From: Gluconobacter cerevisiae
GTDB taxonomy: Bacteria; Pseudomonadota; Alphaproteobacteria; Acetobacterales; Acetobacteraceae
Assembly: GCF_015244675.1 (NCBI RefSeq)
Contig: NZ_JABCQO010000002.1
Span: 124,001 to 188,000 of the forward strand
Length of the DNA: 64,000 nt
Direction of reading: 5' to 3'
In this document: in pieces, positions 1-64,000 of the stretch
How the letters are laid out: each line of letters opens with the position of its first letter
Position numbering within the stretch: position 1 is the stretch's first letter
Position numbers and translations under genes: made by a program
The notes under the pieces: generated by a model
Told to the model about the DNA's origin: nothing
The model's input: only the letters and a program-made list of their open reading frames with translations
The model's database searches: none

Positions 1-286
1 CAGCCGGGACGCCATCCTTCGTGTAGGACACGTAGAACATGCGGGCTGTCGGTTTGCCGTCAGAACCACGCAGGATGAGTGTTCCGGCATGGGCCGTGTA
101 GGCGATGCCGTTCAGATGATGCTGGGTGACGGAATCTGCCGGAAGAAGGGCGGGTTCGCCCGTGAAGGCATCGGTTGTCTTGCCAGCTTCGACCTTGGTG
201 TCGGGCTTGGGGGCATCGGCCGCCGCAGCCGTACAGACGGGGGTGAGGAGCGTTAAAGCGAGCAGGGCTGCGCGGCGGGTCATCAT
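1..286 (-). CDS. S10-type serine peptidase (carboxypeptidase-like), 5' end only
   Basis: Only the first 95 codons are in the window; the gene runs off the left edge. The protein starts MMTRRAALLALTLL and continues to a likely Ala-x-Ala cleavage site near residue 22, so it is probably exported. After a linker it shows ITYTA-like and RMFYVSYT segments (about residues 65-92), which resemble the N-terminus of proteobacterial S10 serine carboxypeptidases. The catalytic triad would lie outside the window. The start at 286 is one of two adjacent ATGs (286 and 283), with GGAG about 10 bases upstream. Family assignment is an inference from the N-terminal strand pattern only. Confidence 0.6.
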   Translation of the reverse strand, partial: MMTRRAALLALTLLTPVCTAAAADAPKPDTKVEAGKTTDAFTGEPALLPADSVTQHHLNGIAYTAHAGTLILRGSDGKPTARMFYVSYTKDGVPA

Positions 287-354
287 CTGACGGGCATCTC
301 CGGGGAAAAAAAGCAGAAGAGTCCGCCCTATCAGTCCTGAGGCGTAACGGCCAT

Positions 355-388
355 CGCTTCCGCATGAAGTTTTCGTCATGCGGAAGCG
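355..388. repeat. Perfect 13-bp hairpin between fumC and the S10 gene
   Basis: CGCTTCCGCATGA at 355-367 is the exact reverse complement of 376-388, with an 8-base loop. It lies just past the fumC stop (408) and 69 bases upstream of the S10 start. No clear U-tract follows on either strand, so it is either a weak fumC terminator or an RNA structure in the S10 leader. Confidence 0.5.
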
Positions 389-407
389 GTTTAACGCGGG
401 TGGTCGG

Positions 408-1811
408 TCAGGCTTTGGGGGGCGTGATGTTCGGACGCAGCATGAGGCGCGGATCGGCGACGCGGTCATACTCTTCGGATGTCATGAAACCGAGTTTCAG
501 CGCGGCTTCACGCGGGCTCAGATCCTTTTCCATGGCGTGATGCGCGACCTGTGCGGCGCGGTCGTAGCCGATCGCTGGCGAGAGGGCCGTGACGAGAACC
601 AGCGAACGCTCCAGATCCTGTTTCAGCTTTTCAGTATTGGCCTTCGTGCCTTCGACGAGGAAGCGGCGGAAGTTTTCCGAACCATCATGCAGAAGGGTGA
701 TGCCCTGCATGATGTTGTGGATCATGAGCGGCTTGTAGACATTCATGTCCAGCATGCCCGCAGCCCCGCCGAGACCGACCGCGACATCGTTGCTCATGAC
801 CTGAAGGGCGAGCATGGCCAGAGCCTCGGCCTGCGTCGGGTTGATCTTGCCCGGCATGATCGACGATCCTGGCTCGTTCTCCGGCAGATGCAGTTCGCCC
901 AGACCGGCGCGCGGGCCGCAGGCGAGCAGGCGGATGTCGTTGGCGATCTTAAACAGACTGCCTGCCGTCGTGCGTAGCGCACCCGACAGATGCACCAGCG
1001 CATCATGTGCGCCCTGAAGCGCGAACTTGTTTTCGCCAGCCGTGAAGCCGAGGCCGGTCAGGCGGGCGATTTCTGCGCAGGCGCGACGGTCGAAGCCTTC
1101 ATCCGTACTGACGCCGGTGCCGAGGGCCGTGCCGCCGAGGGCGAGGGGGAACAGACCGTCGCGGGCCTGTTCCAGACGGGCGATGTTGTCCGTCAGCATC
1201 CCGGCATAGCCGTGCCATTCCTGACCCAGCGTGATGGGAACGGCGTCCTGAAGATGCGTGCGGCCAACCTTAACCAGATCGCGCCATTCCTCTGCCTTGG
1301 CGGCCATGGCGTTACGCAGGCGCGTCAGGGTCGGGATCAGGCTGCGATGCGTGCCGAGGACGGCTGCGATATGCATGGCAGTCGGGAAGTTGCAGTTGGT
1401 GGACTGCGACATGTTGACGTGATCGTTCGGATGCAGCGGCGTCTTGCTGCCCAGCGGGTTGCCGGTGATCTGGCAGCCGCGGTTTGCGATCACTTCATTG
1501 ACGTTCATGTTGAACTGCGTGCCCGAACCGGTCATCCAGACATGGAGCGGAAACATCCGGTCATGCTCGCCTTTGATGATTTCGTCACAAACGGTCTGGA
1601 TCAGATCTGCCCGCTCCTGCGACAGGCGACCGCTGGCGGCATTGGCTGTCGCGCACGCACGCTTCATGATCGCATAGGCTTCGATCATTTCATGCGGCAT
1701 CAGTTCGCGGCCGATGCTGAAATATTTCAAGGAGCGCTGGGTCTGCGCCCCCCACAGCACATCGTCAGCGACGTCGATCGGGCCCATGCCATCGGTTTCG
1801 GTGCGGCTCAT
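408..1811 (-). CDS. fumC: Class II fumarate hydratase
   Basis: Interconverts fumarate and L-malate in the TCA cycle; class II enzymes are iron-independent cytosolic homotetramers. The 467-residue length is typical. Visible signatures are the substrate-site segment [13 protein letters not shown] (residues 94-106), the [11 protein letters not shown] segment near 135-145, and the superfamily signature [11 protein letters not shown] near residue 315-325, which carries the catalytic serine loop. The related aspartase and argininosuccinate lyase share this fold, but [10 protein letters not shown] and overall length fit fumarase. AGGAAAG lies 12 bases before the ATG. It stands alone, with a candidate promoter at 1859-1886. 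Gluconobacter is classically described as having an incomplete TCA cycle, so fumarase here may mainly serve amino acid and nucleotide metabolism. Confidence 0.95.
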
Positions 1812-1858
1812 TGTCTGTTTTCGGCTTTCCTGTGGGTGGTCGGGCTCATTTCACAAGG

Positions 1859-1886
1859 AAATTATCGCACAATCGCCGCAGGACAA
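1859..1886 (-). promoter_or_regulatory. Candidate sigma70 promoter for fumC
   Basis: Reading leftward, TTGTCC (1886-1881) and TAATTT (1864-1859) are separated by 16 bases and end about 48 bases before the fumC ATG. Assigned by eye from consensus similarity only. Confidence 0.35.
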
Positions 1887-1936
1887 AGGAAGGCAACCAT
1901 AGAAAATCCGGATGCCGTCACAGCGAGGAAACGGCT

Positions 1937-2833
1937 TCAGGATTCCACGATCTGGGCAATCGGACGACGGCCATAGGTATTTGTTAGGATCACACCCGCC
2001 ATGACGACCGCCCCCCCGATCAGGGTGCGCAGGGACGGGACTTCACCGGTCAGGAAATAGGCCAGAACCATCGTCACGGGCGGCAGCAGATAAAGCAGCG
2101 CCGCACCGCGCGAGGCACCGAGATGCCCGATGACGAACCCCCAGGCGGCATAGCCGAACGCTGCCGGGAAAATGCCAAGCTCCAGCACGGCGGCCTGTCC
2201 CTGCCATGAGGCGTGAGAGAAGCTCGTGAGGCCCTGAGGCAGCCACGGGGTCAGGAAAATTGCACCCGAAATCAGGACATAGGCGATGGTGGGCAGGGCG
2301 CCGTAGCGGCGGATCAGGCCCTTCTGGAGGATCGTGTAAAACGCCGCGCAGACGGCGGCGCCAAACACCAGCGTGGCGCCGGAGCCAAAGGAAAGACCGC
2401 CGCTTTGTCCCTTGGCGATCATGGCGACGCCGCTGAAGCTCAGAAGCGATCCGGCCCAGCCCCAGCGGGACATGCGTTCGCCGAGGAACACCATGGCCAG
2501 AAGCCCCGCCATAAGCGGGGCCGCGCTGATGAGAAGGCTGGCCGCTCCGGACGAAACGGTCACTTCTCCGCAGTTGAACAGTATGTTGTAGAGCATGATG
2601 CCGATCATGCCGCAGGCGAGGATCTGTGGAATATCGGCGGTCAGAGGGCGTGCGGGACGTTTCCAGCAAATCCAGAAGGCCGCCATGATGGCTGCGACGG
2701 CATAGCGCAATGCTGCCAGCGGCACGGGTGCAAAATCATGCAGGGCAATCCGGACAACAGGATAGGCGCTGGCCCAGGACAGAATGGCCACGGCGACAAA
2801 AAACGGCAGGGTGCGTCCGGAAGATTGTGTCAT
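1937..2833 (-). CDS. DMT-superfamily (EamA/RhaT-type) permease
   Basis: A 298-residue, almost wholly hydrophobic protein with about ten transmembrane helices in two repeats of five, the EamA arrangement. The N-terminal repeat contains WASAYPVVRIAL (residues 20-31) and the second repeat ends in TGEVPSLRTLIGGAVVMAGVIL, a typical EamA helix-10 motif. Such proteins usually export amino acids, nucleobases or drugs; the substrate cannot be predicted here. It lies 78 bases downstream of the zinc-ribbon gene that ends the ccm operon and may be read through from it. Its start codon sits inside a perfect palindrome (2831-2854) and the AGGA is unusually close to the ATG. Confidence 0.85.
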   Translation of the reverse strand: MTQSSGRTLPFFVAVAILSWASAYPVVRIALHDFAPVPLAALRYAVAAIMAAFWICWKRPARPLTADIPQILACGMIGIMLYNILFNCGEVTVSSGAASLLISAAPLMAGLLAMVFLGERMSRWGWAGSLLSFSGVAMIAKGQSGGLSFGSGATLVFGAAVCAAFYTILQKGLIRRYGALPTIAYVLISGAIFLTPWLPQGLTSFSHASWQGQAAVLELGIFPAAFGYAAWGFVIGHLGASRGAALLYLLPPVTMVLAYFLTGEVPSLRTLIGGAVVMAGVILTNTYGRRPIAQIVES

Positions 2834-2854
2834 TCCTGTTTATTAGCAGGAATG
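2831..2854. repeat. Palindrome covering the start codon of the DMT permease
   Basis: CATTCCTG (2831-2838) and CAGGAATG (2847-2854) are perfect inverted repeats with an 8-base AT-rich spacer. On the mRNA the right arm contains the first start-proximal bases and the left arm the ATG with its AGGA. It could be an operator or an RNA hairpin that hides the start. Confidence 0.5.
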
Positions 2855-2911
2855 TTTCGGAAGCGGGAAGAGTCTCGAAGGCGGGATAAGCGCGTTGCTC
2901 ATCCCGGCATG

Positions 2912-3193
2912 TCATCGCAGCCAGCGGTCGCCGCTGAAACGGTTGTGGGAAAAGAGAAAACCGGCCACCAGCCCGATGGCAGCGAACATGATGGTCCACA
3001 ACGAGATCGGCAAAAGCAGGGTGGAAACCGCCGAGAGCAGGACCATTCCGGCAAACGCGCAGACTGCGGATTCGAGAAGGCGCGGGCCGTAATGACGCTC
3101 AGCACCGCAATGTGGGCATTTCTCCGATGTCGGGCGCATGGCGTTGCGACAGACGGGGCACAGCGCGATGGCGTTGGCTTCGGGTTTTCTCAC
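2912..3193 (-). CDS. Small zinc-ribbon membrane protein at the end of the ccm operon
   Basis: A 93-residue protein of unknown function. Residues 12-30 hold two CxxC pairs (CPVC and CPHC), a zinc-ribbon knuckle, followed by two hydrophobic segments (about 44-63 and 66-83) that look like membrane helices. The C-terminus is basic. Its ATG at 3193 overlaps the ccmI stop in an ATGA arrangement, so translation is probably coupled to ccmI and the protein may act with cytochrome c maturation. The zinc-binding role is inferred from the cysteine spacing; the link to cytochrome c biogenesis rests only on position. Confidence 0.7.
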   Translation of the reverse strand: MRKPEANAIALCPVCRNAMRPTSEKCPHCGAERHYGPRLLESAVCAFAGMVLLSAVSTLLLPISLWTIMFAAIGLVAGFLFSHNRFSGDRWLR

Positions 3194-3933
3194 TGACCGT
3201 TATTCTCCTGATGTTCGCCGACCGCGATACGCGCTTCCACGGCCATACGCCAGGGCGCATCGGCCGGTGCCGCGGCCAGGGCGCGGCGATAGAGGTCGAG
3301 GCTTTCGCCAGAAATATGGCTGCCGTTGCGACTTTCAAGCTCGGCAAGGCGAATGGCAAGCTCGGGCTCGAAATGGGCGCCGAGAGCGATCTTCCAGTCC
3401 CGGATCGCGTCATCCGTCAGGCCGGAGCTGGCTTCGACCTGCCCCAGCATGAAATGCCCGGTTGCATAGGTCGAGGATGTGGCGGGGATCGTGGCGACTT
3501 CAGTCTGAAGTTTATGGATCGTCTCCAGACCTTTCGCATCCGGTCCCGTCTGGCGCTGACTCAGCGGCTGGGGCGGGAGGGAAGGGTGTCCGTTGACGAT
3601 GTAGAGCGCAAACGCCAGCACCGGGATGCCAAGTCCGACCGCCAGAACAGGAAGAACCCGGCTGCGTTTTACCGGTTCAGCCGAAAGATCTTCGACGGCG
3701 GCTTCCTCGTCTGTGGCTAGCAGGCGGCGCTGAACTTCAAGGCGCGCGGCTTGATATTCCTCGCCATTAATGAGGGCAAGCGCGTGATCGCGCTCTAGAT
3801 CGCCAAGCTGTCCACGATACAGCGTGAGGGCGGAGTCGCGGGCATTCACCCGGCGGCGCAGGGTTCGCAGGCCCAGAAAGGCGGGGCACAGGGCCACCGC
3901 GGCGATAATCAGGATTCCCAACCAGAACAACAA
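3190..3933 (-). CDS. ccmI: Cytochrome c maturation protein CcmI (apocytochrome chaperone)
   Basis: CcmI binds the C-terminus of apocytochrome c and presents it to the CcmF/CcmH heme ligation complex. The 247-residue protein has an N-terminal membrane helix (residues 3-21), then a cytoplasmic charged region with RDSALTLYRGQLGDLERD, the usual CcmI pattern (about 30-50). A second helix lies near residue 85-105, followed by a periplasmic domain with TPR-like helices (about 130-230). It is the seventh gene of the ccm run, 2 bases after ccmH, and overlaps the zinc-ribbon gene by 4 bases. The periplasmic part is short compared with enterobacterial CcmH/CcmI fusions. Confidence 0.85.
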   Translation of the reverse strand: MLFWLGILIIAAVALCPAFLGLRTLRRRVNARDSALTLYRGQLGDLERDHALALINGEEYQAARLEVQRRLLATDEEAAVEDLSAEPVKRSRVLPVLAVGLGIPVLAFALYIVNGHPSLPPQPLSQRQTGPDAKGLETIHKLQTEVATIPATSSTYATGHFMLGQVEASSGLTDDAIRDWKIALGAHFEPELAIRLAELESRNGSHISGESLDLYRRALAAAPADAPWRMAVEARIAVGEHQENNGQ

Positions 3934-3935
3934 GA

Positions 3936-4406
3936 CTACTCCCGGCCCGAAAGGGCATCCAGACGCGCGCGCTCGTCATCTGTGAGCGGCGCAGGCGTGG
4001 CGACGACGCGGCGTCTGGCCGTTCGCCATGCAATGACAAGTCCGGCCACCAGCGCGAGTGCCGGCATCAGCCAGAGCAGGGCGGTGGACCATGAAAACTG
4101 TGGGGCCAGACGGATGAATTCGCCGTAGCGTTCGGTCATCCAGCCCATGATCTGCTGATCGCTTTTGCCTGCCGCGACCTGCTCGCGGACAACCTTGCGC
4201 AGATCGCGGGCGAGAGGAGCACTGCTGTCCTCAATGCTCTCGTTCTGACAGACCAGACAGCGCAGATGAGCACCGAGGGCTTCGGCCCGTTTTTCCTGCG
4301 CTGGGTTGGGCAGCATTTCGGCAGGATCGTCCACGGCAAGGGCTACGCCGCCGCCGATCAGGCCAACCGCGAGCAGCAAGGCCGGAAAGCGTCTGGAAGC
4401 CTTCAT
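3936..4406 (-). CDS. ccmH: Cytochrome c maturation thioredoxin-like protein CcmH
   Basis: CcmH reduces the apocytochrome CxxCH cysteines for heme attachment. This 156-residue protein has a signal-like N-terminus (residues 7-24), then the invariant LRCLVCQ motif with Cys50 and Cys53. The three-helix domain continues through ESIEDSSAPLARDLR and YGEFI, and a C-terminal membrane anchor spans about 108-128. Size and architecture match the short alphaproteobacterial CcmH (CcmL). It overlaps ccmG by 4 bases and is followed after 2 bases by ccmI. Confidence 0.93.
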   Translation of the reverse strand: MKASRRFPALLLAVGLIGGGVALAVDDPAEMLPNPAQEKRAEALGAHLRCLVCQNESIEDSSAPLARDLRKVVREQVAAGKSDQQIMGWMTERYGEFIRLAPQFSWSTALLWLMPALALVAGLVIAWRTARRRVVATPAPLTDDERARLDALSGRE

Positions 4407-4957
4407 AGTCCGGCCAGCCTCGGGCGGATTTCCGCCTCGTAGATCTGCGGGTCGAGGGCTGCGCTGCCATGCCAGATGATGCGGCCGCCGGGTGCGACCA
4501 GAAAGCTCTCGGGCACGCCGGTCACGCCCCAGTCGATCGCCACGCGGCCATGCCGGTCGGAGGCGACGCGGGCGTAAGGGGAGCCGTCGCGCTGGATGAA
4601 GGCGCTGGCGTTTTCGGGCTTGTCCTCATAGGCGATGCCCCAGATCGGCATATTACGCGAGATGGCGCGCAGGCCGGGCATTTCCGCCACGCAGGGAATG
4701 CACCATGAGGCGAAGAAATTGACCAGAACCGGGCGGTGCTGGGCTTTAAGTTCCGCATCGGTGAAACCGTCGCCAAGACCGGGGAGGCCGGGCATGGCGA
4801 AGCTCGGGATGGGTTTGCCGACATTGGGGTTCTTGATCGCGCGGGGGTCGAAGGCGCCGCTGCGCATGTCGCTCAGCATCCGCCAGAACCCGACGCCGAG
4901 GACGCCTGCGCCGATAATGGGCACGGCCGTGAGGAGGCCGCGTCGTGTTACGCTCAT
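4403..4957 (-). CDS. ccmG: Thiol:disulfide interchange protein CcmG/DsbE
   Basis: A membrane-anchored periplasmic thioredoxin that keeps apocytochrome cysteines reduced. The 184-residue protein has an N-terminal anchor (about 6-27), then a thioredoxin fold with the active site WCIPC (Cys86 and Cys89) after the FFAS segment. A GVTGVPESFLV segment carries the cis-proline (about 145-155), as usual in CcmG. The N-terminus begins MSVTRRGLL, which resembles a twin-arginine motif, but without a clear cleavage site it is read as a signal anchor. Overlaps ccmH by 4 bases; ccmF lies 12 bases upstream. Confidence 0.93.
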   Translation of the reverse strand: MSVTRRGLLTAVPIIGAGVLGVGFWRMLSDMRSGAFDPRAIKNPNVGKPIPSFAMPGLPGLGDGFTDAELKAQHRPVLVNFFASWCIPCVAEMPGLRAISRNMPIWGIAYEDKPENASAFIQRDGSPYARVASDRHGRVAIDWGVTGVPESFLVAPGGRIIWHGSAALDPQIYEAEIRPRLAGL

Positions 4958-4969
4958 GTCCGTCTCTCC

Positions 4970-6949
4970 TCAGGCACGGGCCATGTTGCGGGCAGCGGCA
5001 CGCTTGGGTGCGCCGATCCGCATCCGGCGGTCAGACAGCGAGAATGCCCCGCCGATCGCCATGACCAGCCCGCCGAGCCACATCCAAGGGGCGAGCGGAT
5101 TGCGGTGCAGACGCAGGACATAGGTCGCGTCCTTGCCCGTACCGTGCCGGTCGCCCACCACGCCGTATAGATCCGTGATGAAATTGGTGTGGATGGCGAC
5201 TTCGGTCGTGGTCTGGCTCTGCGTCGTGAAGTCGCGTTTTTCAGGGTGCAGGATGGTCACGAGCTTGCCGTTGTGACGGATGGCGATGTCGGCCTGCATG
5301 GCCTTGTAGTTCGGGCCGATATAGTCGTGGACGTCCAGAAGGGTCCAGTCGTCTCCGGCCAGAGAGCGCGTTTCGCCGATATGCACTTCAACGATGGCGT
5401 GCTTGGCTTGGGACATGCCGCAGAGCCCGAGAATGGTGATGCCTGCGCCGATATGGGCGAGTGCCGCACCCCAGCTTGAACGCGGCAGGTTCTTCATGCG
5501 CTCCCATACGCCCTGCGCGGACGTATGGCCGATGCCGATCCGGCGCAGCACGTCGGAGACGGACGCTGCGATGACCCAGATGGCCAGCGCGCCGCAGGCG
5601 ATGGGCAGGATGCCGGAAAGCTTCCAGAAGCACAGGGCCAGCCCGATCGCTGCAATGCCAGCCGCGACATAAAGATGCGAGAACGTCCGGGCGAGTTGCG
5701 CGCGCTTCCACGGCAGGGCCGTGCCGACGCCCATCGCCAGAAGAAGCGGCAGGGTCAGCGGGATCGTGGCGGCATCGAAGAATGGCTTGCCGACGGAAAT
5801 GGTACGCCCGGCCAAAAGCTGCATGAAGGGCGGGTACATCGTGCCTGTGACGACAACAGCGCAGATCGAGCAGAGCAGGATGTTGTTCAGGACCAGCGAG
5901 CCTTCACGCGAAACCGGAGAAAACAGGCCGGTCGAGGTGAGGGAGGGCGCGCGCCATGCGAACAGAGCGAGCGAGCCGCCGATGACGATGGCGAGCAGGG
6001 CGAGGATGAACACGCCGCGGGCGGGGTCGTTGGCGAAGGCGTGGACCGAGTTCAGGATGCCCGAGCGAACGAGGAACGTGCCCGACAGGGAGAACGAGAA
6101 CGTCGCGATGGCCAGCAGGACCGTCCAGATTTTCAGGCCTTCGCGCTTTTCCACGACGATGGCGGAATGCACGAGGGCCGTACCCGTCAGCCAGGGAATG
6201 AGGGAGGCGTTTTCCACCGGGTCCCAGAACCAGTAGCCGCCCCAGCCCAGCACATAATAGGACCACCACGAACCCAGCGCGATGCCGCAGGTCAGGAAGC
6301 ACCAGGCCGCCACGGCCCAGGGACGGACCCAGCGACCCCATGCGGCATCAACGCGGCCCTCAATCAGGGCGGCGACCGCGAAGGCGAAGGGAACGGCGAA
6401 ACCGACATAACCGGTGTAGAGAATGGGCGGATGGAAGGCGAGGCCGGGGTCCTGAAGGAGCGGGTTCATGCCCTGACCGTCCATTGGCGCGGGGAAAACA
6501 CGCTCGAACGGATCGGACGTCAGGAGGCAGAACATCTGGAATCCAGCGGAAACGCCGCCGAGAATGGCCAGAACGCGCCCGCGCAGGATGTCCGGCAGGT
6601 TGCGGCCGAACAGGGACACCGCACCGCCGCAGACGGCGAGGATCAGCGTCCAGAGCAGGACGGAGCCTTCGTGGTTTCCCCAGACGCCCGTAATCTTATA
6701 AAGCAGCGGCTTGGAAACGGCGGAGTTCGCCGCGACGTTCTGGACCGAGAAATCGTCGCTGACGGCGCACATCACGAGGCAGAGGAACGAATAGCCCAGC
6801 GCAAGCAACTGTGAGACCGCGAGATAGGGCGCAAGCCCCACGAGGCGCGCGTCGCGGCGGTTGGCGCCCCAGAGTGGGACGGCGAACTGCACGAGGGCGA
6901 GTACGCAGGCGAGGGCCAGGGCGAAATGGCCCTGTTCTGGTCCGAACAT
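4970..6949 (-). CDS. ccmF: Heme lyase subunit CcmF
   Basis: CcmF takes heme from holo-CcmE and ligates it to apocytochrome c in the periplasm. It is 659 residues long, close to the usual 640-670, and predicted to be highly hydrophobic with about 14-15 helices. The tryptophan-rich heme motif WGGYWFWDPVEN lies near residue 240, followed by ASLIPWL, as in all CcmF. Conserved histidines such as GNHEGS (near residue 93) are present. The C-terminal large periplasmic loop and last helix (about 625-645) are intact. It is 7 bases downstream of ccmE and 12 bases upstream of ccmG. Confidence 0.96.
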   Translation of the reverse strand: MFGPEQGHFALALACVLALVQFAVPLWGANRRDARLVGLAPYLAVSQLLALGYSFLCLVMCAVSDDFSVQNVAANSAVSKPLLYKITGVWGNHEGSVLLWTLILAVCGGAVSLFGRNLPDILRGRVLAILGGVSAGFQMFCLLTSDPFERVFPAPMDGQGMNPLLQDPGLAFHPPILYTGYVGFAVPFAFAVAALIEGRVDAAWGRWVRPWAVAAWCFLTCGIALGSWWSYYVLGWGGYWFWDPVENASLIPWLTGTALVHSAIVVEKREGLKIWTVLLAIATFSFSLSGTFLVRSGILNSVHAFANDPARGVFILALLAIVIGGSLALFAWRAPSLTSTGLFSPVSREGSLVLNNILLCSICAVVVTGTMYPPFMQLLAGRTISVGKPFFDAATIPLTLPLLLAMGVGTALPWKRAQLARTFSHLYVAAGIAAIGLALCFWKLSGILPIACGALAIWVIAASVSDVLRRIGIGHTSAQGVWERMKNLPRSSWGAALAHIGAGITILGLCGMSQAKHAIVEVHIGETRSLAGDDWTLLDVHDYIGPNYKAMQADIAIRHNGKLVTILHPEKRDFTTQSQTTTEVAIHTNFITDLYGVVGDRHGTGKDATYVLRLHRNPLAPWMWLGGLVMAIGGAFSLSDRRMRIGAPKRAAARNMARA

Positions 6950-6956
6950 CAGGCGA

Positions 6957-7460
6957 TCAGCCCCCTGCTTTCTTTGCGGTCATGGTGTCCCAGCTTGAGG
7001 CGTCCGGCGCTTTGCCGAAGCGCGGGTCCCATTTGCCGGTGCGTTTGAGTTCGTCCGCGACTTCCTTGGGCATGTAGGTTTCGTCATGCTTGGCGAGGAC
7101 TTCGCTGGCCGTGAAGCCGCCGTCCTTCTGCACGGTGCCGAGGGCGACGACGCTCTGTCCTTCGCGGAAGAGGTCGGGAAGGATACCGGTGTAATGGACC
7201 TCGACCGCGGCCTGTCCGTCCGTCACCTGAAAGGCGTTCACGGGGGTGCCGTTTTCGTTGATGCGATGCAGGCTGCCGGCCATGACCATGCCGCCGAGGC
7301 GGATGGTGCGATCGGGTGAGGGCGGACTGGCTTTCACCTGCGACGGTGCCATGAAGAACACGATGTTGGACGAGAAAGCGCGCAGGGTCAGGGCGGCGGC
7401 GGAGCCGACACAGGCCAGACAGGCAATGACGATCCAGAGACGACGGGTCTTGCGGGTCAT
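6957..7460 (-). CDS. ccmE: Periplasmic heme chaperone CcmE
   Basis: CcmE receives heme from CcmC through a covalent histidine bond and passes it to CcmF. The 167-residue protein has an N-terminal membrane anchor (residues 8-28) and an OB-fold domain. It keeps the HDETYMP motif (125-131), with the heme-binding His125 and Tyr129. The disordered tail is ordinary. Its ATG overlaps the ccmD stop in an ATGA arrangement. Confidence 0.96.
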   Translation of the reverse strand: MTRKTRRLWIVIACLACVGSAAALTLRAFSSNIVFFMAPSQVKASPPSPDRTIRLGGMVMAGSLHRINENGTPVNAFQVTDGQAAVEVHYTGILPDLFREGQSVVALGTVQKDGGFTASEVLAKHDETYMPKEVADELKRTGKWDPRFGKAPDASSWDTMTAKKAGG

Positions 7461-7624
7461 GATGCTGACCTTTCACGGCGGCGGGCATGGCCTTCGACGG
7501 CAGCCAGACGGGCCTTGGATTTCCGCAGGCGCAGGGCGGCACCGACGCCGAGGACAAGGGAGCATCCCAGCGTCAGGGCATAGGAGGCCGCGATATACGG
7601 CCAGTGGTTCGGGAGATGCATCAT
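7457..7624 (-). CDS. ccmD: Small heme exporter accessory protein CcmD
   Basis: A 55-residue protein, too small for many gene callers. It starts MMHLPNHWPYIAASYALTL, giving a single membrane helix (about 10-31), then a basic cytoplasmic tail rich in Arg and Lys. This is the CcmD pattern. CcmD helps release holo-CcmE from CcmC. Its start overlaps the ccmC stop by 4 bases and its stop overlaps the ccmE start by 4 bases, so its identity is strongly supported by position. A second in-frame ATG at 7621 could also serve as start. Confidence 0.88.
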   Translation of the reverse strand: MMHLPNHWPYIAASYALTLGCSLVLGVGAALRLRKSKARLAAVEGHARRRERSAS

Positions 7625-8466
7625 GCTGCTTGACTGTCCCTGCGGTCGAGACGCGAACGGGCCATCATCTGGCGCGCACGGCTTTCATGGATAGCGGCGC
7701 TGAGCCGGGTGAAAATGACGGCTGCAACACCGAGCGTGAAGCCGATCGTGCAGATCAGCAGCGGCCAGAGCATCATCATGGACATGGTGGGGGCGCCGGT
7801 CAGGGTGATGCTGTCGGGCTGGTGCAAGGTGTTCCACCACTGGACGCTGAACTTGATGATCGGAAGGTCGATCACACCGGCCAGAGCGAGGATCGCGGCG
7901 GCGCGCTGGCCGCGGGCGGGTTCGTCAAAGGCGCGGATCAGAGCGATGTGGCCGAGATAAAGAAAGAACAGCACCAGCATGGACGTCAGGCGCGCGTCCC
8001 AGACCCACCAGGTGCCCCACATCGGCTCGCCCCACAGTGAGCCGGTAATCAGGCACAAAGCGGCGGCGCAGGCACCGACGGGGCCGATTTCAATGGCGGC
8101 CAGATCCGCCAGCGGATGGCGCCACACCAACGAGAGTACACCGCAGATCGCAAGTCCGAGGTAGCAGGACGATGCCAGCCAAGCCATTGGGACATGCACA
8201 TACATGATGCGGACGGTGTCGCCCTGCTGCCAGTCGGCTGGGGCGATGAACAGGCCCCAGATGACGCCGACTACGAGAAACACGATCGCGCCACCAGTCA
8301 GCCAAGGCAGCAGCGTGCGCGCCAGACGCAGGAACTGCCCCGGATTGGCATAGCGATGGAGCAGGTTGGGGGTAGGGCGCACTGGGACACGGACCTCGGC
8401 AGAGTGGCAACGCGGCGATGGGTTCCCCGCGAAAGGTTCCCCATTGAAATAGTCCGAAGCAATCAT
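7621..8466 (-). CDS. ccmC: Heme handling protein CcmC
   Basis: CcmC presents heme to CcmE at the outer face of the inner membrane. It has six membrane helices and the tryptophan-rich motif WGTWWVWDARL near residues 150-160, with conserved histidines such as YVHVPMAW near 90-97. The usual protein is about 240-250 residues; the 281-residue reading has about 35 extra N-terminal residues, so the true start may be an internal GTG near 8385 just before the PTPNLLHRYANP segment. First gene of the leftward ccmCDEFGHI operon. The ABC subunits CcmA and CcmB are not in this window. Confidence 0.92.
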   Translation of the reverse strand: MIASDYFNGEPFAGNPSPRCHSAEVRVPVRPTPNLLHRYANPGQFLRLARTLLPWLTGGAIVFLVVGVIWGLFIAPADWQQGDTVRIMYVHVPMAWLASSCYLGLAICGVLSLVWRHPLADLAAIEIGPVGACAAALCLITGSLWGEPMWGTWWVWDARLTSMLVLFFLYLGHIALIRAFDEPARGQRAAAILALAGVIDLPIIKFSVQWWNTLHQPDSITLTGAPTMSMMMLWPLLICTIGFTLGVAAVIFTRLSAAIHESRARQMMARSRLDRRDSQAA

Positions 8467-8505
8467 ATTCGGAAGAGGCGCGTTGTCCCATTGTTCCGAT
8501 CACTG

Positions 8506-8533
8506 TTATCACGTTTCACGGAATTGAGCGCAA
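8506..8533 (-). promoter_or_regulatory. Candidate promoter of the ccm operon
   Basis: Reading leftward, TTGCGC (8533-8528) and TGATAA (8511-8506) are separated by 16 bases, about 40 bases before the ccmC start. Consensus match by eye. Confidence 0.38.
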
Positions 8534-8536
8534 AAT

Positions 8537-8571
8537 GCCCCAAGGGCGGCTTTTGGGGCGACCCTTGGGGC
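8537..8571. repeat. 10-bp inverted repeat between ccmC and the EVE gene
   Basis: GCCCCAAGGG (8537-8546) and CCCTTGGGGC (8562-8571) are perfect inverted repeats with a 15-base loop that contains a further GGGGC. The repeat lies directly upstream of the candidate ccm promoter and 24 bases before the EVE gene start. It could be an operator, or an RNA hairpin in the EVE leader. No U-tract follows. Confidence 0.45.
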
Positions 8572-8594
8572 GGCCTTTGTGGCGGGAGTGAGAG

Positions 8595-9014
8595 ATGGCT
8601 TTCTGGCTGGTGAAATCGGAACCCGAGGCGTTCTCATGGGCGCAGCAGGTCCAGAATGGCGTCGAGCCGTGGACGGGCGTACGCAACTATCAGGCACGCA
8701 ACAATCTTGCGGCGATGAAGATCGGCGATCTGGCGTTTTTCTACCATTCCGTCAGCGAGAAACGGATTGTGGGCGTGGTGGAAGTCGTGCGGGAAGCTTA
8801 TCCAGACCCGACTGCGGATGATCCGCGCTGGGTCTGTGTGGATGTGAAGGCGATGGGGGCTTTTGGACGTCCCGTGAGCCTCGCCGAGATCAAGGCCGAT
8901 CCGGCTCTGGCGGATATGGCGCTGCTCAAGCAGTCCAGACTGTCCGTGGCGCCGGTAACGGAGGAGGAGTTCCGTCACCTGACGCAGATCGGTGGATGGG
9001 TACGTCTCTCTTAG
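8595..9014 (+). CDS. EVE domain protein
   Basis: A 139-residue single-domain protein starting MAFWLVKSEPEAFSW, the hallmark opening of EVE proteins. It continues with WTGVRNYQARN (about 26-36), MKIGDLAFFYHS (41-52) and the C-terminal LLKQSRLSVAPVTEEEF. EVE belongs to the PUA-like fold and is thought to read modified bases in DNA or RNA; many bacterial copies are housekeeping genes of unknown role. GGGAG is 9 bases upstream of the ATG. It is divergent from ccmC and convergent with the following exported protein, with no defense genes nearby, so a housekeeping role is more likely than a defense role. Confidence 0.92.
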   Translation: MAFWLVKSEPEAFSWAQQVQNGVEPWTGVRNYQARNNLAAMKIGDLAFFYHSVSEKRIVGVVEVVREAYPDPTADDPRWVCVDVKAMGAFGRPVSLAEIKADPALADMALLKQSRLSVAPVTEEEFRHLTQIGGWVRLS

Positions 9015-9036
9015 TGAATGGGCTTAGTGAATGGGA
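9011..9036. repeat. 13-bp tandem duplication at convergent gene ends
   Basis: Positions 9011-9023 and 9024-9036 are identical except for the last base (unit TTAGTGAATGGGC/A). The first copy holds the EVE stop codon and the second the stop of the opposite-strand exported protein. Confidence 0.8.
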
Positions 9037-9542
9037 GAGGCGTCACCGTTGACGAGGATGTTCGTCTGGCCATTGACTGGATGACCGGCATAGCTCGTCG
9101 GTGAGTCTTCGTCTTCATAAGGCGACTGTACAGGGGCGTTGAACTTTACCGGCATGCCGAACAGCGTGAAATGGGACGGCAGGTTGTTGGGGCCGTTGGT
9201 TTTCTGCTGTGCGTTCGGACCGGGCATGCCGACTGGCAGATGCGTCCGCACCCGATCGCTATAGCTGGCGAGGGCAGTTTCCGAGTCTTCCACTTCTGTG
9301 TAGCCATGCGGCGGAGGTGGGGCGCCTTCATCGGGGAGAGCTGCCGTCTGTGCCGGGGTCAGCGACTTCGCTGGTGCGCCCACGATCTGCCCCGAGGTCG
9401 GGCCCATCTGCGGCAGGTTGGCCGTCCCGTGAGAGGCGTGATGGTGACTGTGATTCGGGGCGGCAAAAGCCGGAGAAACGGCCGGAACGAGGAGGCTGGC
9501 TGCCAGCGGCGCAGACAGGATCAAGCGCGATAATGCGGTCAT
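9024..9542 (-). CDS. Exported protein of unknown function, His/Pro-rich
   Basis: A 172-residue protein with a clear signal peptide (MTALSRLILSAPLAASLL, probable cleavage after AFA near residue 27). Then comes a His-rich stretch (HSHHHASH) and a proline-rich, low-complexity body with no domain I recognise. The His cluster could bind metal, but this is speculation. An upstream in-frame start at 9734 exists, but the start at 9542 is preferred because AGGAG lies 10 bases before it and it begins the signal peptide. Confidence 0.65.
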   Translation of the reverse strand: MTALSRLILSAPLAASLLVPAVSPAFAAPNHSHHHASHGTANLPQMGPTSGQIVGAPAKSLTPAQTAALPDEGAPPPPHGYTEVEDSETALASYSDRVRTHLPVGMPGPNAQQKTNGPNNLPSHFTLFGMPVKFNAPVQSPYEDEDSPTSYAGHPVNGQTNILVNGDASPIH

Positions 9543-9696
9543 TGGTGTAATTCTCCTCACCCCGACGGTGCTCGTCCGGATAGTTGGCCCGGGTAGTCTT
9601 CTGGCGTCGATATCCCCATGATGGTGCCATGTTAGGATATGAAACCTGCTATCCGGTAAACGGTTTCGGGTCTTACGAACAGGAGTTTTGATCGTC

Positions 9697-10536
9697 ATGA
9701 CCTCAGTGAATGACACGCAGCTTCCGACCAGCAATTTCGCCTCGACGGCGCTGGACGGGGATTCCCTTGCACAGCTTCAGTCGGTTCTTGAAAAGGTGGA
9801 GCAGGGCCGTGGGGTTCTTGTGCGTCTGGCCGACCTGATGGGCGGCGCGGTCGGGCAGGCCGCGCGACTCGGTATGCAGGGACTCGGGCTGGCACCATCA
9901 GTGCAGGAAAAATTCCACAAGACGGCAGAAGTCGCCATCGAACGGGCGTTCCGTGTGGCTGTTTTGGGTATCGACAACGATGCGCCCGCTCCGCGTGATC
10001 CGATGCGCGAGAATCTGGGGCAGGCCGCCGTGGCTGTCTCAGGTGCGCTTGGTGGCTTCGGGGGAATTTTCGGTCTTGCGCCGGATATCGGCTTCACGAC
10101 GCTGACCATCATGCGCGAAATCGCCCGCATTGCGCGCGAGGAAGGCGAGGATCTGCGTAACGAAGACACGCGCCGGGCGTGTCTGGAAGTCTTTGCGCTG
10201 CGTAGTTTCCCGGCGCGCCAGAGCGACGAGGAAGGTGAACTGGGCTTCTTCTCGGCGCGTGCGCTGCTGCGGGGACGCCCCATCGTGATGCTGATGGCAG
10301 AAGTGGCGTCGCATTACGGAATCGGCCTGTCGCGCAAGTTCGCGTTGCAGATGGTGCCAGTGGCGGGGGCTTTGTGCGGGGCGTCGCTCAACACGGCATT
10401 TCTGGCGCATTACCGGGCGCTGGCGCGGGCCCATTTCACGATCCGTCGTCTGGAACGCACCCATGGGCTGGCCGTTAAGGAGGCTGCTGCCGACCTGCGT
10501 GCAGGGGGAATGGGCACGTCTGAAACATTTTCCTGA
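9697..10536 (+). CDS. EcsC family protein
   Basis: A 279-residue protein from the ATG at 9697; a TTG nine bases upstream is too close to the AGGAG at 9681-9685. It shows the EcsC pattern: a helical N-terminal region, then GQAAVAVSGALGGFGGIFGLAPDIGFTT (about 110-137) with IMREIARIAREEGEDL directly after. A C-terminal glycine-rich amphipathic region (VPVAGALCGASLN) leads into the tail. EcsC proteins are associated with membranes and often with ABC transporters or proteases, but their biochemical role is not known. Transcribed on its own strand toward the MAPEG gene 27 bases downstream. Confidence 0.82.
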   Translation: MTSVNDTQLPTSNFASTALDGDSLAQLQSVLEKVEQGRGVLVRLADLMGGAVGQAARLGMQGLGLAPSVQEKFHKTAEVAIERAFRVAVLGIDNDAPAPRDPMRENLGQAAVAVSGALGGFGGIFGLAPDIGFTTLTIMREIARIAREEGEDLRNEDTRRACLEVFALRSFPARQSDEEGELGFFSARALLRGRPIVMLMAEVASHYGIGLSRKFALQMVPVAGALCGASLNTAFLAHYRALARAHFTIRRLERTHGLAVKEAAADLRAGGMGTSETFS

Positions 10537-10563
10537 TTTTCAGGACTTCCCGGAGAAACGCGC

Positions 10564-10953
10564 ATGCCGATCGGTCTTGTCTGGCTTGGATGGACACTGG
10601 TGCTGGCGTTCGTTCAGCTTTTGCTGACCGCGGCAGCCTGTCGGCAGCAGGACGGATTGCAATGGGCTACTGGCAACCGTGATGGCGAGCCGCCCCGTTA
10701 CACCGGAGTGGCGGCCCGTCTGAAACGGGCGCAGGCCAATCTGGCGGAGACACTGCCGATCTTCATCGGCGCAGTTCTGCTGGCATGGGTGTCGGGCCGT
10801 TACAGCCCACTAACAGGCTGGGGTGCAGGAATGTATTTCCTGACGCGCGCGATCTATATCCCAGCCTATGCTTTTGGCTGGGATATAGTCCGCAGTTTGA
10901 TCTGGGGCGTCTCGATGGCTGGGTTGCTGCTGGTGCTGATCAGTCTGCTGTAA
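10564..10953 (+). CDS. MAPEG family membrane protein
   Basis: A 129-residue integral membrane protein with four predicted helices, the MAPEG architecture. The family motif is visible as RLKRAQANLAETLPIF (residues 57-72), where the Arg and Glu contact glutathione in the eukaryotic enzymes, and the FLTRAIYIPAYAFG segment near 97-110. Bacterial relatives are of uncertain activity; glutathione-dependent detoxification is only an inference. Its end overlaps the convergent small membrane protein by 14 bases. Confidence 0.87.
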   Translation: MPIGLVWLGWTLVLAFVQLLLTAAACRQQDGLQWATGNRDGEPPRYTGVAARLKRAQANLAETLPIFIGAVLLAWVSGRYSPLTGWGAGMYFLTRAIYIPAYAFGWDIVRSLIWGVSMAGLLLVLISLL

Positions 10954-11143
10954 GTGACGCTTCGGTCATGGACGGGGGCTCGACGCCTTTGCGCATCACC
11001 CATAGATCTATGAGCGCTGAAATGACCAGACAGGTCGCACTGACTTTGGCCAGAACCATCAACAGGCCATGTATTTCAGGCATCAGCAGTCGCAAAACGC
11101 CGAGAATGACGAGAATGATGGCGTAAATGAAGGCAAGCGGCAC
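10940..11143 (-). CDS. Small two-helix membrane protein of unknown function
   Basis: A 67-residue protein with two hydrophobic segments (about 3-19 and 27-47) joined by a short loop, and a polar tail. I do not recognise a family. The 14-base tail overlap with the MAPEG gene on the other strand and hydrophobic composition support it as a real gene, but it could be spurious. An in-frame upstream GGGAGACC sequence lies just before the ATG. Confidence 0.5.
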   Translation of the reverse strand: MPLAFIYAIILVILGVLRLLMPEIHGLLMVLAKVSATCLVISALIDLWVMRKGVEPPSMTEASLTAD

Positions 11144-11176
11144 GGGTGGTCTCCCTGAAGATAGCCCCCCTTTACC

Positions 11177-11938
11177 ATGATCGCTGTTCCCACAGCCATG
11201 AATTCGCGTGACGCGGCCGGGGATGCTACGGTTCAGGAAACGGGTAAAGACTGTGTCATCATGGACGAGATAACGCCGGACCTGCTGCTTCAGGCTTATG
11301 CATCGGGGATTTTCCCCATGGCCCCGGACGCGGAAAGCACAGAACTGACATGGTATCTGCCAGAAGAGCGCGGAATCATGCCGTTAGACGGAATGTACGT
11401 TCCGAAAAAGCTCATGCGTCTCGTGATGTCGGGCAAAATGGCGGTGACGGCGGACCGGGTGTTCGATGACGTCATGCTCGCCTGTGCAGAAGCTGCTCCG
11501 GGGCGTGAGACGACATGGATCAGCGCGCGTATTCGCAGCCTTTATGGTGATCTGCACCGTCAGGGAAACGCCCATTCCATCGAAGTCTGGGATGGCGAGG
11601 CGCTGGTTGGCGGCCTGTATGGCGTGTCGCTGCGAGGGGCTTTTTTCGGCGAGAGCATGTTTTCGCGGGAACGTGATGCTTCTAAGGTGGCTCTGGTCCA
11701 TCTTGTCGCAGGGCTGCGACAGGGGCGATACACGCTGCTGGATACGCAATACACCACACCTCATCTGACGGGGCTGGGTGGGATTGGTATTTCGGCGGAG
11801 GATTATCAGTCCCTGCTTCATCAGGCGCTGACCGTGCGTGCGGTCTGGCCTGACGATTTCAGCCTTCAGGCCCTGCGTGAATCCATTGCGTCCCTGCGTG
11901 CGCTTCCCGGGCGCGCGCCTGCCGGAGATCCGCCATGA
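11177..11938 (+). CDS. aat: Leucyl/phenylalanyl-tRNA--protein transferase
   Basis: Transfers Leu or Phe from aminoacyl-tRNA to N-terminal Arg or Lys of proteins, marking them for ClpS/ClpAP. The typical opening ITPDLLLQAYASGIFPMA is present, followed by the core LYGVSLRGAFFGESMFS and ASKVAL segments and DTQYTTPHL. The 253-residue version begins at 11177, but the family usually starts only a few residues before ITP. The ATG at 11261 (225 residues) is therefore at least as likely; neither has a good ribosome binding site. Overlaps the next gene by 4 bases. Confidence 0.94.
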   Translation: MIAVPTAMNSRDAAGDATVQETGKDCVIMDEITPDLLLQAYASGIFPMAPDAESTELTWYLPEERGIMPLDGMYVPKKLMRLVMSGKMAVTADRVFDDVMLACAEAAPGRETTWISARIRSLYGDLHRQGNAHSIEVWDGEALVGGLYGVSLRGAFFGESMFSRERDASKVALVHLVAGLRQGRYTLLDTQYTTPHLTGLGGIGISAEDYQSLLHQALTVRAVWPDDFSLQALRESIASLRALPGRAPAGDPP

Positions 11939-12855
11939 CTGTTTTTACGCGCCCTGTTTTTCCGAGCGCCGTGCCGCTCGGCCTGCTTATGGCTGGTCTG
12001 TCTGTGATGACACCGGCCCATGCGGACGATCATCCCCGGCTGACGCCGACGCGGGATGTCACGGTCGTGTATGAGCTTTCCACCCCTTCGAGTGCGGCGA
12101 AAGGCCGTCCCGATACCGTCAAGGTGGCGTTCTCGGGCGCTGGTGACCTGTTACGGATCGATTCGCAGGACGGCAACGGGGTGACGATTCTTGATCGCCC
12201 GGCGCAGCAGGTCACGCTCGTGATGATGAAGCAGCAGGTCTATACGCGCCTTCATCCAAGCCACGGTCTGCACAATCCTTTCATGCTCGATCTGGATATG
12301 CAGTACACGGCCGCCGGTCATGACACGGTGGCGGGAGTGGCGTGCGATCGCTGGACCATTCAGAGCAGCCATGGCAGGGCCAGCGCCTGTGTGACATCGG
12401 ATGGTGTCATTCTGGCTGAAAACGGCGTGGATGCGGACGGCGTGGAAGGCTCCATCAAGGCGCTTTCGGTTTCCTATCAGGACATCCCGTCTTCCACATT
12501 CGAGCCGCCGGCAGGATTTCATATGCTGGAGCCGAAAATGCGTCCGGCCCATCAGAGTCAGGCGGGGAGTGCGACGCCCTCTCCGGTGCCGGAAGCCTCG
12601 GGCACAGATATGAAGACGACGACGCACGAAGCCGCGACGTCCGATGTGCCGGATTCAGACACGCCCGTTCTCGGGGACAGGGATACGCCCGCGCCGGCAA
12701 CGACTATGCCGGGCGCGCATACGACGTTACTGCCGGGACAGACTGCTCAGCCTGATACGACGCAGCCGTCCGTCTCTAACGATTCTTCGGGGGATGGCTC
12801 CGTGTCTGCGCCTGATCAGCCGCCGAGTGGTCCGGCCGATGGAAACCACAAATGA
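11935..12855 (+). CDS. Exported protein with Thr/Pro-rich tail, paralogue of the next gene
   Basis: A 306-residue protein with a signal peptide (cleavage likely near AHA at 29-31). The domain at about 35-200 contains VTVVYELSTP, LLRIDSQDGNGVTILDRPAQQVTLVM, GVACDRWTI and FEPPAGFHMLE. This resembles the DUF4412-type beta-rich exported proteins that use a 'modified tag, bound to cleaved cofactor' architecture of unknown role; the assignment is tentative. The last 100 residues are low complexity (Thr, Pro, Ser, Ala), likely disordered. Its ATG overlaps the aat stop, and its own stop overlaps the following related gene. Confidence 0.7.
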   Translation: MTVFTRPVFPSAVPLGLLMAGLSVMTPAHADDHPRLTPTRDVTVVYELSTPSSAAKGRPDTVKVAFSGAGDLLRIDSQDGNGVTILDRPAQQVTLVMMKQQVYTRLHPSHGLHNPFMLDLDMQYTAAGHDTVAGVACDRWTIQSSHGRASACVTSDGVILAENGVDADGVEGSIKALSVSYQDIPSSTFEPPAGFHMLEPKMRPAHQSQAGSATPSPVPEASGTDMKTTTHEAATSDVPDSDTPVLGDRDTPAPATTMPGAHTTLLPGQTAQPDTTQPSVSNDSSGDGSVSAPDQPPSGPADGNHK

Positions 12856-13466
12856 GAATGATGCTGCTGCGTGCTGTCGGAACAGCGGCCTGTCTGTTGA
12901 CGGGGGCTGTTGCTGGAGTTGCCGCCAGAGCGGATGTGTCGTCGGGACCGGTTCAGGCCCAAGCACAGATTACGGCTCCGCTCGTGACGCCGCTTCATGA
13001 TGCCGATATCGATTATGTCCTGACAGAGCCTGCGGGACAGCATCTGCATCAGCGGATGCGCTGGACGTCCGCTTTATGGCGTCAGCGGATCGAGCCCGAA
13101 GGGTCGGCTACGATCATGCTGACGGATTACCGCTCCCATATCCTGATGGTGCTGGACGGTACGAAGCGCACTGCCACGGTCATGCCCGCGCCGGGTGCAG
13201 GCTTTGCCGCCCCCGGAACCCCCGCTGCCGGATCATGGCGCAGAATGGGGCAGGGTAGGATTGCTGGGGAAGCCTGCACGATCTGGGAAAGCACGGACAC
13301 TGATCGTCACCCGACCATCTTCTGTTACACGGATGACGGGTTGATGCTGGGGGCGGTTCACGACGGAAAGCCGGTTGTGGAAGCGGTCTCGGTCAGCCGT
13401 TCTCCGCAGCCGATCGACGTTTTCGACCCGCCGCCGGGCTATCGCCGGGTCGAATCGCCGCACTGA
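12852..13466 (+). CDS. Exported protein, second member of a tandem related pair
   Basis: A 204-residue exported protein with a signal peptide of about 26 residues. It shares with the upstream gene the order of elements: an initial strand (DADIDYVLTEPAG), a lipid- or ligand-contact style strand run (QRIEPEGSATIMLTDYRSHILMVLD), a mid-domain cysteine (GEACTIWES) and the ending DVFDPPPGYRRVE. It lacks the Thr/Pro tail. The two genes overlap by 4 bases and look like an old duplication. Function is unknown. Confidence 0.68.
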   Translation: MRMMLLRAVGTAACLLTGAVAGVAARADVSSGPVQAQAQITAPLVTPLHDADIDYVLTEPAGQHLHQRMRWTSALWRQRIEPEGSATIMLTDYRSHILMVLDGTKRTATVMPAPGAGFAAPGTPAAGSWRRMGQGRIAGEACTIWESTDTDRHPTIFCYTDDGLMLGAVHDGKPVVEAVSVSRSPQPIDVFDPPPGYRRVESPH

Positions 13467-13572
13467 GGGACGTTCTCCGGGATGAAGCTGCTGTCTGTTA
13501 CAATTTGTCCGGCTCCTGCCATGATTGACGCCTCTTGCTGCCATTTTCAGCAGGCATGATATTTCTCATGGA

Positions 13573-13602
13573 CAGAAGAGCCCGTTTTGACAGGCTCTTC
13601 TG
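13573..13602. repeat. 10-bp hairpin in the leader of the Gly/Tyr/Pro-rich protein
   Basis: CAGAAGAGCC (13573-13582) pairs perfectly with 13593-13602 across a 10-base loop. It lies 28 bases upstream of the chosen ATG at 13631. There is no U-run directly after it, so it could be a factor-assisted terminator of the upstream pair or a leader structure. Confidence 0.5.
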
Positions 13603-13630
13603 CTCCACGTGTTTCGAGGAGAAAGATGCC

Positions 13631-14038
13631 ATGCGTCGCATCACACGTGCAGTTCTTATGGCCGCTCCGCTGCTGATCGGTTCCGCAGTTGTCCCGAATG
13701 CTATCGTGCCGCAGGCACAGGCTCACTGGCATGGTGGCGGTCCGGGATATGGTCCGGGCTATTATGGTCGCGGCTATGGATATGGCGCCCCCCCGGGCGG
13801 TTGGCGCGGTGGTGGCTGGCGTGGCGGGTATCATAACCACTCTGGCGCCATTGTCGGCGGCATTCTGGGCGGGCTGGCTCTGGGAGCCGTCGGTGGTGCT
13901 CTTCTGGCGCAGCCTTATGGTCCGCCGCCGCCACCTCCCCCGCCGCAGGTGGTTTATGCTCCGCCGCCGGTCATCTATGCGCCTCCGCCGCCAGTGGTTT
14001 ACGGACCGCCGCCTGTTGTGATGTATCCGGGATACTGA
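13631..14038 (+). CDS. Exported Gly/Tyr/Pro-rich low-complexity protein
   Basis: A 135-residue protein: signal peptide (residues 1-30, ending AQA), then a Gly/Tyr-rich stretch with repeated GYG and WRGG units. A short hydrophobic glycine-zipper-like segment (AIVGGILGGLALGAVGGALL) is followed by a tail of PPPP and VVYAPPP repeats. Such proteins are often outer-membrane or surface linked in this lineage, but no function is known. The start at 13631 is chosen because GAGGAG lies about 10 bases upstream and it begins the signal peptide. Confidence 0.72.
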   Translation: MRRITRAVLMAAPLLIGSAVVPNAIVPQAQAHWHGGGPGYGPGYYGRGYGYGAPPGGWRGGGWRGGYHNHSGAIVGGILGGLALGAVGGALLAQPYGPPPPPPPPQVVYAPPPVIYAPPPPVVYGPPPVVMYPGY

Positions 14039-14101
14039 TCCCGGAATACTGAACGGTTTTCGTCCGGTTTGCCTTGATCGGATCGGACGGGTCGGGCAAT
14101 C

Positions 14102-14605
14102 ATGCCGGTTATGACCGTTTCTTCACAGAATACAGACCTGCAACCGGGTAACCGGGCGCCAGATTTTACGCTTCCCGCTTCTGCCGGGCGCACTGTCAGC
14201 AGTGCTGCACTGAGCGGGAAGCCCTATCTGCTGTATTTCTACCCGAAAGCCGACACACCCGGCTGTACGACGCAGGCTTGTGGCCTTCAGGAGGTCCTGC
14301 CTGCATTCGATGCCGAGGGTCTGACGATCATCGGCGTGAGCCCCGACCCGGTGGCGAAAATTGAAAAATTCGCCACGAAATATGGTCTGAAGTTCCCGCT
14401 GGCCTCGGACGAAGACCATACGGTTGCCGAGGCTTACGGAACTTGGGTCGAGAAATCCATGTATGGCCGGACCTACATGGGAATGGAGCGCAGTTCTTTT
14501 CTGGTGGATGACCAGGGTGTCATCCGGAGCGTGTGGCGCAAGGTAAAACCCGCGACACATGCCGCTCTGGTGGCAGAAGCTTTCCGGAACCTTTCGGAAG
14601 CCTGA
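14102..14605 (+). CDS. bcp: Thioredoxin-dependent peroxiredoxin (BCP/PrxQ)
   Basis: Reduces hydrogen peroxide and organic hydroperoxides in the cytoplasm. The 167-residue protein has the APDFTLP opening (19-25), and the catalytic motif FYPKADTPGCTTQAC, in which Cys55 is the peroxidatic and Cys60 the resolving residue, the atypical two-cysteine PrxQ arrangement. The conserved Arg near SSFLVDD and the GTWVEKSMYGRTYMG segment also fit. No signal peptide. The gene may start at the ATG at 14111 (MTVSS) instead. Confidence 0.95.
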   Translation: MPVMTVSSQNTDLQPGNRAPDFTLPASAGRTVSSAALSGKPYLLYFYPKADTPGCTTQACGLQEVLPAFDAEGLTIIGVSPDPVAKIEKFATKYGLKFPLASDEDHTVAEAYGTWVEKSMYGRTYMGMERSSFLVDDQGVIRSVWRKVKPATHAALVAEAFRNLSEA

Positions 14606-14664
14606 GGGCTTATACCCCCAACTCTCACGAGGGAGACAGGCCGGAAACGCGCCGATGACCGTCT

Positions 14665-17600
14665 ATGGCCGTCCACGACTTCCCGCGTCCTCCCCGCAGG
14701 CGTTTGAATCCGTTTTGTCCAGGCCCCCACATGCCGCGACACTGGCATGTGGCGCGCTGGGTTGGTCTGATCTGCGTCACGCCGGTCGCGCTCGTGGCGG
14801 CTGCGGGCAGTGTATTCCTGTGGAAACTGGCCCACGGCCCCGTGGAGATCACGCGCGTCTTCCATCTTGTGGAGCCGGTCTCGATTGCGGCGGGCAAACG
14901 TCCGGGACATCCGGCAGGTCGGCTAAGCTGGGACAGGCTCTGGATCCAGTGGCAGCCGAGTGCGGGCGGCGTTCCAGCCGGTCTGGTGCTGATGGCGCGC
15001 GGGCTGAAAGTGACCCGCTTTGACAATCTGGTGGCGGAACGCGCGACTGAGGCCGATGCTGTTCTTTCACTGAGTGCGCTGTTTGAAGGCGTGATTGCGC
15101 CGCGCACACTGCGTCTCGAAGGTGCAACTCTGGCCCTGCGCCGTTTGCCTGACGGCGATGTGGACATGGATCTGCCAGAGCAGAAACGGGGTGGCCGGGG
15201 TGTGCCGACGCGGCTCGACCGTCTGCGGGCCGTGGATGTCCACAATGTCTCCATTACATTCGCTGGGCTTCCACAGGACCGGACCGCCGTCATCGGCGAC
15301 GTGGACATGAAGGCGCGCCGGATCCGGGTGGCGCCACATTCACGGGATTTCGTGTGGGTCGGGTCCGGGCGGGCCGCGGTTGCGCTCGATGGATTTCATA
15401 CCATCCTGACGGCACAGGCCCGTCAGGTCGGGCATAATGGACTGTTGCATCTGGAAGCGACGCCGTTTGAGCCGGCCCAGCTTGGGGTTTTCAATCCACA
15501 AGCTGCGAACTGGCATGTTCCCGTGTCCATCGGGGCAGATGCGGTTTTTGTGCCGCAGGGGATGGATGCACTGCCATCGGAACTGACGCTGAACCTGTCT
15601 CTCGGGGACGGGAAGGTTTTTCAGAAAACCGCCGATCCGATCCATCTTCATGCAGGGCAGGCGAGCGTGCATCTGCGGATGGACCGTCCGGGCCTGAAGG
15701 GTGGTGCACGGCTCGACGTGCCTTCAGCAACGCTGGACGTGGCGGATACCGACGGTGCGCTGACCCATTTGCAGGCTTCGGCCAGTGTCGGGCTGGACAA
15801 TCTGTTCAAGCCAATGGTGCTGGACGGAGATGCGGAGGCCGGGCTGGATGCGATCCGCTTTGCAACGCTGGGTTCCATCTGGCCGGCCACGATCGTCAAG
15901 GGCGGTCGACGCTGGGTTTCAAAGAACGTCACCGACGGGACCGGGCGGGATCTGCACGTCAAAGCCCATCTGCACAGCGATCATGGGCCGGATCAAATCC
16001 TGCCGACCTCGGTTGAGGGACAACTGACCGGACATGACCTGACGGTCCACTGGCTGCGTCCTGTCCCTCCCGCGACGGGGCTTGATGCGTCCCTGCATTT
16101 CGACGGCCCCGAAACGCTCGTCATTGATCTGAGCCGGGGTGTCCAGCCCACGGATGTGAAGCAGAACGTGCTGCTGCCGGATGGAGAAATCCGGATCGGA
16201 AAGCTCTATGACAAAGACCAGACGGGCGATATTTCCGCGCATCTGACGGGGCCTCTGGCGGGGTTCATGTCCGCTCTGTCGCATCCGAGGCTCCATCTTC
16301 TGTCGCGACATCCGCTGCCGTTCACGCAGCCTGCGGGGATGGTGGATGCACATGTTCGCATGACGCTACCGCTTGTGTCGCATATCCCGGACGGCGCGCT
16401 GCATGTCTGGACGCAGGCGACTTTTTCGGGCGTGCATCTGGGGAATGTCCTGATGGGACATGCGGTGGACGGGGCTTCGGGCAAAATGTCCGCCACCGAA
16501 GATGCGCTTGATCTGACCGGTAATGGCCAGCTCGCGGGAATTCCCACGCATGTCGTGTTGCATGAAAATTTCCGGGGTGGTGCGCCATCACGCGTGTTGC
16601 AGACAATTGATGCGCGCTCGGTTCTGGACCCGCAGTCCGCAGCAAAAGCCCGGCTTGCACCGGCGGGGCTGTTTGACGGCCATGCGGTTCTGAACGCGCA
16701 TTTCGTGCAGCAGGCCAACGAAACGTCCGATCTGAAACTGTCGCTGGACATGACGCAGGCGGCTTTAAGTGTGCCGATCTGGGCCAAGCCTCTGGGTGAG
16801 CCTGCGACGGCTATGGTGCATATCGGGTTTCAGGATGGGAAAATGTCTGTTCTGGACGGGTTGCAGGCGCATGGAACCGAACTTTCCGTGGCGGGGCGGG
16901 GTGTGACGCGTGCGGGCAAGCTGACCGGGATCGTACTGGAAGGCTTCCGTATTGGTCGGACGCAGGGGGATGCGCGTATTGTCCTGCCGCAAAGTGCGGA
17001 ACAGCCTGTTGGCGTGACGGTCAATGCGGACCCGCTGGATCTGGCGCCGATGTTCGAGCCGCATCCTCCGGTTGCGGACACGGGATCGCAGGGCGGGAAA
17101 AGCGCGTCGATGGGGGATAGCTGGTCCATCTCCCTGAACGCGCCGCATGTCTATTATGGCCCGAAAGCGCAGGTGGGCGGTGTCGTCTCGCAGATCGAAC
17201 TGCGCAACGGACATCTGACATCGGGGCGCTTTGCTCTGGATGCGCCGACACGGGTGCGGGCGGTTCTGGGCGATACGGGGCGGGAGCATCCGTTCGTGCT
17301 GGATATCGATAATCTGGGCCTGCTGCTGCAAAATCTGGGGCTGTATGATCGCATCCGGGGTGGAAAGACGCATCTGGACGGGGTGTTTACGCCGGATGAA
17401 ACCAGTGTGCGGAAAGTTCCAGAAGGACGGAGCGCGAAATCGGCGGGGCTATGGGGCGGTTTGCCGCCGTTCCGTGGGTATGTGGACATGGGACCCTCCG
17501 AGTTCCTGCGGCCGCCGTTGACGCTGACGGCGGTGTCCGATCTCTCGCCACTGCACTGGCTGACCAATCATCTGGACCGGTTTGAAATCACCCATCTGTC

Positions 17601-17919
17601 TACGCGGCTCAGTCTGGCGGGGAATATGCTGGTGCTGCGTGACGGGGTGATCGGCAATCAGGCGCTTGGAGCCACGATGGAAGGGCCGATTGATCTGAAA
17701 ACGTCCGGGCTGAACCTCAACGGGACGATCGTGCCGGTTTTCGGGCTGAATGCGCTTCCGGGGAAATTGCCGGTTCTGGGGCATCTGATGTCCCCCGAGA
17801 AGGGTGGCGGGCTGCTGGCGGCGACGTTTGAACTGCATGGAACGGTTGAAAAACCCGATCTGTCAGTCAATCCGCTGTCGATGCTGTTGCCGGGCGTTCT
17901 TCGGCGTATTCTGCATTAA
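14665..17919 (+). CDS. Large AsmA/YhdP-like membrane-anchored protein
   Basis: A 1084-residue protein with an N-terminal membrane helix (about 33-55), then a long periplasmic beta-rich body and no other helices. Repeated strands of the type LRLEGATLALRRLPDGDVDMDL near residue 150-175, and the C-terminal PIDLKTSGLNLNGTIVPVFGLNALPGKLPVLG region, fit the AsmA-like/YhdP (DUF3971) family. Relatives form long hydrophobic grooves that carry phospholipids between inner and outer membranes; this role is inferred here. An alternative start is at 14731, directly before the membrane segment. Just upstream of rarA; the other AsmA-like gene is at 20405. Confidence 0.82.
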   Translation: MAVHDFPRPPRRRLNPFCPGPHMPRHWHVARWVGLICVTPVALVAAAGSVFLWKLAHGPVEITRVFHLVEPVSIAAGKRPGHPAGRLSWDRLWIQWQPSAGGVPAGLVLMARGLKVTRFDNLVAERATEADAVLSLSALFEGVIAPRTLRLEGATLALRRLPDGDVDMDLPEQKRGGRGVPTRLDRLRAVDVHNVSITFAGLPQDRTAVIGDVDMKARRIRVAPHSRDFVWVGSGRAAVALDGFHTILTAQARQVGHNGLLHLEATPFEPAQLGVFNPQAANWHVPVSIGADAVFVPQGMDALPSELTLNLSLGDGKVFQKTADPIHLHAGQASVHLRMDRPGLKGGARLDVPSATLDVADTDGALTHLQASASVGLDNLFKPMVLDGDAEAGLDAIRFATLGSIWPATIVKGGRRWVSKNVTDGTGRDLHVKAHLHSDHGPDQILPTSVEGQLTGHDLTVHWLRPVPPATGLDASLHFDGPETLVIDLSRGVQPTDVKQNVLLPDGEIRIGKLYDKDQTGDISAHLTGPLAGFMSALSHPRLHLLSRHPLPFTQPAGMVDAHVRMTLPLVSHIPDGALHVWTQATFSGVHLGNVLMGHAVDGASGKMSATEDALDLTGNGQLAGIPTHVVLHENFRGGAPSRVLQTIDARSVLDPQSAAKARLAPAGLFDGHAVLNAHFVQQANETSDLKLSLDMTQAALSVPIWAKPLGEPATAMVHIGFQDGKMSVLDGLQAHGTELSVAGRGVTRAGKLTGIVLEGFRIGRTQGDARIVLPQSAEQPVGVTVNADPLDLAPMFEPHPPVADTGSQGGKSASMGDSWSISLNAPHVYYGPKAQVGGVVSQIELRNGHLTSGRFALDAPTRVRAVLGDTGREHPFVLDIDNLGLLLQNLGLYDRIRGGKTHLDGVFTPDETSVRKVPEGRSAKSAGLWGGLPPFRGYVDMGPSEFLRPPLTLTAVSDLSPLHWLTNHLDRFEITHLSTRLSLAGNMLVLRDGVIGNQALGATMEGPIDLKTSGLNLNGTIVPVFGLNALPGKLPVLGHLMSPEKGGGLLAATFELHGTVEKPDLSVNPLSMLLPGVLRRILH

Positions 17920-18006
17920 GGTTGGGTTTGGGGATTATCCTGACGGGTCGGAAGCCCCATCTCTGATCGAGAAATTGAAGAACATTTCGGGGAGCGCGGG
18001 ACGCCA

Positions 18007-19401
18007 GTGACGGATATGACAGATCTTTTCGGCGGTGCTCCCGGGGCGAAGCGTCCGTCCGGATATGCGCCGCAATCTGCACGGCAGGAACGTTCGGTCG
18101 AAGCGCCGCAGGTACAGCGTCGGCTGCCCTCGCGCACCCAACCTCTGGCGGACCGTCTGCGTCCAAAGCGGCTGGAGGATGTGCGGGGGCAGGATCATCT
18201 GCTCGGCCCTGAGGGCACACTGACGCGAATGCTGGCGCGGGGCACGCTGTCCAGTCTGATCCTGTGGGGCGGTCCGGGCTGCGGCAAGACGACGATTGCG
18301 CGCCTGCTCGCAGGACGGGCCGGGCTGTTTTATTCCCAAATTTCGGCAGTCTTTTCTGGCGTGGCGGATCTGCGCCGGGCGTTTGAGGAAGCGGATCAGA
18401 AACAGGCGGCGACGGGCAAGGGCACGCTGCTGTTCGTGGACGAAATCCATCGCTTCAACCGCGCCCAGCAGGATGGGTTTCTGCCGTATGTCGAACGCGG
18501 AACGGTGGTTCTGGTCGGGGCGACCACGGAGAACCCGTCCTTTGCGCTGAATGCGGCACTACTGTCTCGGTGTCAGGTTCTCGTGCTGAACCGGCTGGAT
18601 GATGCGAGCCTTGAGAGCCTGCTTGTGCATGCCGAAGAGGAAGTCGGTCGTCCGCTACCGCTGGACCCGGAAGCGCGGGCTAGTCTGAGGGCGATGGCGG
18701 ATGGGGACGGGCGGTATCTGCTGAACATGGTCGAGCAGCTTGTGGCGCTTGATCCGTCGCAGGTGCTGACGCCGCGTGATCTGGCGGCAATTCTGTCGCG
18801 CCGGGCCATCCTGTATGATCGGGACCGGGAAGAGCACTACAATCTCATTTCCGCGCTGCACAAATCGCTGCGCGGCAGTGATCCGGATGCGGCGTTGTAC
18901 TGGTTCGCGCGGATGCTGGAGGGCGGGGAAGATCCGCGTTACATCGCCCGCCGTCTGACGCGGTTTGCGGCGGAGGACGTGGGGCAGGCCGATCCGTCCG
19001 CGTTACCGATGGCTGTGGCGGGGTGGCAGACCTATGAACGGCTGGGTTCGCCGGAAGGCGAGCTGGCGCTGGCGCAGGTCGTGGTGCATCTGGCGACCGC
19101 CCCGAAATCCAATGCGGTCTATGCAGCCTATAAGGCAGCCCGTGCTCTGGCGCGCGATACCGGCAGTCTGATGCCACCGTCACATATCCTGAACGCTCCG
19201 ACGACCCTGATGAAGGACATCGGATACGGCAAAGGCTATGAATACGACCACGACAGTGAGGGCGGATTTTCGGGCCAGAATTACTTTCCGGAAGGGATGC
19301 CCAGAGCGTCTCTTTACCATCCCACGGACCGCGGACATGAGGGGCGGATCAGAAAACTTCTGGACATGCGGGCCGCCAAGAGGGCATCCCGCGAACCATG
19401 A
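18007..19401 (+). CDS. rarA: Replication-associated recombination protein A (AAA+ ATPase)
   Basis: RarA (MgsA) acts at stalled replication forks and interacts with SSB. The 464-residue protein has a Walker A motif GGPGCGKT (88-95), Walker B with LLFVDEIHRFN (about 143-153), and the sensor sequence GATTENPSFALN. The C-terminal cluster (YARRLTRFAAEDVG and PTTLMKDIGYGKGYEYDH) is the diagnostic RarA tail. It begins the chain rarA - pseudouridine synthase - asmA-like - ATP12, in which each neighbour pair overlaps by 4 bases. The start GTG/ATG was taken at 18007 (MTDMTDLF); internal M4 is possible. Confidence 0.95.
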   Translation: MTDMTDLFGGAPGAKRPSGYAPQSARQERSVEAPQVQRRLPSRTQPLADRLRPKRLEDVRGQDHLLGPEGTLTRMLARGTLSSLILWGGPGCGKTTIARLLAGRAGLFYSQISAVFSGVADLRRAFEEADQKQAATGKGTLLFVDEIHRFNRAQQDGFLPYVERGTVVLVGATTENPSFALNAALLSRCQVLVLNRLDDASLESLLVHAEEEVGRPLPLDPEARASLRAMADGDGRYLLNMVEQLVALDPSQVLTPRDLAAILSRRAILYDRDREEHYNLISALHKSLRGSDPDAALYWFARMLEGGEDPRYIARRLTRFAAEDVGQADPSALPMAVAGWQTYERLGSPEGELALAQVVVHLATAPKSNAVYAAYKAARALARDTGSLMPPSHILNAPTTLMKDIGYGKGYEYDHDSEGGFSGQNYFPEGMPRASLYHPTDRGHEGRIRKLLDMRAAKRASREP

Positions 19402-20408
19402 CAGTTACCAACCGCATCGTGACCGAGGATGAGGCCGATATTCGCCTCGACCGCTGGTTCAGACGTCACTACCCCAATCTGACGCAGGGCGCGCTTCAGA
19501 AACTGTGCCGCAAGGGACAGATCCGCGTGGAGGGAGGGCGTGTTCAGACTAATACGCGCCTGATCCCCGGACAGACCGTCCGCATCCCGCCGCTGCCGGA
19601 TGTGGACAAGCCCGCGCCCCTGCCGCCGCCAGATCCGATGCTGGAGCGCGAGATCCGCAAGATGGTGATTTACGAGGACGAGCATCTGCTGGTTCTCGAC
19701 AAGCCATCAGGCCTTGCGACGCAGGGCGGCCCGGGTATTCTCAAGCATGTGGACATGATGCTTGACGGTCTGCGGCCTGAGGGTGGCGATCGGCCGCGTC
19801 TGGTGCATCGGATCGACCGTGATACGTCCGGCATTCTGCTGATCGCGCGGACGCCGGGTGTGGCGGCGAAACTCGCAGCCGCGTTCCGTGGGCGCGATGT
19901 GGAGAAAACATACTGGGCTGTGGTTGTCGGGCGGCCTTCGCCGGAATCCGGCATCATCGACCAGCCTCTGGCCAAGATCGGTGCGGGTGGGGCGGCGCTG
20001 GTGATTGCAGCGTCACGCGATGAGGAAGACGCGGCTTCAGCCAAGACGGATTATGCGACGCTTGATGCCGCCGGAAAGAAGCTGAGCTGGCTGAAGCTGT
20101 CTCCGCTGACGGGACGGACGCATCAGTTGCGCGTGCATACCGAATCTATCGGCACGCCGATCCTTGGCGATCCGCGCTATGGTGGGAAGGCCGCGCATCC
20201 GGAAGGGTTCATCGATCGGCTGCATCTTCATGCGCGTCAGCTTGATATTCCCCACCCCGCCGGTGGGCGTTTGATCGTGACGGCCCCTCTGCCGCCGCAT
20301 ATGCGCGAGACCTTCCGTACGCTGGGCTTCGTGCCGGGTGAGACGCCTGCGCCCAAGCGCGTTCGTGGCGGAAGTAGCAGCGCAAAGGGCCGGGGGCCTG
20401 CGAAATGA
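19398..20408 (+). CDS. RluA-family 23S rRNA pseudouridine synthase (RluC-like)
   Basis: Converts specific uridines of 23S rRNA to pseudouridine. Residues 14-65 form an S4 RNA-binding domain (IRLDRWFRRHYPNL and GQIRVEGGRV). The catalytic domain contains HRIDRDTSGILL (about 136-147) with the catalytic aspartate, and RTHQLRVHTESIGTPILGDPRYGG. RluC and RluD share this layout; position and S4 domain favour RluC, but site specificity cannot be assigned. The C-terminus is short and basic. Overlaps rarA and the downstream AsmA-like gene by 4 bases each. Confidence 0.9.
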   Translation: MTVTNRIVTEDEADIRLDRWFRRHYPNLTQGALQKLCRKGQIRVEGGRVQTNTRLIPGQTVRIPPLPDVDKPAPLPPPDPMLEREIRKMVIYEDEHLLVLDKPSGLATQGGPGILKHVDMMLDGLRPEGGDRPRLVHRIDRDTSGILLIARTPGVAAKLAAAFRGRDVEKTYWAVVVGRPSPESGIIDQPLAKIGAGGAALVIAASRDEEDAASAKTDYATLDAAGKKLSWLKLSPLTGRTHQLRVHTESIGTPILGDPRYGGKAAHPEGFIDRLHLHARQLDIPHPAGGRLIVTAPLPPHMRETFRTLGFVPGETPAPKRVRGGSSSAKGRGPAK

Positions 20409-22900
20409 AGAAGCTTACCGGCGGTCTGATTGCCGTCATCGTTGCTTTTGTCGGTGTGAGTGTGGCCACGCATGTCCTGATCGATCAGGACGCGCTCCGC
20501 GAGCGTGTGGCTGTGGCGCTTCGGCACCAGACAGGGCTCTCGATGCAGGTCCGTCATTCGTCGGTGCAGCTTCTGCCCTGGCCAGCCTTCGAGGCGTCCG
20601 ACGTCGTGCTGACGCGTGATGGGCAGACGCCGGTTCTCAAGGCTCATACAATCCATGCCGGAATTGCCGTTTTTGCCCTGCTGCATCGCGAGGTCCGGTT
20701 TCAGGACGTCGTGATCGAAAAGGCGACAGTCAATCTTGTGCGCGGTTTGGACGGACAGGCCAACTGGTCTCTGAAGCCGGACCGCGAGGATGAGGATGCC
20801 TCCCTGCCGGTGAAGACACGGAGCGGCCAGCGGATCCATGCGCACTGGGATCTGTCGCTTGATGGGTTGCATGTCACGCAGACCGCTGTGTTCTGGAATG
20901 ATCGCCTGACGCGCACGAGTGGATCGTTTGGGCTGGATTCGCTGGACCTGGCGGGGCTGCGCAGTCCCAGCCCGTGGATCAGCCTTCAGGGACATCATGC
21001 CGGGACTCCCTTCACTCTTAAGGGGCATGTCGGCAACCTGTCACAGATCCAAGGCACTCAACCCTGGGCATTCAGTATCGGTACGACGCTGGGTGAGGGC
21101 GACAGGCGCGACTGGTTGAATCTGGACGGGCGGATCGGCAATCCGTCCCGGATGGAAAACGTGCTGCTGACGGTCCAGGGCGAGTGGCCCAATCTTCAGG
21201 ACGCGCATCGTCTGTTCCCTCACGCCAATCTGCCGGATGTTCCGGCTTTGGGTGGAGAGGTCGCGCTTCAGGGCAGTCCGGAGCCGTTGAGCGGTCTGGA
21301 TGGAAGTGCGCTACTGCATCGTCTGGTCGACACGATGACGCCAACGCGCCTTCACCTGCATGCCGGTTCTGTCGTGCTCAGGCAGGGGGCGATTCAGAAT
21401 CTGCATCTTGATTCCGCTGGACCGGATGCGGCGCTGACGGTTACGGCGGATACGCAGTGGCGCGATACGGCGTGGCATGTGGAAGCTGGAGCCGGGACGA
21501 TGCAGCAGGCGGTTGCCGCATGGCGAAACGGCCTGCACACGGCGGTGCCGCTGACGGCGGAACTGCGCAGCCAGACTATGCTCCTCTCTGGTGCGCCGGC
21601 CCTCAATGCGCAGGACAAGGCCCGTGTCGCCGTTTCAGGAACGATCGGTGCGGAGAAAGGGCATCTGACGGCGGACGGGAGCGGGAAGACGCTTCATCTG
21701 CCGGGTGCGCTTCTGCATGATGTGAGCCTGCATGGTACGCTCGAGACGCATGACCGCGAGATTTTTTTGCTCGACGGGCTGGCTGTCGGAAGTCAGGAGC
21801 TGGCTCTGGATGGGGCGCTCAAGGTGGTTCTGGGACAGGATGTGCCGCCGGTCGTGAGCGGAAATATTCATGCCGCGAAAATGGATCTGGACGTGCTCAA
21901 GGGGCTCTGGCTTGAGCCCGCGCCTCCGGTAGTGGCTGTTCCGGCTGCACCCCCCGTTATGTCACAGAGTGGTAAGAGTGTTCCGGCGCAGGAGGAGCAT
22001 CCTGTCGCAGTGCCGCGTGCTCCGGACCTGACGCCTTCTTGGGTCAAACGACTGCGGGCGCAGGATGTGAATCTGCACCTAACAGCGGATCACGTCGTGT
22101 TTGCAGGACGGGACTATACCGATCTGGCGACGCGAGTGACGCTGTCAGGCGGTCATCTGCGTCTGGACCCGATTTCCGGGCAGGCGCAGGGTCTGGCGCT
22201 TTCGGGAATGGCGGAACTGGATGCCAGTGTGCTGCCTGTATCGGGGAACGTGACGTTCCAGCCGCTTATTCTGCCAGCCGGTCTGCTGGAGACGCGTCTT
22301 GGAATGCCGCTTCTGCTTCAGGGGCCTGTGCAGGTCGTGGGGCATCTCTCGGCCAAGGGTAACAGCGCTGACGAACTGAGGCAGTCACTGGAGGGCCATC
22401 TGGGCCTGTCGATGGTGGATGGTCAGGTGCAGAGTGCGTTGCTCGGACAGATGGCGGGGTCTGCGGCCAGTGTGGTCCTCGGAAAAGGCGATCGCTCGCT
22501 GCGGTGTCTGGGGCTGCATATGACCATTGCAAACGATATGGCGCATATCGACACGCTGGGGCTTCAGTCAGGGCGTTTCTCCGTCTCCGGAAGTGGCACG
22601 GTCGGTCTTGGAGCGCAGGTTCTGGATCTGCGCCTTCTGCCGGTTGTGGATTTTGAAGGTGCGGGTGCCTCTACGCCGGTTGTGCTGACCGGAACGCTGG
22701 CAGCCCCGCATGTCGCGCAGGATCGGGACGCGGGCGGGAATTTTCATGTCACGATCGGCGGAGACGGGAATGCCGCTGATCCGTGCACGGCGCCTCTCGC
22801 GGCGGCGCGTGAAGGACAGTCCGGTTCGACGCCTGAGGCGATCAAGCCTCATCATTCAAAGGCCGGGGATATCCTTCGGGCTCTGGGAGTTCTGCATTGA
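20405..22900 (+). CDS. AsmA family protein
   Basis: An 831-residue protein with an N-terminal membrane helix (about 6-24) and AsmA-like repeats. The N-terminal AsmA region has ALRERVAVALRHQTGLSM and LLPWPAFEASDVVLT, and there is an extended proline linker near residue 505-545. The C-terminal AsmA_2 domain includes LEGHLGLSMVDGQVQSALLG and TLGLQSGRFSVSGSGTVGLGAQVLDLRLLP. AsmA proteins sit in the inner membrane and are implicated in outer-membrane lipid supply. Its start overlaps the pseudouridine synthase stop, and its own stop overlaps the TTG start of the ATP12 gene. Confidence 0.88.
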   Translation: MKKLTGGLIAVIVAFVGVSVATHVLIDQDALRERVAVALRHQTGLSMQVRHSSVQLLPWPAFEASDVVLTRDGQTPVLKAHTIHAGIAVFALLHREVRFQDVVIEKATVNLVRGLDGQANWSLKPDREDEDASLPVKTRSGQRIHAHWDLSLDGLHVTQTAVFWNDRLTRTSGSFGLDSLDLAGLRSPSPWISLQGHHAGTPFTLKGHVGNLSQIQGTQPWAFSIGTTLGEGDRRDWLNLDGRIGNPSRMENVLLTVQGEWPNLQDAHRLFPHANLPDVPALGGEVALQGSPEPLSGLDGSALLHRLVDTMTPTRLHLHAGSVVLRQGAIQNLHLDSAGPDAALTVTADTQWRDTAWHVEAGAGTMQQAVAAWRNGLHTAVPLTAELRSQTMLLSGAPALNAQDKARVAVSGTIGAEKGHLTADGSGKTLHLPGALLHDVSLHGTLETHDREIFLLDGLAVGSQELALDGALKVVLGQDVPPVVSGNIHAAKMDLDVLKGLWLEPAPPVVAVPAAPPVMSQSGKSVPAQEEHPVAVPRAPDLTPSWVKRLRAQDVNLHLTADHVVFAGRDYTDLATRVTLSGGHLRLDPISGQAQGLALSGMAELDASVLPVSGNVTFQPLILPAGLLETRLGMPLLLQGPVQVVGHLSAKGNSADELRQSLEGHLGLSMVDGQVQSALLGQMAGSAASVVLGKGDRSLRCLGLHMTIANDMAHIDTLGLQSGRFSVSGSGTVGLGAQVLDLRLLPVVDFEGAGASTPVVLTGTLAAPHVAQDRDAGGNFHVTIGGDGNAADPCTAPLAAAREGQSGSTPEAIKPHHSKAGDILRALGVLH

Positions 22901-23592
22901 GTGGGCACAAGCGTTTCTGGAAAGCTGTTTCAGTAGTATCTGAGGGCGGCCTGTTCGAGCCGCGTCTGGATGGACGACCGATCCGTCTGCCACAGGGCCG
23001 GGTTCTGGCCGTCCGGTCGTCTGCTCTGGCTGACGCTATTGCAGGGGAGTGGGGAGGGATTGCGGAAAATGCCTCCTTCACGCCGGATGCTCTGCCCCTG
23101 ACCCGGATTGCGGGGACGATGATCGAGAGGATCGCACCTGATCCGCAGGCGGCTCGGGACATGCTGCTCGGACTCGGGGTGGATGATGGGCTTTGTTATT
23201 GTGAAGACGGGATCAGGCCGGTTGCAGCGCAGGTTTTCGCCTGGCTTTCGGGTTACGGGATTCACCCGAATGTAACGGATGGTCTCATGCCGGTGGTGCA
23301 GCCGGAAGGATATCTGGACGCTCTGGCGCAGCTACTGGCCGTGCGGGATGATCTGGAGCTTGCGGTTCTGGGCGTTCTGGCGCAGGCGACGGGCAGCCTG
23401 CTTTTGTCGCTTGCCGTCGTGGGCGGGGCCGTCAGCCTTGTGGATGCGGTTCTCTGGGCCAATAATGATGAAAAATCCCAGCTTGCGACATGGGGACAGG
23501 ATGATGAACTCGTCCGCACCATGGAAAATCGCGAGAAGGATATTCTCGATTCGGGACTGTTCCTGACATTGGGGCGCAAGGTTTCGATCTGA
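22897..23592 (+). CDS. ATP12 family F1-ATPase assembly chaperone
   Basis: A 231-residue protein of the ATP12 family, shared by alphaproteobacteria and mitochondria, where Atp12 binds free F1 alpha subunits during ATP synthase assembly. Visible signatures are FEPRLDGRPIRLPQGRVL (about 20-37), the EWGG segment, PLTRIAGTMIERI and the C-terminal AVVGGAVSLVDAVLWANNDEKSQ. The start is TTG at 22897, where TTGA overlaps the AsmA stop codon; a nearby GTG at 22901 is out of frame. Not in an operon with the atp genes. Confidence 0.9.
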   Translation: MSGHKRFWKAVSVVSEGGLFEPRLDGRPIRLPQGRVLAVRSSALADAIAGEWGGIAENASFTPDALPLTRIAGTMIERIAPDPQAARDMLLGLGVDDGLCYCEDGIRPVAAQVFAWLSGYGIHPNVTDGLMPVVQPEGYLDALAQLLAVRDDLELAVLGVLAQATGSLLLSLAVVGGAVSLVDAVLWANNDEKSQLATWGQDDELVRTMENREKDILDSGLFLTLGRKVSI

Positions 23593-23690
23593 GAAGAAAA
23601 TGCCCTGAATGGGGCATGATCTTGCCATATTCGGGGATCATTGAAGGCCCTGCCATGTGACAGAACGAGATGATTGGTGACTCGCCCCGA

Positions 23691-23714
23691 CCGGGGATCG
23701 GGCGCTATCCCCGG
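23691..23714. repeat. 8-bp inverted repeat ahead of the 43-residue ORF
   Basis: CCGGGGAT (23691-23698) and ATCCCCGG (23707-23714) are perfect inverted repeats with an 8-base loop, 33 bases upstream of the miniprotein ATG. Upstream, 23600-23640 also contains short hairpins but no gene that I can support. Confidence 0.45.
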
Positions 23715-23746
23715 ATCTGTCGAACACTGTCAGAGTCGAGGAAGTT

Positions 23747-23878
23747 ATGTCTGTATCCGTTCGTAGGCCCCTGCTGCGTCACATGGGTACCCGTGTTGTG
23801 AAGACCTGCTCCATCGGAGCCTGGCTCTTTCTGGCTGCGACACCGCTGATTGTTGTGGTCTGCGCCATTCACGGCTGA
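23747..23878 (+). CDS. 43-residue single-helix membrane miniprotein
   Basis: The reading frame codes for 43 residues: a basic N-terminus with five Arg and a Lys (MSVSVRRPLLRHMGTRVVK), then one hydrophobic segment (about 24-40, AWLFLAATPLIVVV) with two cysteines. GAGGAAG lies directly before the ATG, an excellent ribosome binding site, and a strong terminator follows 27 bases after the stop. So this looks like a free-standing one-gene unit. No family recognised. Confidence 0.6.
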   Translation: MSVSVRRPLLRHMGTRVVKTCSIGAWLFLAATPLIVVVCAIHG

Positions 23879-23904
23879 TTTTCTGGTAATTCAGTCAATA
23901 AAGA

Positions 23905-23938
23905 AGCCCGGTCTCTCATGACAGAGGCCGGACTTTTT
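23905..23938 (+). terminator. Rho-independent terminator after the miniprotein gene
   Basis: A 12-bp stem (23905-23916 with 23923-23934) contains one C/A mismatch and one G/U pair, has a 6-base loop and is followed by TTTT. It would end the transcript of the miniprotein; the neighbouring gene on the right is convergent. Confidence 0.75.
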
Positions 23939-23961
23939 ATATGGCAGCATGGGACGCCTGT

Positions 23962-24396
23962 TCAGCGCCCGCGCCTCAGAAGTGGTTCGGGAAGAACCGG
24001 TGGCGTGCTGTCTGGAAATGTTAGCCAGTTATACCAGATTTCGTAGGTTCTGTTTTCGGTCAGTCGCGTTGCGCAGCCCACTGCCATGAGGCCCCTGATC
24101 GTTCCATCGGACCATGTGCTGTAAATAGCGTTGCATTCTTCTTTCCGAAATTTTTTCCATTCGGTCTGCGCCTGTCGGAAATGGGCCAGTGTCTGAACAG
24201 GTGCAGTGCCGGTCTGCATTTTATGGATGGCAGCCTGCGTATATCGCTCGAGTTCCGCTTCTGCCTTTGAAAGATGCAAGCTTTCGCAGGCTTCGTTATC
24301 CCGAGTGCTGCTTCCGTCGCAGGGGGAGGCCGCCAGAGCCGGGCGAAGCAGTAGCGCCGCTGTGAAGCAGCAGGCGAAGAGATAGCGAAATTTCAT
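23962..24396 (-). CDS. DUF1311/LprI-like exported protein
   Basis: A 144-residue protein with a signal peptide (cleavage near ALA at 21-23). The mature part contains CDGSSTRDNEACESLHLSKAE, FRQAQTEWKKFRKEECNA and GTIRGLMAVGCATRLTENRTYEI, which are the DUF1311 (lysozyme inhibitor LprI-like) signature elements, including conserved cysteines. The family includes Mycobacterium LprI, which inhibits lysozyme; whether this copy does so is unknown. Located 39 bases downstream of ispDF on the same strand. Confidence 0.83.
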   Translation of the reverse strand: MKFRYLFACCFTAALLLRPALAASPCDGSSTRDNEACESLHLSKAEAELERYTQAAIHKMQTGTAPVQTLAHFRQAQTEWKKFRKEECNAIYSTWSDGTIRGLMAVGCATRLTENRTYEIWYNWLTFPDSTPPVLPEPLLRRGR

Positions 24397-24435
24397 CGAT
24401 GGTTTCCAGCATCCGTGAGTGAGCGGGACGAACTG

Positions 24436-25602
24436 TCAGGCTTCCCCGTTATCCGGGACCATGATGCTGACGGTCGCGGTGGCTGCGATGCCTTCTTCGC
24501 GGCCCGTAAAGCCCAGGCGTTCCGATGTCGTGGCCTTGACCGAGATGCGGCTGACGCTGACCTTCAGCAGATCGGCTAGACGGTTGCGCATGGCTTCGGC
24601 GTGCGGGCCGATCTTGGGGCGTTCGCAGATCAGCGTGACGTCTGCGTTCACGAGGAAGCCGCCGCGCTCGCGGATGCGCTCGCCGGCGTGGATCAGGAAG
24701 CGGGCCGAGTCCATGTCCTTCCATTCATTGTCCGAAGGCGGGAAGTGGCGGCCGATATCGCCTTCGGCCAGTGCGCCGTAAATGGCGTCGCACAGCGTGT
24801 GGATGCCCACATCGGCGTCGGAATGTCCGGCGAGGCCCTTGGTATGGGGCACGTCGATGCCGCACAGGATCAGCTTGCGGCCTTCCTCGAAGGCATGGAC
24901 GTCATAGCCCAGTCCGACGCGAGGCAGCAGGTTCCGGTCAATCACACCTTCAAGACGCATCAGGTCCTCCGCAACAGTCAGTTTGATATTGTCTTCCGAC
25001 CCTTGAACGATCGCCACCGGATGGCCAGCCTGTTCGAGCAGGGCGGCATCGTCGGTGCGGGCATCGCGCAGGGTGCGGTGAAGTTCGAGCAGGGTGCCGA
25101 AGCGGAAACCCTGCGGGGTCTGGGCGCGCCACAACCCGTCACGCGGGACGGTATCGACGATGATGCCGTCGGCGGCCTTCTTGATCGTGTCGATGACGGC
25201 GACGGCCGGGATCACCCCCTCATGGGTTCTCAGGGCCTCGATGACGTTCTGCACCACCTCTGCCGGGACGCAGGGGCGGGCACCGTCATGGACCAGCACC
25301 AGATCGGGCGGTTCGGGCAGGGCTGCGAGGGCTTCAAGACCGTTGCGCACGCTGTCATGGCGTTCCGCGCCGCCACAGACGGGCGGCAAAACGTCCAGCC
25401 CTTTCAGGCTGTCGGCCAGCAGAGGATCGTCCCCGACCGGCAGCAGCACGTCCACATGCGGCAGGAGGGCTTCGGCGGCTCTGCGGATGACGGGTTTGCC
25501 CCGCAGCATCCGGAACTGCTTGGAAGAATTGTCCCCGTTCTGTGAGGACGCATCGAAGCGCCGGCCACGACCGGCAGCGAGAAGAAGGGCAGCGATACGC
25601 AT
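24436..25602 (-). CDS. ispDF: Bifunctional IspD/IspF isoprenoid enzyme
   Basis: Two enzymes of the non-mevalonate (MEP) isoprenoid pathway in one 388-residue chain. The N-terminal half (1-230) is IspD, the cytidylyltransferase acting on MEP, with the nucleotide-binding opening [12 protein letters not shown] and the SVRNGLEAL and [10 protein letters not shown] segments. The C-terminal half (about 235-388) is IspF, the cyclodiphosphate synthase, with GLGYDVHAF, the metal site [15 protein letters not shown] and [11 protein letters not shown]. This fusion is common in alphaproteobacteria. The start at 25602 gives the family's usual N-terminus; a longer reading from 25692 adds 30 unlikely residues. 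Probably co-transcribed with apaG 97 bases upstream. Confidence 0.95.
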
Positions 25603-25698
25603 GGGGGAGGAATGGGCCGGGACGGCAGAGACGTCAAGGTCGTGCTTCTGCCCGCGCTGTTCTCCGCATTGTTCCCTAAGGCTCCCCGGCACGGCCTG

Positions 25699-26172
25699 TC
25701 AGTGGATCAGTGTGCTGTCGTGGGGGCTGTCGAGACTGAACACTGGAATGCTGACGTCAAAGCGATGGCCCGAACGTGGCTCCAGCATATGGTAGGTGCC
25801 GTGCATGAAGCCCGAGGGCGTGGTCAGCATGGCGCCAGACGTATAGTCGAACTGTTCCTGCGGGCCGATCACCGGCTGTTCGCCCACGACGCCATCACCA
25901 TGAACATGTTCCTTGCGGCCTAATCCATCCACGATTTCCCAGGAGCGGGACAGAAGCTGGAAGGTGTCCTTCCGCTCGTTCTCGATGCTGATGTGATAGG
26001 CCCACGCATATTGGTGGTCTTCGGGGTGGGACTGGTCGTCCAGCCAGAAGGTCCGGACCGTGACCGTCACGTCGTCCGTGGTTTTGCTGAAGCAGGGCGC
26101 AGTTTCCATGGCTTCAGCGAGCGCTGTTTCGGGATCGGCATGGAGAAGGGGATGGGATGACTTGTCAGGCAT
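25699..26172 (-). CDS. apaG: ApaG domain protein
   Basis: A 157-residue protein with the ApaG domain at about 25-155: TVTVRTFWLDDQS, YAWAYHISIEN, LLSRSWEIVDGLGRKEHVHGDGVVGEQPVIGPQEQFDYTS and FMHGTYHM. ApaG proteins were linked to cobalt/magnesium handling in Salmonella and share a fold with F-box-associated domains; the biochemical function is not settled. Lies between metZ and ispDF on the same strand. A short hairpin with AAAGCC/GGCTTT arms at 26184-26200 lies between metZ and apaG. Confidence 0.92.
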   Translation of the reverse strand: MPDKSSHPLLHADPETALAEAMETAPCFSKTTDDVTVTVRTFWLDDQSHPEDHQYAWAYHISIENERKDTFQLLSRSWEIVDGLGRKEHVHGDGVVGEQPVIGPQEQFDYTSGAMLTTPSGFMHGTYHMLEPRSGHRFDVSIPVFSLDSPHDSTLIH

Positions 26173-26183
26173 AAGACCATTGT

Positions 26184-26202
26184 AAAGCCATCCCGGCTTT
26201 TT
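26184..26202 (-). terminator. Short hairpin between metZ and apaG
   Basis: AAAGCC (26184-26189) pairs with GGCTTT (26195-26200) across a 5-base loop, 12 bases before the apaG start. It resembles a small intrinsic terminator but has only a weak T-tract on the relevant strand, so partial read-through to apaG-ispDF is likely. Confidence 0.4.
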
Positions 26203-26213
26203 GTCAGGAAAAC

Positions 26214-27407
26214 TTATGCAAGGGCCGCAACTGCTGCGGCACCACGCTTGAGATCGTCGATCAGGTCTGCCGCATCTTCCAGACCGACGGAGAGACGGAT
26301 GGCCCCGTCCGTGATGCCAAGACGTGCGCGTTCGTCTTCGCTGACGCGCATATGGGTCGTCGTGGCGGGATGCGTTGCCAGGCTTCGGGCGTCGCCGAGA
26401 TTGTTGGAAATCGCGATGACCTTGAAGGCGTTCATGAAGGCGAATGCGCCTTCACGGCCCTTGTCCACCACGAACGCCACCATGGAGCCGCCATTGCTCA
26501 TCTGGGCTTTGGCGAGGTCATGCTGCGGATGGTCGGCGCGACCCGGATAGCGGACCTGAACGACACCCGGCAGTTCGGCCAGCGCATCGGCCACGGCAGC
26601 GGCATTGCGGGCCATGGCATCCGTGCGGAGCTGGAGCGTTTCCAGACCCTTGAGCAGAACCCAGGCGTTGAATGGCGACAGAGCATTGCCGGTATTGCGG
26701 GTATAGGGCTGAAGCGTCTCGTTGATCCATGCGCTGGAACCGAGTACCGCGCCACCGAGCACGCGGCCCTGTCCATCGATATGTTTCGTACAGGAATAGA
26801 CGATCACATCGGCGCCCAGCTTGAGCGGGGATTGTCCGAGCGGTGTTGCAAACACGTTGTCCACGATCAGCAGACCGCCAGCCTTGTGCGTCAATTCGGC
26901 CACGCGCGCGATGTCGAGGACGTCGAGCATCGGGTTGGACGGGCTTTCGATCAGAACCGCAGCCGTCGGCTTGGACAGGGCGCGCTCCCAGGCGTCGTAG
27001 TCCGTGCCGTCCACCAGTTCGGTCTCGATGCCGTAGCGGGGCAGGAGATTGGTCACGATCCAGTAGCAGGAGCCGAAAATGGCGCGGGAGGCCACGACGC
27101 GGTCGCCAGCCTTCACATGCGACAGGATGGCGGAGGAGACGGCGCCCATGCCAGTTGCGGTGGCAACGCAGGCTTCAGCGCCCTCAAGGAGTGCGAGGCG
27201 CTCCTGAAGCGTATCAACGGTCGGGTTGCCGAAGCGGGAATACTGGAAGTGCTGGACGTCGCCTGTGAAGGTCGCGGCGGCCTGTTCGGCGCTGTCATAG
27301 ACGAAGCCAGATGTCAGGAAGAGCGCTTCCGACGTCTCGCCGAATTCGGTGCGGTTAGGGGCTTCGTGCAGGAGGCGCGTGGCGGTGCGCCAGTTTTCTG
27401 AAGACAT
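26214..27407 (-). CDS. metZ: O-succinylhomoserine sulfhydrylase
   Basis: Makes homocysteine directly from O-succinylhomoserine (or O-acetylhomoserine) and sulfide, in the methionine pathway. The 397-residue protein is a PLP-fold type I enzyme of the Cys/Met metabolism family with QYSRFGNPTVDTL, the LLIVDNVFATP segment and the PLP lysine in YSCTKHIDG (Lys208). It has the LxxGLETLxxR feature and no C-terminal extension. MetZ, MetB and MetC cannot be told apart securely by motif; the SAM-II riboswitch upstream fits metZ. Start is the ATG at 27407, preceded by GGAGGG 8 bases away; an earlier ATG at 27420 lies inside that sequence. Confidence 0.9.
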   Translation of the reverse strand: MSSENWRTATRLLHEAPNRTEFGETSEALFLTSGFVYDSAEQAAATFTGDVQHFQYSRFGNPTVDTLQERLALLEGAEACVATATGMGAVSSAILSHVKAGDRVVASRAIFGSCYWIVTNLLPRYGIETELVDGTDYDAWERALSKPTAAVLIESPSNPMLDVLDIARVAELTHKAGGLLIVDNVFATPLGQSPLKLGADVIVYSCTKHIDGQGRVLGGAVLGSSAWINETLQPYTRNTGNALSPFNAWVLLKGLETLQLRTDAMARNAAAVADALAELPGVVQVRYPGRADHPQHDLAKAQMSNGGSMVAFVVDKGREGAFAFMNAFKVIAISNNLGDARSLATHPATTTHMRVSEDERARLGITDGAIRLSVGLEDAADLIDDLKRGAAAVAALA

Positions 27408-27494
27408 GATGTGTCCCTCCATAAGACGCCCTCGTAGAGGAAGGGCGCATGTGGCGGGCCGTGGAAGTCCTGGGAATCGTTCGATAACGACGCA

Positions 27495-27553
27495 GGGCCT
27501 CTTTAGCGCAATTCTTTAACCTCGCCGCAAGCCGGCCGCTCAAATCACGAGGG
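27495..27553 (-). promoter_or_regulatory. SAM-II riboswitch (metZ leader)
   Basis: Reading leftward from 27553, the leader contains CCTCG, then GTGATTTG, a GCCGGCTTGC segment, CGAGG, GTTAAA and finally GCGCTAAAGAGGC. CCTCG and CGAGG form the P1 stem, and the GTTAAAG and GCTAAAG segments form the conserved pseudoknot strands of the SAM-II class (RF00521), which senses S-adenosylmethionine and represses methionine genes in alphaproteobacteria. It lies about 90 bases before metZ with a short hairpin (CGCCCT/AGGGCG) between them. Matches the consensus by eye; a covariance-model search would settle it. Confidence 0.88.
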
Positions 27554-27585
27554 TCAGTCACGCCAAGGGCGTTTGTGACACCCGG

Positions 27586-27615
27586 ACTATGGGCTGTATT
27601 TCGGTTTTGCGTCAA
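27586..27615 (-). promoter_or_regulatory. Candidate metZ promoter
   Basis: Reading leftward, TTGACG (27615-27610) and CATAGT (27591-27586) are separated by 18 bases. A start near 27579 would leave a few bases before the SAM-II aptamer, as expected for a riboswitch-controlled transcript. Confidence 0.55.
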
Positions 27616-27640
27616 CACCCTGCAGTTCGGACGGGGTGGA

Positions 27641-27669
27641 TTGCGAAAGACGGGTGAAGCAGTTATGGT
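27641..27669 (+). promoter_or_regulatory. Candidate tRNA-Gly promoter
   Basis: TTGCGA (27641-27646) and TATGGT (27664-27669) are separated by 17 bases and end 11 bases before the mature tRNA 5' end. Confidence 0.5.
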
Positions 27670-27680
27670 CCGTGCCGAGT

Positions 27681-27754
27681 GCGGGCGTAGTTCAATGGTA
27701 GAACGGCAGCTTCCCAAGCTGCACACGGGGGTTCGATTCCCCTCGCCCGCTCCA
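27681..27754 (+). tRNA. tRNA-Gly (anticodon CCC)
   Basis: A 74-base cloverleaf including an encoded CCA tail (27752-27754). The acceptor arms GCGGGCG (27681-27687) and CGCCCGC (27744-27750) pair fully. The anticodon stem GCAGC/GCTGC encloses TTCCCAA, so the anticodon is CCC (27713-27715), reading GGG glycine codons. The T-arm carries GTTCGATTCC. It lies between metZ (leftward, with its riboswitch) and an exported protein (leftward). Confidence 0.97.
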
Positions 27755-27776
27755 GAATTTCCAGAAAAATCAGCGG

Positions 27777-28316
27777 TTATTTTGGCATCGGCGGTGCGCT
27801 GAGCGTGTCCTGATATTCCTTGCCGTTCCAGACCCAGCGGTCATTCGGGCTGACCAGAAGGTCGTGCATACCCTTATGGCGTGTGGGCAGGACGGAGATA
27901 TCGCCGTTCACCGAGTCCAGAACCGTGTTCCAGGTGTCATTGTGCTTCAGGTAGACCGAGGTCGTGCAGCCTGCGGAGCCGCAGAGACGGGCGGACTGAA
28001 GCTGGACGAACAGGGCTTCGTCATTCTTGCCGGACGAGAGCGATGCGGAGCCGACGAGCACGACTGGCTGATCGTGATGTTTGGCCGCGTCCTGAAGATC
28101 GTCTTCGTTCAGTTTACGGGCGTCTTCATCCAGCTTCGTGCCCGGATGCGCTGTCAGGATGACGGGCGCTGCATCCGCATTGGCGGGCTGCGCGGCGTGG
28201 CGCGTGTGGTGGTGTGTTCTGCCCGTCGCAGCGTCCGCACAGGACAGAACTGCGGGAAGCATGAAGGACAGGGCCAGAACCGCTGCACGACTGGAAGGAA
28301 TCTGCTGGATGGACAT
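27777..28316 (-). CDS. Exported protein of unknown function
   Basis: A 179-residue protein with a signal peptide from the chosen start (MSIQQIPSSRAAVLALSFMLPAVLSC), possibly ending at a Cys, and a His-rich stretch (HHHTRHAAQ). The mature domain has LVGSASLSSGKNDEALFVQLQSARLCGSAGCTTSVYLKHNDTWNTVLDSV and ends WVWNGKEY, with a pair of cysteines that may form a disulfide. I do not recognise a family. Several starts are possible (28376, 28328, 28316); 28316 has AGG a few bases upstream and opens the signal peptide. If 28376 were used the gene would overlap the 2OG dioxygenase end. Confidence 0.6.
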   Translation of the reverse strand: MSIQQIPSSRAAVLALSFMLPAVLSCADAATGRTHHHTRHAAQPANADAAPVILTAHPGTKLDEDARKLNEDDLQDAAKHHDQPVVLVGSASLSSGKNDEALFVQLQSARLCGSAGCTTSVYLKHNDTWNTVLDSVNGDISVLPTRHKGMHDLLVSPNDRWVWNGKEYQDTLSAPPMPK

Positions 28317-28368
28317 AAGACCTGTCATAACACGGAATTGAAAACGGGCATCTGTGAAGGTTTTGATG

Positions 28369-29118
28369 TCATTCATGGCGCAGCGTAACCACCAACACGT
28401 CCCGATAGGCCGGTTGCGACGGATCTACGGGCTGCACCGCTGTAACACCGTGATAGACGCGGTGATCGTCTACGATTGCGGCATCGAGCGGGTTGATGAG
28501 GGTGAAAGACCCCAAAGGCTCTTTGCGCATATCGTGGATCGTAGTGACGCCCTGTTCCACGTTGTGACGGGCGACCATGAGGACCAGAACCCAGTCCACA
28601 CCATCGCGATGCAGGCCTTCGGGCGTGGGGCGTCCTTCATTGCCGGGGCGGGCCTCGATGCGGAACTGATGTACTTCCACATGCCATGACGGGGGCTTTT
28701 CCGTCGGCGGGGTCAGGGCATCCGCGATTGTGCTGATGGTGCGTATGGCGGCTGTCATGGCGGGGTGGGATGCAGTCGAATCCACCACGGCCGGAAACCA
28801 GCGCTCAACACCACCATTGAGCAGGTTGTAGTCCCGGCTCTGGTAATGGGGCTGATGTTTCTTGCGTGTGATGGTCTCGCCCGAAACGGCGAAAGTCGCA
28901 TAACGGCGGCGGCGGTAACGGCCACCATCCGCCATGTAGCGATCAAGACCCAGATGATTCCAGCTCTCTGCGAAGCCCTGCCAGTCAGTCAGACCTTCAT
29001 GATCGAGCAGCGGGCGTGTGGTCTGGGCCTGAAGGAAGGCGAACCCTTTTTCCAGCAGGGTGTCTTCGATGTCGGTCAGAAGCCTGTCAAAGGGCGGGGA
29101 GAGATCGGTAGGGCTCAT
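28369..29118 (-). CDS. 2-oxoglutarate/Fe(II)-dependent dioxygenase (amino-acid hydroxylase family)
   Basis: A 249-residue protein with the 2OG-Fe dioxygenase family (PF10014) arrangement. The iron triad is visible as His170 and Asp172 in GLHRDGVDWV and a C-terminal His (His223 in HRVYHGVT, or His219), with Arg247 in VTLRHE likely to bind the oxoglutarate carboxylate. Characterised members hydroxylate free amino acids, for example the Bacillus isoleucine 4-hydroxylase; the substrate here is not known. Other signatures are YRRRRYATF and LLNGGVERWFPAV. Transcribed leftward after ndh with 80 bases between. Confidence 0.85.
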   Translation of the reverse strand: MSPTDLSPPFDRLLTDIEDTLLEKGFAFLQAQTTRPLLDHEGLTDWQGFAESWNHLGLDRYMADGGRYRRRRYATFAVSGETITRKKHQPHYQSRDYNLLNGGVERWFPAVVDSTASHPAMTAAIRTISTIADALTPPTEKPPSWHVEVHQFRIEARPGNEGRPTPEGLHRDGVDWVLVLMVARHNVEQGVTTIHDMRKEPLGSFTLINPLDAAIVDDHRVYHGVTAVQPVDPSQPAYRDVLVVTLRHE

Positions 29119-29185
29119 GAATCCTCGGAACAGGGGACGCAGGGTCTGGGGACACTACGTTCCACATTCCCCCTTTGACGGAATT

Positions 29186-29202
29186 CTGAAAAGGGTTTTC
29201 AG
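29186..29202 (-). terminator. Short hairpin at the ndh stop codon
   Basis: CTGAAAA and TTTTCAG (29186-29192 and 29196-29202) form a perfect 7-bp stem with a GGG/CCC loop, overlapping the ndh stop codon. It may be a weak terminator or a stabilising 3' end. Confidence 0.4.
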
Positions 29203-30434
29203 CCCCCCAGATCAGGTTTGACCGGAGAAAGATGCTCGCGCAGCGTGCTGCAGGCCGTCGGGGTGATGCCCAGAATGCCCGCAAGATGCTGACGGTACAG
29301 TCCTTCATGGAGCAGACGTGCAGCCAGACCCGAGAGCAGACCGCCACCGAAGCTGCGCTTGGCGTCCAGCATGCCCCAGCCGTTATAGTCCCCAAGGGCC
29401 ACGACGGCGCCACGATCGTTATAAGCGAACGGGGCAGGCGTCTTACCAGCGATAATGTCCGGCAGGGCGCGACCAATATACTGGCCCTGCTGCCGTGCAG
29501 CCTGTGCCGTGGGTGCAATTGGTGCGGCGTCAATGCGGGAGCAGTCGCCGATTGCGAAGACGGTCGGGTCCTGCGTGGTCTGAAGTGTCGTGGTGACGCC
29601 CAGCTGGCCTGAGCGTCCGCGTTCGAGACCTTCCAGGAGGCTCGTGGCATCAGAGGCACGGACGCCAGCGGCCCAGACGCGGAGGCTGGCGGGAATATGC
29701 TCACCGGTTTTGAGGCTGAAACCCGTTTCGTCCGCACCAACGACCATGGCTTCGGTGCGGACGGCAATGCCGAGATTTTCGAGCTGGCGTGCAGCTGCCG
29801 AGGAGACGGCTTCGGGGAAGGCCGGAAGAATGCGAGGCCCGGTTTCGATCAGCACAGCGTTCAGCAGGGATTTGCGAACGGCAGGGCCGAGACCGCGGGC
29901 ATCGTCAATGGATTTGCACAGTTCAGCAATGAGCTGAACGCCCGTCGCACCGCCGCCCACAATGCCGACGGAGAGCTTTTCGCCAGCCGTCCGGGCTTTC
30001 TGAACCGCTTCGCGGAAGGTGGCGAACAGAGCATCAGCGTCGTTCAGGCTGTCGATGAACATGCAGTGATCGACGATACCGGGGATGCCGAAATCATTCG
30101 CACGCGAACCGAGGGCCACCACCAGATAGTCGTAGGGCAACGTGGCACCCGTATCGAGCGAGACAGTTTTGTTGTCACGGTTGACCGTCGTGGGACTGCC
30201 CTGAACGAAGGTGAAGCCGAATTTGGCTGCCGTTTCGGTGAAGGGGATGCAGTTGCCCTGATGCTGCATGGTGCCCGCAGCGAATTCGTGAAGGGCAGGC
30301 TTCCAGTAATGGACGGGGCTGCGATCAACAAGTGTCAGGGAAATATTCTGGTGACGGCCCAGAGCCGCAGCGGCTTCAAGCCCACCGACGCCACCGCCAA
30401 GAACAAGCACGCGAGCTGCAGCAGACATGGACAT
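29199..30434 (-). CDS. ndh: Type II NADH dehydrogenase (NDH-2)
   Basis: A single-subunit, non-proton-pumping NADH:ubiquinone oxidoreductase. The 411-residue protein has two Rossmann folds: VLVLGGGVGGLEAA (residues 9-22) for FAD and VGIVGGGATGVQLIAEL (about 164-180) for NADH. It keeps WAAGVRASD and the FAIGDCSR segment (about 306-314). The C-terminus ends GLYRQHLAGILG, where an amphipathic membrane-binding helix would be. In Gluconobacter, NDH-2 feeds the respiratory chain alongside periplasmic dehydrogenases. AAGGA precedes the start closely; the ATG at 30428 is an alternative. Confidence 0.93.
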   Translation of the reverse strand: MSMSAAARVLVLGGGVGGLEAAAALGRHQNISLTLVDRSPVHYWKPALHEFAAGTMQHQGNCIPFTETAAKFGFTFVQGSPTTVNRDNKTVSLDTGATLPYDYLVVALGSRANDFGIPGIVDHCMFIDSLNDADALFATFREAVQKARTAGEKLSVGIVGGGATGVQLIAELCKSIDDARGLGPAVRKSLLNAVLIETGPRILPAFPEAVSSAAARQLENLGIAVRTEAMVVGADETGFSLKTGEHIPASLRVWAAGVRASDATSLLEGLERGRSGQLGVTTTLQTTQDPTVFAIGDCSRIDAAPIAPTAQAARQQGQYIGRALPDIIAGKTPAPFAYNDRGAVVALGDYNGWGMLDAKRSFGGGLLSGLAARLLHEGLYRQHLAGILGITPTACSTLREHLSPVKPDLGG

Positions 30435-30560
30435 TTTCCTTATATCAGGTGCGGAACGGCACCCGGTTTTGCGAGCGCCTGAAGTATATCAACAACAGAT
30501 TTTGCTATCGACAGAGGCGGGACCGCACAAGCCCCGCTCTCGCTGACGTGTTGGGAGCGT

Positions 30561-31796
30561 CTAGCTGCGGTAGGAGCCGTTGATGTCGATGTAGCCATGC
30601 GTCAGATCGCAAGTCCAGACGCGGGCTTCGCCGTCACCGAGGCCGAGATCGACAACGATTTCGATTTCCTGACCCTTCATGTGGGCTACCACGGGGGCTT
30701 CGTCGTAATTTTCGACAACGCCACCCTCTTTAGCGATCCACGTCCCGCCGATAGCGACGGAAAGCCGGTCGCGGTCCGCAGGTTCGCCGCTTTTTCCAAC
30801 GGCCATGACCACACGGCCCCAGTTGGCGTCTTCGCCCGCGATGGCGGTTTTCACGAGGGGAGAATTGGCGATGCAGAGCGCGATCCGATGGGCGGAAAGA
30901 TTGCTTTCAGCGCCCGTGACGCCGATGCGGACGAGCTTCGTCGCTCCTTCGCCGTCGCGGACCACCATGAGCGCGAGTTCCAGCAGGAGGTCGTTCAGCG
31001 CAAGGGTAAATTCGGCGAGAGCGGGGTCGTTGATATCGTCGATTTCGGGATTGTCAGCCAGTCCGGTGGCGAACAGCATCAGCATGTCCGACGTGGACGT
31101 GTCCGAATCGACGGTGATGGCGTTGAAACTCTGGGAACAGCCAGAGGCCAGCAGGGACTGAAGAATGTTTTGCGGCAGTTTTGCGTCGGTTGCGACATAG
31201 GCCAGCATCGTGGCCATGTCGGGGGCGACCATGCCCGATCCCTTGGCAATGCCCTGAATACGGACAGGCGTTCCAGCAATTTTCACATCGCGGCGTGCGG
31301 CCTTCGGGAAGGTATCCGTCGTCATGATGGCGCGGGCAGCGTCCGCCCAGCCATTTTCGTTCAGACCGGCCTTCGCGGCGGGCAGGGCGCCAATAATACG
31401 GTCCTGAGGCAGTTTTTCGCCGATGACGCCTGTGGAGGCGAGAAAGACGTCCTGCGGAGGGCAATCGAGAAGCTGTGCGGTGGCGTCAGCGCAGTCGGAG
31501 CAAGCCTGCATTCCGGCGCGACCAGTAAAGACGTTCGCGTTGCCTGCATTGACGAGCAGGGCGCGGGCATAGGGTGTTGTCAGCGCAGTACGGCACCAGA
31601 GGACCGGAGCGCCGGGACAGGCGTTTTTGGTATAGACGCCTGCCGCAATCGTGCCAGGGACGAATTCCGCCAGCATCAGGTCCGTACGGCCCTGATAGCG
31701 GATGCCCGCGGCAACGGCGGAAAGCCGCACGCCCGCAATCGTTGCAAGGTCCGGGAGTGGACGAGCGAGCGGAGAGACGGGGAGCGGCTTTGCCAT
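30561..31796 (-). CDS. argJ: Bifunctional ornithine acetyltransferase/N-acetylglutamate synthase
   Basis: Recycles the acetyl group from N-acetylornithine to glutamate in arginine synthesis, and can also make N-acetylglutamate. The 411-residue precursor self-cleaves before the catalytic threonine in KGSGMVAPDMATML (near residue 190-200). Other family segments are LVNAGNANVFTG, FLASTGVIGE, MTTDTFPK and the C-terminal DLGLGDGEARVWTCDLTHGYIDINGSYRS. It lies 4 bases downstream of the parvulin gene and forms an operon with it. Confidence 0.97.
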   Translation of the reverse strand: MAKPLPVSPLARPLPDLATIAGVRLSAVAAGIRYQGRTDLMLAEFVPGTIAAGVYTKNACPGAPVLWCRTALTTPYARALLVNAGNANVFTGRAGMQACSDCADATAQLLDCPPQDVFLASTGVIGEKLPQDRIIGALPAAKAGLNENGWADAARAIMTTDTFPKAARRDVKIAGTPVRIQGIAKGSGMVAPDMATMLAYVATDAKLPQNILQSLLASGCSQSFNAITVDSDTSTSDMLMLFATGLADNPEIDDINDPALAEFTLALNDLLLELALMVVRDGEGATKLVRIGVTGAESNLSAHRIALCIANSPLVKTAIAGEDANWGRVVMAVGKSGEPADRDRLSVAIGGTWIAKEGGVVENYDEAPVVAHMKGQEIEIVVDLGLGDGEARVWTCDLTHGYIDINGSYRS

Positions 31797-31800
31797 GGTC

Positions 31801-32733
31801 TTACTTCTTTGCAGGTGCAGCAGCCGGAGCCGCGTCCGGGATAACCTTGCCCTGTGAGTCGTAGTGAACGACCTTCACTTGGGATTCGGCGTTCTGTACG
31901 ATGTCACGCACCTTGTCCCGGATCAGTTCCTGCCGGACCTGGTCATGCACCTGGTCGAAGGTCGGAATCGGGGCCGTGCGGGTCGCGAGAACCTGAATCA
32001 CGTGCCAGCCGTACTGGGTGTGAACAGGCGTCTGGGTGATCGTGTTCGGCTTCATGGCGAAGGCGGCGGCGGAGAAGGCCGGCAGCATGTCAGCCTTCTT
32101 GAACCAGCCGAGATCACCGCCATTTGCACCAGCCGAGCCCTTGTCCTTGGAGAGCTGTGCGGCGAGCTTGCCGAAATCAGCACCCTTGTTGAGCTGGGCG
32201 ATGATGTCCTTGGCCTGCGCTTCGCTGTCCACGAGGATGTGGCGGGCGTGGATCTCTTCTTCCGGCTTCTTGTTCGCGTAATGCGTCTGGTAGAAGTCGT
32301 GCAGCGTGGAATCGGTGACCAGCGGGCCGACCTTTTCTTCCAGATAGGCGTTCTGCAGGGCGTTCGTGGCAGCCGCGTCCATGGCAGCCTTCACGTCCGG
32401 CTTGCGGCTCAGGCCTTCCTTTTCGGCAGCAATCTGAACGGCCTTCTGGTCAACGAGCTGGTTGACGATCAGCGGAATTAGAACGGACGGCTGGATCTGC
32501 CGGGCCTGCGGGGGGAGGTTGCCAGCAGCGCGCTGCACGTCACCGAGCGTGATCTTCGAACCGTTGACGGTGGCGATCAGCATGTCCGGGTTGGCTGCGG
32601 GGGCTGCGGCAGGAGCCGTTGTAGCCGGGGTCGCTGCGGGAGCCGCGGCAGGAGCGGCGAAGGCCGTCGATGCTGCGACTGATGTGCCGGCCAGAAGAGC
32701 GGCAAGAGCAAAATTGGAGCGGGAAAGCCGCAT
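31801..32733 (-). CDS. Exported parvulin-type peptidyl-prolyl isomerase
   Basis: A 310-residue periplasmic protein: signal peptide (MRLSRSNFALAALLAG...AFA), then an Ala/Pro-rich linker, a SurA/PrsA-like helical N-terminal domain (about 50-150) and a parvulin PPIase domain (about 160-265) with EIHARHILVDSEAQAKDI, GSAGANGGDLGWFKKADM and QTPVHTQYGWHVIQVL. It helps fold outer-membrane or exported proteins. The tail is Ala/Pro/Lys-rich. The start at 32733 begins the signal peptide and has GAGGT 12 bases before it; a longer upstream frame from 32805 does not look coding. Divergent from secA. Confidence 0.93.
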   Translation of the reverse strand: MRLSRSNFALAALLAGTSVAASTAFAAPAAAPAATPATTAPAAAPAANPDMLIATVNGSKITLGDVQRAAGNLPPQARQIQPSVLIPLIVNQLVDQKAVQIAAEKEGLSRKPDVKAAMDAAATNALQNAYLEEKVGPLVTDSTLHDFYQTHYANKKPEEEIHARHILVDSEAQAKDIIAQLNKGADFGKLAAQLSKDKGSAGANGGDLGWFKKADMLPAFSAAAFAMKPNTITQTPVHTQYGWHVIQVLATRTAPIPTFDQVHDQVRQELIRDKVRDIVQNAESQVKVVHYDSQGKVIPDAAPAAAPAKK

Positions 32734-33046
32734 GTGGGGACTACCTCGGATGTAACCTGAAAAAAGGATGGTCTGCACCATGACAAAGGCTGGTCCGCCC
32801 TGCAAGGGTGCGCTCTGTTACCATTCCTTCACGAGGGTACTGCATAAGCTGTGTTCTATGCGCTGGATGTGACAGTGCAATGACAATGAGGACATTTCAT
32901 CGGGCTTCTCGGGGGCCTCTCCATTGACCCTGCGCGGCCCCGGTCCTATTTCCAGCATACGTGAAAATCCTGACGGCACGGTGTGCGGTTCTTTTCGATT
33001 ATGGAAAGAACTGGCGTTCCGGGCCTTCGGCATCTCAAGGTTCAGC
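32734..33046. other. Divergent intergenic region between the parvulin and secA genes
   Basis: A 313-base stretch without a supported gene. It must hold the divergent promoters for the parvulin-argJ operon and for secA. The best promoter match is at 32924-32952. I see no strong hairpins, riboswitch or SecM-like arrest peptide here, though short open frames exist. Confidence 0.5.
32924..32952 (+). promoter_or_regulatory. Candidate secA promoter
   Basis: TTGACC (32924-32929) and TATTTC (32947-32952) with a 17-base spacer, about 95 bases before the secA ATG. Match by eye. Confidence 0.35.
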
Positions 33047-35812
<2,766 letters not shown>

Positions 35813-35846
35813 GCCTCTGACACGCAGATAGAGGAAGGAGCGACCG

Positions 35847-36596
35847 ATGGCCGGTCATTCACAGTTCAAGAACATCATGCACCGCAAGGGTGCGCAGGAT
35901 GCCAAACGGGCCAAGCAGTTCGCCAAGGTCCTGCGGGAAATCACGGTTGCAGTGCGCTCGGGTCTGCCCGAGGCGGCGTCCAACCCGCGCCTGCGCGCTG
36001 CACTGGCCATGGCGCGTGAAGTCAACATGCCCAAGGACAATGTCGAACGCGCCATCAAGAAGGCCTCCGGAACGGCTGGTGGTGATGATTACGTCGAAGT
36101 CCGTTACGAGGGCTATGGCCCGGCTGGCGTCGCGATCATCGTCGAAGGTCTGACAGATAACCGGAACCGCACGGCGGGTGAGGTGCGGGCAGCCTTCTCC
36201 AAGCATGGTGGTTCGATGGGTGAGACGAACTCGGTGTCGTTCATGTTCCACCGTCTGGGCGTGATCAGCTATCCGAGGGACGTCGCGTCTGAAGACGACA
36301 TGCTGGAAGCGGCGATCGAGGCTGGTGCGGATAATGCCGTGACCACTGAAGAGGGCCATGAAGTGACCTGCGAGATGGAGAATTTCTTCGCCGTGCGGGA
36401 TGCGCTTGAGGCCCGTTTTGGCGAACCGCAGTCGTCCAAGCTCGACTGGCGTCCGGAAAACAGCGTGACGCTGGATGAGGACAAGGCACGCTCCGTCATG
36501 AAGCTGATTGACGTGCTGGAAGACAATGACGACGTTCAGTCCGTCTACGCAAACTTCGACATTCCTGACGACGTGGCCGAGGCGCTGGCTGCTTGA
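35847..36596 (+). CDS. YebC/PmpR family regulator or ribosome-linked factor
   Basis: A 249-residue YebC-family protein with the invariant opening [27 protein letters not shown] (given here in part) and the [16 protein letters not shown] and [14 protein letters not shown] segments. The family comprises DNA-binding regulators and, in recent work, factors that rescue ribosomes stalled on proline stretches; this copy's role is not decided by the sequence. Directly upstream of ruvC, whose TTG start overlaps its stop by 4 bases, as is common in alphaproteobacteria. Confidence 0.95.
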
Positions 36597-37099
36597 TCCG
36601 CCTGATGGGCATTGACCCCGGCCTGCGTTTCATGGGCTGGGGCATCATCGACGTGGACGGCAATCACCTGAAGCATGTGGCGTCGGGTGTGATCGGGACC
36701 GATGGGTCCGAATCCGTGCCGCTGCGCCTGTGCGAACTGCATGGGGCGCTGAAGAAGCTGATCCGCGAATATGCGCCAGCCGAGGCCGCCGTTGAAGAAA
36801 CCTACGTCAACCGTAATGGCTCTTCGACGCTCAAGCTCGGTTATGCGCGTGGTGTGGCGCTTCTGACGCCTGCTTATGAGGGGCTGCCGGTTGCGGAATA
36901 CGGGGCGATGACGGTCAAGAAATCTGTGGTCGGGACCGGGTCTGCGACCAAGGAGCAGGTAACGATGATGGTGAAGCGGCTGCTGCCGGGGGCTGAAATC
37001 CGCAAGGCCGATGCATCCGATGCACTGGCCGTTGCGATCTGTCATGCCCATCACCGGGCCAGTGCGGCGCATGTTGTAGCCGGGAAGCGCATGGCATGA
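36593..37099 (+). CDS. ruvC: Crossover junction endodeoxyribonuclease RuvC
   Basis: Cuts Holliday junctions as a dimer with RuvAB. The 168-residue protein has the catalytic aspartate in [12 protein letters not shown] (Asp8), glutamate in AAVEETYVN and the C-terminal acidic pair in [17 protein letters not shown]. It starts at TTG 36593, overlapping the yebC stop (TTGA). Overlaps ruvA by 4 bases. Confidence 0.97.
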
Positions 37100-37698
37100 T
37101 CGGACAACTGACTGGGCTTGTCGGGCAGATTGAGGGTGAACGCTGCATCGTTGACGTCAATGGCGTGGGTTATGTGGTGTCAGCCTCGACCCGCACATTG
37201 GCAACGCTGCCGCAACCGCCTTCCGTGGCGCGCGTGCTGATTGAGACGATCGTGCGCGAGGATGCGATCCAACTTTTCGGCTTTGCGACGACAGATGAGC
37301 GGGACTGGTTCCGTCTGCTGACGACTGTACAGGGTGTGGGCGCGAAAGTGGCGCTGGCGATCCTGTCGGCCAATAGTCCGGGGGAGATCCTGCTTGCGAT
37401 CAATGCTGGCGACAAGGGCTCGCTGACGCGGGCAGCCGGGGTAGGGCCGCGTCTGGCGGACCGGATTCTGAGCGAGTTACGCAACAAGGTTGCGAAAATG
37501 CCGGGTGGGGGCGGAACCGTCTCCGCGCCGGGGATCGTCTCGGGACCGAGTGTCGAGAATGATGCGTTGCTGGCGCTCGCGGGGCTTGGGTTCCGTCGGG
37601 CCGAGGCGTGGCCGGTTTTAAGTAAGGTTCTGGCCGAAAACGAGAATGCGACGCTTGATCTGGCAATCCGTCTGAGCCTGAGGGATCTCGCGCGATGA
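37096..37698 (+). CDS. ruvA: Holliday junction helicase subunit RuvA
   Basis: Binds Holliday junctions and loads RuvB. The 200-residue protein has the N-terminal OB domain ([14 protein letters not shown] and [10 protein letters not shown]), helix-hairpin-helix motifs ([14 protein letters not shown] and [13 protein letters not shown]) and a C-terminal RuvB-binding domain ([20 protein letters not shown]), joined by a flexible linker near 140-155. Overlaps ruvC and ruvB by 4 bases each. Confidence 0.97.
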
Positions 37699-38744
37699 GC
37701 GATGACTATCGCGAAACCGATCCGGCCCGTCAGCCTGAGGATACGGGCGAGGGCAGCCTACGTCCTGAAACTCTTGCGGATTTTACGGGCCAGAAAGCCA
37801 GCCGGGAAAACCTCGCTATTTTTATCGAGGCTGCCCGGGCGCGTGGTGAGGCGCTGGATCATGTCCTGCTGCACGGACCACCGGGGCTGGGCAAGACGAC
37901 GCTGGCGCAGATTGTCGCGCGGGAACTGGGTGTAGGGTTCCGGGCGACGTCTGGGCCGGTGATCCAGCGTGCGGGCGATCTTGCGGCGATTCTGACGAAT
38001 CTTCAGCCGCGCGATGTGCTGTTTATTGACGAAATTCACCGTCTCCAGCCCGCGATCGAGGAAGTCCTCTATCCGGCGATGGAAGATTTTCAGCTCGATC
38101 TGATTATCGGCGAAGGTCCGGCTGCGCGGTCTGTGCGGATTGATCTGGCGCCGTTTACGCTTGTGGCCGCGACGACGCGAGCCGGTCTGCTGGCGACGCC
38201 TTTGCGGGACCGGTTCGGGATTCCACTGCGGCTGGTATTCTATACCCCGGAAGAACTCCGGGCGATTGTCTCGCGCGGTGCCGTGAAGCTCGGGATGCGC
38301 CTGACGGATGATGGTGCGCAGGAAATCGCGCGCCGGTCTCGTGGGACGCCGCGTATTGCAGGGCGCCTGCTGCGTCGGGTGCGGGATTTCGCGCTTGTGT
38401 CGAAGCATGCCGTTGTGGATCGGGACTTGGCCGATGCAGCGCTGGGCCGTCTTGAGGTGGACGAGCGCGGGTTGGATGCAATGGACCGGCGGTATCTGAA
38501 GCGGATTGCCGAACATCATCACGGCGGCCCGGTTGGTGTGGAAACGTTGGCGGCGGGGCTTGCCGAAGCGCGCGATACGCTGGAAGACGTGATCGAGCCT
38601 TACCTCATTCAGGAGGGGCTTGTTCTGCGAACGGCCCGTGGGCGGATGCTGGGTGAGGCGGGATGGCGTCATCTCGGTCTGAACCCGCCAGCGAGCCAGG
38701 TAGATCTGCTCTCGACACTTGAGCAGGACGATTCTGCGCCCTGA
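37695..38744 (+). CDS. ruvB: Holliday junction helicase ATPase RuvB
   Basis: AAA+ motor for branch migration. 349 residues with Walker [16 protein letters not shown] (near 57-71), Walker [17 protein letters not shown] (near 110-125), sensor GATTRAGLL-type segment ([18 protein letters not shown]) and the C-terminal winged-helix domain. The end AGWRHLG is also typical. Overlaps ruvA by 4 bases; ybgC follows after 52 bases. Confidence 0.98.
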
Positions 38745-38796
38745 AAATCCCTGAATATTGTTCGGGGCAGGGGCACACCATGACTGGAGAAACAGT

Positions 38797-39222
38797 ATGG
38801 CCACGCACAAGATCAGATTTCGGGTTTATTACGAAGACACCGATGCGGGCGGCATCGTCTATCACGCGCGCTATCTCGGTTTTGCCGAGCGGGCACGGAG
38901 CGAGGCGATGCGCGATGCGGATGCGTCGGTCACGGAGCTTCTGAACGATTTTGGACTGGTTTTCGTCGTGCGTCAGGCCGCGATCCGGTATCGCTCTCCG
39001 CTCCGACTCGATGATGAGATGGAAATCGAGACGGCGCTGGAGGCTATGACTCCGACGCGGCTGAAACTTTGTCAGACCGTCCGGAATTATTCCGGTGGTG
39101 GCGAAACGGCTACGGTTATCGACGTGGAACTGGCCTGTCTGAGTGCCGTTGACATGAAACCTGCCAAAATTCCGCCTCGCTGGCGTGATGCAGTAAGAAA
39201 ACTGGAGGCAGGAGAGGTCTGA
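38797..39222 (+). CDS. ybgC: YbgC-type hotdog acyl-CoA thioesterase
   Basis: A 141-residue hotdog thioesterase of the tol-pal associated YbgC family. The active-site motif YYEDTDAGGIVYHARYLGFAERAR (split: Asp in TDAGG, at about residue 15) is diagnostic. The start is the ATG at 38797, with GGAG 7 bases upstream. It is the first gene of ybgC-tolQRAB, as in most proteobacteria, where it is thought to act on acyl-CoA or acyl-ACP in lipid metabolism. Confidence 0.93.
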   Translation: MATHKIRFRVYYEDTDAGGIVYHARYLGFAERARSEAMRDADASVTELLNDFGLVFVVRQAAIRYRSPLRLDDEMEIETALEAMTPTRLKLCQTVRNYSGGGETATVIDVELACLSAVDMKPAKIPPRWRDAVRKLEAGEV

Positions 39223-39299
39223 CCCACTTTCCTGTTTCCCCGTGAAGTGCAATGGAGAGTCCTGACCCGCAAGGGACAGGATCTGTACAGGAGAGAACA

Positions 39300-40043
39300 G
39301 TGGATCATGAGGTAAGTTCGAGTGCGCTTGGGGCGGTCGGTGCGACCGGTCTTTCGCCTCTGGACCTGTTCCTGCACGCCTCCATCGTTGTAAAGCTGGT
39401 GATGCTGGGTCTGCTGCTGTGCAGCGTCGGCGTATGGGCGATCATTGCGGAAAAAATCATTCTCATCCGGCGCGTCAACCGCGAGGCGACCGAGTTCGAG
39501 GACCGTTTCTGGTCGGGTGGATCGCTTGACGATCTTTACGAATCCGACGGCGCGCGTCCGACCCATCCGATGGCGGCCGTATTCGGCGCGGCTATGGGCG
39601 AGTGGCGTCGTTCCGCCCGGATCGGCGGCATCGACCTGTCGCGGGGTGGCGTGCGCGAGCGCGTGGACCGTGCCATCGACATCACCATCATGCGTGAGAA
39701 CGACCGTCTGACGCGCCGTCTGATCTTTCTCGCAACGATCGGCCCTGTGGCGCCGTTTGTCGGTCTGTTCGGAACGGTCTGGGGCATTATGCATTCCTTC
39801 GCGTCCATCGCGCAGATGCACAACACGAACCTTTCAGTCGTGGCGCCGGGTATTTCCGAAGCCCTGTTTGCAACGGCCATTGGCCTCGTGACGGCCATCC
39901 CGGCCTATATCGCCTATAACGGTCTGAGCAACTCGTTCGAGAAGTTCACGGATCGTATGGAAGCCTTTGGCACTGAATTCGCGGCCATTCTGTCGCGTCA
40001 GTCCGAGGAACGTGCGGACGATACGACCGGCGGGAAGGCCTGA
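39300..40043 (+). CDS. tolQ: Tol-Pal system proton channel TolQ
   Basis: TolQ and TolR form the proton-driven motor in the inner membrane. From GTG 39300 the protein is 247 residues; this start is preferred because AGGAG lies 6 bases upstream and the family begins with MDHxV. A longer frame from ATG 39252 adds 16 untypical residues. Three membrane helices are visible (about 23-45, 135-157, 170-195), with [13 protein letters not shown] and [15 protein letters not shown] carrying the channel-lining positions. Confidence 0.94.
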
Positions 40044-40046
40044 ACC

Positions 40047-40487
40047 ATGGGGATGTCTGCGGGAGGACGGGCTGGAGGAGGCGGACGCCGCAAGCGTCGG
40101 CCCGCCTCGGAAATCAACGTCACGCCACTGGTGGACGTCATGCTGGTGCTGCTCATCATTTTCATGGTGACGGCGCCGATGCTGACCAGTGGTGTCAATG
40201 TGGATCTGCCGAAGACGGATGCCAGCCCAGTCAATTCGGATTCCAAGCCGATTACCGTGTCTCTGCGGACGGATGGCTCGCTTTATCTGGGAGACCAGCA
40301 GGTTACGTCTGACCAACTGGTCGAACAGCTCAAGGCGCAGTCGCAGAATGATCCGACGCATCGCATTTTTGTCCGTGCCGATGCGCATATCGACTACGGA
40401 CAGGTGATGCAGGTCATGGGCCAGATCACGTCGGGCGGCTTCACGCATGTTGCGCTTCTCGCGCAGCAGCCCCAGAGCGGCCAGTAA
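40047..40487 (+). CDS. tolR: Tol-Pal system protein TolR
   Basis: An ExbD/TolR protein of 146 residues: short basic cytoplasmic N-terminus, one membrane helix with the proton-path aspartate ([15 protein letters not shown], Asp30), and a periplasmic domain (45-146). Partner of TolQ. It starts 3 bases after tolQ and is followed by tolA. Confidence 0.95.
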
Positions 40488-40499
40488 GAGGCGCCTGCC

Positions 40500-41495
40500 G
40501 TGGTCCGTCCACGCCGCTCTGACAACAGGCGCTTTCGTCATGCGCTTTACGGATCAGTCGCCATTCATCTGGGGCTGATCGCGTATCTGATTGTTCAAAT
40601 TCCGCCGGAAAAGCCGCCCGAACCGCCTGAACCGCCCACGGTACAGATGGAATTCGAGCAGGCAGGTCCGCCGACCCATCCGGTCAAGGCCGATCATCCG
40701 GCCTCTACACCCGCTCCGGCCCCTGCGCCTGTGAAGAACGAGGCCCCTCCGTCTCCGACGCCACCTTTAAAGGCGCCGACGGAAGAGCCGCCTCCGCCCC
40801 CTCCGCCGCCTCAGCCTGTGCCGCCTCCGCCGGAGACGCCGCCGCAGAAGCTGCCGGACATCAAGCTTCCGCCAAAAATGACGGATGAGTCCCCGCAGCC
40901 TGTGCCTGCATCGCCGCCTACGCCGTCACCGCCGTCGAAATCGACGATGGTTGCGCCGCCGAGCCCGCAGACACAGAAAGCCGACAAGCTGCCGGATATG
41001 CCGAAATTCTCGCATATGACGCAGCCAAACGCGGCAAAGAAAACGGAAGCGGATAGCCATTCGCTTCTGGCGACGCTGGATAATTTTCGCGCCGATCAGA
41101 AGCAGACCCATGCGCCGACCGCAAAGGCCAATCCGCCGCAGGGTGGTGCGCCAAATGGGGGCGGTGTGCCGAATGGCGACATCACCAAGTCGCTGTCGAT
41201 GGCAGATCAGAAAGCCATTGGTGGCTCCGTGCGGCGCTGTTATTCCGAAGATACCGAAGCACGGAACTATGCGAGTTTTGTCGCGCATATGGTCGTGACC
41301 GTCGATGCGACCGGTGAGGCGCGGATTGTCAAATTTGCGCCTGATACGGCTGCGAAAATGGCTTCCGACCCGTCTTACCGCGTTCTGGCGGAGCGGGCGC
41401 GGGATGCGGTGCTGAGCCCCGCCTGTGCCCATCTGCCTATTCCCTCCAAGATGCTTGGTCAGACGCATGAGCTGCGTTTTGTCTTCAGGCCTTAA
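40500..41495 (+). CDS. tolA: TolA-like protein with proline-rich linker
   Basis: A 331-residue protein with an N-terminal membrane helix (about 14-33, ALYGSVAIHLGLIAYLIV), a long Pro-rich region (about 37-165, rich in PPPP and PETPP), and a C-terminal domain resembling TolA/TonB (MADQKAIGGSVRRCY, VVTVDATGEARIVKF, LRFVFRP). TolA links the TolQR motor to Pal and TolB. The linker here is proline-based rather than the Ala/Lys/Glu helix of enterobacteria. Starts at GTG 40500. Confidence 0.9.
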   Translation: MVRPRRSDNRRFRHALYGSVAIHLGLIAYLIVQIPPEKPPEPPEPPTVQMEFEQAGPPTHPVKADHPASTPAPAPAPVKNEAPPSPTPPLKAPTEEPPPPPPPPQPVPPPPETPPQKLPDIKLPPKMTDESPQPVPASPPTPSPPSKSTMVAPPSPQTQKADKLPDMPKFSHMTQPNAAKKTEADSHSLLATLDNFRADQKQTHAPTAKANPPQGGAPNGGGVPNGDITKSLSMADQKAIGGSVRRCYSEDTEARNYASFVAHMVVTVDATGEARIVKFAPDTAAKMASDPSYRVLAERARDAVLSPACAHLPIPSKMLGQTHELRFVFRP

Positions 41496-41511
41496 TCCAC
41501 GAGGAAGTCTC

Positions 41512-42873
41512 ATGTCCTTCATTCCCGATACTGACGCCGAGGCCCTGAGCGCGCTGTTTTCGCGCCGCTCCGTTCTGGGAGCCACTGCCGCTGGCGGTCT
41601 TCTGGCAACGCCTCTGGCCGCTTTTGCCCAATCTCCTGCCGCCTCTGGCCCCGGTGAAGCCGAAATCACCGTCGATCAGGCCCGTCAGGAGCCGATCCCC
41701 ATTGTCATCCCGAACTTCGGGGCGGGGCTGGGTGAGCAGATTTCCGGTGTCATCACGTCCGACCTGAACGGCACCGGCCTGTTCAAGGTTATGAGCGGCG
41801 ACGTGCCGCCCGGCTCCACGCCCGACTTCAGCGCGCTCAAGGCACAGGGCGCCCGTGCGGCCGTGTCCGGACAGGCGATCGGTTCGGGCAGTGTGCGCGT
41901 TGAGATGCGTCTGTGGAACGTGCTGTCCGGCCAGCAGCTTCAGGGCACGGCCTACACGGCCTCGACGTCCAACTGGCGTCGCATCGCGCATATCATCGCA
42001 GATGTGATCTATGAGCGGATGTTGGGCGAGAAGGGCTACTTCGACACGCGCATCGCCTATATCGCCCGGACCGGACCGCGCCATCACCAGATCACGCGTC
42101 TGGCCCTGATGGATCAGGATGGTGCCAACGAACGGATGTTGACGAACGGTGAGTGGCTGACGCTGACGCCGCGCTTCAACCCGGTGCGTGACCAGATTGC
42201 GTTCATGTCTTACGCCAACAACCGTCCGCGCGTGTATCTGTTCGATCTGGCGTCCGGTCGTCAGCAGATTCTGGGTGAGTTCGCGGGCATTTCTTTTGCG
42301 CCTCGCTTTTCGCCGACCGGTGGCTCTGTCGTGCTGTCCGCCACGCGTGGCAGCGGGTCGGATATTTTCATTGTCGATCTGGCATCGCGTGCGAAACGGC
42401 AGATCACCAATTCCAATGGCGCAATCGATACCAGTCCGTGCTTCAGCCCGGATGGTAGCCAGATCGTGTTCAACTCTGATCGTGGTGGCAGCCCACAGCT
42501 CTATATCATGAGTGCGTCGGGTGGTCCGGCGAAGCGGATTTCCTATGGCACCGGCCAGTATGGTTCCCCTGTCTGGTCCCCGCGTGGAGACCTGATCGCC
42601 TTTACCCGTATTGGCGGCGGCGGATTTTCGCTCGGTGTGATGAACCCTGATGGCAGCGGTGAACGCATCCTGACGAAGGGCTTTACTGTTGATAGCGCAA
42701 CGTTCTGCCCCAATGGTCGTGTGCTGGCGTTCTGTCGCCAGAGCGCATCCGGTGCAGGCGGTGCAGGCTTCGCATCGGGGATCGGCACGATCGACATTAC
42801 GGGCTTTAACGAGCGTCCGATCCGGACCTCGACGGGCGCGTCCGATCCGGCCTGGTCGCCGCGCAACGGCTGA
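41512..42873 (+). CDS. tolB: Tol-Pal beta-propeller protein TolB with a twin-arginine type signal
   Basis: TolB is the periplasmic partner of Pal and TolA. The 453-residue protein has an N-terminal domain (about 45-180, IPIVIPNFGAGLGEQISGVITSDLNGTGLF and KGYFDTRIAYIA) and a six-bladed propeller (LTLTPRFNPVRDQIAF, FAPRFSPTGGSVVLSA, TSPCFSPDGSQIVFNSDRGG). The N-terminus is unusual: a 17-residue acidic lead, then SRRSVLGATAAGGLL and a mildly hydrophobic stretch ending AAFA. This matches the Tat consensus, whereas the classic TolB signal is a Sec signal. ATG 41512 is preceded by GAGGAAG. Confidence 0.94.
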   Translation: MSFIPDTDAEALSALFSRRSVLGATAAGGLLATPLAAFAQSPAASGPGEAEITVDQARQEPIPIVIPNFGAGLGEQISGVITSDLNGTGLFKVMSGDVPPGSTPDFSALKAQGARAAVSGQAIGSGSVRVEMRLWNVLSGQQLQGTAYTASTSNWRRIAHIIADVIYERMLGEKGYFDTRIAYIARTGPRHHQITRLALMDQDGANERMLTNGEWLTLTPRFNPVRDQIAFMSYANNRPRVYLFDLASGRQQILGEFAGISFAPRFSPTGGSVVLSATRGSGSDIFIVDLASRAKRQITNSNGAIDTSPCFSPDGSQIVFNSDRGGSPQLYIMSASGGPAKRISYGTGQYGSPVWSPRGDLIAFTRIGGGGFSLGVMNPDGSGERILTKGFTVDSATFCPNGRVLAFCRQSASGAGGAGFASGIGTIDITGFNERPIRTSTGASDPAWSPRNG

Positions 42874-42915
42874 CGCTGTATTCCGCGCTTCCGGTTCGGG
42901 GGGGCGCGGATTTGC

Positions 42916-42937
42916 AAAAGGGCGGGGAACCCTTTTT
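42916..42937 (+). terminator. Rho-independent terminator after tolB
   Basis: AAAAGGG (42916-42922) pairs with CCCTTTT across a 7-base loop, leading into TTTTT. It ends the ybgC-tolQRAB unit and separates it from the GH32 gene. Confidence 0.65.
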
Positions 42938-42980
42938 CCTGTCAGGCGTCGCAAGGACTGCTTGAACAGGAGAATTCCCC

Positions 42981-44492
42981 ATGTCCCTTCAGGAGACACG
43001 GCAGTGGCGCCCGCTGCTGCATTATGCCCCGGCCCGGAACTGGATGAATGATCCGAACGGGCCGATCCTGATTGATGGTGTGTATCACCTCTTTTACCAG
43101 CACAATCCGGTCGAGCCCGTCATGGGCTATATTTCCTGGGGCCATGCCACTAGCCGGGATCTGCTGCACTGGCAGGAAGAACCGATTGCGCTGCCTTCCA
43201 CACCGCAGGAGCAGATCTATTCCGGCACGGTAATTTACGACCGCGACAATCGCAGCGGTCTAGGAACAGACGAAAATCCTCCGCTTCTGGCGCTTTACAC
43301 CAGCGTGTTCCGCGATATGCCGGGCGAGCAGGAAGACGGTACGCAGGCGGTTTCGGTTGCGGTCAGTCTGGATCGTGGAGCGCACTGGACCCGCTACGCT
43401 CACAATCCGGTTCTGACGCTTAATCCTGCATCACGAAATTTTCGGGACCCGGCGCTGTGCTGGTACGAAGAGGGCGGATACTGGGTGCTAACGGCGGTTG
43501 AGGCCGAACAGCAGATAGTCAAACTCTTCCGCTCCACTGATTTTCTGAACTGGGAGTTCCTCAGTGACTTTCGCCCGCCCGGTTACCATACGCCGGAGAT
43601 GCTGTGGGAGGTGCCGGTTCTGGCGCGTCTACCCATTGAGGGCGAGGCCGGGAGTTTTGGATGGGTAATGATCGTTAGCGTCAATCCCGGTGGTCTGACC
43701 GGCGGATCGGGGACATTCTATTACGTCGGAGATTTCGACGGCACGACCTTCACCCCGGCAGAGCACCCAACGGCCACAGATGATCCGTGGCAGTATCGTT
43801 GGATGGATTACGGACCAGACAACTATGCGATTGTCTGTTTTGCTGGAACACCCACGCCTGTCAGCATCGGCTGGATGGGAAACTGGAATTACTCCAACCA
43901 TACTCCGACTGTCCCGTGGCGCGGCCAGATGACGCTTCCAGCGCATCTGTCTCTTGCGCGGCAGAAGGACAGCACGTTTTTGATAAGGCAAAAGCCGGTC
44001 AGTCTTGGCGACCCGGAAGAGGTTTTCGTTGCTGCTGAAATCCGTCCTGAGGCGGGGACGCTCTGGAGGCTTCCGGACAGTGCTGCGGACTGTGCGGATT
44101 TCGCGGATGCAGTTCTTGATCTGCAAATGCTCATTGAGTCGGGTGGAGATGTGGCGGTGCTGACTGTGGCAGCGACGGAGGACGGCAGGTTTGGAACCGA
44201 GATCCTTTATGATTCCGCACGTCAGGAACTGATCGTGGATCGCAGTCGATCAGGGGTTCCTGTGCCGGACGCGGCCTTTACGACGCGGCATATAGCGCCC
44301 CTTTCCCTGCAGGATGGAGCCGTTCGTCTGCGGGTCATTGTGGATCGGAGTTCGGTCGAGATTTTTGCCGCTGACGGACTCGTCAGGATGACGGAGGTGA
44401 TCTTTCCGTCTCCCCATGCTACGAGCGTAACGCTGGGCAGCTACGCAGGTAACGCATGTTTCAGGAGCGTGAAAGTACGCTGGTTTCGATGA
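42981..44492 (+). CDS. Glycoside hydrolase family 32 (fructosidase/levanase-like)
   Basis: A 503-residue GH32 enzyme that would cleave beta-fructosides such as sucrose, inulin or levan oligosaccharides. The nucleophile motif WMNDPNG lies at residues 21-27 and the stabiliser RDPALCW near 157-163. The acid/base glutamate lies in EMLWEVP (near 208), which differs from the usual ECP by a valine. The N-terminal five-bladed propeller and C-terminal beta-sandwich (after about 350) are present. No signal peptide is visible, so the enzyme appears to be cytoplasmic. AGGAG lies 7 bases before the ATG. It interrupts the usual tolB-pal neighbourhood and looks slightly lower in GC than its neighbours. Confidence 0.93.
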   Translation: MSLQETRQWRPLLHYAPARNWMNDPNGPILIDGVYHLFYQHNPVEPVMGYISWGHATSRDLLHWQEEPIALPSTPQEQIYSGTVIYDRDNRSGLGTDENPPLLALYTSVFRDMPGEQEDGTQAVSVAVSLDRGAHWTRYAHNPVLTLNPASRNFRDPALCWYEEGGYWVLTAVEAEQQIVKLFRSTDFLNWEFLSDFRPPGYHTPEMLWEVPVLARLPIEGEAGSFGWVMIVSVNPGGLTGGSGTFYYVGDFDGTTFTPAEHPTATDDPWQYRWMDYGPDNYAIVCFAGTPTPVSIGWMGNWNYSNHTPTVPWRGQMTLPAHLSLARQKDSTFLIRQKPVSLGDPEEVFVAAEIRPEAGTLWRLPDSAADCADFADAVLDLQMLIESGGDVAVLTVAATEDGRFGTEILYDSARQELIVDRSRSGVPVPDAAFTTRHIAPLSLQDGAVRLRVIVDRSSVEIFAADGLVRMTEVIFPSPHATSVTLGSYAGNACFRSVKVRWFR

Positions 44493-44494
44493 TA

Positions 44495-44538
44495 TGGCAG
44501 AATTCTGCCACATTTATCAGAATTACTGTGACATTTAT
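44495..44538. repeat. 16-bp palindrome and overlapping 20-bp imperfect direct repeat
   Basis: TGGCAGAATTCTGCCA (44495-44510) is a perfect palindrome directly after the GH32 stop. The stretch 44498-44517 is repeated imperfectly at 44518-44538 (CAGAATT, then an ACATTTAT ending). It could terminate GH32 transcription or bind a regulator. Confidence 0.6.
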
Positions 44539-44602
44539 GCCGAAATTTCTGGTTCCGAATATGAATCGAACTTTTCACATTTAACCGACGTTAACACGAC
44601 AC

Positions 44603-44632
44603 TTGACCCGTGATTCGAGTCATGAGTATGGG
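44603..44632 (+). promoter_or_regulatory. Candidate pal promoter with two GANTC sites
   Basis: TTGACC (44603-44608) and TATGGG (44627-44632) are separated by 18 bases. The spacer contains GATTC and GAGTC back to back (44612-44621), which are both GANTC, the CcrM methyltransferase site of alphaproteobacteria. A TTAA-N6-TTAA element lies just upstream (44581-44594). Confidence 0.45.
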
Positions 44633-44778
44633 CGCTTATGGCCACTGGTTTTCAGGTGAGGCATGCAGGGATCGGAACCGATTCCTGTCTGTTGCGAACA
44701 GGAAAGACGTGGTCCGGAATAACGCGGCATTTTCCGCATTCGGTTCCATTTGTGGGGCCGTTCTCAGGATTGAGACAC

Positions 44779-45258
44779 ATGAAGTTCAAGGTATTTGGCG
44801 CGCTCGGTCTGGCGCTTGTTCTCGCAGCCTGTTCCAACGGCAACACCAACAAGGGTGACAGCAACGGCGCAGGCGCCGTCGCTCAGGAAGCCGGCCCGAC
44901 GCCCGGCAGCGAAGCCGATCTGGTCGCCAATGTTGGCGATCGCGTCTTCTACGAGCTGAACCAGTCCCAGCTCTCCGAAGAAGCTCGCGCTACGCTGGAC
45001 AAGCAGGTTGCATGGCTCGCCAAGTACCCGCAGGTCAGCATCCAGGTTGCTGGCAACTGCGATGACCGCGGCACGGAAGAGTACAACATTGCTCTCGGCC
45101 AGCGTCGTGCAAACGCCGCCCGTGACTATCTGGTCGCCAAGGGCGTGAGCGCTTCGCGCATCACCACGATCTCCTACGGCAAGGATCGTCCGACCGCCGA
45201 TGGCGACGATGAGCAGGCCTGGGCACAGAACCGTAACGCCATCACGTCTGTTCGCTGA
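44779..45258 (+). CDS. pal: Peptidoglycan-associated lipoprotein Pal
   Basis: An outer-membrane lipoprotein that holds the membrane to peptidoglycan. The 159-residue precursor has a lipobox (ALVLAACSN, Cys at residue 19), a Gly/Asn/Ala linker and an OmpA-like domain (about 55-159) with VFYELNQSQLSEEARATLDKQV and the peptidoglycan-binding NCDDRGTEEYNIALGQRRANAARDYL segment. AGGA lies 9 bases upstream of the ATG at 44779. It is separated from tolB by the GH32 gene. Confidence 0.95.
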   Translation: MKFKVFGALGLALVLAACSNGNTNKGDSNGAGAVAQEAGPTPGSEADLVANVGDRVFYELNQSQLSEEARATLDKQVAWLAKYPQVSIQVAGNCDDRGTEEYNIALGQRRANAARDYLVAKGVSASRITTISYGKDRPTADGDDEQAWAQNRNAITSVR

Positions 45259-45294
45259 ACCGACGTTTCAGGCCTGACGGACTGAGATGATGAG

Positions 45295-45330
45295 CGGCCG
45301 GGGGGATTATCCCCCGGCCGTTTCTGTTTT
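45295..45330 (+). terminator. Strong rho-independent terminator after pal
   Basis: CGGCCGGGGG (45295-45304) pairs perfectly with 45311-45320, a 10-bp GC stem with a 6-base loop, followed by TTTCTGTTTT. Confidence 0.85.
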
Positions 45331-45403
45331 ATGACTGGACCATTGTTGCACGCATGACTTGCCAGCGTGCCCGTGAGTGCGAGTTTGTCTCAGGAGATCC
45401 GTT

Positions 45404-46279
45404 ATGGTGCTGTCCCGTTCGCTACGTGCCGTCTTTCTGGGCACGGCTTTTTCCGTCCTTTCGCCCGTCCTCCCGGCTGTGGCGCAGGATGCGCCGGATA
45501 GCGGAGAAATTTCTTCACGCGAAGCCATTGCCCTTCAGGACCAGATTGCCTCCCTGCGCCAGCAACTTTCGCAGGTTCAGAATGGCGGCGGCCTGAGCGC
45601 CCCCAGTGCCACGGCGGCGGCCCCAGTTTCGGCGGGTGACGGCAACCTGACGGCGCAGCTTCTGGAACGTGTTTCGGCTCTGGAAGAACAGAACCGCCAG
45701 ATGCGCGGCGAACTGGATCAGCTCAGCAACTCTGTCCGCGACAATCAGGCTAATGTGTCCAAGCAGATTTCGGACATGCAGTTTGCTTCCCAGAACGGGG
45801 GTGGCGCGGCTTCAACACCTGCTCCAGCCAAAACTCCGGGAGTTGCCGCGGACAAGGCCCCTGCCGCCACTCCAGACGCTCCCGAGCAGCCGAAGACCGC
45901 TCTGGATGCGCTGAAGATCGGTAATGCTTCCCTCAGATCCGGCAACTATACAGATGCGGAGAGCAATGCGCGCTTCGCCGCGAAAACTGCTCATAGTCTG
46001 TCCGGCAAGGTTGATGCCCAGTTCCTTCTGGCTCAGTCTCTGGCAGGACAGAAGCAGTATCGCCAGTCTGCGGTCGCCTATTATGACGCCTATACGAAGG
46101 CCCCGAAGTCCCAGAAGGCGCAGGATTCTCTTCTGGGTGTGGCGGCTTCGATGCTGGCGCTCGGCGACAAGGGCTCGGCCTGCCAGGCTCTCGACAAGCT
46201 GAAATCAGAATTTCCAACTCCTGCGCCGCGGGTAAAGACCGCCGAGACGACGTTTCGGAGCCGTGCGGCCTGTCATTGA
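45404..46279 (+). CDS. cpoB: Cell division coordinator CpoB (YbgF)
   Basis: A 291-residue periplasmic protein with a signal peptide ([21 protein letters not shown], ending AVA), an N-terminal coiled coil ([20 protein letters not shown] and [22 protein letters not shown]), an Ala/Pro linker and a C-terminal TPR domain (about 170-285). CpoB links Tol-Pal with peptidoglycan synthesis during constriction. The ATG at 45404, with AGGAG 8 bases before it, is preferred over a GTG at 45377. Overlaps the tilS TTG start by 4 bases. Confidence 0.9.
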
Positions 46280-47523
46280 ACTTTGTGCCATTGGAAACAG
46301 GACCCGACCTACCGGTCGGGGAATGCGAATTTCATGATCTGATGTCGGATCTCGGCGCTTGGCCGCCAGATATCCCGGACGCGCCAGTCGCCCTTGCCGT
46401 TTCAGGGGGCGCCGATTCCATGGCGCTGGCATTTCTGGCTCGCCGTTGGCGTCGCAATGTCGTGGCCTTCGTGGTGGATCATGCCCTGCGGCCTGAATCG
46501 GCTATCGAAGCACGGCTGACGGTTGAACGGCTTGCCGCCATGGATGTACCAGCCCGCCTTCTGACGCTCGCGCCCTTTCCGAAAGGCCGGTTGCAGGAAC
46601 GGGCGCGACAGGCCCGGTTCGAGGCGCTGGAAGCGGCCTGCGTTGAAGCCGGGTGTCTGGATCTTCTTGTCGCGCATCATGCGGGCGATCAGGACGAAAC
46701 TGTCTGGATGCGAAGCCTGCGGGCGAGCGGTCCTCTGGGGTTGAGCGGTATTCAGAGGAGTGCGGTGCGAGGGCGCATTCGACTGCTGCGTCCGCTTTTG
46801 ACACTCGCCCCGTCACGCCTGCGATTGACCTTGCAGGCCGCCGGACTGCCATGGATCGAGGACCCTTCGAATGTCAACCGAAGGTTTGAGCGGGTGCGGT
46901 GGCGGCAGGATCTGACCCTTCAGCAAAGACGCGATGTCCAGACCCTCAATCTGACGGCACGGGAGGAGAGCCAAAGCCGCGAGGCAGAACTGGCGGAAAA
47001 TCTTGCATCGCATGCTGTCTGGCATCCTGAAGGATGGGCTTTTCTGGAGCAGGCCGGGATGAACGAAGAAACCTTGTCCGCTCTGATCCGGCTCGTTTCG
47101 GGAAAAGCCTATCGGCCGGCCAGGGAGGCCATGCGTCTGTTGCTGGACAAAGGCTGCGGGACGTTGTCCGGAGTCCAGCTTCAACCGGCCGGGCGTTTTG
47201 GTAACGGCGTGATCCTCGTGCGGGAGGAGCGCGCTCTTGCTGCCCCGATTGCGGCGCGGAAGGGTTGTGTCTGGGACGGTCGCTGGCGTCTTCTGACGCA
47301 TGATATTCCGGCAGACAGTGTGATCGGTCCTTTGGGGGACGCCGTGCATGGATTGGATCTGCGCAGACTAGGCATTCCCTCTGCCGCTGCCCGCTGTCTT
47401 CCAGCTGTGTGGCAGGAAGGTCGGCTGATCCTGTGGCCGCGGATAGGGTATATGTCCGGTGAGGCTGATTTTGTTTGGGCCTCTGCAGTGCCTGTGACGG
47501 GAGAAAATCAGCTCACAACGTAA
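46276..47523 (+). CDS. tilS: tRNA(Ile)-lysidine synthetase
   Basis: Converts C34 of tRNA-Ile(CAU) to lysidine using lysine and ATP. The PP-loop SGGADSM (43-49) is present after an N-terminal extension of about 40 residues, with [18 protein letters not shown] and [13 protein letters not shown]. The C-terminal region is shorter and less conserved, as usual in alphaproteobacteria. Starts at TTG 46276, overlapping the cpoB stop (TTGA). Confidence 0.93.
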
Positions 47524-47534
47524 AAAGATCCTCA

Positions 47535-47555
47535 AAAACGCAAGAAATGCGTTTT
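47535..47555 (+). terminator. Terminator after tilS
   Basis: AAAACGCA (47535-47542) and TGCGTTTT (47548-47555) form a perfect 8-bp stem with a 5-base loop; the T-rich arm ends the stem. Suggests tilS and ftsH are separate transcripts. Confidence 0.55.
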
Positions 47556-47599
47556 CCTGCTCTGGATGGGGTAGGATCGTGGACGCGGAGGCTTATGTT

Positions 47600-47698
47600 A
47601 TGAAGTCAACGCAGAATGTGACCGGTCGGCCAGTTGTGAGGGGTGATCCCGGACTGCATCTGACGGAACAGTCTGAAGGACGACAGAGAGCGAGATGA
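47600..47698 (+). CDS. Candidate 32-residue leader ORF coupled to ftsH
   Basis: A short frame, beginning [13 protein letters not shown], with a strong ribosome binding site: GGAGG at 47587-47591 lies 8 bases before the ATG. The stop TGA overlaps the ftsH ATG in an ATGA arrangement, so ribosomes could pass from this ORF to ftsH. The sequence is polar, without known motif. It may be a regulatory leader or chance; I would not call it a gene without ribosome profiling. Confidence 0.4.
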
Positions 47699-49599
47699 AC
47701 AATTTAGGCCGTAACGTCGCGATCTGGGCGGTCATCATCGTGGTCGGAATGGCAGTGCTGACAGCCTTCCAGCCCGGTGGCGGACAGCATGCAGCCCAGC
47801 AGATCGCCTATTCCGATTTCATTCATGACGTGGACCAGCATCAGGTCCGTTCGGTCGTGATCCAGGAGCAGAATGTTTCCGGAACGCTGACGAACGGTAC
47901 GTCTTTTGAGACCTATGCGCCACTTGATCCGAGCCTTCCGGGCCGTCTGACCTCTGCTGGTGTCGAAGTGACTGCCAAGCCGATGGACAGCGGAGAAAGT
48001 CCGATTCTGCGCTATGCCAGCGCCTATCTGCCGGTTCTGCTGCTGGTGGGGCTGTGCTTCATGGTTTTCCGCCAGATGCAGGGGGGTGGTGGCCGTGCCA
48101 TGGGTTTCGGCAAATCCCGTGCCAAGCTGCTGACGGAAAAGACCGGTCGTGTGACGTTTGAAGACGTCGCGGGCATTGATGAAGCAAAATCCGAGCTTCA
48201 GGAAATCGTCGAGTTCCTGCGCGACCCGCAAAAATTCACCCGTCTGGGCGGTAAAATCCCCAAGGGAGCGCTGCTGGTTGGCCCTCCTGGTACGGGTAAG
48301 ACGCTTCTGGCGCGCGCCATTGCGGGCGAGGCCAACGTTCCGTTCTTCACGATTTCCGGTTCGGACTTTGTGGAAATGTTCGTCGGTGTCGGTGCATCGC
48401 GTGTGCGTGACATGTTCGAACAGGGTAAGAAGTCCGCGCCCTGCATCATCTTCATCGACGAAATTGACGCCGTGGGCCGCCATCGTGGTGCAGGTCTTGG
48501 GGGTGGCAATGACGAGCGCGAACAGACCCTCAACCAGATGCTGGTCGAGATGGACGGTTTCGAAAGCAATGAAGGCGTAATCCTGATTGCCGCGACGAAC
48601 CGTCCGGACGTTCTGGACCCGGCTTTGCTGCGTCCCGGTCGTTTTGATCGTCAGGTCGTGGTGCCGAACCCCGATGTGGCTGGCCGTGAGAAGATCCTGC
48701 GCGTTCACATGAAGAAAGTGCCCCTGTCTTCGGATGTGGACCCCAAGATTATTGCGCGCGGAACACCGGGTTTCTCGGGTGCGGATCTGTCCAATCTTGT
48801 GAACGAAGGCGCGCTGATGGCGGCGCGTCAGGGTCGCCGGACCGTGGGTATGGCGCAGTTCGAAGAAGCCAAAGACAAGGTCATGATGGGGGCGGAGCGC
48901 CGTTCCATGGTTATGACCGAAGACGAAAAGCGCTCGACCGCCTATCACGAATCCGGTCATGCCATCTGCGCGATCTTCACTCCGGGCAGCGATCCGATCC
49001 ACAAAGCGACAATCGTCCCGCGTGGTCGTGCGCTGGGTCTGGTCATGACGCTGCCGGAGAAGGACAACATCTCCTACAGCCGCAAATGGTGTCTGGCCCG
49101 TCTGGTCATCGCTATGGGTGGCCGTGTTGCCGAAGAAATCATTTTCGGACGCGAGGAAGTCAGCGCCGGTGCATCGGGTGACATCAAGAGCGCGACGGAT
49201 CTCGCGCGACGCATGGTGACCGAATGGGGCATGAGCGACACGCTGGGCATGATCGCTTATGGCGATAACGGGCAGGAAGTGTTTTTGGGTCACTCCGTGA
49301 CGCAGAACAAAAACATCTCTGAAGAAACTGCCCGCGAGATCGACAAGGAAGTCAAAGCTCTGATCGATACGGCCTATAAGCAGGCCCATGATCTGCTGAC
49401 GACCCGTCTGGATGATCTGCATCGCCTGACTGCAGCGCTTCTGGAATATGAAACGCTAACGGGTGACGATGTGGGCCGCATCATGCGCGGCGAGGCGATT
49501 GAGCGTTCGTCGGATGATGGGCAGATGCCTGACAACCGTCGCGCTTCAGTCCCCACTGCCCGTCCTGAAGCGTTTGATCCGGCGCCTCAGGCGAGCTAA
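47695..49599 (+). CDS. ftsH: ATP-dependent zinc metalloprotease FtsH
   Basis: Membrane-bound AAA+ protease that degrades membrane and regulatory proteins such as sigma32. The 634-residue protein has two N-terminal helices (about 5-24 and 108-126), Walker A GPPGTGKT (about 196-204), [13 protein letters not shown], the SRH region ([18 protein letters not shown]) and the zinc site HESGH (near 418-422). The variable C-terminus is typical. Follows the tilS terminator and the coupled mini-ORF; no heat-shock sigma site was evident to me. Confidence 0.98.
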
Positions 49600-49621
49600 T
49601 CAGACAGTCAATCGCACCGAC

Positions 49622-49665
49622 AGGCGCGTCATCGGGGAAATTGTCCCCGGTGCCGCGCCTTTTTT
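49622..49665 (+). terminator. Terminator between ftsH and glmM
   Basis: AGGCGCG (49622-49628) pairs with CGCGCCT (49654-49660), with an inner hairpin of TCGGGGA/TCCCCGG in the loop, followed by TTTTT. Confidence 0.75.
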
Positions 49666-49695
49666 GTTTCTGGCAGACAGGCAGGATTTTGCATT

Positions 49696-51054
49696 ATGGC
49701 CACCAAGAGGTCTCTGTTCGGCACTGACGGCATCCGTGGAACGGCCAATACCGCGCCCATGACGGTTGAGATCGCGCAGAGGCTGGGGCAGGCTGCCGGT
49801 CTGTATTTCATGCGGAGCCAGAACCGTCGGCACAGCGTCGTTCTGGGCAAAGATACGCGCCTTTCGGGCTATATGCTGGAATGTGCTCTGGTTGCAGGTT
49901 TTCTGTCAGCCGGGATGGACGTCATTCTGGTCGGCCCGCTGCCTACACCTGCCATCGCTATGCTGACCCGCTCTCTTCGCGCTGATCTTGGGGTGATGGT
50001 CTCAGCCTCGCATAATCCCTTCACGGATAATGGTATCAAGCTGTTTGGGCCGGACGGCTTCAAGCTTTCAGACGAGGTTGAAAGTGAAATCGAAGACCTG
50101 ATGGCTCAGGATCTTTCGGCCCGACTGGCTTCTCCCGAGAGGATTGGACGGGCTTCACGTCTGACGGATGCGGCAGGTCGTTATATCGAGAACGCAAAGG
50201 CGTCTTTCCCGCGTGGTTTGCGTCTGGACGGTCTGAAGATTGTCATCGATTGCGCCAACGGTTCAGCCTACCGGGTGGCACCCAAGGCGTTGTGGGAGCT
50301 GGGTGCGGAAGTCATTAAGATCGGCTGCGAACCGGATGGTTTGAATATCAATGACGGTGTGGGATCAACCCATCCGGAAACGCTATGTGCGGCAGTTCGG
50401 GAACATGGTGCGGATTTTGGCATTGCTCTGGATGGCGATGCGGACCGCGTTCTGATTGCGGACGAAAATGGCGATCTTGTTGACGGAGACCAGATTATCG
50501 GCCTGATCGCGGCCTTCTGGAAGCAGCATGACCGCTTGCGTGGCAATACGGTGGTTACGACTGTTATGTCCAATATGGGGCTGGAAAAAGCTCTGGCAGA
50601 AAAGGGGCTTGAGCTTCAGCGGACATCGGTTGGCGACCGTTATGTCGTAGAGCGGATGCGCGAGATTGGTGCCAATCTCGGAGGCGAGCAGTCTGGGCAT
50701 ATGGTGTTGTCGGACTATGCCACGACAGGAGATGGTCTGATCGCCGCGTTGCAGGTTCTGGCCGTGTCTGTGGAAACCAAGAAGTCGGCCAGTGAAATCT
50801 GTCGTTTCTTCACGCCCTATCCGCAACTCCTGAAAAACGTCCGTTATTCAGGTGTCAGTCCGATGGGTAGCCCGGACCTTGCCGCGGCAAAAGCCTGGGC
50901 GGATGAACGACTGGCCGGAAGTGGCCGTCTTGTTCTACGCGCCAGTGGAACGGAACCGCTGATCCGTGTCATGGTAGAAGCGGAAGATGAGGCGCTCGTT
51001 CATGAGGTGGTGGATCATGTCTGCGATGTTATTCGCGCCATTGCTCATGTTTGA
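49696..51054 (+). CDS. glmM: Phosphoglucosamine mutase
   Basis: Interconverts glucosamine-6-phosphate and glucosamine-1-phosphate for cell-wall precursor synthesis. The 452-residue protein has FGTDGIRG (8-15), the phosphoserine loop in SASHNP (103-108), the metal loop DGDADR and the sugar-binding GGEQSGH (near 330). Usually follows folP after ftsH in proteobacteria, but folP is absent here. Converges on ctrA. Confidence 0.97.
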
Positions 51055-51095
51055 CCGCCGATATCTATTAAGGCTGTCTCGAGTGGCAGCCTGAT

Positions 51096-51839
51096 TCAGA
51101 CTGCTGCTTCGAGAACGTGGGCAGGGGTTTTGGGGGCCAGGCTGGCAAGAGCAGCAGTTTCTGCAACATCATCTTCTCGCAGGATGTAGCCACGTCCCCA
51201 GACAGTCGCGATCAGGTTACCCGCACCAACATTCTGCAATTTTCGACGTAGTTTGCAGATAAAGACGTCAATGATCTTCATTTCCGGCTCATCGATGCCA
51301 CCGTAAAGGTGATTGAGAAATGCGTCCTTTGTCAGGACGGACCCTTTACGGATTACGAGCAATTCCAGAATGGCATATTCCTTACCCGTCAGGTGCAGCG
51401 CCGCGCCATCGACGGTAACGTTTTTGCCGTTCAGATCCAGTTCCAGATTACCCACCCTCAGCTTTGGCTCGGCAAATCCCCGCGAACGGCGCATGACGGC
51501 CTGAAGGCGCGCAACGAGTTCGTCTGAATCGTATGGTTTTGTCATGTAATCATCGGCCCCCATGGAGAAGGCGCGGATTTTGGCCTGAGAACGGAGCAGG
51601 GCCGAAAGGACAAGGATCGGCGTCGTGATGCGGGCTGCCCGGACACGCCTGATGACTTCATATCCTTCCAGATCGTTTAGCATCAGTTCGAGCACAACCA
51701 CGTCATAGTCGTAATGACGCAGCATCTCGATGGCCTCTTCGCCAGAGGGCGTATGGTCAACGGTAAAGGACGCGGTACGCAGGGTCTGGGACAACGTGGT
51801 GGCGGCTGACTGATCGCTATCGACAAGAAGGATACGCAT
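51096..51839 (-). CDS. ctrA: CtrA-type response regulator with Glu at the phospho-acceptor site
   Basis: CtrA is the OmpR-family master regulator of cell cycle and flagellar genes in alphaproteobacteria. The 247-residue protein has an N-terminal receiver (1-115) and a C-terminal winged helix with LHLTGKEYAILELL, LTKDAFLNHLYGGIDEPEMKIIDVFICKLRRKL and the TVWGRGYILR ending, nearly identical to Caulobacter CtrA. The receiver is atypical: the position of the phosphorylated Asp51 is Glu (VVVLELMLND; codon GAA checked in the DNA), and the acidic pair before it is D7-S8 rather than E7-D8, removing a Mg ligand. Thr/Ser (ILVLSALL) and Lys (MTKPY) remain. Divergent from fliI. Confidence 0.95.
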   Translation of the reverse strand: MRILLVDSDQSAATTLSQTLRTASFTVDHTPSGEEAIEMLRHYDYDVVVLELMLNDLEGYEVIRRVRAARITTPILVLSALLRSQAKIRAFSMGADDYMTKPYDSDELVARLQAVMRRSRGFAEPKLRVGNLELDLNGKNVTVDGAALHLTGKEYAILELLVIRKGSVLTKDAFLNHLYGGIDEPEMKIIDVFICKLRRKLQNVGAGNLIATVWGRGYILREDDVAETAALASLAPKTPAHVLEAAV

Positions 51840-51951
51840 GTTTCAACTCCCGGCTTGGTGAACCAATGGTTACTACCCAAGGTTGTGCGTGTCGATACCT
51901 GCAGATAAAAAATCGTAAAATTGTCATTATTTTTCCCTCAAAAAGAGAACA

Positions 51952-51966
51952 TTAAGTTCGTATTAA
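51952..51966. promoter_or_regulatory. CtrA box (TTAA-N7-TTAA) in the ctrA-fliI intergenic region
   Basis: TTAA at 51952-51955 and TTAA at 51963-51966 are exactly 7 bases apart, the CtrA-binding consensus spacing. It lies 63 bases upstream of fliI and 113 bases upstream of the ctrA start. An inverted repeat GGATTG/CAATCC follows at 51988-52002. Confidence 0.6.
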
Positions 51967-52028
51967 CTATGGGGTTGTAGGGTGTAAGGATTGAAACAAT
52001 CCGCAGAAAACGGTCAAAAACTGCTGCC

Positions 52029-53387
52029 ATGAGCAATTACGCCAGACTGCTTGAGATGCTCTCAGACCTCACTTGCGACTGGGTTACGGGAAGCGTGAAA
52101 GACGTCGTTGGACTTTGCATAACCGTCATTGGAATCGAGCGATTCATCACGATTGGAGATAGAGTCGCGATTACAGCGCGCGATGGCCGGGTGGTGCAAT
52201 CTGAGGTTGTGGGGTTTCAGGGTAACCTTGCACGACTGATGTCTTTCGGAGTGCTGGATGGTATTGGTCCGGGTTGTGCGGCACGAGTGCCTCTCAATCG
52301 CCGTGGTGGTGGCTTGGGTATTAATTCGAGCTGGCTTGGACGGGTGGTGGACCCGTTAGGGCAACCGATCGATGGAAAAGGACCTTTACTTCCCTCAATT
52401 TCACGCCAGGCGATTCAGTGTTCGCCACCCAATGCGGCAAGTCGTGCACGGTTGGGGGACCGGATTGATCTCGGGGTGCGGGCTTTGGACGCATTCACAA
52501 CATCGCGTCGTGGTCAGAGGCTTGGACTTTTCGCCGGATCTGGTGTTGGAAAATCGACCCTGCTTTCTATGCTTGCGCGAGGGGCGGAGTGCGATGTTGC
52601 CGTAATTTCGCTCGTGGGTGAGCGTGGGCGTGAGGTCCGTGAGTTCATTGAAGACGATCTTGGCCCTGACGGGCTGGCACGGAGTGTGCTGGTGATTGCA
52701 ACATCGGACTCACCTCCGCTGATGCGTCGTGAAGCGGCGCTGTCTGCCATGGCGATTGCGGAATATTTCCGTGACCAAGGCAAATCGGTTCTGCTTCTGA
52801 TGGACAGCGTAACGCGGTTTTGCATGGCGCTACGAGAAATCGGTCTTTCTGCGGGCGAGCCTCCTGCGACACGTGGTTATCCGCCTTCGGTGTTTGCCGA
52901 ACTCCCTCGACTACTGGAGCGGGCTGGTCCGGGAGACCCCGGTCAGGGGATGATTACGGCTCTCTTTACTGTTCTGGTGGAAGGCGACGATCAGAACGAG
53001 CCAGTTGCGGACGCGGTGCGTGGTATTCTGGATGGCCATATCCTTCTGGATCGCAAGATCGGCGAGCAGGGACGTTATCCCGCAATCGATGTTCTGCGCT
53101 CACTGTCCCGTGCGGTTCCGGGGTGTAATTCCCCTGAGGAAAACACTCTTACTCAACGCGCGCGCGCAGCAATGGCGACCTATCAGCGTATGGCGGATAT
53201 GATCCGGCTTGGGGCTTACAAGCCGGGCACGGATCGTGAGGTTGACGAGGCTATCGCATTGATGCCCAAACTGAACCAGTTTCTGTCTCAGGGGCGCAAC
53301 GAGCGGTCCACACGTGTGGAGGCTTTTGAACAGCTCGCACAGATTATGCAGACGATCCCGCAAACCACTCCTTTGAATGCGGCATGA
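52029..53387 (+). CDS. fliI: Flagellar export ATPase FliI
   Basis: The hexameric ATPase of the flagellar type III export apparatus, related to F1-beta. The 452-residue protein has Walker A GLFAGSGVGKST (near 168-179), the AVISLVGERGREVREFIED segment, MDSVTRFCMALREIGL and PATRGYPPSVFAELPRLLERAG, all diagnostic. Directly upstream of fliJ; the rest of the flagellar cluster is elsewhere. The ribosome binding site is weak. A CtrA box lies in the promoter region. Confidence 0.96.
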   Translation: MSNYARLLEMLSDLTCDWVTGSVKDVVGLCITVIGIERFITIGDRVAITARDGRVVQSEVVGFQGNLARLMSFGVLDGIGPGCAARVPLNRRGGGLGINSSWLGRVVDPLGQPIDGKGPLLPSISRQAIQCSPPNAASRARLGDRIDLGVRALDAFTTSRRGQRLGLFAGSGVGKSTLLSMLARGAECDVAVISLVGERGREVREFIEDDLGPDGLARSVLVIATSDSPPLMRREAALSAMAIAEYFRDQGKSVLLLMDSVTRFCMALREIGLSAGEPPATRGYPPSVFAELPRLLERAGPGDPGQGMITALFTVLVEGDDQNEPVADAVRGILDGHILLDRKIGEQGRYPAIDVLRSLSRAVPGCNSPEENTLTQRARAAMATYQRMADMIRLGAYKPGTDREVDEAIALMPKLNQFLSQGRNERSTRVEAFEQLAQIMQTIPQTTPLNAA

Positions 53388-53400
53388 AGGATTTCTCAGG

Positions 53401-53826
53401 ATGGAACAGTCACCTCTCGACACTCTCATTGCTTTGCGTGAGCAGGAACTTGATCTTGTTGAAAGAAGCTTTGCGGAGGCCGTCGCCCGTGAGACGGCTG
53501 CAGAAGAAAAGCTATCGGCGGCTCAGGAAGAAATTCTGAGTGAACAGCGGATCGCTTCCAGCCCCACAGCCGGGGACGGTGCGGTGGAAGCCTTCAGTCG
53601 CTGGCTTCCTGCCGGGCGGCAGGCTGTTGCCGAAGCGCAGGCACGCTGCCGCGAAGCTGCGCTGGATCGTGAAACCGTGCGGTCGGCACTGATTATCGCG
53701 AGAGCTGCCATGGAAGCCGTCAAAACTTTGAAGGAAGAGCGGCAGGAAGAAGAGCAGTTGGCGGAGCTCAAAAAAGAACAGAATGCGCTGGATGAACTTG
53801 CCATTCGTCAGTTCAGTCAGTCCTGA
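53401..53826 (+). CDS. fliJ: FliJ-like flagellar export chaperone
   Basis: A 141-residue helical coiled-coil protein starting MEQSPLDTLIALREQELDLV, with heptad-rich charged stretches over most of its length (about 5-130). Size, coiled-coil character and position right behind fliI identify it as FliJ, which moves between export gate and ATPase. AAGGA lies 9 bases before the ATG at 53401; an earlier ATG at 53377 overlaps fliI. Its 3' end overlaps the convergent next gene by 10 bases. Confidence 0.75.
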   Translation: MEQSPLDTLIALREQELDLVERSFAEAVARETAAEEKLSAAQEEILSEQRIASSPTAGDGAVEAFSRWLPAGRQAVAEAQARCREAALDRETVRSALIIARAAMEAVKTLKEERQEEEQLAELKKEQNALDELAIRQFSQS

Positions 53827-54239
53827 GCAACGTCCTGGCTGCGAAGCGCGGTTTCAATCTGCAGGGCTGTGCCGATCAGGGCGCATGCCACGGGATGGGT
53901 GCTGTCGCGAACAAAGGCCAGAACGAGATCGGGATCGCTGGGAAAGAGATCGGTTTGTAGCGTAGTAACAGACGTCATTTCTCCCGTATGGGCCGCGTTC
54001 TGTGCCGCGTGGGCCAAAATGCGTGAGACGGCTTTTTCGAGCGCTGGAAGAAGCACAATGTGAGGCGCGCTATGGTCTGAGGCATGTGTCGCTGCGAGTT
54101 CATCCCAGCCTGCGCGGGTGACGAAGGCAGGAATACCATCAGGTGGCGTCTCGCGCTCGGCGCGCAGAAGTGCGCCAGATTGGGCCATGCCAAGAATATC
54201 CAGTGCAGGGAGTAGCGTGGGGTCGAGTTTAATGGGCAT
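53817..54239 (-). CDS. Hypothetical protein convergent with fliJ
   Basis: A 140-residue soluble protein from the chosen ATG at 54239 (MPIKLDPTLLPALDILGMA). The sequence is moderately conserved-looking but matches no family I know; ends QIETALRSQDVAQD. The frame extends to 54275, but that start lies inside the loop of a strong hairpin (54262-54296), so it is less likely. Possibly flagellum-linked by position only. Confidence 0.6.
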   Translation of the reverse strand: MPIKLDPTLLPALDILGMAQSGALLRAERETPPDGIPAFVTRAGWDELAATHASDHSAPHIVLLPALEKAVSRILAHAAQNAAHTGEMTSVTTLQTDLFPSDPDLVLAFVRDSTHPVACALIGTALQIETALRSQDVAQD

Positions 54240-54261
54240 CCGGATCTTTTTCGCAGACTGA

Positions 54262-54296
54262 AGCGGCCATGTCATCTTGCGGGAGACATGGCCGCT
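54262..54296. terminator. 12-bp hairpin terminator between two leftward genes
   Basis: AGCGGCCATGTC (54262-54273) pairs perfectly with 54285-54296 across an 11-base loop; GTTTCTTATT follows on the plus strand. It sits directly after the stop of the leftward exported-protein gene. Confidence 0.55.
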
Positions 54297-54305
54297 GTTT
54301 CTTAT

Positions 54306-54866
54306 TCAGTGTGGTGGATTGCCCATGGCCTGCATCAGAGCCGTCACCTGTTCGGGCTGGGCCTTGAAGAGGGCGACATTGGCAGGATTGGGGCCTGGCA
54401 TTCCGGCTGGAAGCTGACCGTTGCTGGCGGCCAGAGTCATCCCGAAGGTTGTCATGCCCATCACGAAGCTTTCAGGCGTGAAGCCGTGGCTTTGGAGGAC
54501 AGGAGCCAATCCGGGAATCTGGCTGATGCGGCTGATTGTCTCGGCCAGTCCTGCCCCGTGCGAATTGGGGGGCTGGATGTTTCGGGCCTGAAGCTCGGCA
54601 ATCGTTGCTGCGGCACGGGTCATGAAGTCCGACGGCAGAGGATATTGCATGGCGTGCTCCGTATCGGCACGGACCTGCGGCGGGATTTGCGGAGTCTGCT
54701 GCGGTGTTCCTTGTAGCGGCACACTGCCGTCGATCTGTGTCTGACTTGTGGTGCCACCCTGAGCAGGATAACCGGGTTGCGGATAAGACTGGGCCTGTGC
54801 GGCCAGTGGCAGCATCGCGACAGAGGCGAACAGGCCCGTGAGGCCTGTCATGCGGAAAAATGTCAT
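54306..54866 (-). CDS. Exported protein of unknown function
   Basis: A 186-residue protein with a signal peptide (MTFFRMTGLTGLFASVAMLPLAAQA), a Gln/Pro/Gly-rich linker (about 28-65) and a helical C-terminal domain (LPSDFMTRAAATIAELQARN and the repeated SHGAGLAETISRI). No family recognised. The ATG at 54866 overlaps the stop of the upstream aminopeptidase by 4 bases; an ATG at 54878 lies too close to its AGGAG. Confidence 0.65.
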   Translation of the reverse strand: MTFFRMTGLTGLFASVAMLPLAAQAQSYPQPGYPAQGGTTSQTQIDGSVPLQGTPQQTPQIPPQVRADTEHAMQYPLPSDFMTRAAATIAELQARNIQPPNSHGAGLAETISRISQIPGLAPVLQSHGFTPESFVMGMTTFGMTLAASNGQLPAGMPGPNPANVALFKAQPEQVTALMQAMGNPPH

Positions 54867-56137
54867 GCCTGCACCCATTCTCCTGCGCGCATCAGCGGCA
54901 CGCGATTGCCGTTCTTGAGGCCATCAAGATCGATTTTGTCCGAACCGATCATCCAGTCAATGTGGATGAGGGAGTCGTTGACACCCCGATCCAGAAGCTC
55001 TTCCGGCGTCAACCCTTCGATATCGACGACCATGCACTTCGTGTAAGCTTGGCCAAGAGCGATATGGCTGGACGCATTCTCGTCGAACAGCGTGTTACGA
55101 TACAGGATCTTACTAGCCGAGATGGGTGAGGAATGCGGTACGAGGGCGACTTCGCCAATCCGTGCCGCGCCTTCATCGGTATCGAGGATACGCTTGAGCA
55201 CGTCCTCACCCTGACTGGCTGTTGCTTCGACAATGCGGCCATTTTCGAAACGCACCGAGATATCGTCGATCAGAGTTCCCTGATGGAACAGCGGCTTGGT
55301 GCTGCCGACGCGGCCGTTGACCTTGCTGCGATGCGGGGTCGTGAAGATTTCCTCGGTCGGGATATTCGGGTTGCAGACGATGCCATTTCCGGATTTTTCC
55401 GAACCGCCTGCCCAGAGATGTCCGTCCGCAAGGCCGACCGTCAGATCTGTGCCGGGGCCGCTGAAATGCAGGGCATCGAAGCGGCTGTCGTTCATGAATT
55501 TCGCCCGGGCATGCAGGGCAGCGTTATGGGCTTTCCACTCGGCGACAGGATCGGCGACATCTACGCGAGATGCCTTGAAAATACCGTCCCACAGGGCGGC
55601 GAGAGCTTTCTCAGGGGGGAGGTCCGGGAAGACCTGTTCGGCCCAGGCCGGTGTGGCACAGGCGATGATATTCCAGTTCACGGCGAACTGGGTGATGATT
55701 TCCATTGCCGGGCGGTTTGCTTTGGAGCTGGCGCGGTTGGCGCGTGCAATGCGTTCCGGGTCCTGTCCTTTAAGCAGTGTTGGATTGGCGCCGGTGATGG
55801 CCATGCGGGCTGCGCCTTCACGGAACGCACGCGCCATGCCCTCGGCCAGCCATGTGGGGGCAACGTCGAAGGCGTCGTCCGGGGCATGGATGAAACGGGC
55901 GAGTGTGGTTTCGTCATCCGCGTACAGGGTCGTCACCAGCGAGGCGCCAGCCTTGTAAGCGTGTTCCGTGACGCGCCGGACCAGTGCGACGGCCGTGAGC
56001 GGCGCGGTGATGAGGAGCTGCTGGCCCGGCGTGATGTTCAGGCCAACGCGGACAGCGACCTCGCCCAGACGGTCGAGCAGCTGTTCGTGCGAAAAGGTGG
56101 AGGGAGCGGACACGTTGGACTCTTTCGCAGTGATCAT
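54863..56137 (-). CDS. M29 family aminopeptidase
   Basis: A 424-residue thermophilic-type (M29, AmpS/PepS-like) metalloaminopeptidase. Signatures include LGEVAVRVGLNITPGQQLLI (about 17-36), NIPTEEIFTTPHR with the metal-binding Glu and His, and the C-terminal HIALGQAYT segment and HIDWMIGSDKIDLDG. It would release N-terminal amino acids from peptides in the cytoplasm. ATG 56137 is chosen since GAGGG lies 6 bases upstream; longer readings add an unlikely extension. Confidence 0.9.
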   Translation of the reverse strand: MITAKESNVSAPSTFSHEQLLDRLGEVAVRVGLNITPGQQLLITAPLTAVALVRRVTEHAYKAGASLVTTLYADDETTLARFIHAPDDAFDVAPTWLAEGMARAFREGAARMAITGANPTLLKGQDPERIARANRASSKANRPAMEIITQFAVNWNIIACATPAWAEQVFPDLPPEKALAALWDGIFKASRVDVADPVAEWKAHNAALHARAKFMNDSRFDALHFSGPGTDLTVGLADGHLWAGGSEKSGNGIVCNPNIPTEEIFTTPHRSKVNGRVGSTKPLFHQGTLIDDISVRFENGRIVEATASQGEDVLKRILDTDEGAARIGEVALVPHSSPISASKILYRNTLFDENASSHIALGQAYTKCMVVDIEGLTPEELLDRGVNDSLIHIDWMIGSDKIDLDGLKNGNRVPLMRAGEWVQA

Positions 56138-56203
56138 TCTGGCCCTCATGGTGTGCCCTGTAGCGTTGAAGTGCAAGAGAGCAGCGCATGAGGTGACAGG
56201 GCT

Positions 56204-57040
56204 TTGAGTGCGCAGTATCGTGCCGGTATGGAACCCGGACTTCATATTTTCGCCGATCCAGGCGGACCCGACCAGCGTCCGTTCGATGTAGCGGTTGTCA
56301 TGCCCAGTCTGCTGCGGCCTACCATCGTCCGGGCGATCCAGTCTGTTTTCCGGCAAGTGGGAGATCTGCGGGTCCAGATCATGGTCGGTCTGGATTGTCC
56401 CCCGGGAGACGATGCTGACGATCTGATTCAGAGCGCGATCGCAGGACGGCCATCGGGTTGGGCCGTCGAAGTGCTTTGGCCTGGCTATTCCACGTCACAA
56501 CGTCATGGAGGGTTCGGGCGGGCGAGGGACGGCGGCGTATTGCGCAGCGTGCTTAGTCAGCTTTCGAATGCTCCACGCATTGCTTATCTCGACGATGATA
56601 ACTGGTGGGCGCCCGATCATCTGTCGTCCCTTCTGGCCGCGATCGAAGGTCAGGACTGGGCATGGGCGGGGCGCTGGTTCGTGCATCCACAGACACTCAA
56701 ACCTGTCTGCGAGGATCAGTGGGAGTCGGTCGGGATCGGAGGCGGAATTTTCCGCGAAAGCTATGGCGGGTTTGTGGACCCGAACTGCCTGATGATTGAC
56801 CGGACAAGGGCCCCGGAAGCATTGGAAATGTGGAATCAGCCTCTGGCTGGGGACGGAACGCAGATGACGGCGGACCGTAATGTTTTCAGGACGTTGATGG
56901 ATCGTCCGGGAAAACCGACCGGGGAATATACCGCCTATTACGTTCTGACCGAGACGGACGGCCTGCATCCCACGAGATTACGTCTGATGGGGGCGGCATG
57001 GGACCGGGCGTCGGCAGAGGCTCAAGGGGAAGCTGTTTAG
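56204..57040 (+). CDS. Family 2 glycosyltransferase
   Basis: A 278-residue GT-A fold protein. The opening VAVVMPSLLRPTIVRAIQSV (about 28-47) and the IAYLDDDNWWAPDHLSSL segment with the metal-binding DDD motif (near 127-130) identify GT2. The acceptor and sugar are not predictable. Starts at TTG 56204 with GAGGTG upstream; an ATG at 56228 is possible. Divergent from the aminopeptidase; ends in a convergent hairpin region. Confidence 0.8.
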   Translation: MSAQYRAGMEPGLHIFADPGGPDQRPFDVAVVMPSLLRPTIVRAIQSVFRQVGDLRVQIMVGLDCPPGDDADDLIQSAIAGRPSGWAVEVLWPGYSTSQRHGGFGRARDGGVLRSVLSQLSNAPRIAYLDDDNWWAPDHLSSLLAAIEGQDWAWAGRWFVHPQTLKPVCEDQWESVGIGGGIFRESYGGFVDPNCLMIDRTRAPEALEMWNQPLAGDGTQMTADRNVFRTLMDRPGKPTGEYTAYYVLTETDGLHPTRLRLMGAAWDRASAEAQGEAV

Positions 57041-57052
57041 GCTTCCTGATGC

Positions 57053-57087
57053 AAAAGCCGGTGTGGAGGAGATTTCCGTACCGGCTT
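57053..57087. terminator. Convergent terminator region
   Basis: AAGCCGGT (57055-57062) pairs perfectly with ACCGGCTT (57080-57087) across a 17-base loop, between the rightward glycosyltransferase and the leftward small gene. On the minus strand the second arm ends in CTTTTG. Confidence 0.5.
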
Positions 57088-57100
57088 CTGGGGCCATCCC

Positions 57101-57355
57101 TTACATGGAACGGATCGTGTTGCGGCGCGGCGGACGGCGCTGGCGGTCGGACTGGGCGTCCGGGTTTGCGGCTTTCGCGGCTTTCTCGCGCGCGATGGTG
57201 CGTAGTTCGGTTTCCAGTTCGCGGATGCGGCGCTGGATGCTTTCCTTCAACGTCGGAGACGTGTGAGACTTCATGGAAGCGATCGTTTCCTTGAGGTCCC
57301 GAAGCTGCTTTTCCTTTTCGGCCTGATTGCGGCGAATAGGCTGGTTGTCGGACAT
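57101..57355 (-). CDS. Small coiled-coil protein of unknown function
   Basis: An 84-residue, highly charged protein (MSDNQPIRRNQAEKEKQLRD at the start) predicted to be a long coiled coil followed by a basic Arg/Pro-rich tail (SDRQRRPPRRNTIRSM). No family recognised. ATG at 57355, with AGGGACAG directly upstream; the frame is open to 57478 but that region looks non-coding. Hairpin GGCGCG/CGCGCC lies at 57441-57456 between it and hisC. Confidence 0.6.
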   Translation of the reverse strand: MSDNQPIRRNQAEKEKQLRDLKETIASMKSHTSPTLKESIQRRIRELETELRTIAREKAAKAANPDAQSDRQRRPPRRNTIRSM

Positions 57356-57513
57356 CTGTCCCTGAAATGCACGCATGTATTCGGTCTTTCCGCATGAAAC
57401 ATCCATGGGCCTCCCGTTCATCCGGAGGATGACGGGATGAGGCGCGCAAACGCGCCCATCTGGCCCTGTCTGGCTCATGATTATGGGGGACGGGGTATTA
57501 CCGTCCGGTTAAT

Positions 57514-58581
57514 TCAGGATCGGGAGGAGAGGATGTCCCGCAAAACGTCAGTCAGGCGGGTGCAGGCGTCGTCCGTTCCGATCGAGATACGCAGCCAGTC
57601 CTGGATGCGCGGGGTTGAGAGGTGCCGGACAAGGATCGCACGCTCGCGCAGGGCTGCGGCGATGGCTCCGGCCTTGTGCTCCGGGTGGTGCACAAGAATG
57701 AAATTGGCACAGGACGGCAGGACTTGGAAGCCAAGATTTTGCAGTTGCGGAACCAGCCGGTCGCGGCTCGCAACGAGGCGGGCCGTGATGTCCGCGAGCC
57801 AGTCGGCGTCCTGAATCGCGGCGATGGCCCCGGCCTGGGCCGGACGGGAGAGGGGGTAGGAATTGAAACTGTCCTTGACGCGAATGAGACCCTCGATCAG
57901 TTCCGGGGAGCCGATCGCAAAACCCACACGCAGTCCTGCCAGAGCGTAGGACTTTGACAGCGTCTGGACCACCAGAAGGTTGTCATGACGATGTGTCAGT
58001 TCAATGGCGGATTGTGCACCGAAATCGACATAGGCTTCGTCGATGATGACGGTCCGGTCCGGGTGGCGCTTGAGGAGCGCTTCGATCTGATCCAGCGGCA
58101 GAGCGATTCCCGTATTGGCATTCGGGTTGGCGACGGCGATGCCGCCGCAGTCGCCGGTATAGGCGTCGATGTTGATTGTGAAATCGTCATTGAGCGGGAT
58201 GTGGCGGAACGGTTGCTCAAACAGGCCGCAATAGACCGGGTAGAAGCCGTAGGTCACGTCCGAGAACAGGACCGGTGCACCGTCGTGGAACAATGCGCGG
58301 AAGGCGTGGGCCAGAACCTCGTCAGAGCCGTTGCCAACGAAGACACGATCGGCGGTGGTGCCGAACCGGGTGGCGATGGTGTCCCGCAGGTCCGCTGCTG
58401 TCGGGTCTGGGTAGAGACGCAGATCGTCGGATGCGGCGTCGCGGATGGCCTCAAGCACTTTCGGGCTTGGACCGTAGGGAGACTCGTTGGTGTTGAGCTT
58501 CAGCAGGTTCGCGAGTCTGGGCTGCTCGCCCGGCACATAGGGGTGCAGAGCCCGGACGCGGCGGTTCCAGAAACGGCTCAT
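57514..58581 (-). CDS. hisC: Histidinol-phosphate aminotransferase
   Basis: A PLP aminotransferase of histidine synthesis, 355 residues. It has LNTNESPYGPSP (30-40), DEAYVDFG (181-188) and the PLP lysine in TLSKSYALAGLRVGF (Lys210), and the C-terminal RISIGT segment with the phosphate-binding arginine. Some HisC enzymes also use aromatic amino acids. The ATG overlaps the stop of the ankyrin gene by 4 bases. Confidence 0.95.
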   Translation of the reverse strand: MSRFWNRRVRALHPYVPGEQPRLANLLKLNTNESPYGPSPKVLEAIRDAASDDLRLYPDPTAADLRDTIATRFGTTADRVFVGNGSDEVLAHAFRALFHDGAPVLFSDVTYGFYPVYCGLFEQPFRHIPLNDDFTINIDAYTGDCGGIAVANPNANTGIALPLDQIEALLKRHPDRTVIIDEAYVDFGAQSAIELTHRHDNLLVVQTLSKSYALAGLRVGFAIGSPELIEGLIRVKDSFNSYPLSRPAQAGAIAAIQDADWLADITARLVASRDRLVPQLQNLGFQVLPSCANFILVHHPEHKAGAIAAALRERAILVRHLSTPRIQDWLRISIGTDDACTRLTDVLRDILSSRS

Positions 58582-59078
58582 GCGGACGCTCTGGCGAACA
58601 GGTCGGTCATGAGCTGGCGTTCGGCCAGATCGCGTGCAGAGACGCCATCCGCATCTTTCAGGTCCGGGTTTGCTTCGGCGGCAAGAAGCTTTTTCGCCAT
58701 GTCTTCGCGGTTGAACATGATGGAAAACATCAGCGGTGTGCGACCGGCATGATTGGCATGATCCACCTCGGCACCATGATCGAGCAGAAGTGTTGCGAGA
58801 TCGGTCAGGCCCTTGAATGCGACGCCCGAGAGTGCCGTGGCGCCCTTGAGATCAGTGGCTTCCGTGTCGGCCCCGCGATCCAGCAGCAGGCGCGTGGCGT
58901 CTGTGTGGCCGTTGTAGGTGGCGACGATCAGGGCAGTATAGCCACGGCTGTCCGGCGTATCGATGGCCATGCCGGCATCCAGAAACTGGGTCAGGAGGTC
59001 GGTATCGCCTTCACGGGCCGCGTCGATGAACAGGGCGGTGATCTGGTCTGACGTGAAAGTGACGTTCTGGGCGTTCAT
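58578..59078 (-). CDS. Ankyrin-repeat protein
   Basis: A 166-residue protein built almost entirely of ankyrin repeats: DLLTQFLDAGMAIDTPDSRGYTALIVATYNGH, ATRLLLDRGADTEATDLKGATALSGVAFKGL, LATLLLDHGAEVDHANHAGRTPLMFSI (segments cut here to short parts), with consensus GxTPLxxA positions. Probably a protein-binding scaffold in the cytoplasm. ATG 59078 has TGGAAACC upstream. Stop overlaps hisC start by 4 bases. Confidence 0.88.
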   Translation of the reverse strand: MNAQNVTFTSDQITALFIDAAREGDTDLLTQFLDAGMAIDTPDSRGYTALIVATYNGHTDATRLLLDRGADTEATDLKGATALSGVAFKGLTDLATLLLDHGAEVDHANHAGRTPLMFSIMFNREDMAKKLLAAEANPDLKDADGVSARDLAERQLMTDLFARASA

Positions 59079-59143
59079 GACGGTTTCCACATGGCGGTGT
59101 CCCCGATGACAGAAAATCCGGGGAAGGGATGTCGGAGGGCAGT

Positions 59144-60163
59144 TTAGCTTTTTGTGTCAGTTGGCGGAAGGGTGAGGCTGTCACCGTTTTCCAGCGCCCT
59201 GAAAGGGCGGCCAGCGGGTCGGCAGGCGAACTCCAGACGGGTGGGAGGCTCCAGAATGGCCTCGTCGGTGAGCTGGAACGTGCCGAAATGGATGGGCAGT
59301 CCCTGTTGTGCCTTGAGCGTATCGAAAGCCATGAGCGCCTCTTCGGGGGACATGTGAACGCGGCGCATCAGGTTGCGCGGTTCGTAGGCCCCGATGGGTA
59401 GGATGGCGAGGTCGATATACGGCCAGCGACGGTGGATCGCGTCGAAGTGTTTGCCCCAGGCCGTGTCGCCCGCGAAAAACACGGTGTGGCCGTCTGCTTC
59501 GATCGTGAAACCGCCCCAGAGCGCGCGGTTGGAATCGAACGGTGTGCGCGCGCTTCCGTGCAGGGCCGGTGTTGCCGTGATGCGGGCGTTGTCGTCGGTC
59601 GTACCTTCCCACCAGTCCAGCTCAATGATGCGGGGAAGTGCGGCCTTTTTCAGATGGCGGCGGTTGCCCAGCAGGGAGATGCAGAGCGGATCGTCACGTT
59701 CGGCCAGTGCCCGCAGGCTCGGCAGGTCCATGTGGTCGTAATGGCAGTGCGAGACGAGGATGATGTCGATAGGCGGCAGTGCCTCCAGCGCGATGCCGGG
59801 TGGGCAGACACGGCGCGGTCCGAAACTGCGGAAGGGGGAGCAGCGTTCGGAAAAGACCGGATCTGTGATGATCCGCAGAGGCGCGCGTCCTGCGCGGCCG
59901 AACTGGAGCAGAACGGTCGCATGACCGACAAACGTGGCGCAACATTCCCCCGGAGCAGGCGTGACCTGATCGTAGGTTTTTTGCGGCGGAAGAGCATCCG
60001 GCCAGCGTGGCCTGAGGCCCATCTGCCAGCGGAAGATGGTCCCGATCCGCTGCGAAGGGCTGCGGGCCGTTCGCGCCTCGTCCGGGCGCCATTCTTCGGG
60101 GTTTCGGTAACGACGACCGTCGAAATGCGGCAGGTTGTCATCAAGCACAAGAGCGTGTTTCAC
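59144..60163 (-). CDS. Metallo-beta-lactamase fold hydrolase (UlaG/NAPE-PLD-like)
   Basis: A 339-residue MBL-fold protein with the metal motif SHCHYDHMD (His139, His141, Asp143, His144), further metal ligands in LHGSAR and FFAGDTAWG. It begins with WPDALPP and FVGHATVLL segments typical of the UlaG-like/NAPE-PLD group, whose members act on phosphodiesters or lactones. Substrate unknown. Divergent from tkt by 122 bases. Confidence 0.88.
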   Translation of the reverse strand: MKHALVLDDNLPHFDGRRYRNPEEWRPDEARTARSPSQRIGTIFRWQMGLRPRWPDALPPQKTYDQVTPAPGECCATFVGHATVLLQFGRAGRAPLRIITDPVFSERCSPFRSFGPRRVCPPGIALEALPPIDIILVSHCHYDHMDLPSLRALAERDDPLCISLLGNRRHLKKAALPRIIELDWWEGTTDDNARITATPALHGSARTPFDSNRALWGGFTIEADGHTVFFAGDTAWGKHFDAIHRRWPYIDLAILPIGAYEPRNLMRRVHMSPEEALMAFDTLKAQQGLPIHFGTFQLTDEAILEPPTRLEFACRPAGRPFRALENGDSLTLPPTDTKS

Positions 60164-60285
60164 AATATGGTTTACCGATCAGCCATTGCGTCTGGCGCGA
60201 CTTCGCGTCATGCCGTGGCAGCAGAAGGTATGGAAGATATCGTTGCGTTTCTTCCTGTCAGTCACAAGCCGGAGATCCCATTCCG

Positions 60286-62343
60286 ATGAGTACGCTTCCT
60301 CAGCTCACCATCAATACGATCCGTACCCTTTCGATGGAAGGTGTTGAACGCGCCAATTCTGGCCATCCCGGCACGGCCATGGCCCTCGCCCCCGCGATGT
60401 ATGCGGTCTGGCAGCATGATCTGAAATACGATCCGGCCGATCCGTGCTGGCCCGCCCGCGACCGTTTCGTCCTTTCGGTCGGTCATGCGTCGATGCTGCT
60501 GTACTCCACCCTGTTCCTTACAGGCGTGAAGGATATTCAGGATGGCAAGGTCGTTGACGCACCGTCCCTCACTGTCGAGGATCTCTCGCAGTTCCGTCAG
60601 TTGAACTCCAAGACGCCGGGGCATCCGGAATACCGCTTTACCGCTGGTGTAGAAACCACGACCGGCCCGCTCGGACAGGGTTGCGGCAATTCCGTCGGTA
60701 TGGCGATCGCGCAGAAATGGATGTCCGCGCGCTATGATCGCCCCGGCTTCAAACTGTTCGACTATCACGTCACGGTGTTCTGTGGCGATGGCGACATGAT
60801 GGAAGGTGTGGCTTCGGAAGCCGCGTCCACCGCTGGCCATCTCGCACTTGGGAACCTGACCTGGATCTATGATTCAAACCAGATTTCCATCGAAGGTTCG
60901 ACGGACCTGGCTTTCACGGAAAATGTGGGCAAGCGTTTTGAAGCCTATGGCTGGCATGTCCAGACGCTGACGGACGGCAACGATGTCGACGCCATTCTCG
61001 CCGCGCTGAAAGCAGCCCGTGCGGTGACGGACCGCCCGAGCATGATCGTGCTCAAGACGGTCATCGGTTATGGCGCGCCCAAAAAGGCTGGTACGGCTTC
61101 GGCACATGGCGAGCCGCTGGGCGCTGAAGAGATCAAGGGTGCGAAGAAGGTCTATGGCTGGCCGGAAGATGCTCCGGACTTCTATGTACCTGATGGCGTG
61201 AAGGAGCATTTCGCTGAGGGTCTCGGCAAGCGTGGTGCGGAAGCCAATGCAGAATGGCGCGAGCTGTTCTCGGCTTACCGCGAAGCACATCCGGAACTCG
61301 CGGCTGAAATCGACTGCATCATCGAACATCGTCTGCCGGAAGGCTGGGACAAGGACATCCCGACTTTCGACGCCGATGCCAAGGGCATTGCCTCCCGTGC
61401 AAGCTCGGGTCAGGTGCTGAATGCGGTTGCGAAGAACCTTCCCTGGATGATCGGCGGCTCCGCTGACCTGACGCCGTCCACCAAAACGGACATCAAGGGC
61501 GGCGGCTCCTTCCAGCCGGAAAAATGGAACGGCACCTATGGCGGCCGGAACCTGCATTTCGGTGTGCGCGAACATGCGATGGGCTCCATCTGCAATGGTA
61601 TCGCGCTGTCGGGCATCCGTTCCTACGGTTCGGGCTTCCTGATCTTCTCCGATTACATGAAGGCACCGATCCGTCTGTCGGCCATCATGGAACTGCCGGT
61701 TCTGTATATCTTCACGCATGACTCCATCGGTGTGGGTGAAGACGGGCCGACGCATCAGCCGATCGAGCAGCTCGCACAGCTTCGTGCCACGCCGGGCATC
61801 ATGACGATCCGTCCGTCCGACGCGAACGAAGTGTCCGAAGCCTGGCGCACGCTGATCCCGATGACGCACAAGCCTGCCGTCCTCGCCCTGAGCCGTCAGA
61901 ACCTGCCGACGATCGACCGCACGAAATATGCGTCTGCCGCTGGTCTGGCGCAGGGCGGTTATGTTCTGGCGAGCTGTGACGGCAAGCCTGACGTGATCCT
62001 GATCGCCTCGGGTTCGGAAGTCAGCCTCGTGGTAACGGCTTACGAAAAGCTGACGGAAGAAGGCATTAACGCCCGCGTCGTCTCCATGCCGAGCTTTGAC
62101 CTCTTCGAGGAGCAGAGCCAGGAATACCGCGATTCCGTCCTCCCGCCGGATGTCATCGGCCGCGTCGCGGTCGAGCAGGCCGCAGCGTTCGGCTGGGACC
62201 GGTACGTCGGCATCGGCGGTGCGATCATCGCGATGAACACGTTCGGTGCGTCGGCTCCGGCCTCCGCACTTCTCACGAAATTCGGTTTCACGCCGGAAGC
62301 GGTTCTTGACGCGGCAAAGCGTCAGGCCCTGCGCGGCAAGTAA
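60286..62343 (+). CDS. tkt: Transketolase
   Basis: A TPP enzyme of the non-oxidative pentose phosphate pathway, moving two-carbon units between sugar phosphates. 685 residues with SGHPGTAMALAP (about 22-33), the TPP-binding GDGDMMEGVASEAAS (near 167-181) and GVGEDGPTHQPIEQLA in the pyrimidine domain (near 485-500). It pairs with tal-pgi 12 bases downstream; in acetic acid bacteria this route carries most sugar flux because glycolysis is incomplete. Confidence 0.97.
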   Translation: MSTLPQLTINTIRTLSMEGVERANSGHPGTAMALAPAMYAVWQHDLKYDPADPCWPARDRFVLSVGHASMLLYSTLFLTGVKDIQDGKVVDAPSLTVEDLSQFRQLNSKTPGHPEYRFTAGVETTTGPLGQGCGNSVGMAIAQKWMSARYDRPGFKLFDYHVTVFCGDGDMMEGVASEAASTAGHLALGNLTWIYDSNQISIEGSTDLAFTENVGKRFEAYGWHVQTLTDGNDVDAILAALKAARAVTDRPSMIVLKTVIGYGAPKKAGTASAHGEPLGAEEIKGAKKVYGWPEDAPDFYVPDGVKEHFAEGLGKRGAEANAEWRELFSAYREAHPELAAEIDCIIEHRLPEGWDKDIPTFDADAKGIASRASSGQVLNAVAKNLPWMIGGSADLTPSTKTDIKGGGSFQPEKWNGTYGGRNLHFGVREHAMGSICNGIALSGIRSYGSGFLIFSDYMKAPIRLSAIMELPVLYIFTHDSIGVGEDGPTHQPIEQLAQLRATPGIMTIRPSDANEVSEAWRTLIPMTHKPAVLALSRQNLPTIDRTKYASAAGLAQGGYVLASCDGKPDVILIASGSEVSLVVTAYEKLTEEGINARVVSMPSFDLFEEQSQEYRDSVLPPDVIGRVAVEQAAAFGWDRYVGIGGAIIAMNTFGASAPASALLTKFGFTPEAVLDAAKRQALRGK

Positions 62344-62355
62344 GGGAGAGATCCT

Positions 62356-64000
62356 GTGGCAGACACAATCTCCAATACCGGTCTGAATGAAGTCGGCAGC
62401 GTGCTGCGCGAGCTTGAGAAATACGGCCAGTCCCCCTGGCTGGATTTCATCCAGCGCAGCTTCACGGAGGACGGAAGCCTCCGCAAGCTGGTGGACGAAG
62501 ACGGCCTGCGGGGCGTTACGTCCAACCCGGCCATCTTTGAGAAGGCCATCGGACACGGCACCGAATACGATCCGCAGATCCGCAAGCTGCTGGAAGGCGA
62601 GGGTCTTCCCCCCGGCGATCTGTACGAGCATCTGGCGATTGACGACATCCGTTCCGCCTGCGCGGTTCTGTATCCGGTGTTCGAAAAGACCAAGGGGCTG
62701 GACGGTTATGTCAGCCTCGAAGTCTCGCCCTATCTGGCGTTCGACGCACATGGGACGATCACGGAAGCCCGCCGTCTGTGGAAAGCAGTCGCGCGCGAAA
62801 ACCTGATGATCAAGATCCCTGGAACGTCTGAAGGCACGGGCGCCATCCGTGAAGCCATCGCTGACGGCATCAATGTCAACGTGACGCTGCTGTTCTCGCT
62901 GGATGCCTACAAAGCGGTGCTGGAAGCCTATATTTCCGGCCTCGAAGCTCGCGCATCCCGCGGCGAGGACATTTCGCGCATCTCCAGCGTGGCTTCATTC
63001 TTCGTCAGCCGTATCGACGCCAAGATCGATGGAGAAATCGACCGTCGCATTGCCGCTGGTGATGCAGATGCCGAGGCGCTGAAGGCCATTCGTGGCAAGG
63101 TCGCGATCGCCAATGCCAAGATCGCGTATCAGTACTACCTCGAAGTCCGTAACAGCCCGCGCTGGAAGGCGCTCGCCGAGAAGGGCGCCAACCCGCAGCG
63201 TCTGCTCTGGGCCAGCACCGGTACCAAGGACAAGGCCTATTCCGACGTCCTGTATGTCGAAGAGCTGATCGGGCCTGAGACGGTCAACACCATTCCGCCC
63301 GCAACGTTCGATGCGTTTCGCGATCACGGCAAGGCCCGCGCCAGCCTGACCGAGAACGTCGATCAGGCACACCATGTTCTGACCGAGGCCGAGCGCCTTG
63401 GTCTGGATCTGGACGGCGTGACGACAAAACTCGTCAAGGAAGGCTGTGCGTCCTTCAGCGTGTCGTTCGACACCTTGCTGACGGCCGTGGCAACCAAGCG
63501 CGAAGCCGTCATCGGCAAGCGTCTGCTGCGTGTCAGCGCGGATCTGCCGCCGGAACTGCGCGATGATGTCGCCGGTGCGGAAAAGGACTGGAGCCAGAGC
63601 GGCGGTCTGCGCCGGATCTGGCAGAAAGACCCGTCGGTCTGGACGAATGGCCCGGAAGCTGGCTGGCTGAACTGGCTGACGATCGTGCAGGATCGCCTGT
63701 GGAACGTCGAGGAGTTGGAAGTTCTGGCCCGTGATGTCCGCAGTCGCGGCTTCAAGGATATCCTGCTTCTGGGCATGGGTGGTTCGAGCCTCGGCCCAGA
63801 GGTTCTGGCCGAGACGTTCGGGCAGCGTGAAGGCTGGCCGAAGCTGCATGTTCTCGACAGCACGGACCCGCAGCAGGTCACGGCGTTCGAGAAAGCCATC
63901 GATCCGAAGAACACGCTGTTCATTGTCGCCAGCAAATCCGGTGGAACGCTGGAGCCGAACATCCTGTTCGCGCATTTCTGGCAGGTGGCCGGTCAGGCTC
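62356..64000 (+). CDS. tal-pgi: Bifunctional transaldolase / glucose-6-phosphate isomerase, 5' part
   Basis: The frame starts at GTG 62356 (AGGGAGA 6 bases upstream) and runs off the right edge after 548 codons without a stop. The N-terminal half is a transaldolase: LRGVTSNPAIFEKAI, and the Schiff-base lysine in MIKIPGT (Lys153), with LLWASTGTKDKAYSD. The C-terminal half is a glucose-6-phosphate isomerase: LLLGMGGSSLGPEV (near 471) and SKSGGTLEPN (near 524). This fusion is known from Gluconobacter oxydans and a few relatives. Follows tkt in one operon, giving the non-oxidative pentose phosphate cycle as a unit. Confidence 0.96.
   Translation, partial: MADTISNTGLNEVGSVLRELEKYGQSPWLDFIQRSFTEDGSLRKLVDEDGLRGVTSNPAIFEKAIGHGTEYDPQIRKLLEGEGLPPGDLYEHLAIDDIRSACAVLYPVFEKTKGLDGYVSLEVSPYLAFDAHGTITEARRLWKAVARENLMIKIPGTSEGTGAIREAIADGINVNVTLLFSLDAYKAVLEAYISGLEARASRGEDISRISSVASFFVSRIDAKIDGEIDRRIAAGDADAEALKAIRGKVAIANAKIAYQYYLEVRNSPRWKALAEKGANPQRLLWASTGTKDKAYSDVLYVEELIGPETVNTIPPATFDAFRDHGKARASLTENVDQAHHVLTEAERLGLDLDGVTTKLVKEGCASFSVSFDTLLTAVATKREAVIGKRLLRVSADLPPELRDDVAGAEKDWSQSGGLRRIWQKDPSVWTNGPEAGWLNWLTIVQDRLWNVEELEVLARDVRSRGFKDILLLGMGGSSLGPEVLAETFGQREGWPKLHVLDSTDPQQVTAFEKAIDPKNTLFIVASKSGGTLEPNILFAHFWQVAGQA

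Follow-up and report, generated by a model that had tools for sequence, protein, structure and literature searches.

In Alphaproteobacteria, CtrA is the textbook case of a master regulator that is phosphorylated, and artificial alleles with D51E or without the degron are in standard use; the C-terminal Ala-Ala of the protein is its ClpXP signal in Caulobacter. One laboratory allele of Caulobacter, CtrA(D51E)delta3-omega, is described as stable and active in the part of PMC5189948 available to us. According to the accessible text of PMC4395418, Glu is the commonest residue at the Asp site of aspartate-less receivers (26%), which in general keep the first acid and the Lys and lose the second acid. 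The same source indicates that ChxR stays active when its Glu is changed to Asp or Ala, and that a Glu substitution alone often fails to activate receivers. Overexpression in Rhodobacter capsulatus gave slightly less gene transfer with D51E and more with D51A (PMC6363796, available part), so D51E does not act as a simple on form in every species. That phosphorelay members are missing from Rhodospirillales has been noted before, in the available parts of PMC2877005 and PMC8116508. In the openly licensed literature, we found no report of E51 in acetic acid bacteria (AAB) and almost nothing on CtrA in these industrial organisms. AAB is used here as our own label for a tree clade of 34 rows and its genus codes, assigned from likeness to named loci.

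The window analyzed here is a stretch of 64,000 nucleotides of Gluconobacter cerevisiae (contig NZ_JABCQO010000002.1, positions 124,001 to 188,000). It contains a ctrA gene (Table 1) whose product has Response_reg (residues 3-112) and Trans_reg_C (146-220) Pfam domains and whose nearest named relative is from Gluconobacter kondonii (96%). Its top NCBIfam model was CtrA NF045991, with 327.1 bits against a curated cut-off of 350 bits; this miss tells little about CtrA orthology, the name of the model pointing to Rhodobacterales. A second, canonical CtrA in the same genome was ruled out, the next-best of four own-genome matches (E <= 1e-30) being 36% identical. By eye, the window CtrA was also the only receiver with Glu at the acceptor position among the 24 receiver domains of the genome.

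Table 1. Features of the ctrA locus, with positions counted from the first letter of the window
Feature	Position	Strand	Basis
ctrA, OmpR/PhoB-type response regulator, 247 aa, ATG start, putatively phosphorylation-independent form	51096..51839	-	ORF and Pfam
Codon 51, GAA (Glu), phospho-acceptor position	51687..51689	-	Codon reading and family alignment
Codons 7-8, Asp-Ser, acidic pair minus second acid	51816..51821	-	Codon reading and family alignment
Ser79, conserved T/S of receiver switch; 1 change in 34 AAB rows	51603..51605	-	
Tyr98, conserved Y/F of receiver switch; 1 change in 34 AAB rows	51546..51548	-	
Lys101, conserved receiver Lys, retained in the window; K or R in 31/34 AAB rows	51537..51539	-	
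C-terminal Ala-Ala-Val of CtrA	51099..51107	-	
CtrA box TTAA-N7-TTAA (predicted site), ctrA-fliI intergenic, -127 from ctrA ATG	51952..51966	+	Motif scan
fliI, divergent from ctrA, frequent conserved neighbour	52029..53387	+	
fliJ	53377..53826	+	
glmM-like phosphoglucomutase gene, other side of ctrA	49696..51054	+	

An earlier note on this DNA had described Glu in place of the phosphorylated Asp51 of CtrA, and the codon reading confirmed it. Sequencing error at this codon was ruled out, as each of the 18 genomes read from this genus code, including that of the window, had E51 (GAA or GAG). The acidic pair of CheY numbering corresponds to CtrA residues 7-8; the lost acid is therefore residue 8, which is Asp in most D51 relatives and Ser here. 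Thus, the missing acid reported in the earlier note stands, with the numbering corrected, and residues 7-9 read D-S-D, with D9 retained. One further difference was seen two residues after the conserved Lys, at residue 103 (51531-51533, minus strand), where Phe is replaced by Tyr in the window and by His in Neokomagataea; the available part of PMC12632262 ties this Lys+2 residue to the balance between active and inactive states.

Glu51 is natural and clade-wide, and the arrangement is not special to the window. Among 34 Acetobacteraceae-like loci read at this site (L094 does not cover it and is not counted), 23 had Glu, 4 Ala and 7 Asp. We then read one CtrA from each of 159 Acetobacteraceae genomes and found Asp in 86, Glu in 57, Ala in 3, His, Asn and Arg in 2 each, and Ser and Thr in 1 each, with 5 unreadable; the set was assembled to cover many genus codes, with atypical forms over-represented, and the fractions are not frequencies. 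E51 occurred in 19 genus codes, mainly AAB, and its named carriers include Gluconobacter, Neokomagataea, Asaia, Acidomonas, Tanticharoenia, Brytella, Acetobacter musti and Bombella mellum. Ala51, a natural non-phosphorylatable version of CtrA, was present in some Bombella and Parasaccharibacter (L084, L095 and L097) and in G290, G085 and G021. An acidic residue 8 was present in 76 of the 86 D51 genomes versus 6 of the 57 E51 genomes. The five CtrAs unreadable at first were those of G122, of G081, G298 and G052 (broken or truncated receivers) and of G105 (contig end); on re-reading, G122 (L177) proved to have END with D51, i.e. N8, alongside ChpT and so departs from the pattern.

Several other atypical forms were observed. 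G100 and G164 (genus code g89) have E51 (EHD) outside the AAB clade, and ChpT was found in neither. A CtrA-like protein of an uncultured alphaproteobacterium (L091) combines ESD with Ser at 51. The broken or truncated receivers lie in the CtrA frames L093 (Bombella dulcis) and L296, both of G052, L435 (G298) and L293 (G081), and may be assembly errors or decaying genes. In addition, G053 has five CtrA-like matches at E <= 1e-44, a possible CtrA expansion.

Distribution of phosphorelay partners was then assessed. The Pfam ChpT family (PF10090) was detected in 235 of 397 family genomes and was not found in the window genome. Genomes with D51 and acid 8 had clear matches (below about 1e-6) in 62 of 76 cases, weak matches in 6 and none in 8, and E51 genomes had three weak matches among 57 and otherwise none, 4 of the 57 lying outside the Pfam search. 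A family profile built from 14 Acetobacteraceae ChpT sequences and run on 80 genomes gave near full-length matches in 12 (E 3e-40 to 3e-61); the other 68 yielded nothing or partial matches no better than E 1.7e-11, almost all of the latter lying in long frames, which we take to be kinases. By this profile, ChpT was absent from all 48 AAB genomes searched, and the best match in the window genome was only E 0.0018, in a 681-aa kinase frame. Weak Pfam matches in G012, G021, G029 and G210 corresponded to partial profile matches in frames of 487-1347 aa; this re-check leaves out some others, e.g., G343, G377 and G237. The ChpT searches as a whole leave out G004, G007 and G010, and G008 is covered by the profile only. 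Because ChpT is absent from the window genome and from 48/48 AAB, CtrA cannot be fed by the classical relay in these organisms. The correspondence between ChpT and D51 is incomplete: G081 has ChpT and an unreadable, apparently broken CtrA receiver, and G033, G118, G050, G059 and G061 lack ChpT yet retain D51 and acidic residue 8.

Of the other relay and proteolysis genes, DivK had no match at E <= 1e-18 in the window genome. It reached this threshold in 11 of 72 genomes, no AAB among them, with 39% identity at best; DivK thus seems to be missing family-wide and does not explain E51. None of the six single-receiver proteins of the window genome is a CpdR, the highest score being 61.7 bits (cut-off 180). 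RcdA had no match in any of 56 genomes, with Caulobacter as positive control. The two most CckA-like kinases of the window genome, one of them truncated at the locus end to 885 of 1216 aa, scored 304 and 294 bits on the CckA model (cut-off 1000), and four candidates from D51 genomes, at 438-490 bits, were also below this cut-off; with the catalytic domain of Caulobacter CckA as query, no separable orthologue was found even in D51 genomes. Thus, of the relay genes named in the earlier note, chpT, divK and cpdR are absent from the window genome and, for that genome, cckA is probably absent as well. For its Rhodospirillales cluster, PMC2877005 (available part) speaks of genomes that have cckA but no chpT, unlike what is seen in the window genome. 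Continued phosphorylation of CtrA here, whether on a different residue or from an unrelated kinase or a small-molecule donor, is very hard to credit; D7, D9 and K101 remain, but the window CtrA has lost the acceptor Asp and one of the paired acids, and ChpT is absent.

Order of these changes was examined on a tree of FtsH, a single gene independent of ctrA, with 67 rows (G112 left out) and bootstrap values not fully settled; in nine rows (G184, G254, G026, G077, G116, G036, G048, G065 and G091) the ChpT state comes from Pfam alone. All 19 rows with ChpT had D51 with acid 8, and 45 of the 48 rows without ChpT were altered at 51 or 8. By parsimony, ChpT was lost at the base of a 42-row clade (support 100/99) and in four other places, and E51 arose at the base of the 34-row AAB subclade (99/90) inside it. 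Three E51 CtrAs (G312, G399 and G029) have an intact EDD pocket. Five basal rows without ChpT retain D51; acid 8 is lost in four of them (G075, G090, G268 and G150), and G033 keeps both D51 and acid 8. G100, apart on the tree, has an independent E51 and its own separate ChpT loss, and the very divergent G060 (genus code g49) also has E51. In this comparison, ChpT was lost first and D51 was then replaced by E51, most simply while the EDD pocket was still intact; the acid at residue 8 appears, as a trend, to have been lost repeatedly after E51. Since the pocket changes are nested with ChpT loss on a single tree, only one independent pair lies on well-supported branches; this allows no valid association test, and we claim an order and not a statistic.

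These data suggest that the window CtrA is a phosphorylation-independent pseudo-receiver form, founded by a phosphomimetic D51E after loss of ChpT, and we give this reading a probability of roughly 0.58. Its main rival, which we consider rather unlikely, is neutral decay: after ChpT loss, the receiver would have become a passive linker, Glu51 would be the commonest replacement of Asp and no mimic, and DNA would be bound through the output domain and dimer contacts alone. The high share of Glu among aspartate-less receivers and the activity of ChxR with Asp or Ala (PMC4395418, available part) fit such decay, but E51 most simply preceded pocket decay in AAB and reappeared in G100 following another, separate loss of ChpT.

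Substitution patterns bear on both readings. In the 34 AAB rows, changes per site amounted to 8.13 in the receiver and 3.76 in the DNA-binding domain, in agreement with the earlier note, which had described the latter domain as very well conserved; the corresponding values for the 19 ChpT+ rows were 3.57 and 2.57, a difference that favors decay of the receiver. Site 51 itself changed 8 times in AAB, about the mean for receiver sites, an argument against strong selection for Glu across the whole clade. Some AAB have Ala, Asp, His, Asn or Thr in its place, so Glu is not indispensable; like the broken receivers, these residues also fit decay. On the other hand, the two switch residues in Table 1 are nearly invariant, as is Pro102 (also 1 change), and the modeled receiver superposes on 4qpj_C, a CtrA receiver bound to phosphotransferase, at 1.0 A over 118 columns, both of which argue against neutral decay. 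In this model, pLDDT by ten-residue block was 85-97 for residues 1-110, with the arrangement of domains uncertain at a pTM of 0.52.

The neighborhood of ctrA was examined as well. The box in Table 1 is the only TTAA-N7-TTAA in the window versus 0.06 expected, and the named Gluconobacter loci also have such a box, allowing for one mismatch, near -127 to -129, a recurrence that has no chance control. TTAA-N7-TTAAC was not enriched in the window genome (7 versus 10 for the reversed control), and no CcrM sites were found in the ctrA-fliI intergenic region. On the other side, glmM flanks ctrA in most AAB, at the place where the fetched D51 regions carry a che-chpT cluster. In five such D51 regions, which were fetched because chpT was near, chpT closes a chemotaxis cluster beside ctrA, and in G029 (E51, EDD) the cluster is still near ctrA with no chpT at its end; che gene names were assigned by us from sequence and order. 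A 152-aa ORF adjoining fliJ (53817-54275, minus strand) matched no Pfam family and has homologues near ctrA in G045 and G188.

All 13 AAB tree rows in which fliI adjoins ctrA had E51, as did 13 of the 21 rows without it, the other 8 having Asp, Ala, His, Thr or Asn. This difference gave a Fisher p of 0.011, which ignores relatedness, and a branch-length p of 0.045, which is crude and assumes loss-only fliI with 8 changes; absence of fliI beside ctrA does not mean its absence from the genome. Outside the AAB clade, G021 has A51 although fliI adjoins ctrA. Retention of Glu in all 13 rows with fliI argues against neutral decay. As a third possibility, the pseudo-receiver might still be a switch, set by a partner protein or small ligand and not by phosphate. 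Conservation of the receiver fold and switch residues would agree with this, and Rem-MirA of Agrobacterium is a precedent in the available part of PMC12632262, but no obvious partner gene lies beside ctrA, where the usual AAB neighbors are glmM and, in many, fliI; we consider this reading improbable.

The C-terminal end was readable in 90 genomes. Ala-Ala was present in 17 of 27 CtrAs with D51 and acid 8, 4 of 6 with E51 and the acid, 3 of 7 with D51 and no acid, 1 of 41 with E51 and no acid, 1 of 8 with other residues at 51 and the single one unreadable at 51. It is therefore missing from 40 of 41 E51 CtrAs with a broken pocket, but also from 10 of 27 D51 CtrAs. The losses fall in clusters on the tree, and small hydrophobic ends persist in many E51 CtrAs, so greater stability of these proteins is putative; the AAV end of the window CtrA may still be recognized by ClpXP. 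Proteolysis, which the earlier note had proposed as a substitute control, is unlikely to operate in the Caulobacter manner, given the absence of RcdA in 56/56 genomes, the lack of CpdR in the window genome and these Ala-Ala losses.

Under the preferred reading of a phosphorylation-independent CtrA, events could have proceeded as follows. Comparison of genomes shows that ChpT was lost first and that Asp51 was then exchanged for Glu in the ancestor of AAB, most simply before the EDD pocket had changed. By analogy with D-to-E mutants of Caulobacter CtrA and other regulators, Glu51 may fix the receiver in an on-like state without phosphate. Once phosphorylation had ceased, the pocket would lose its second acid, and most lineages the Ala-Ala end as well, as the trend across genomes suggests. 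CtrA would thus act as a constitutive transcription factor at least on the ctrA-fliI promoter, its dose being set by its own expression; constitutive activity, dosage control and a flagellar role are all putative for the window protein. In lineages without fliI beside ctrA, the receiver tends to drift further: residue 51 is found as Ala, Asp, His, Asn or Thr, or the receiver is broken. The idea of a phosphomimetic CtrA free of CckA-ChpT, put forward in the earlier note, holds for the natural Glu51 and the absent ChpT, but a plain mimic leaves the AAB with these other residues unexplained. A broader version, which we hold tentatively and rate below even odds, is that a whole free-living clade converged stepwise on a near equivalent of CtrA(D51E)delta3-omega through loss of ChpT, then D51E in a pocket still intact, and then loss of the second pocket acid and usually of Ala-Ala. 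An always-on regulator would have been kept for the flagellar promoter, with E51 selected while fliI lies beside ctrA and released when it is gone. If true, a phospho-switched master regulator of the cell cycle has been turned into an always-on regulator for a flagellar promoter.

Compared with CtrA of Caulobacter crescentus and of D51 Acetobacteraceae, the window protein shares the order of domains, the conserved DNA-binding domain, a candidate TTAA-N7-TTAA box and the often adjacent fliI. In contrast, it has E51 and Ser8 and no C-terminal Ala-Ala, and its genome is without ChpT, DivK, CpdR and RcdA and probably without CckA. It resembles CtrA(D51E)delta3-omega in sequence features only, namely Glu at 51 and a changed C-terminal end, but the window form is natural, occurs in viable free-living bacteria and also lacks the second pocket acid. 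With such a natural near-equivalent of an artificial allele, AAB make it possible to ask which purpose CtrA phosphorylation and clearance serve, and what of CtrA function survives once both are changed. Reduced CtrA networks of Rhodospirillales are treated as presence or absence of genes in the available parts of PMC2877005 and PMC8116508, where no change at residue 51 is mentioned. Like ChxR of Chlamydia and other Glu pseudo-receivers, the window CtrA has no acceptor Asp but Glu at this site, keeps D7 and K101 and has lost the acid at residue 8. Unlike for ChxR-type pseudo-receivers, canonical CtrA and ChpT persist in other genera of Acetobacteraceae, letting the steps be ordered, and this family thus offers an ordered example of a response regulator turning into a pseudo-receiver.
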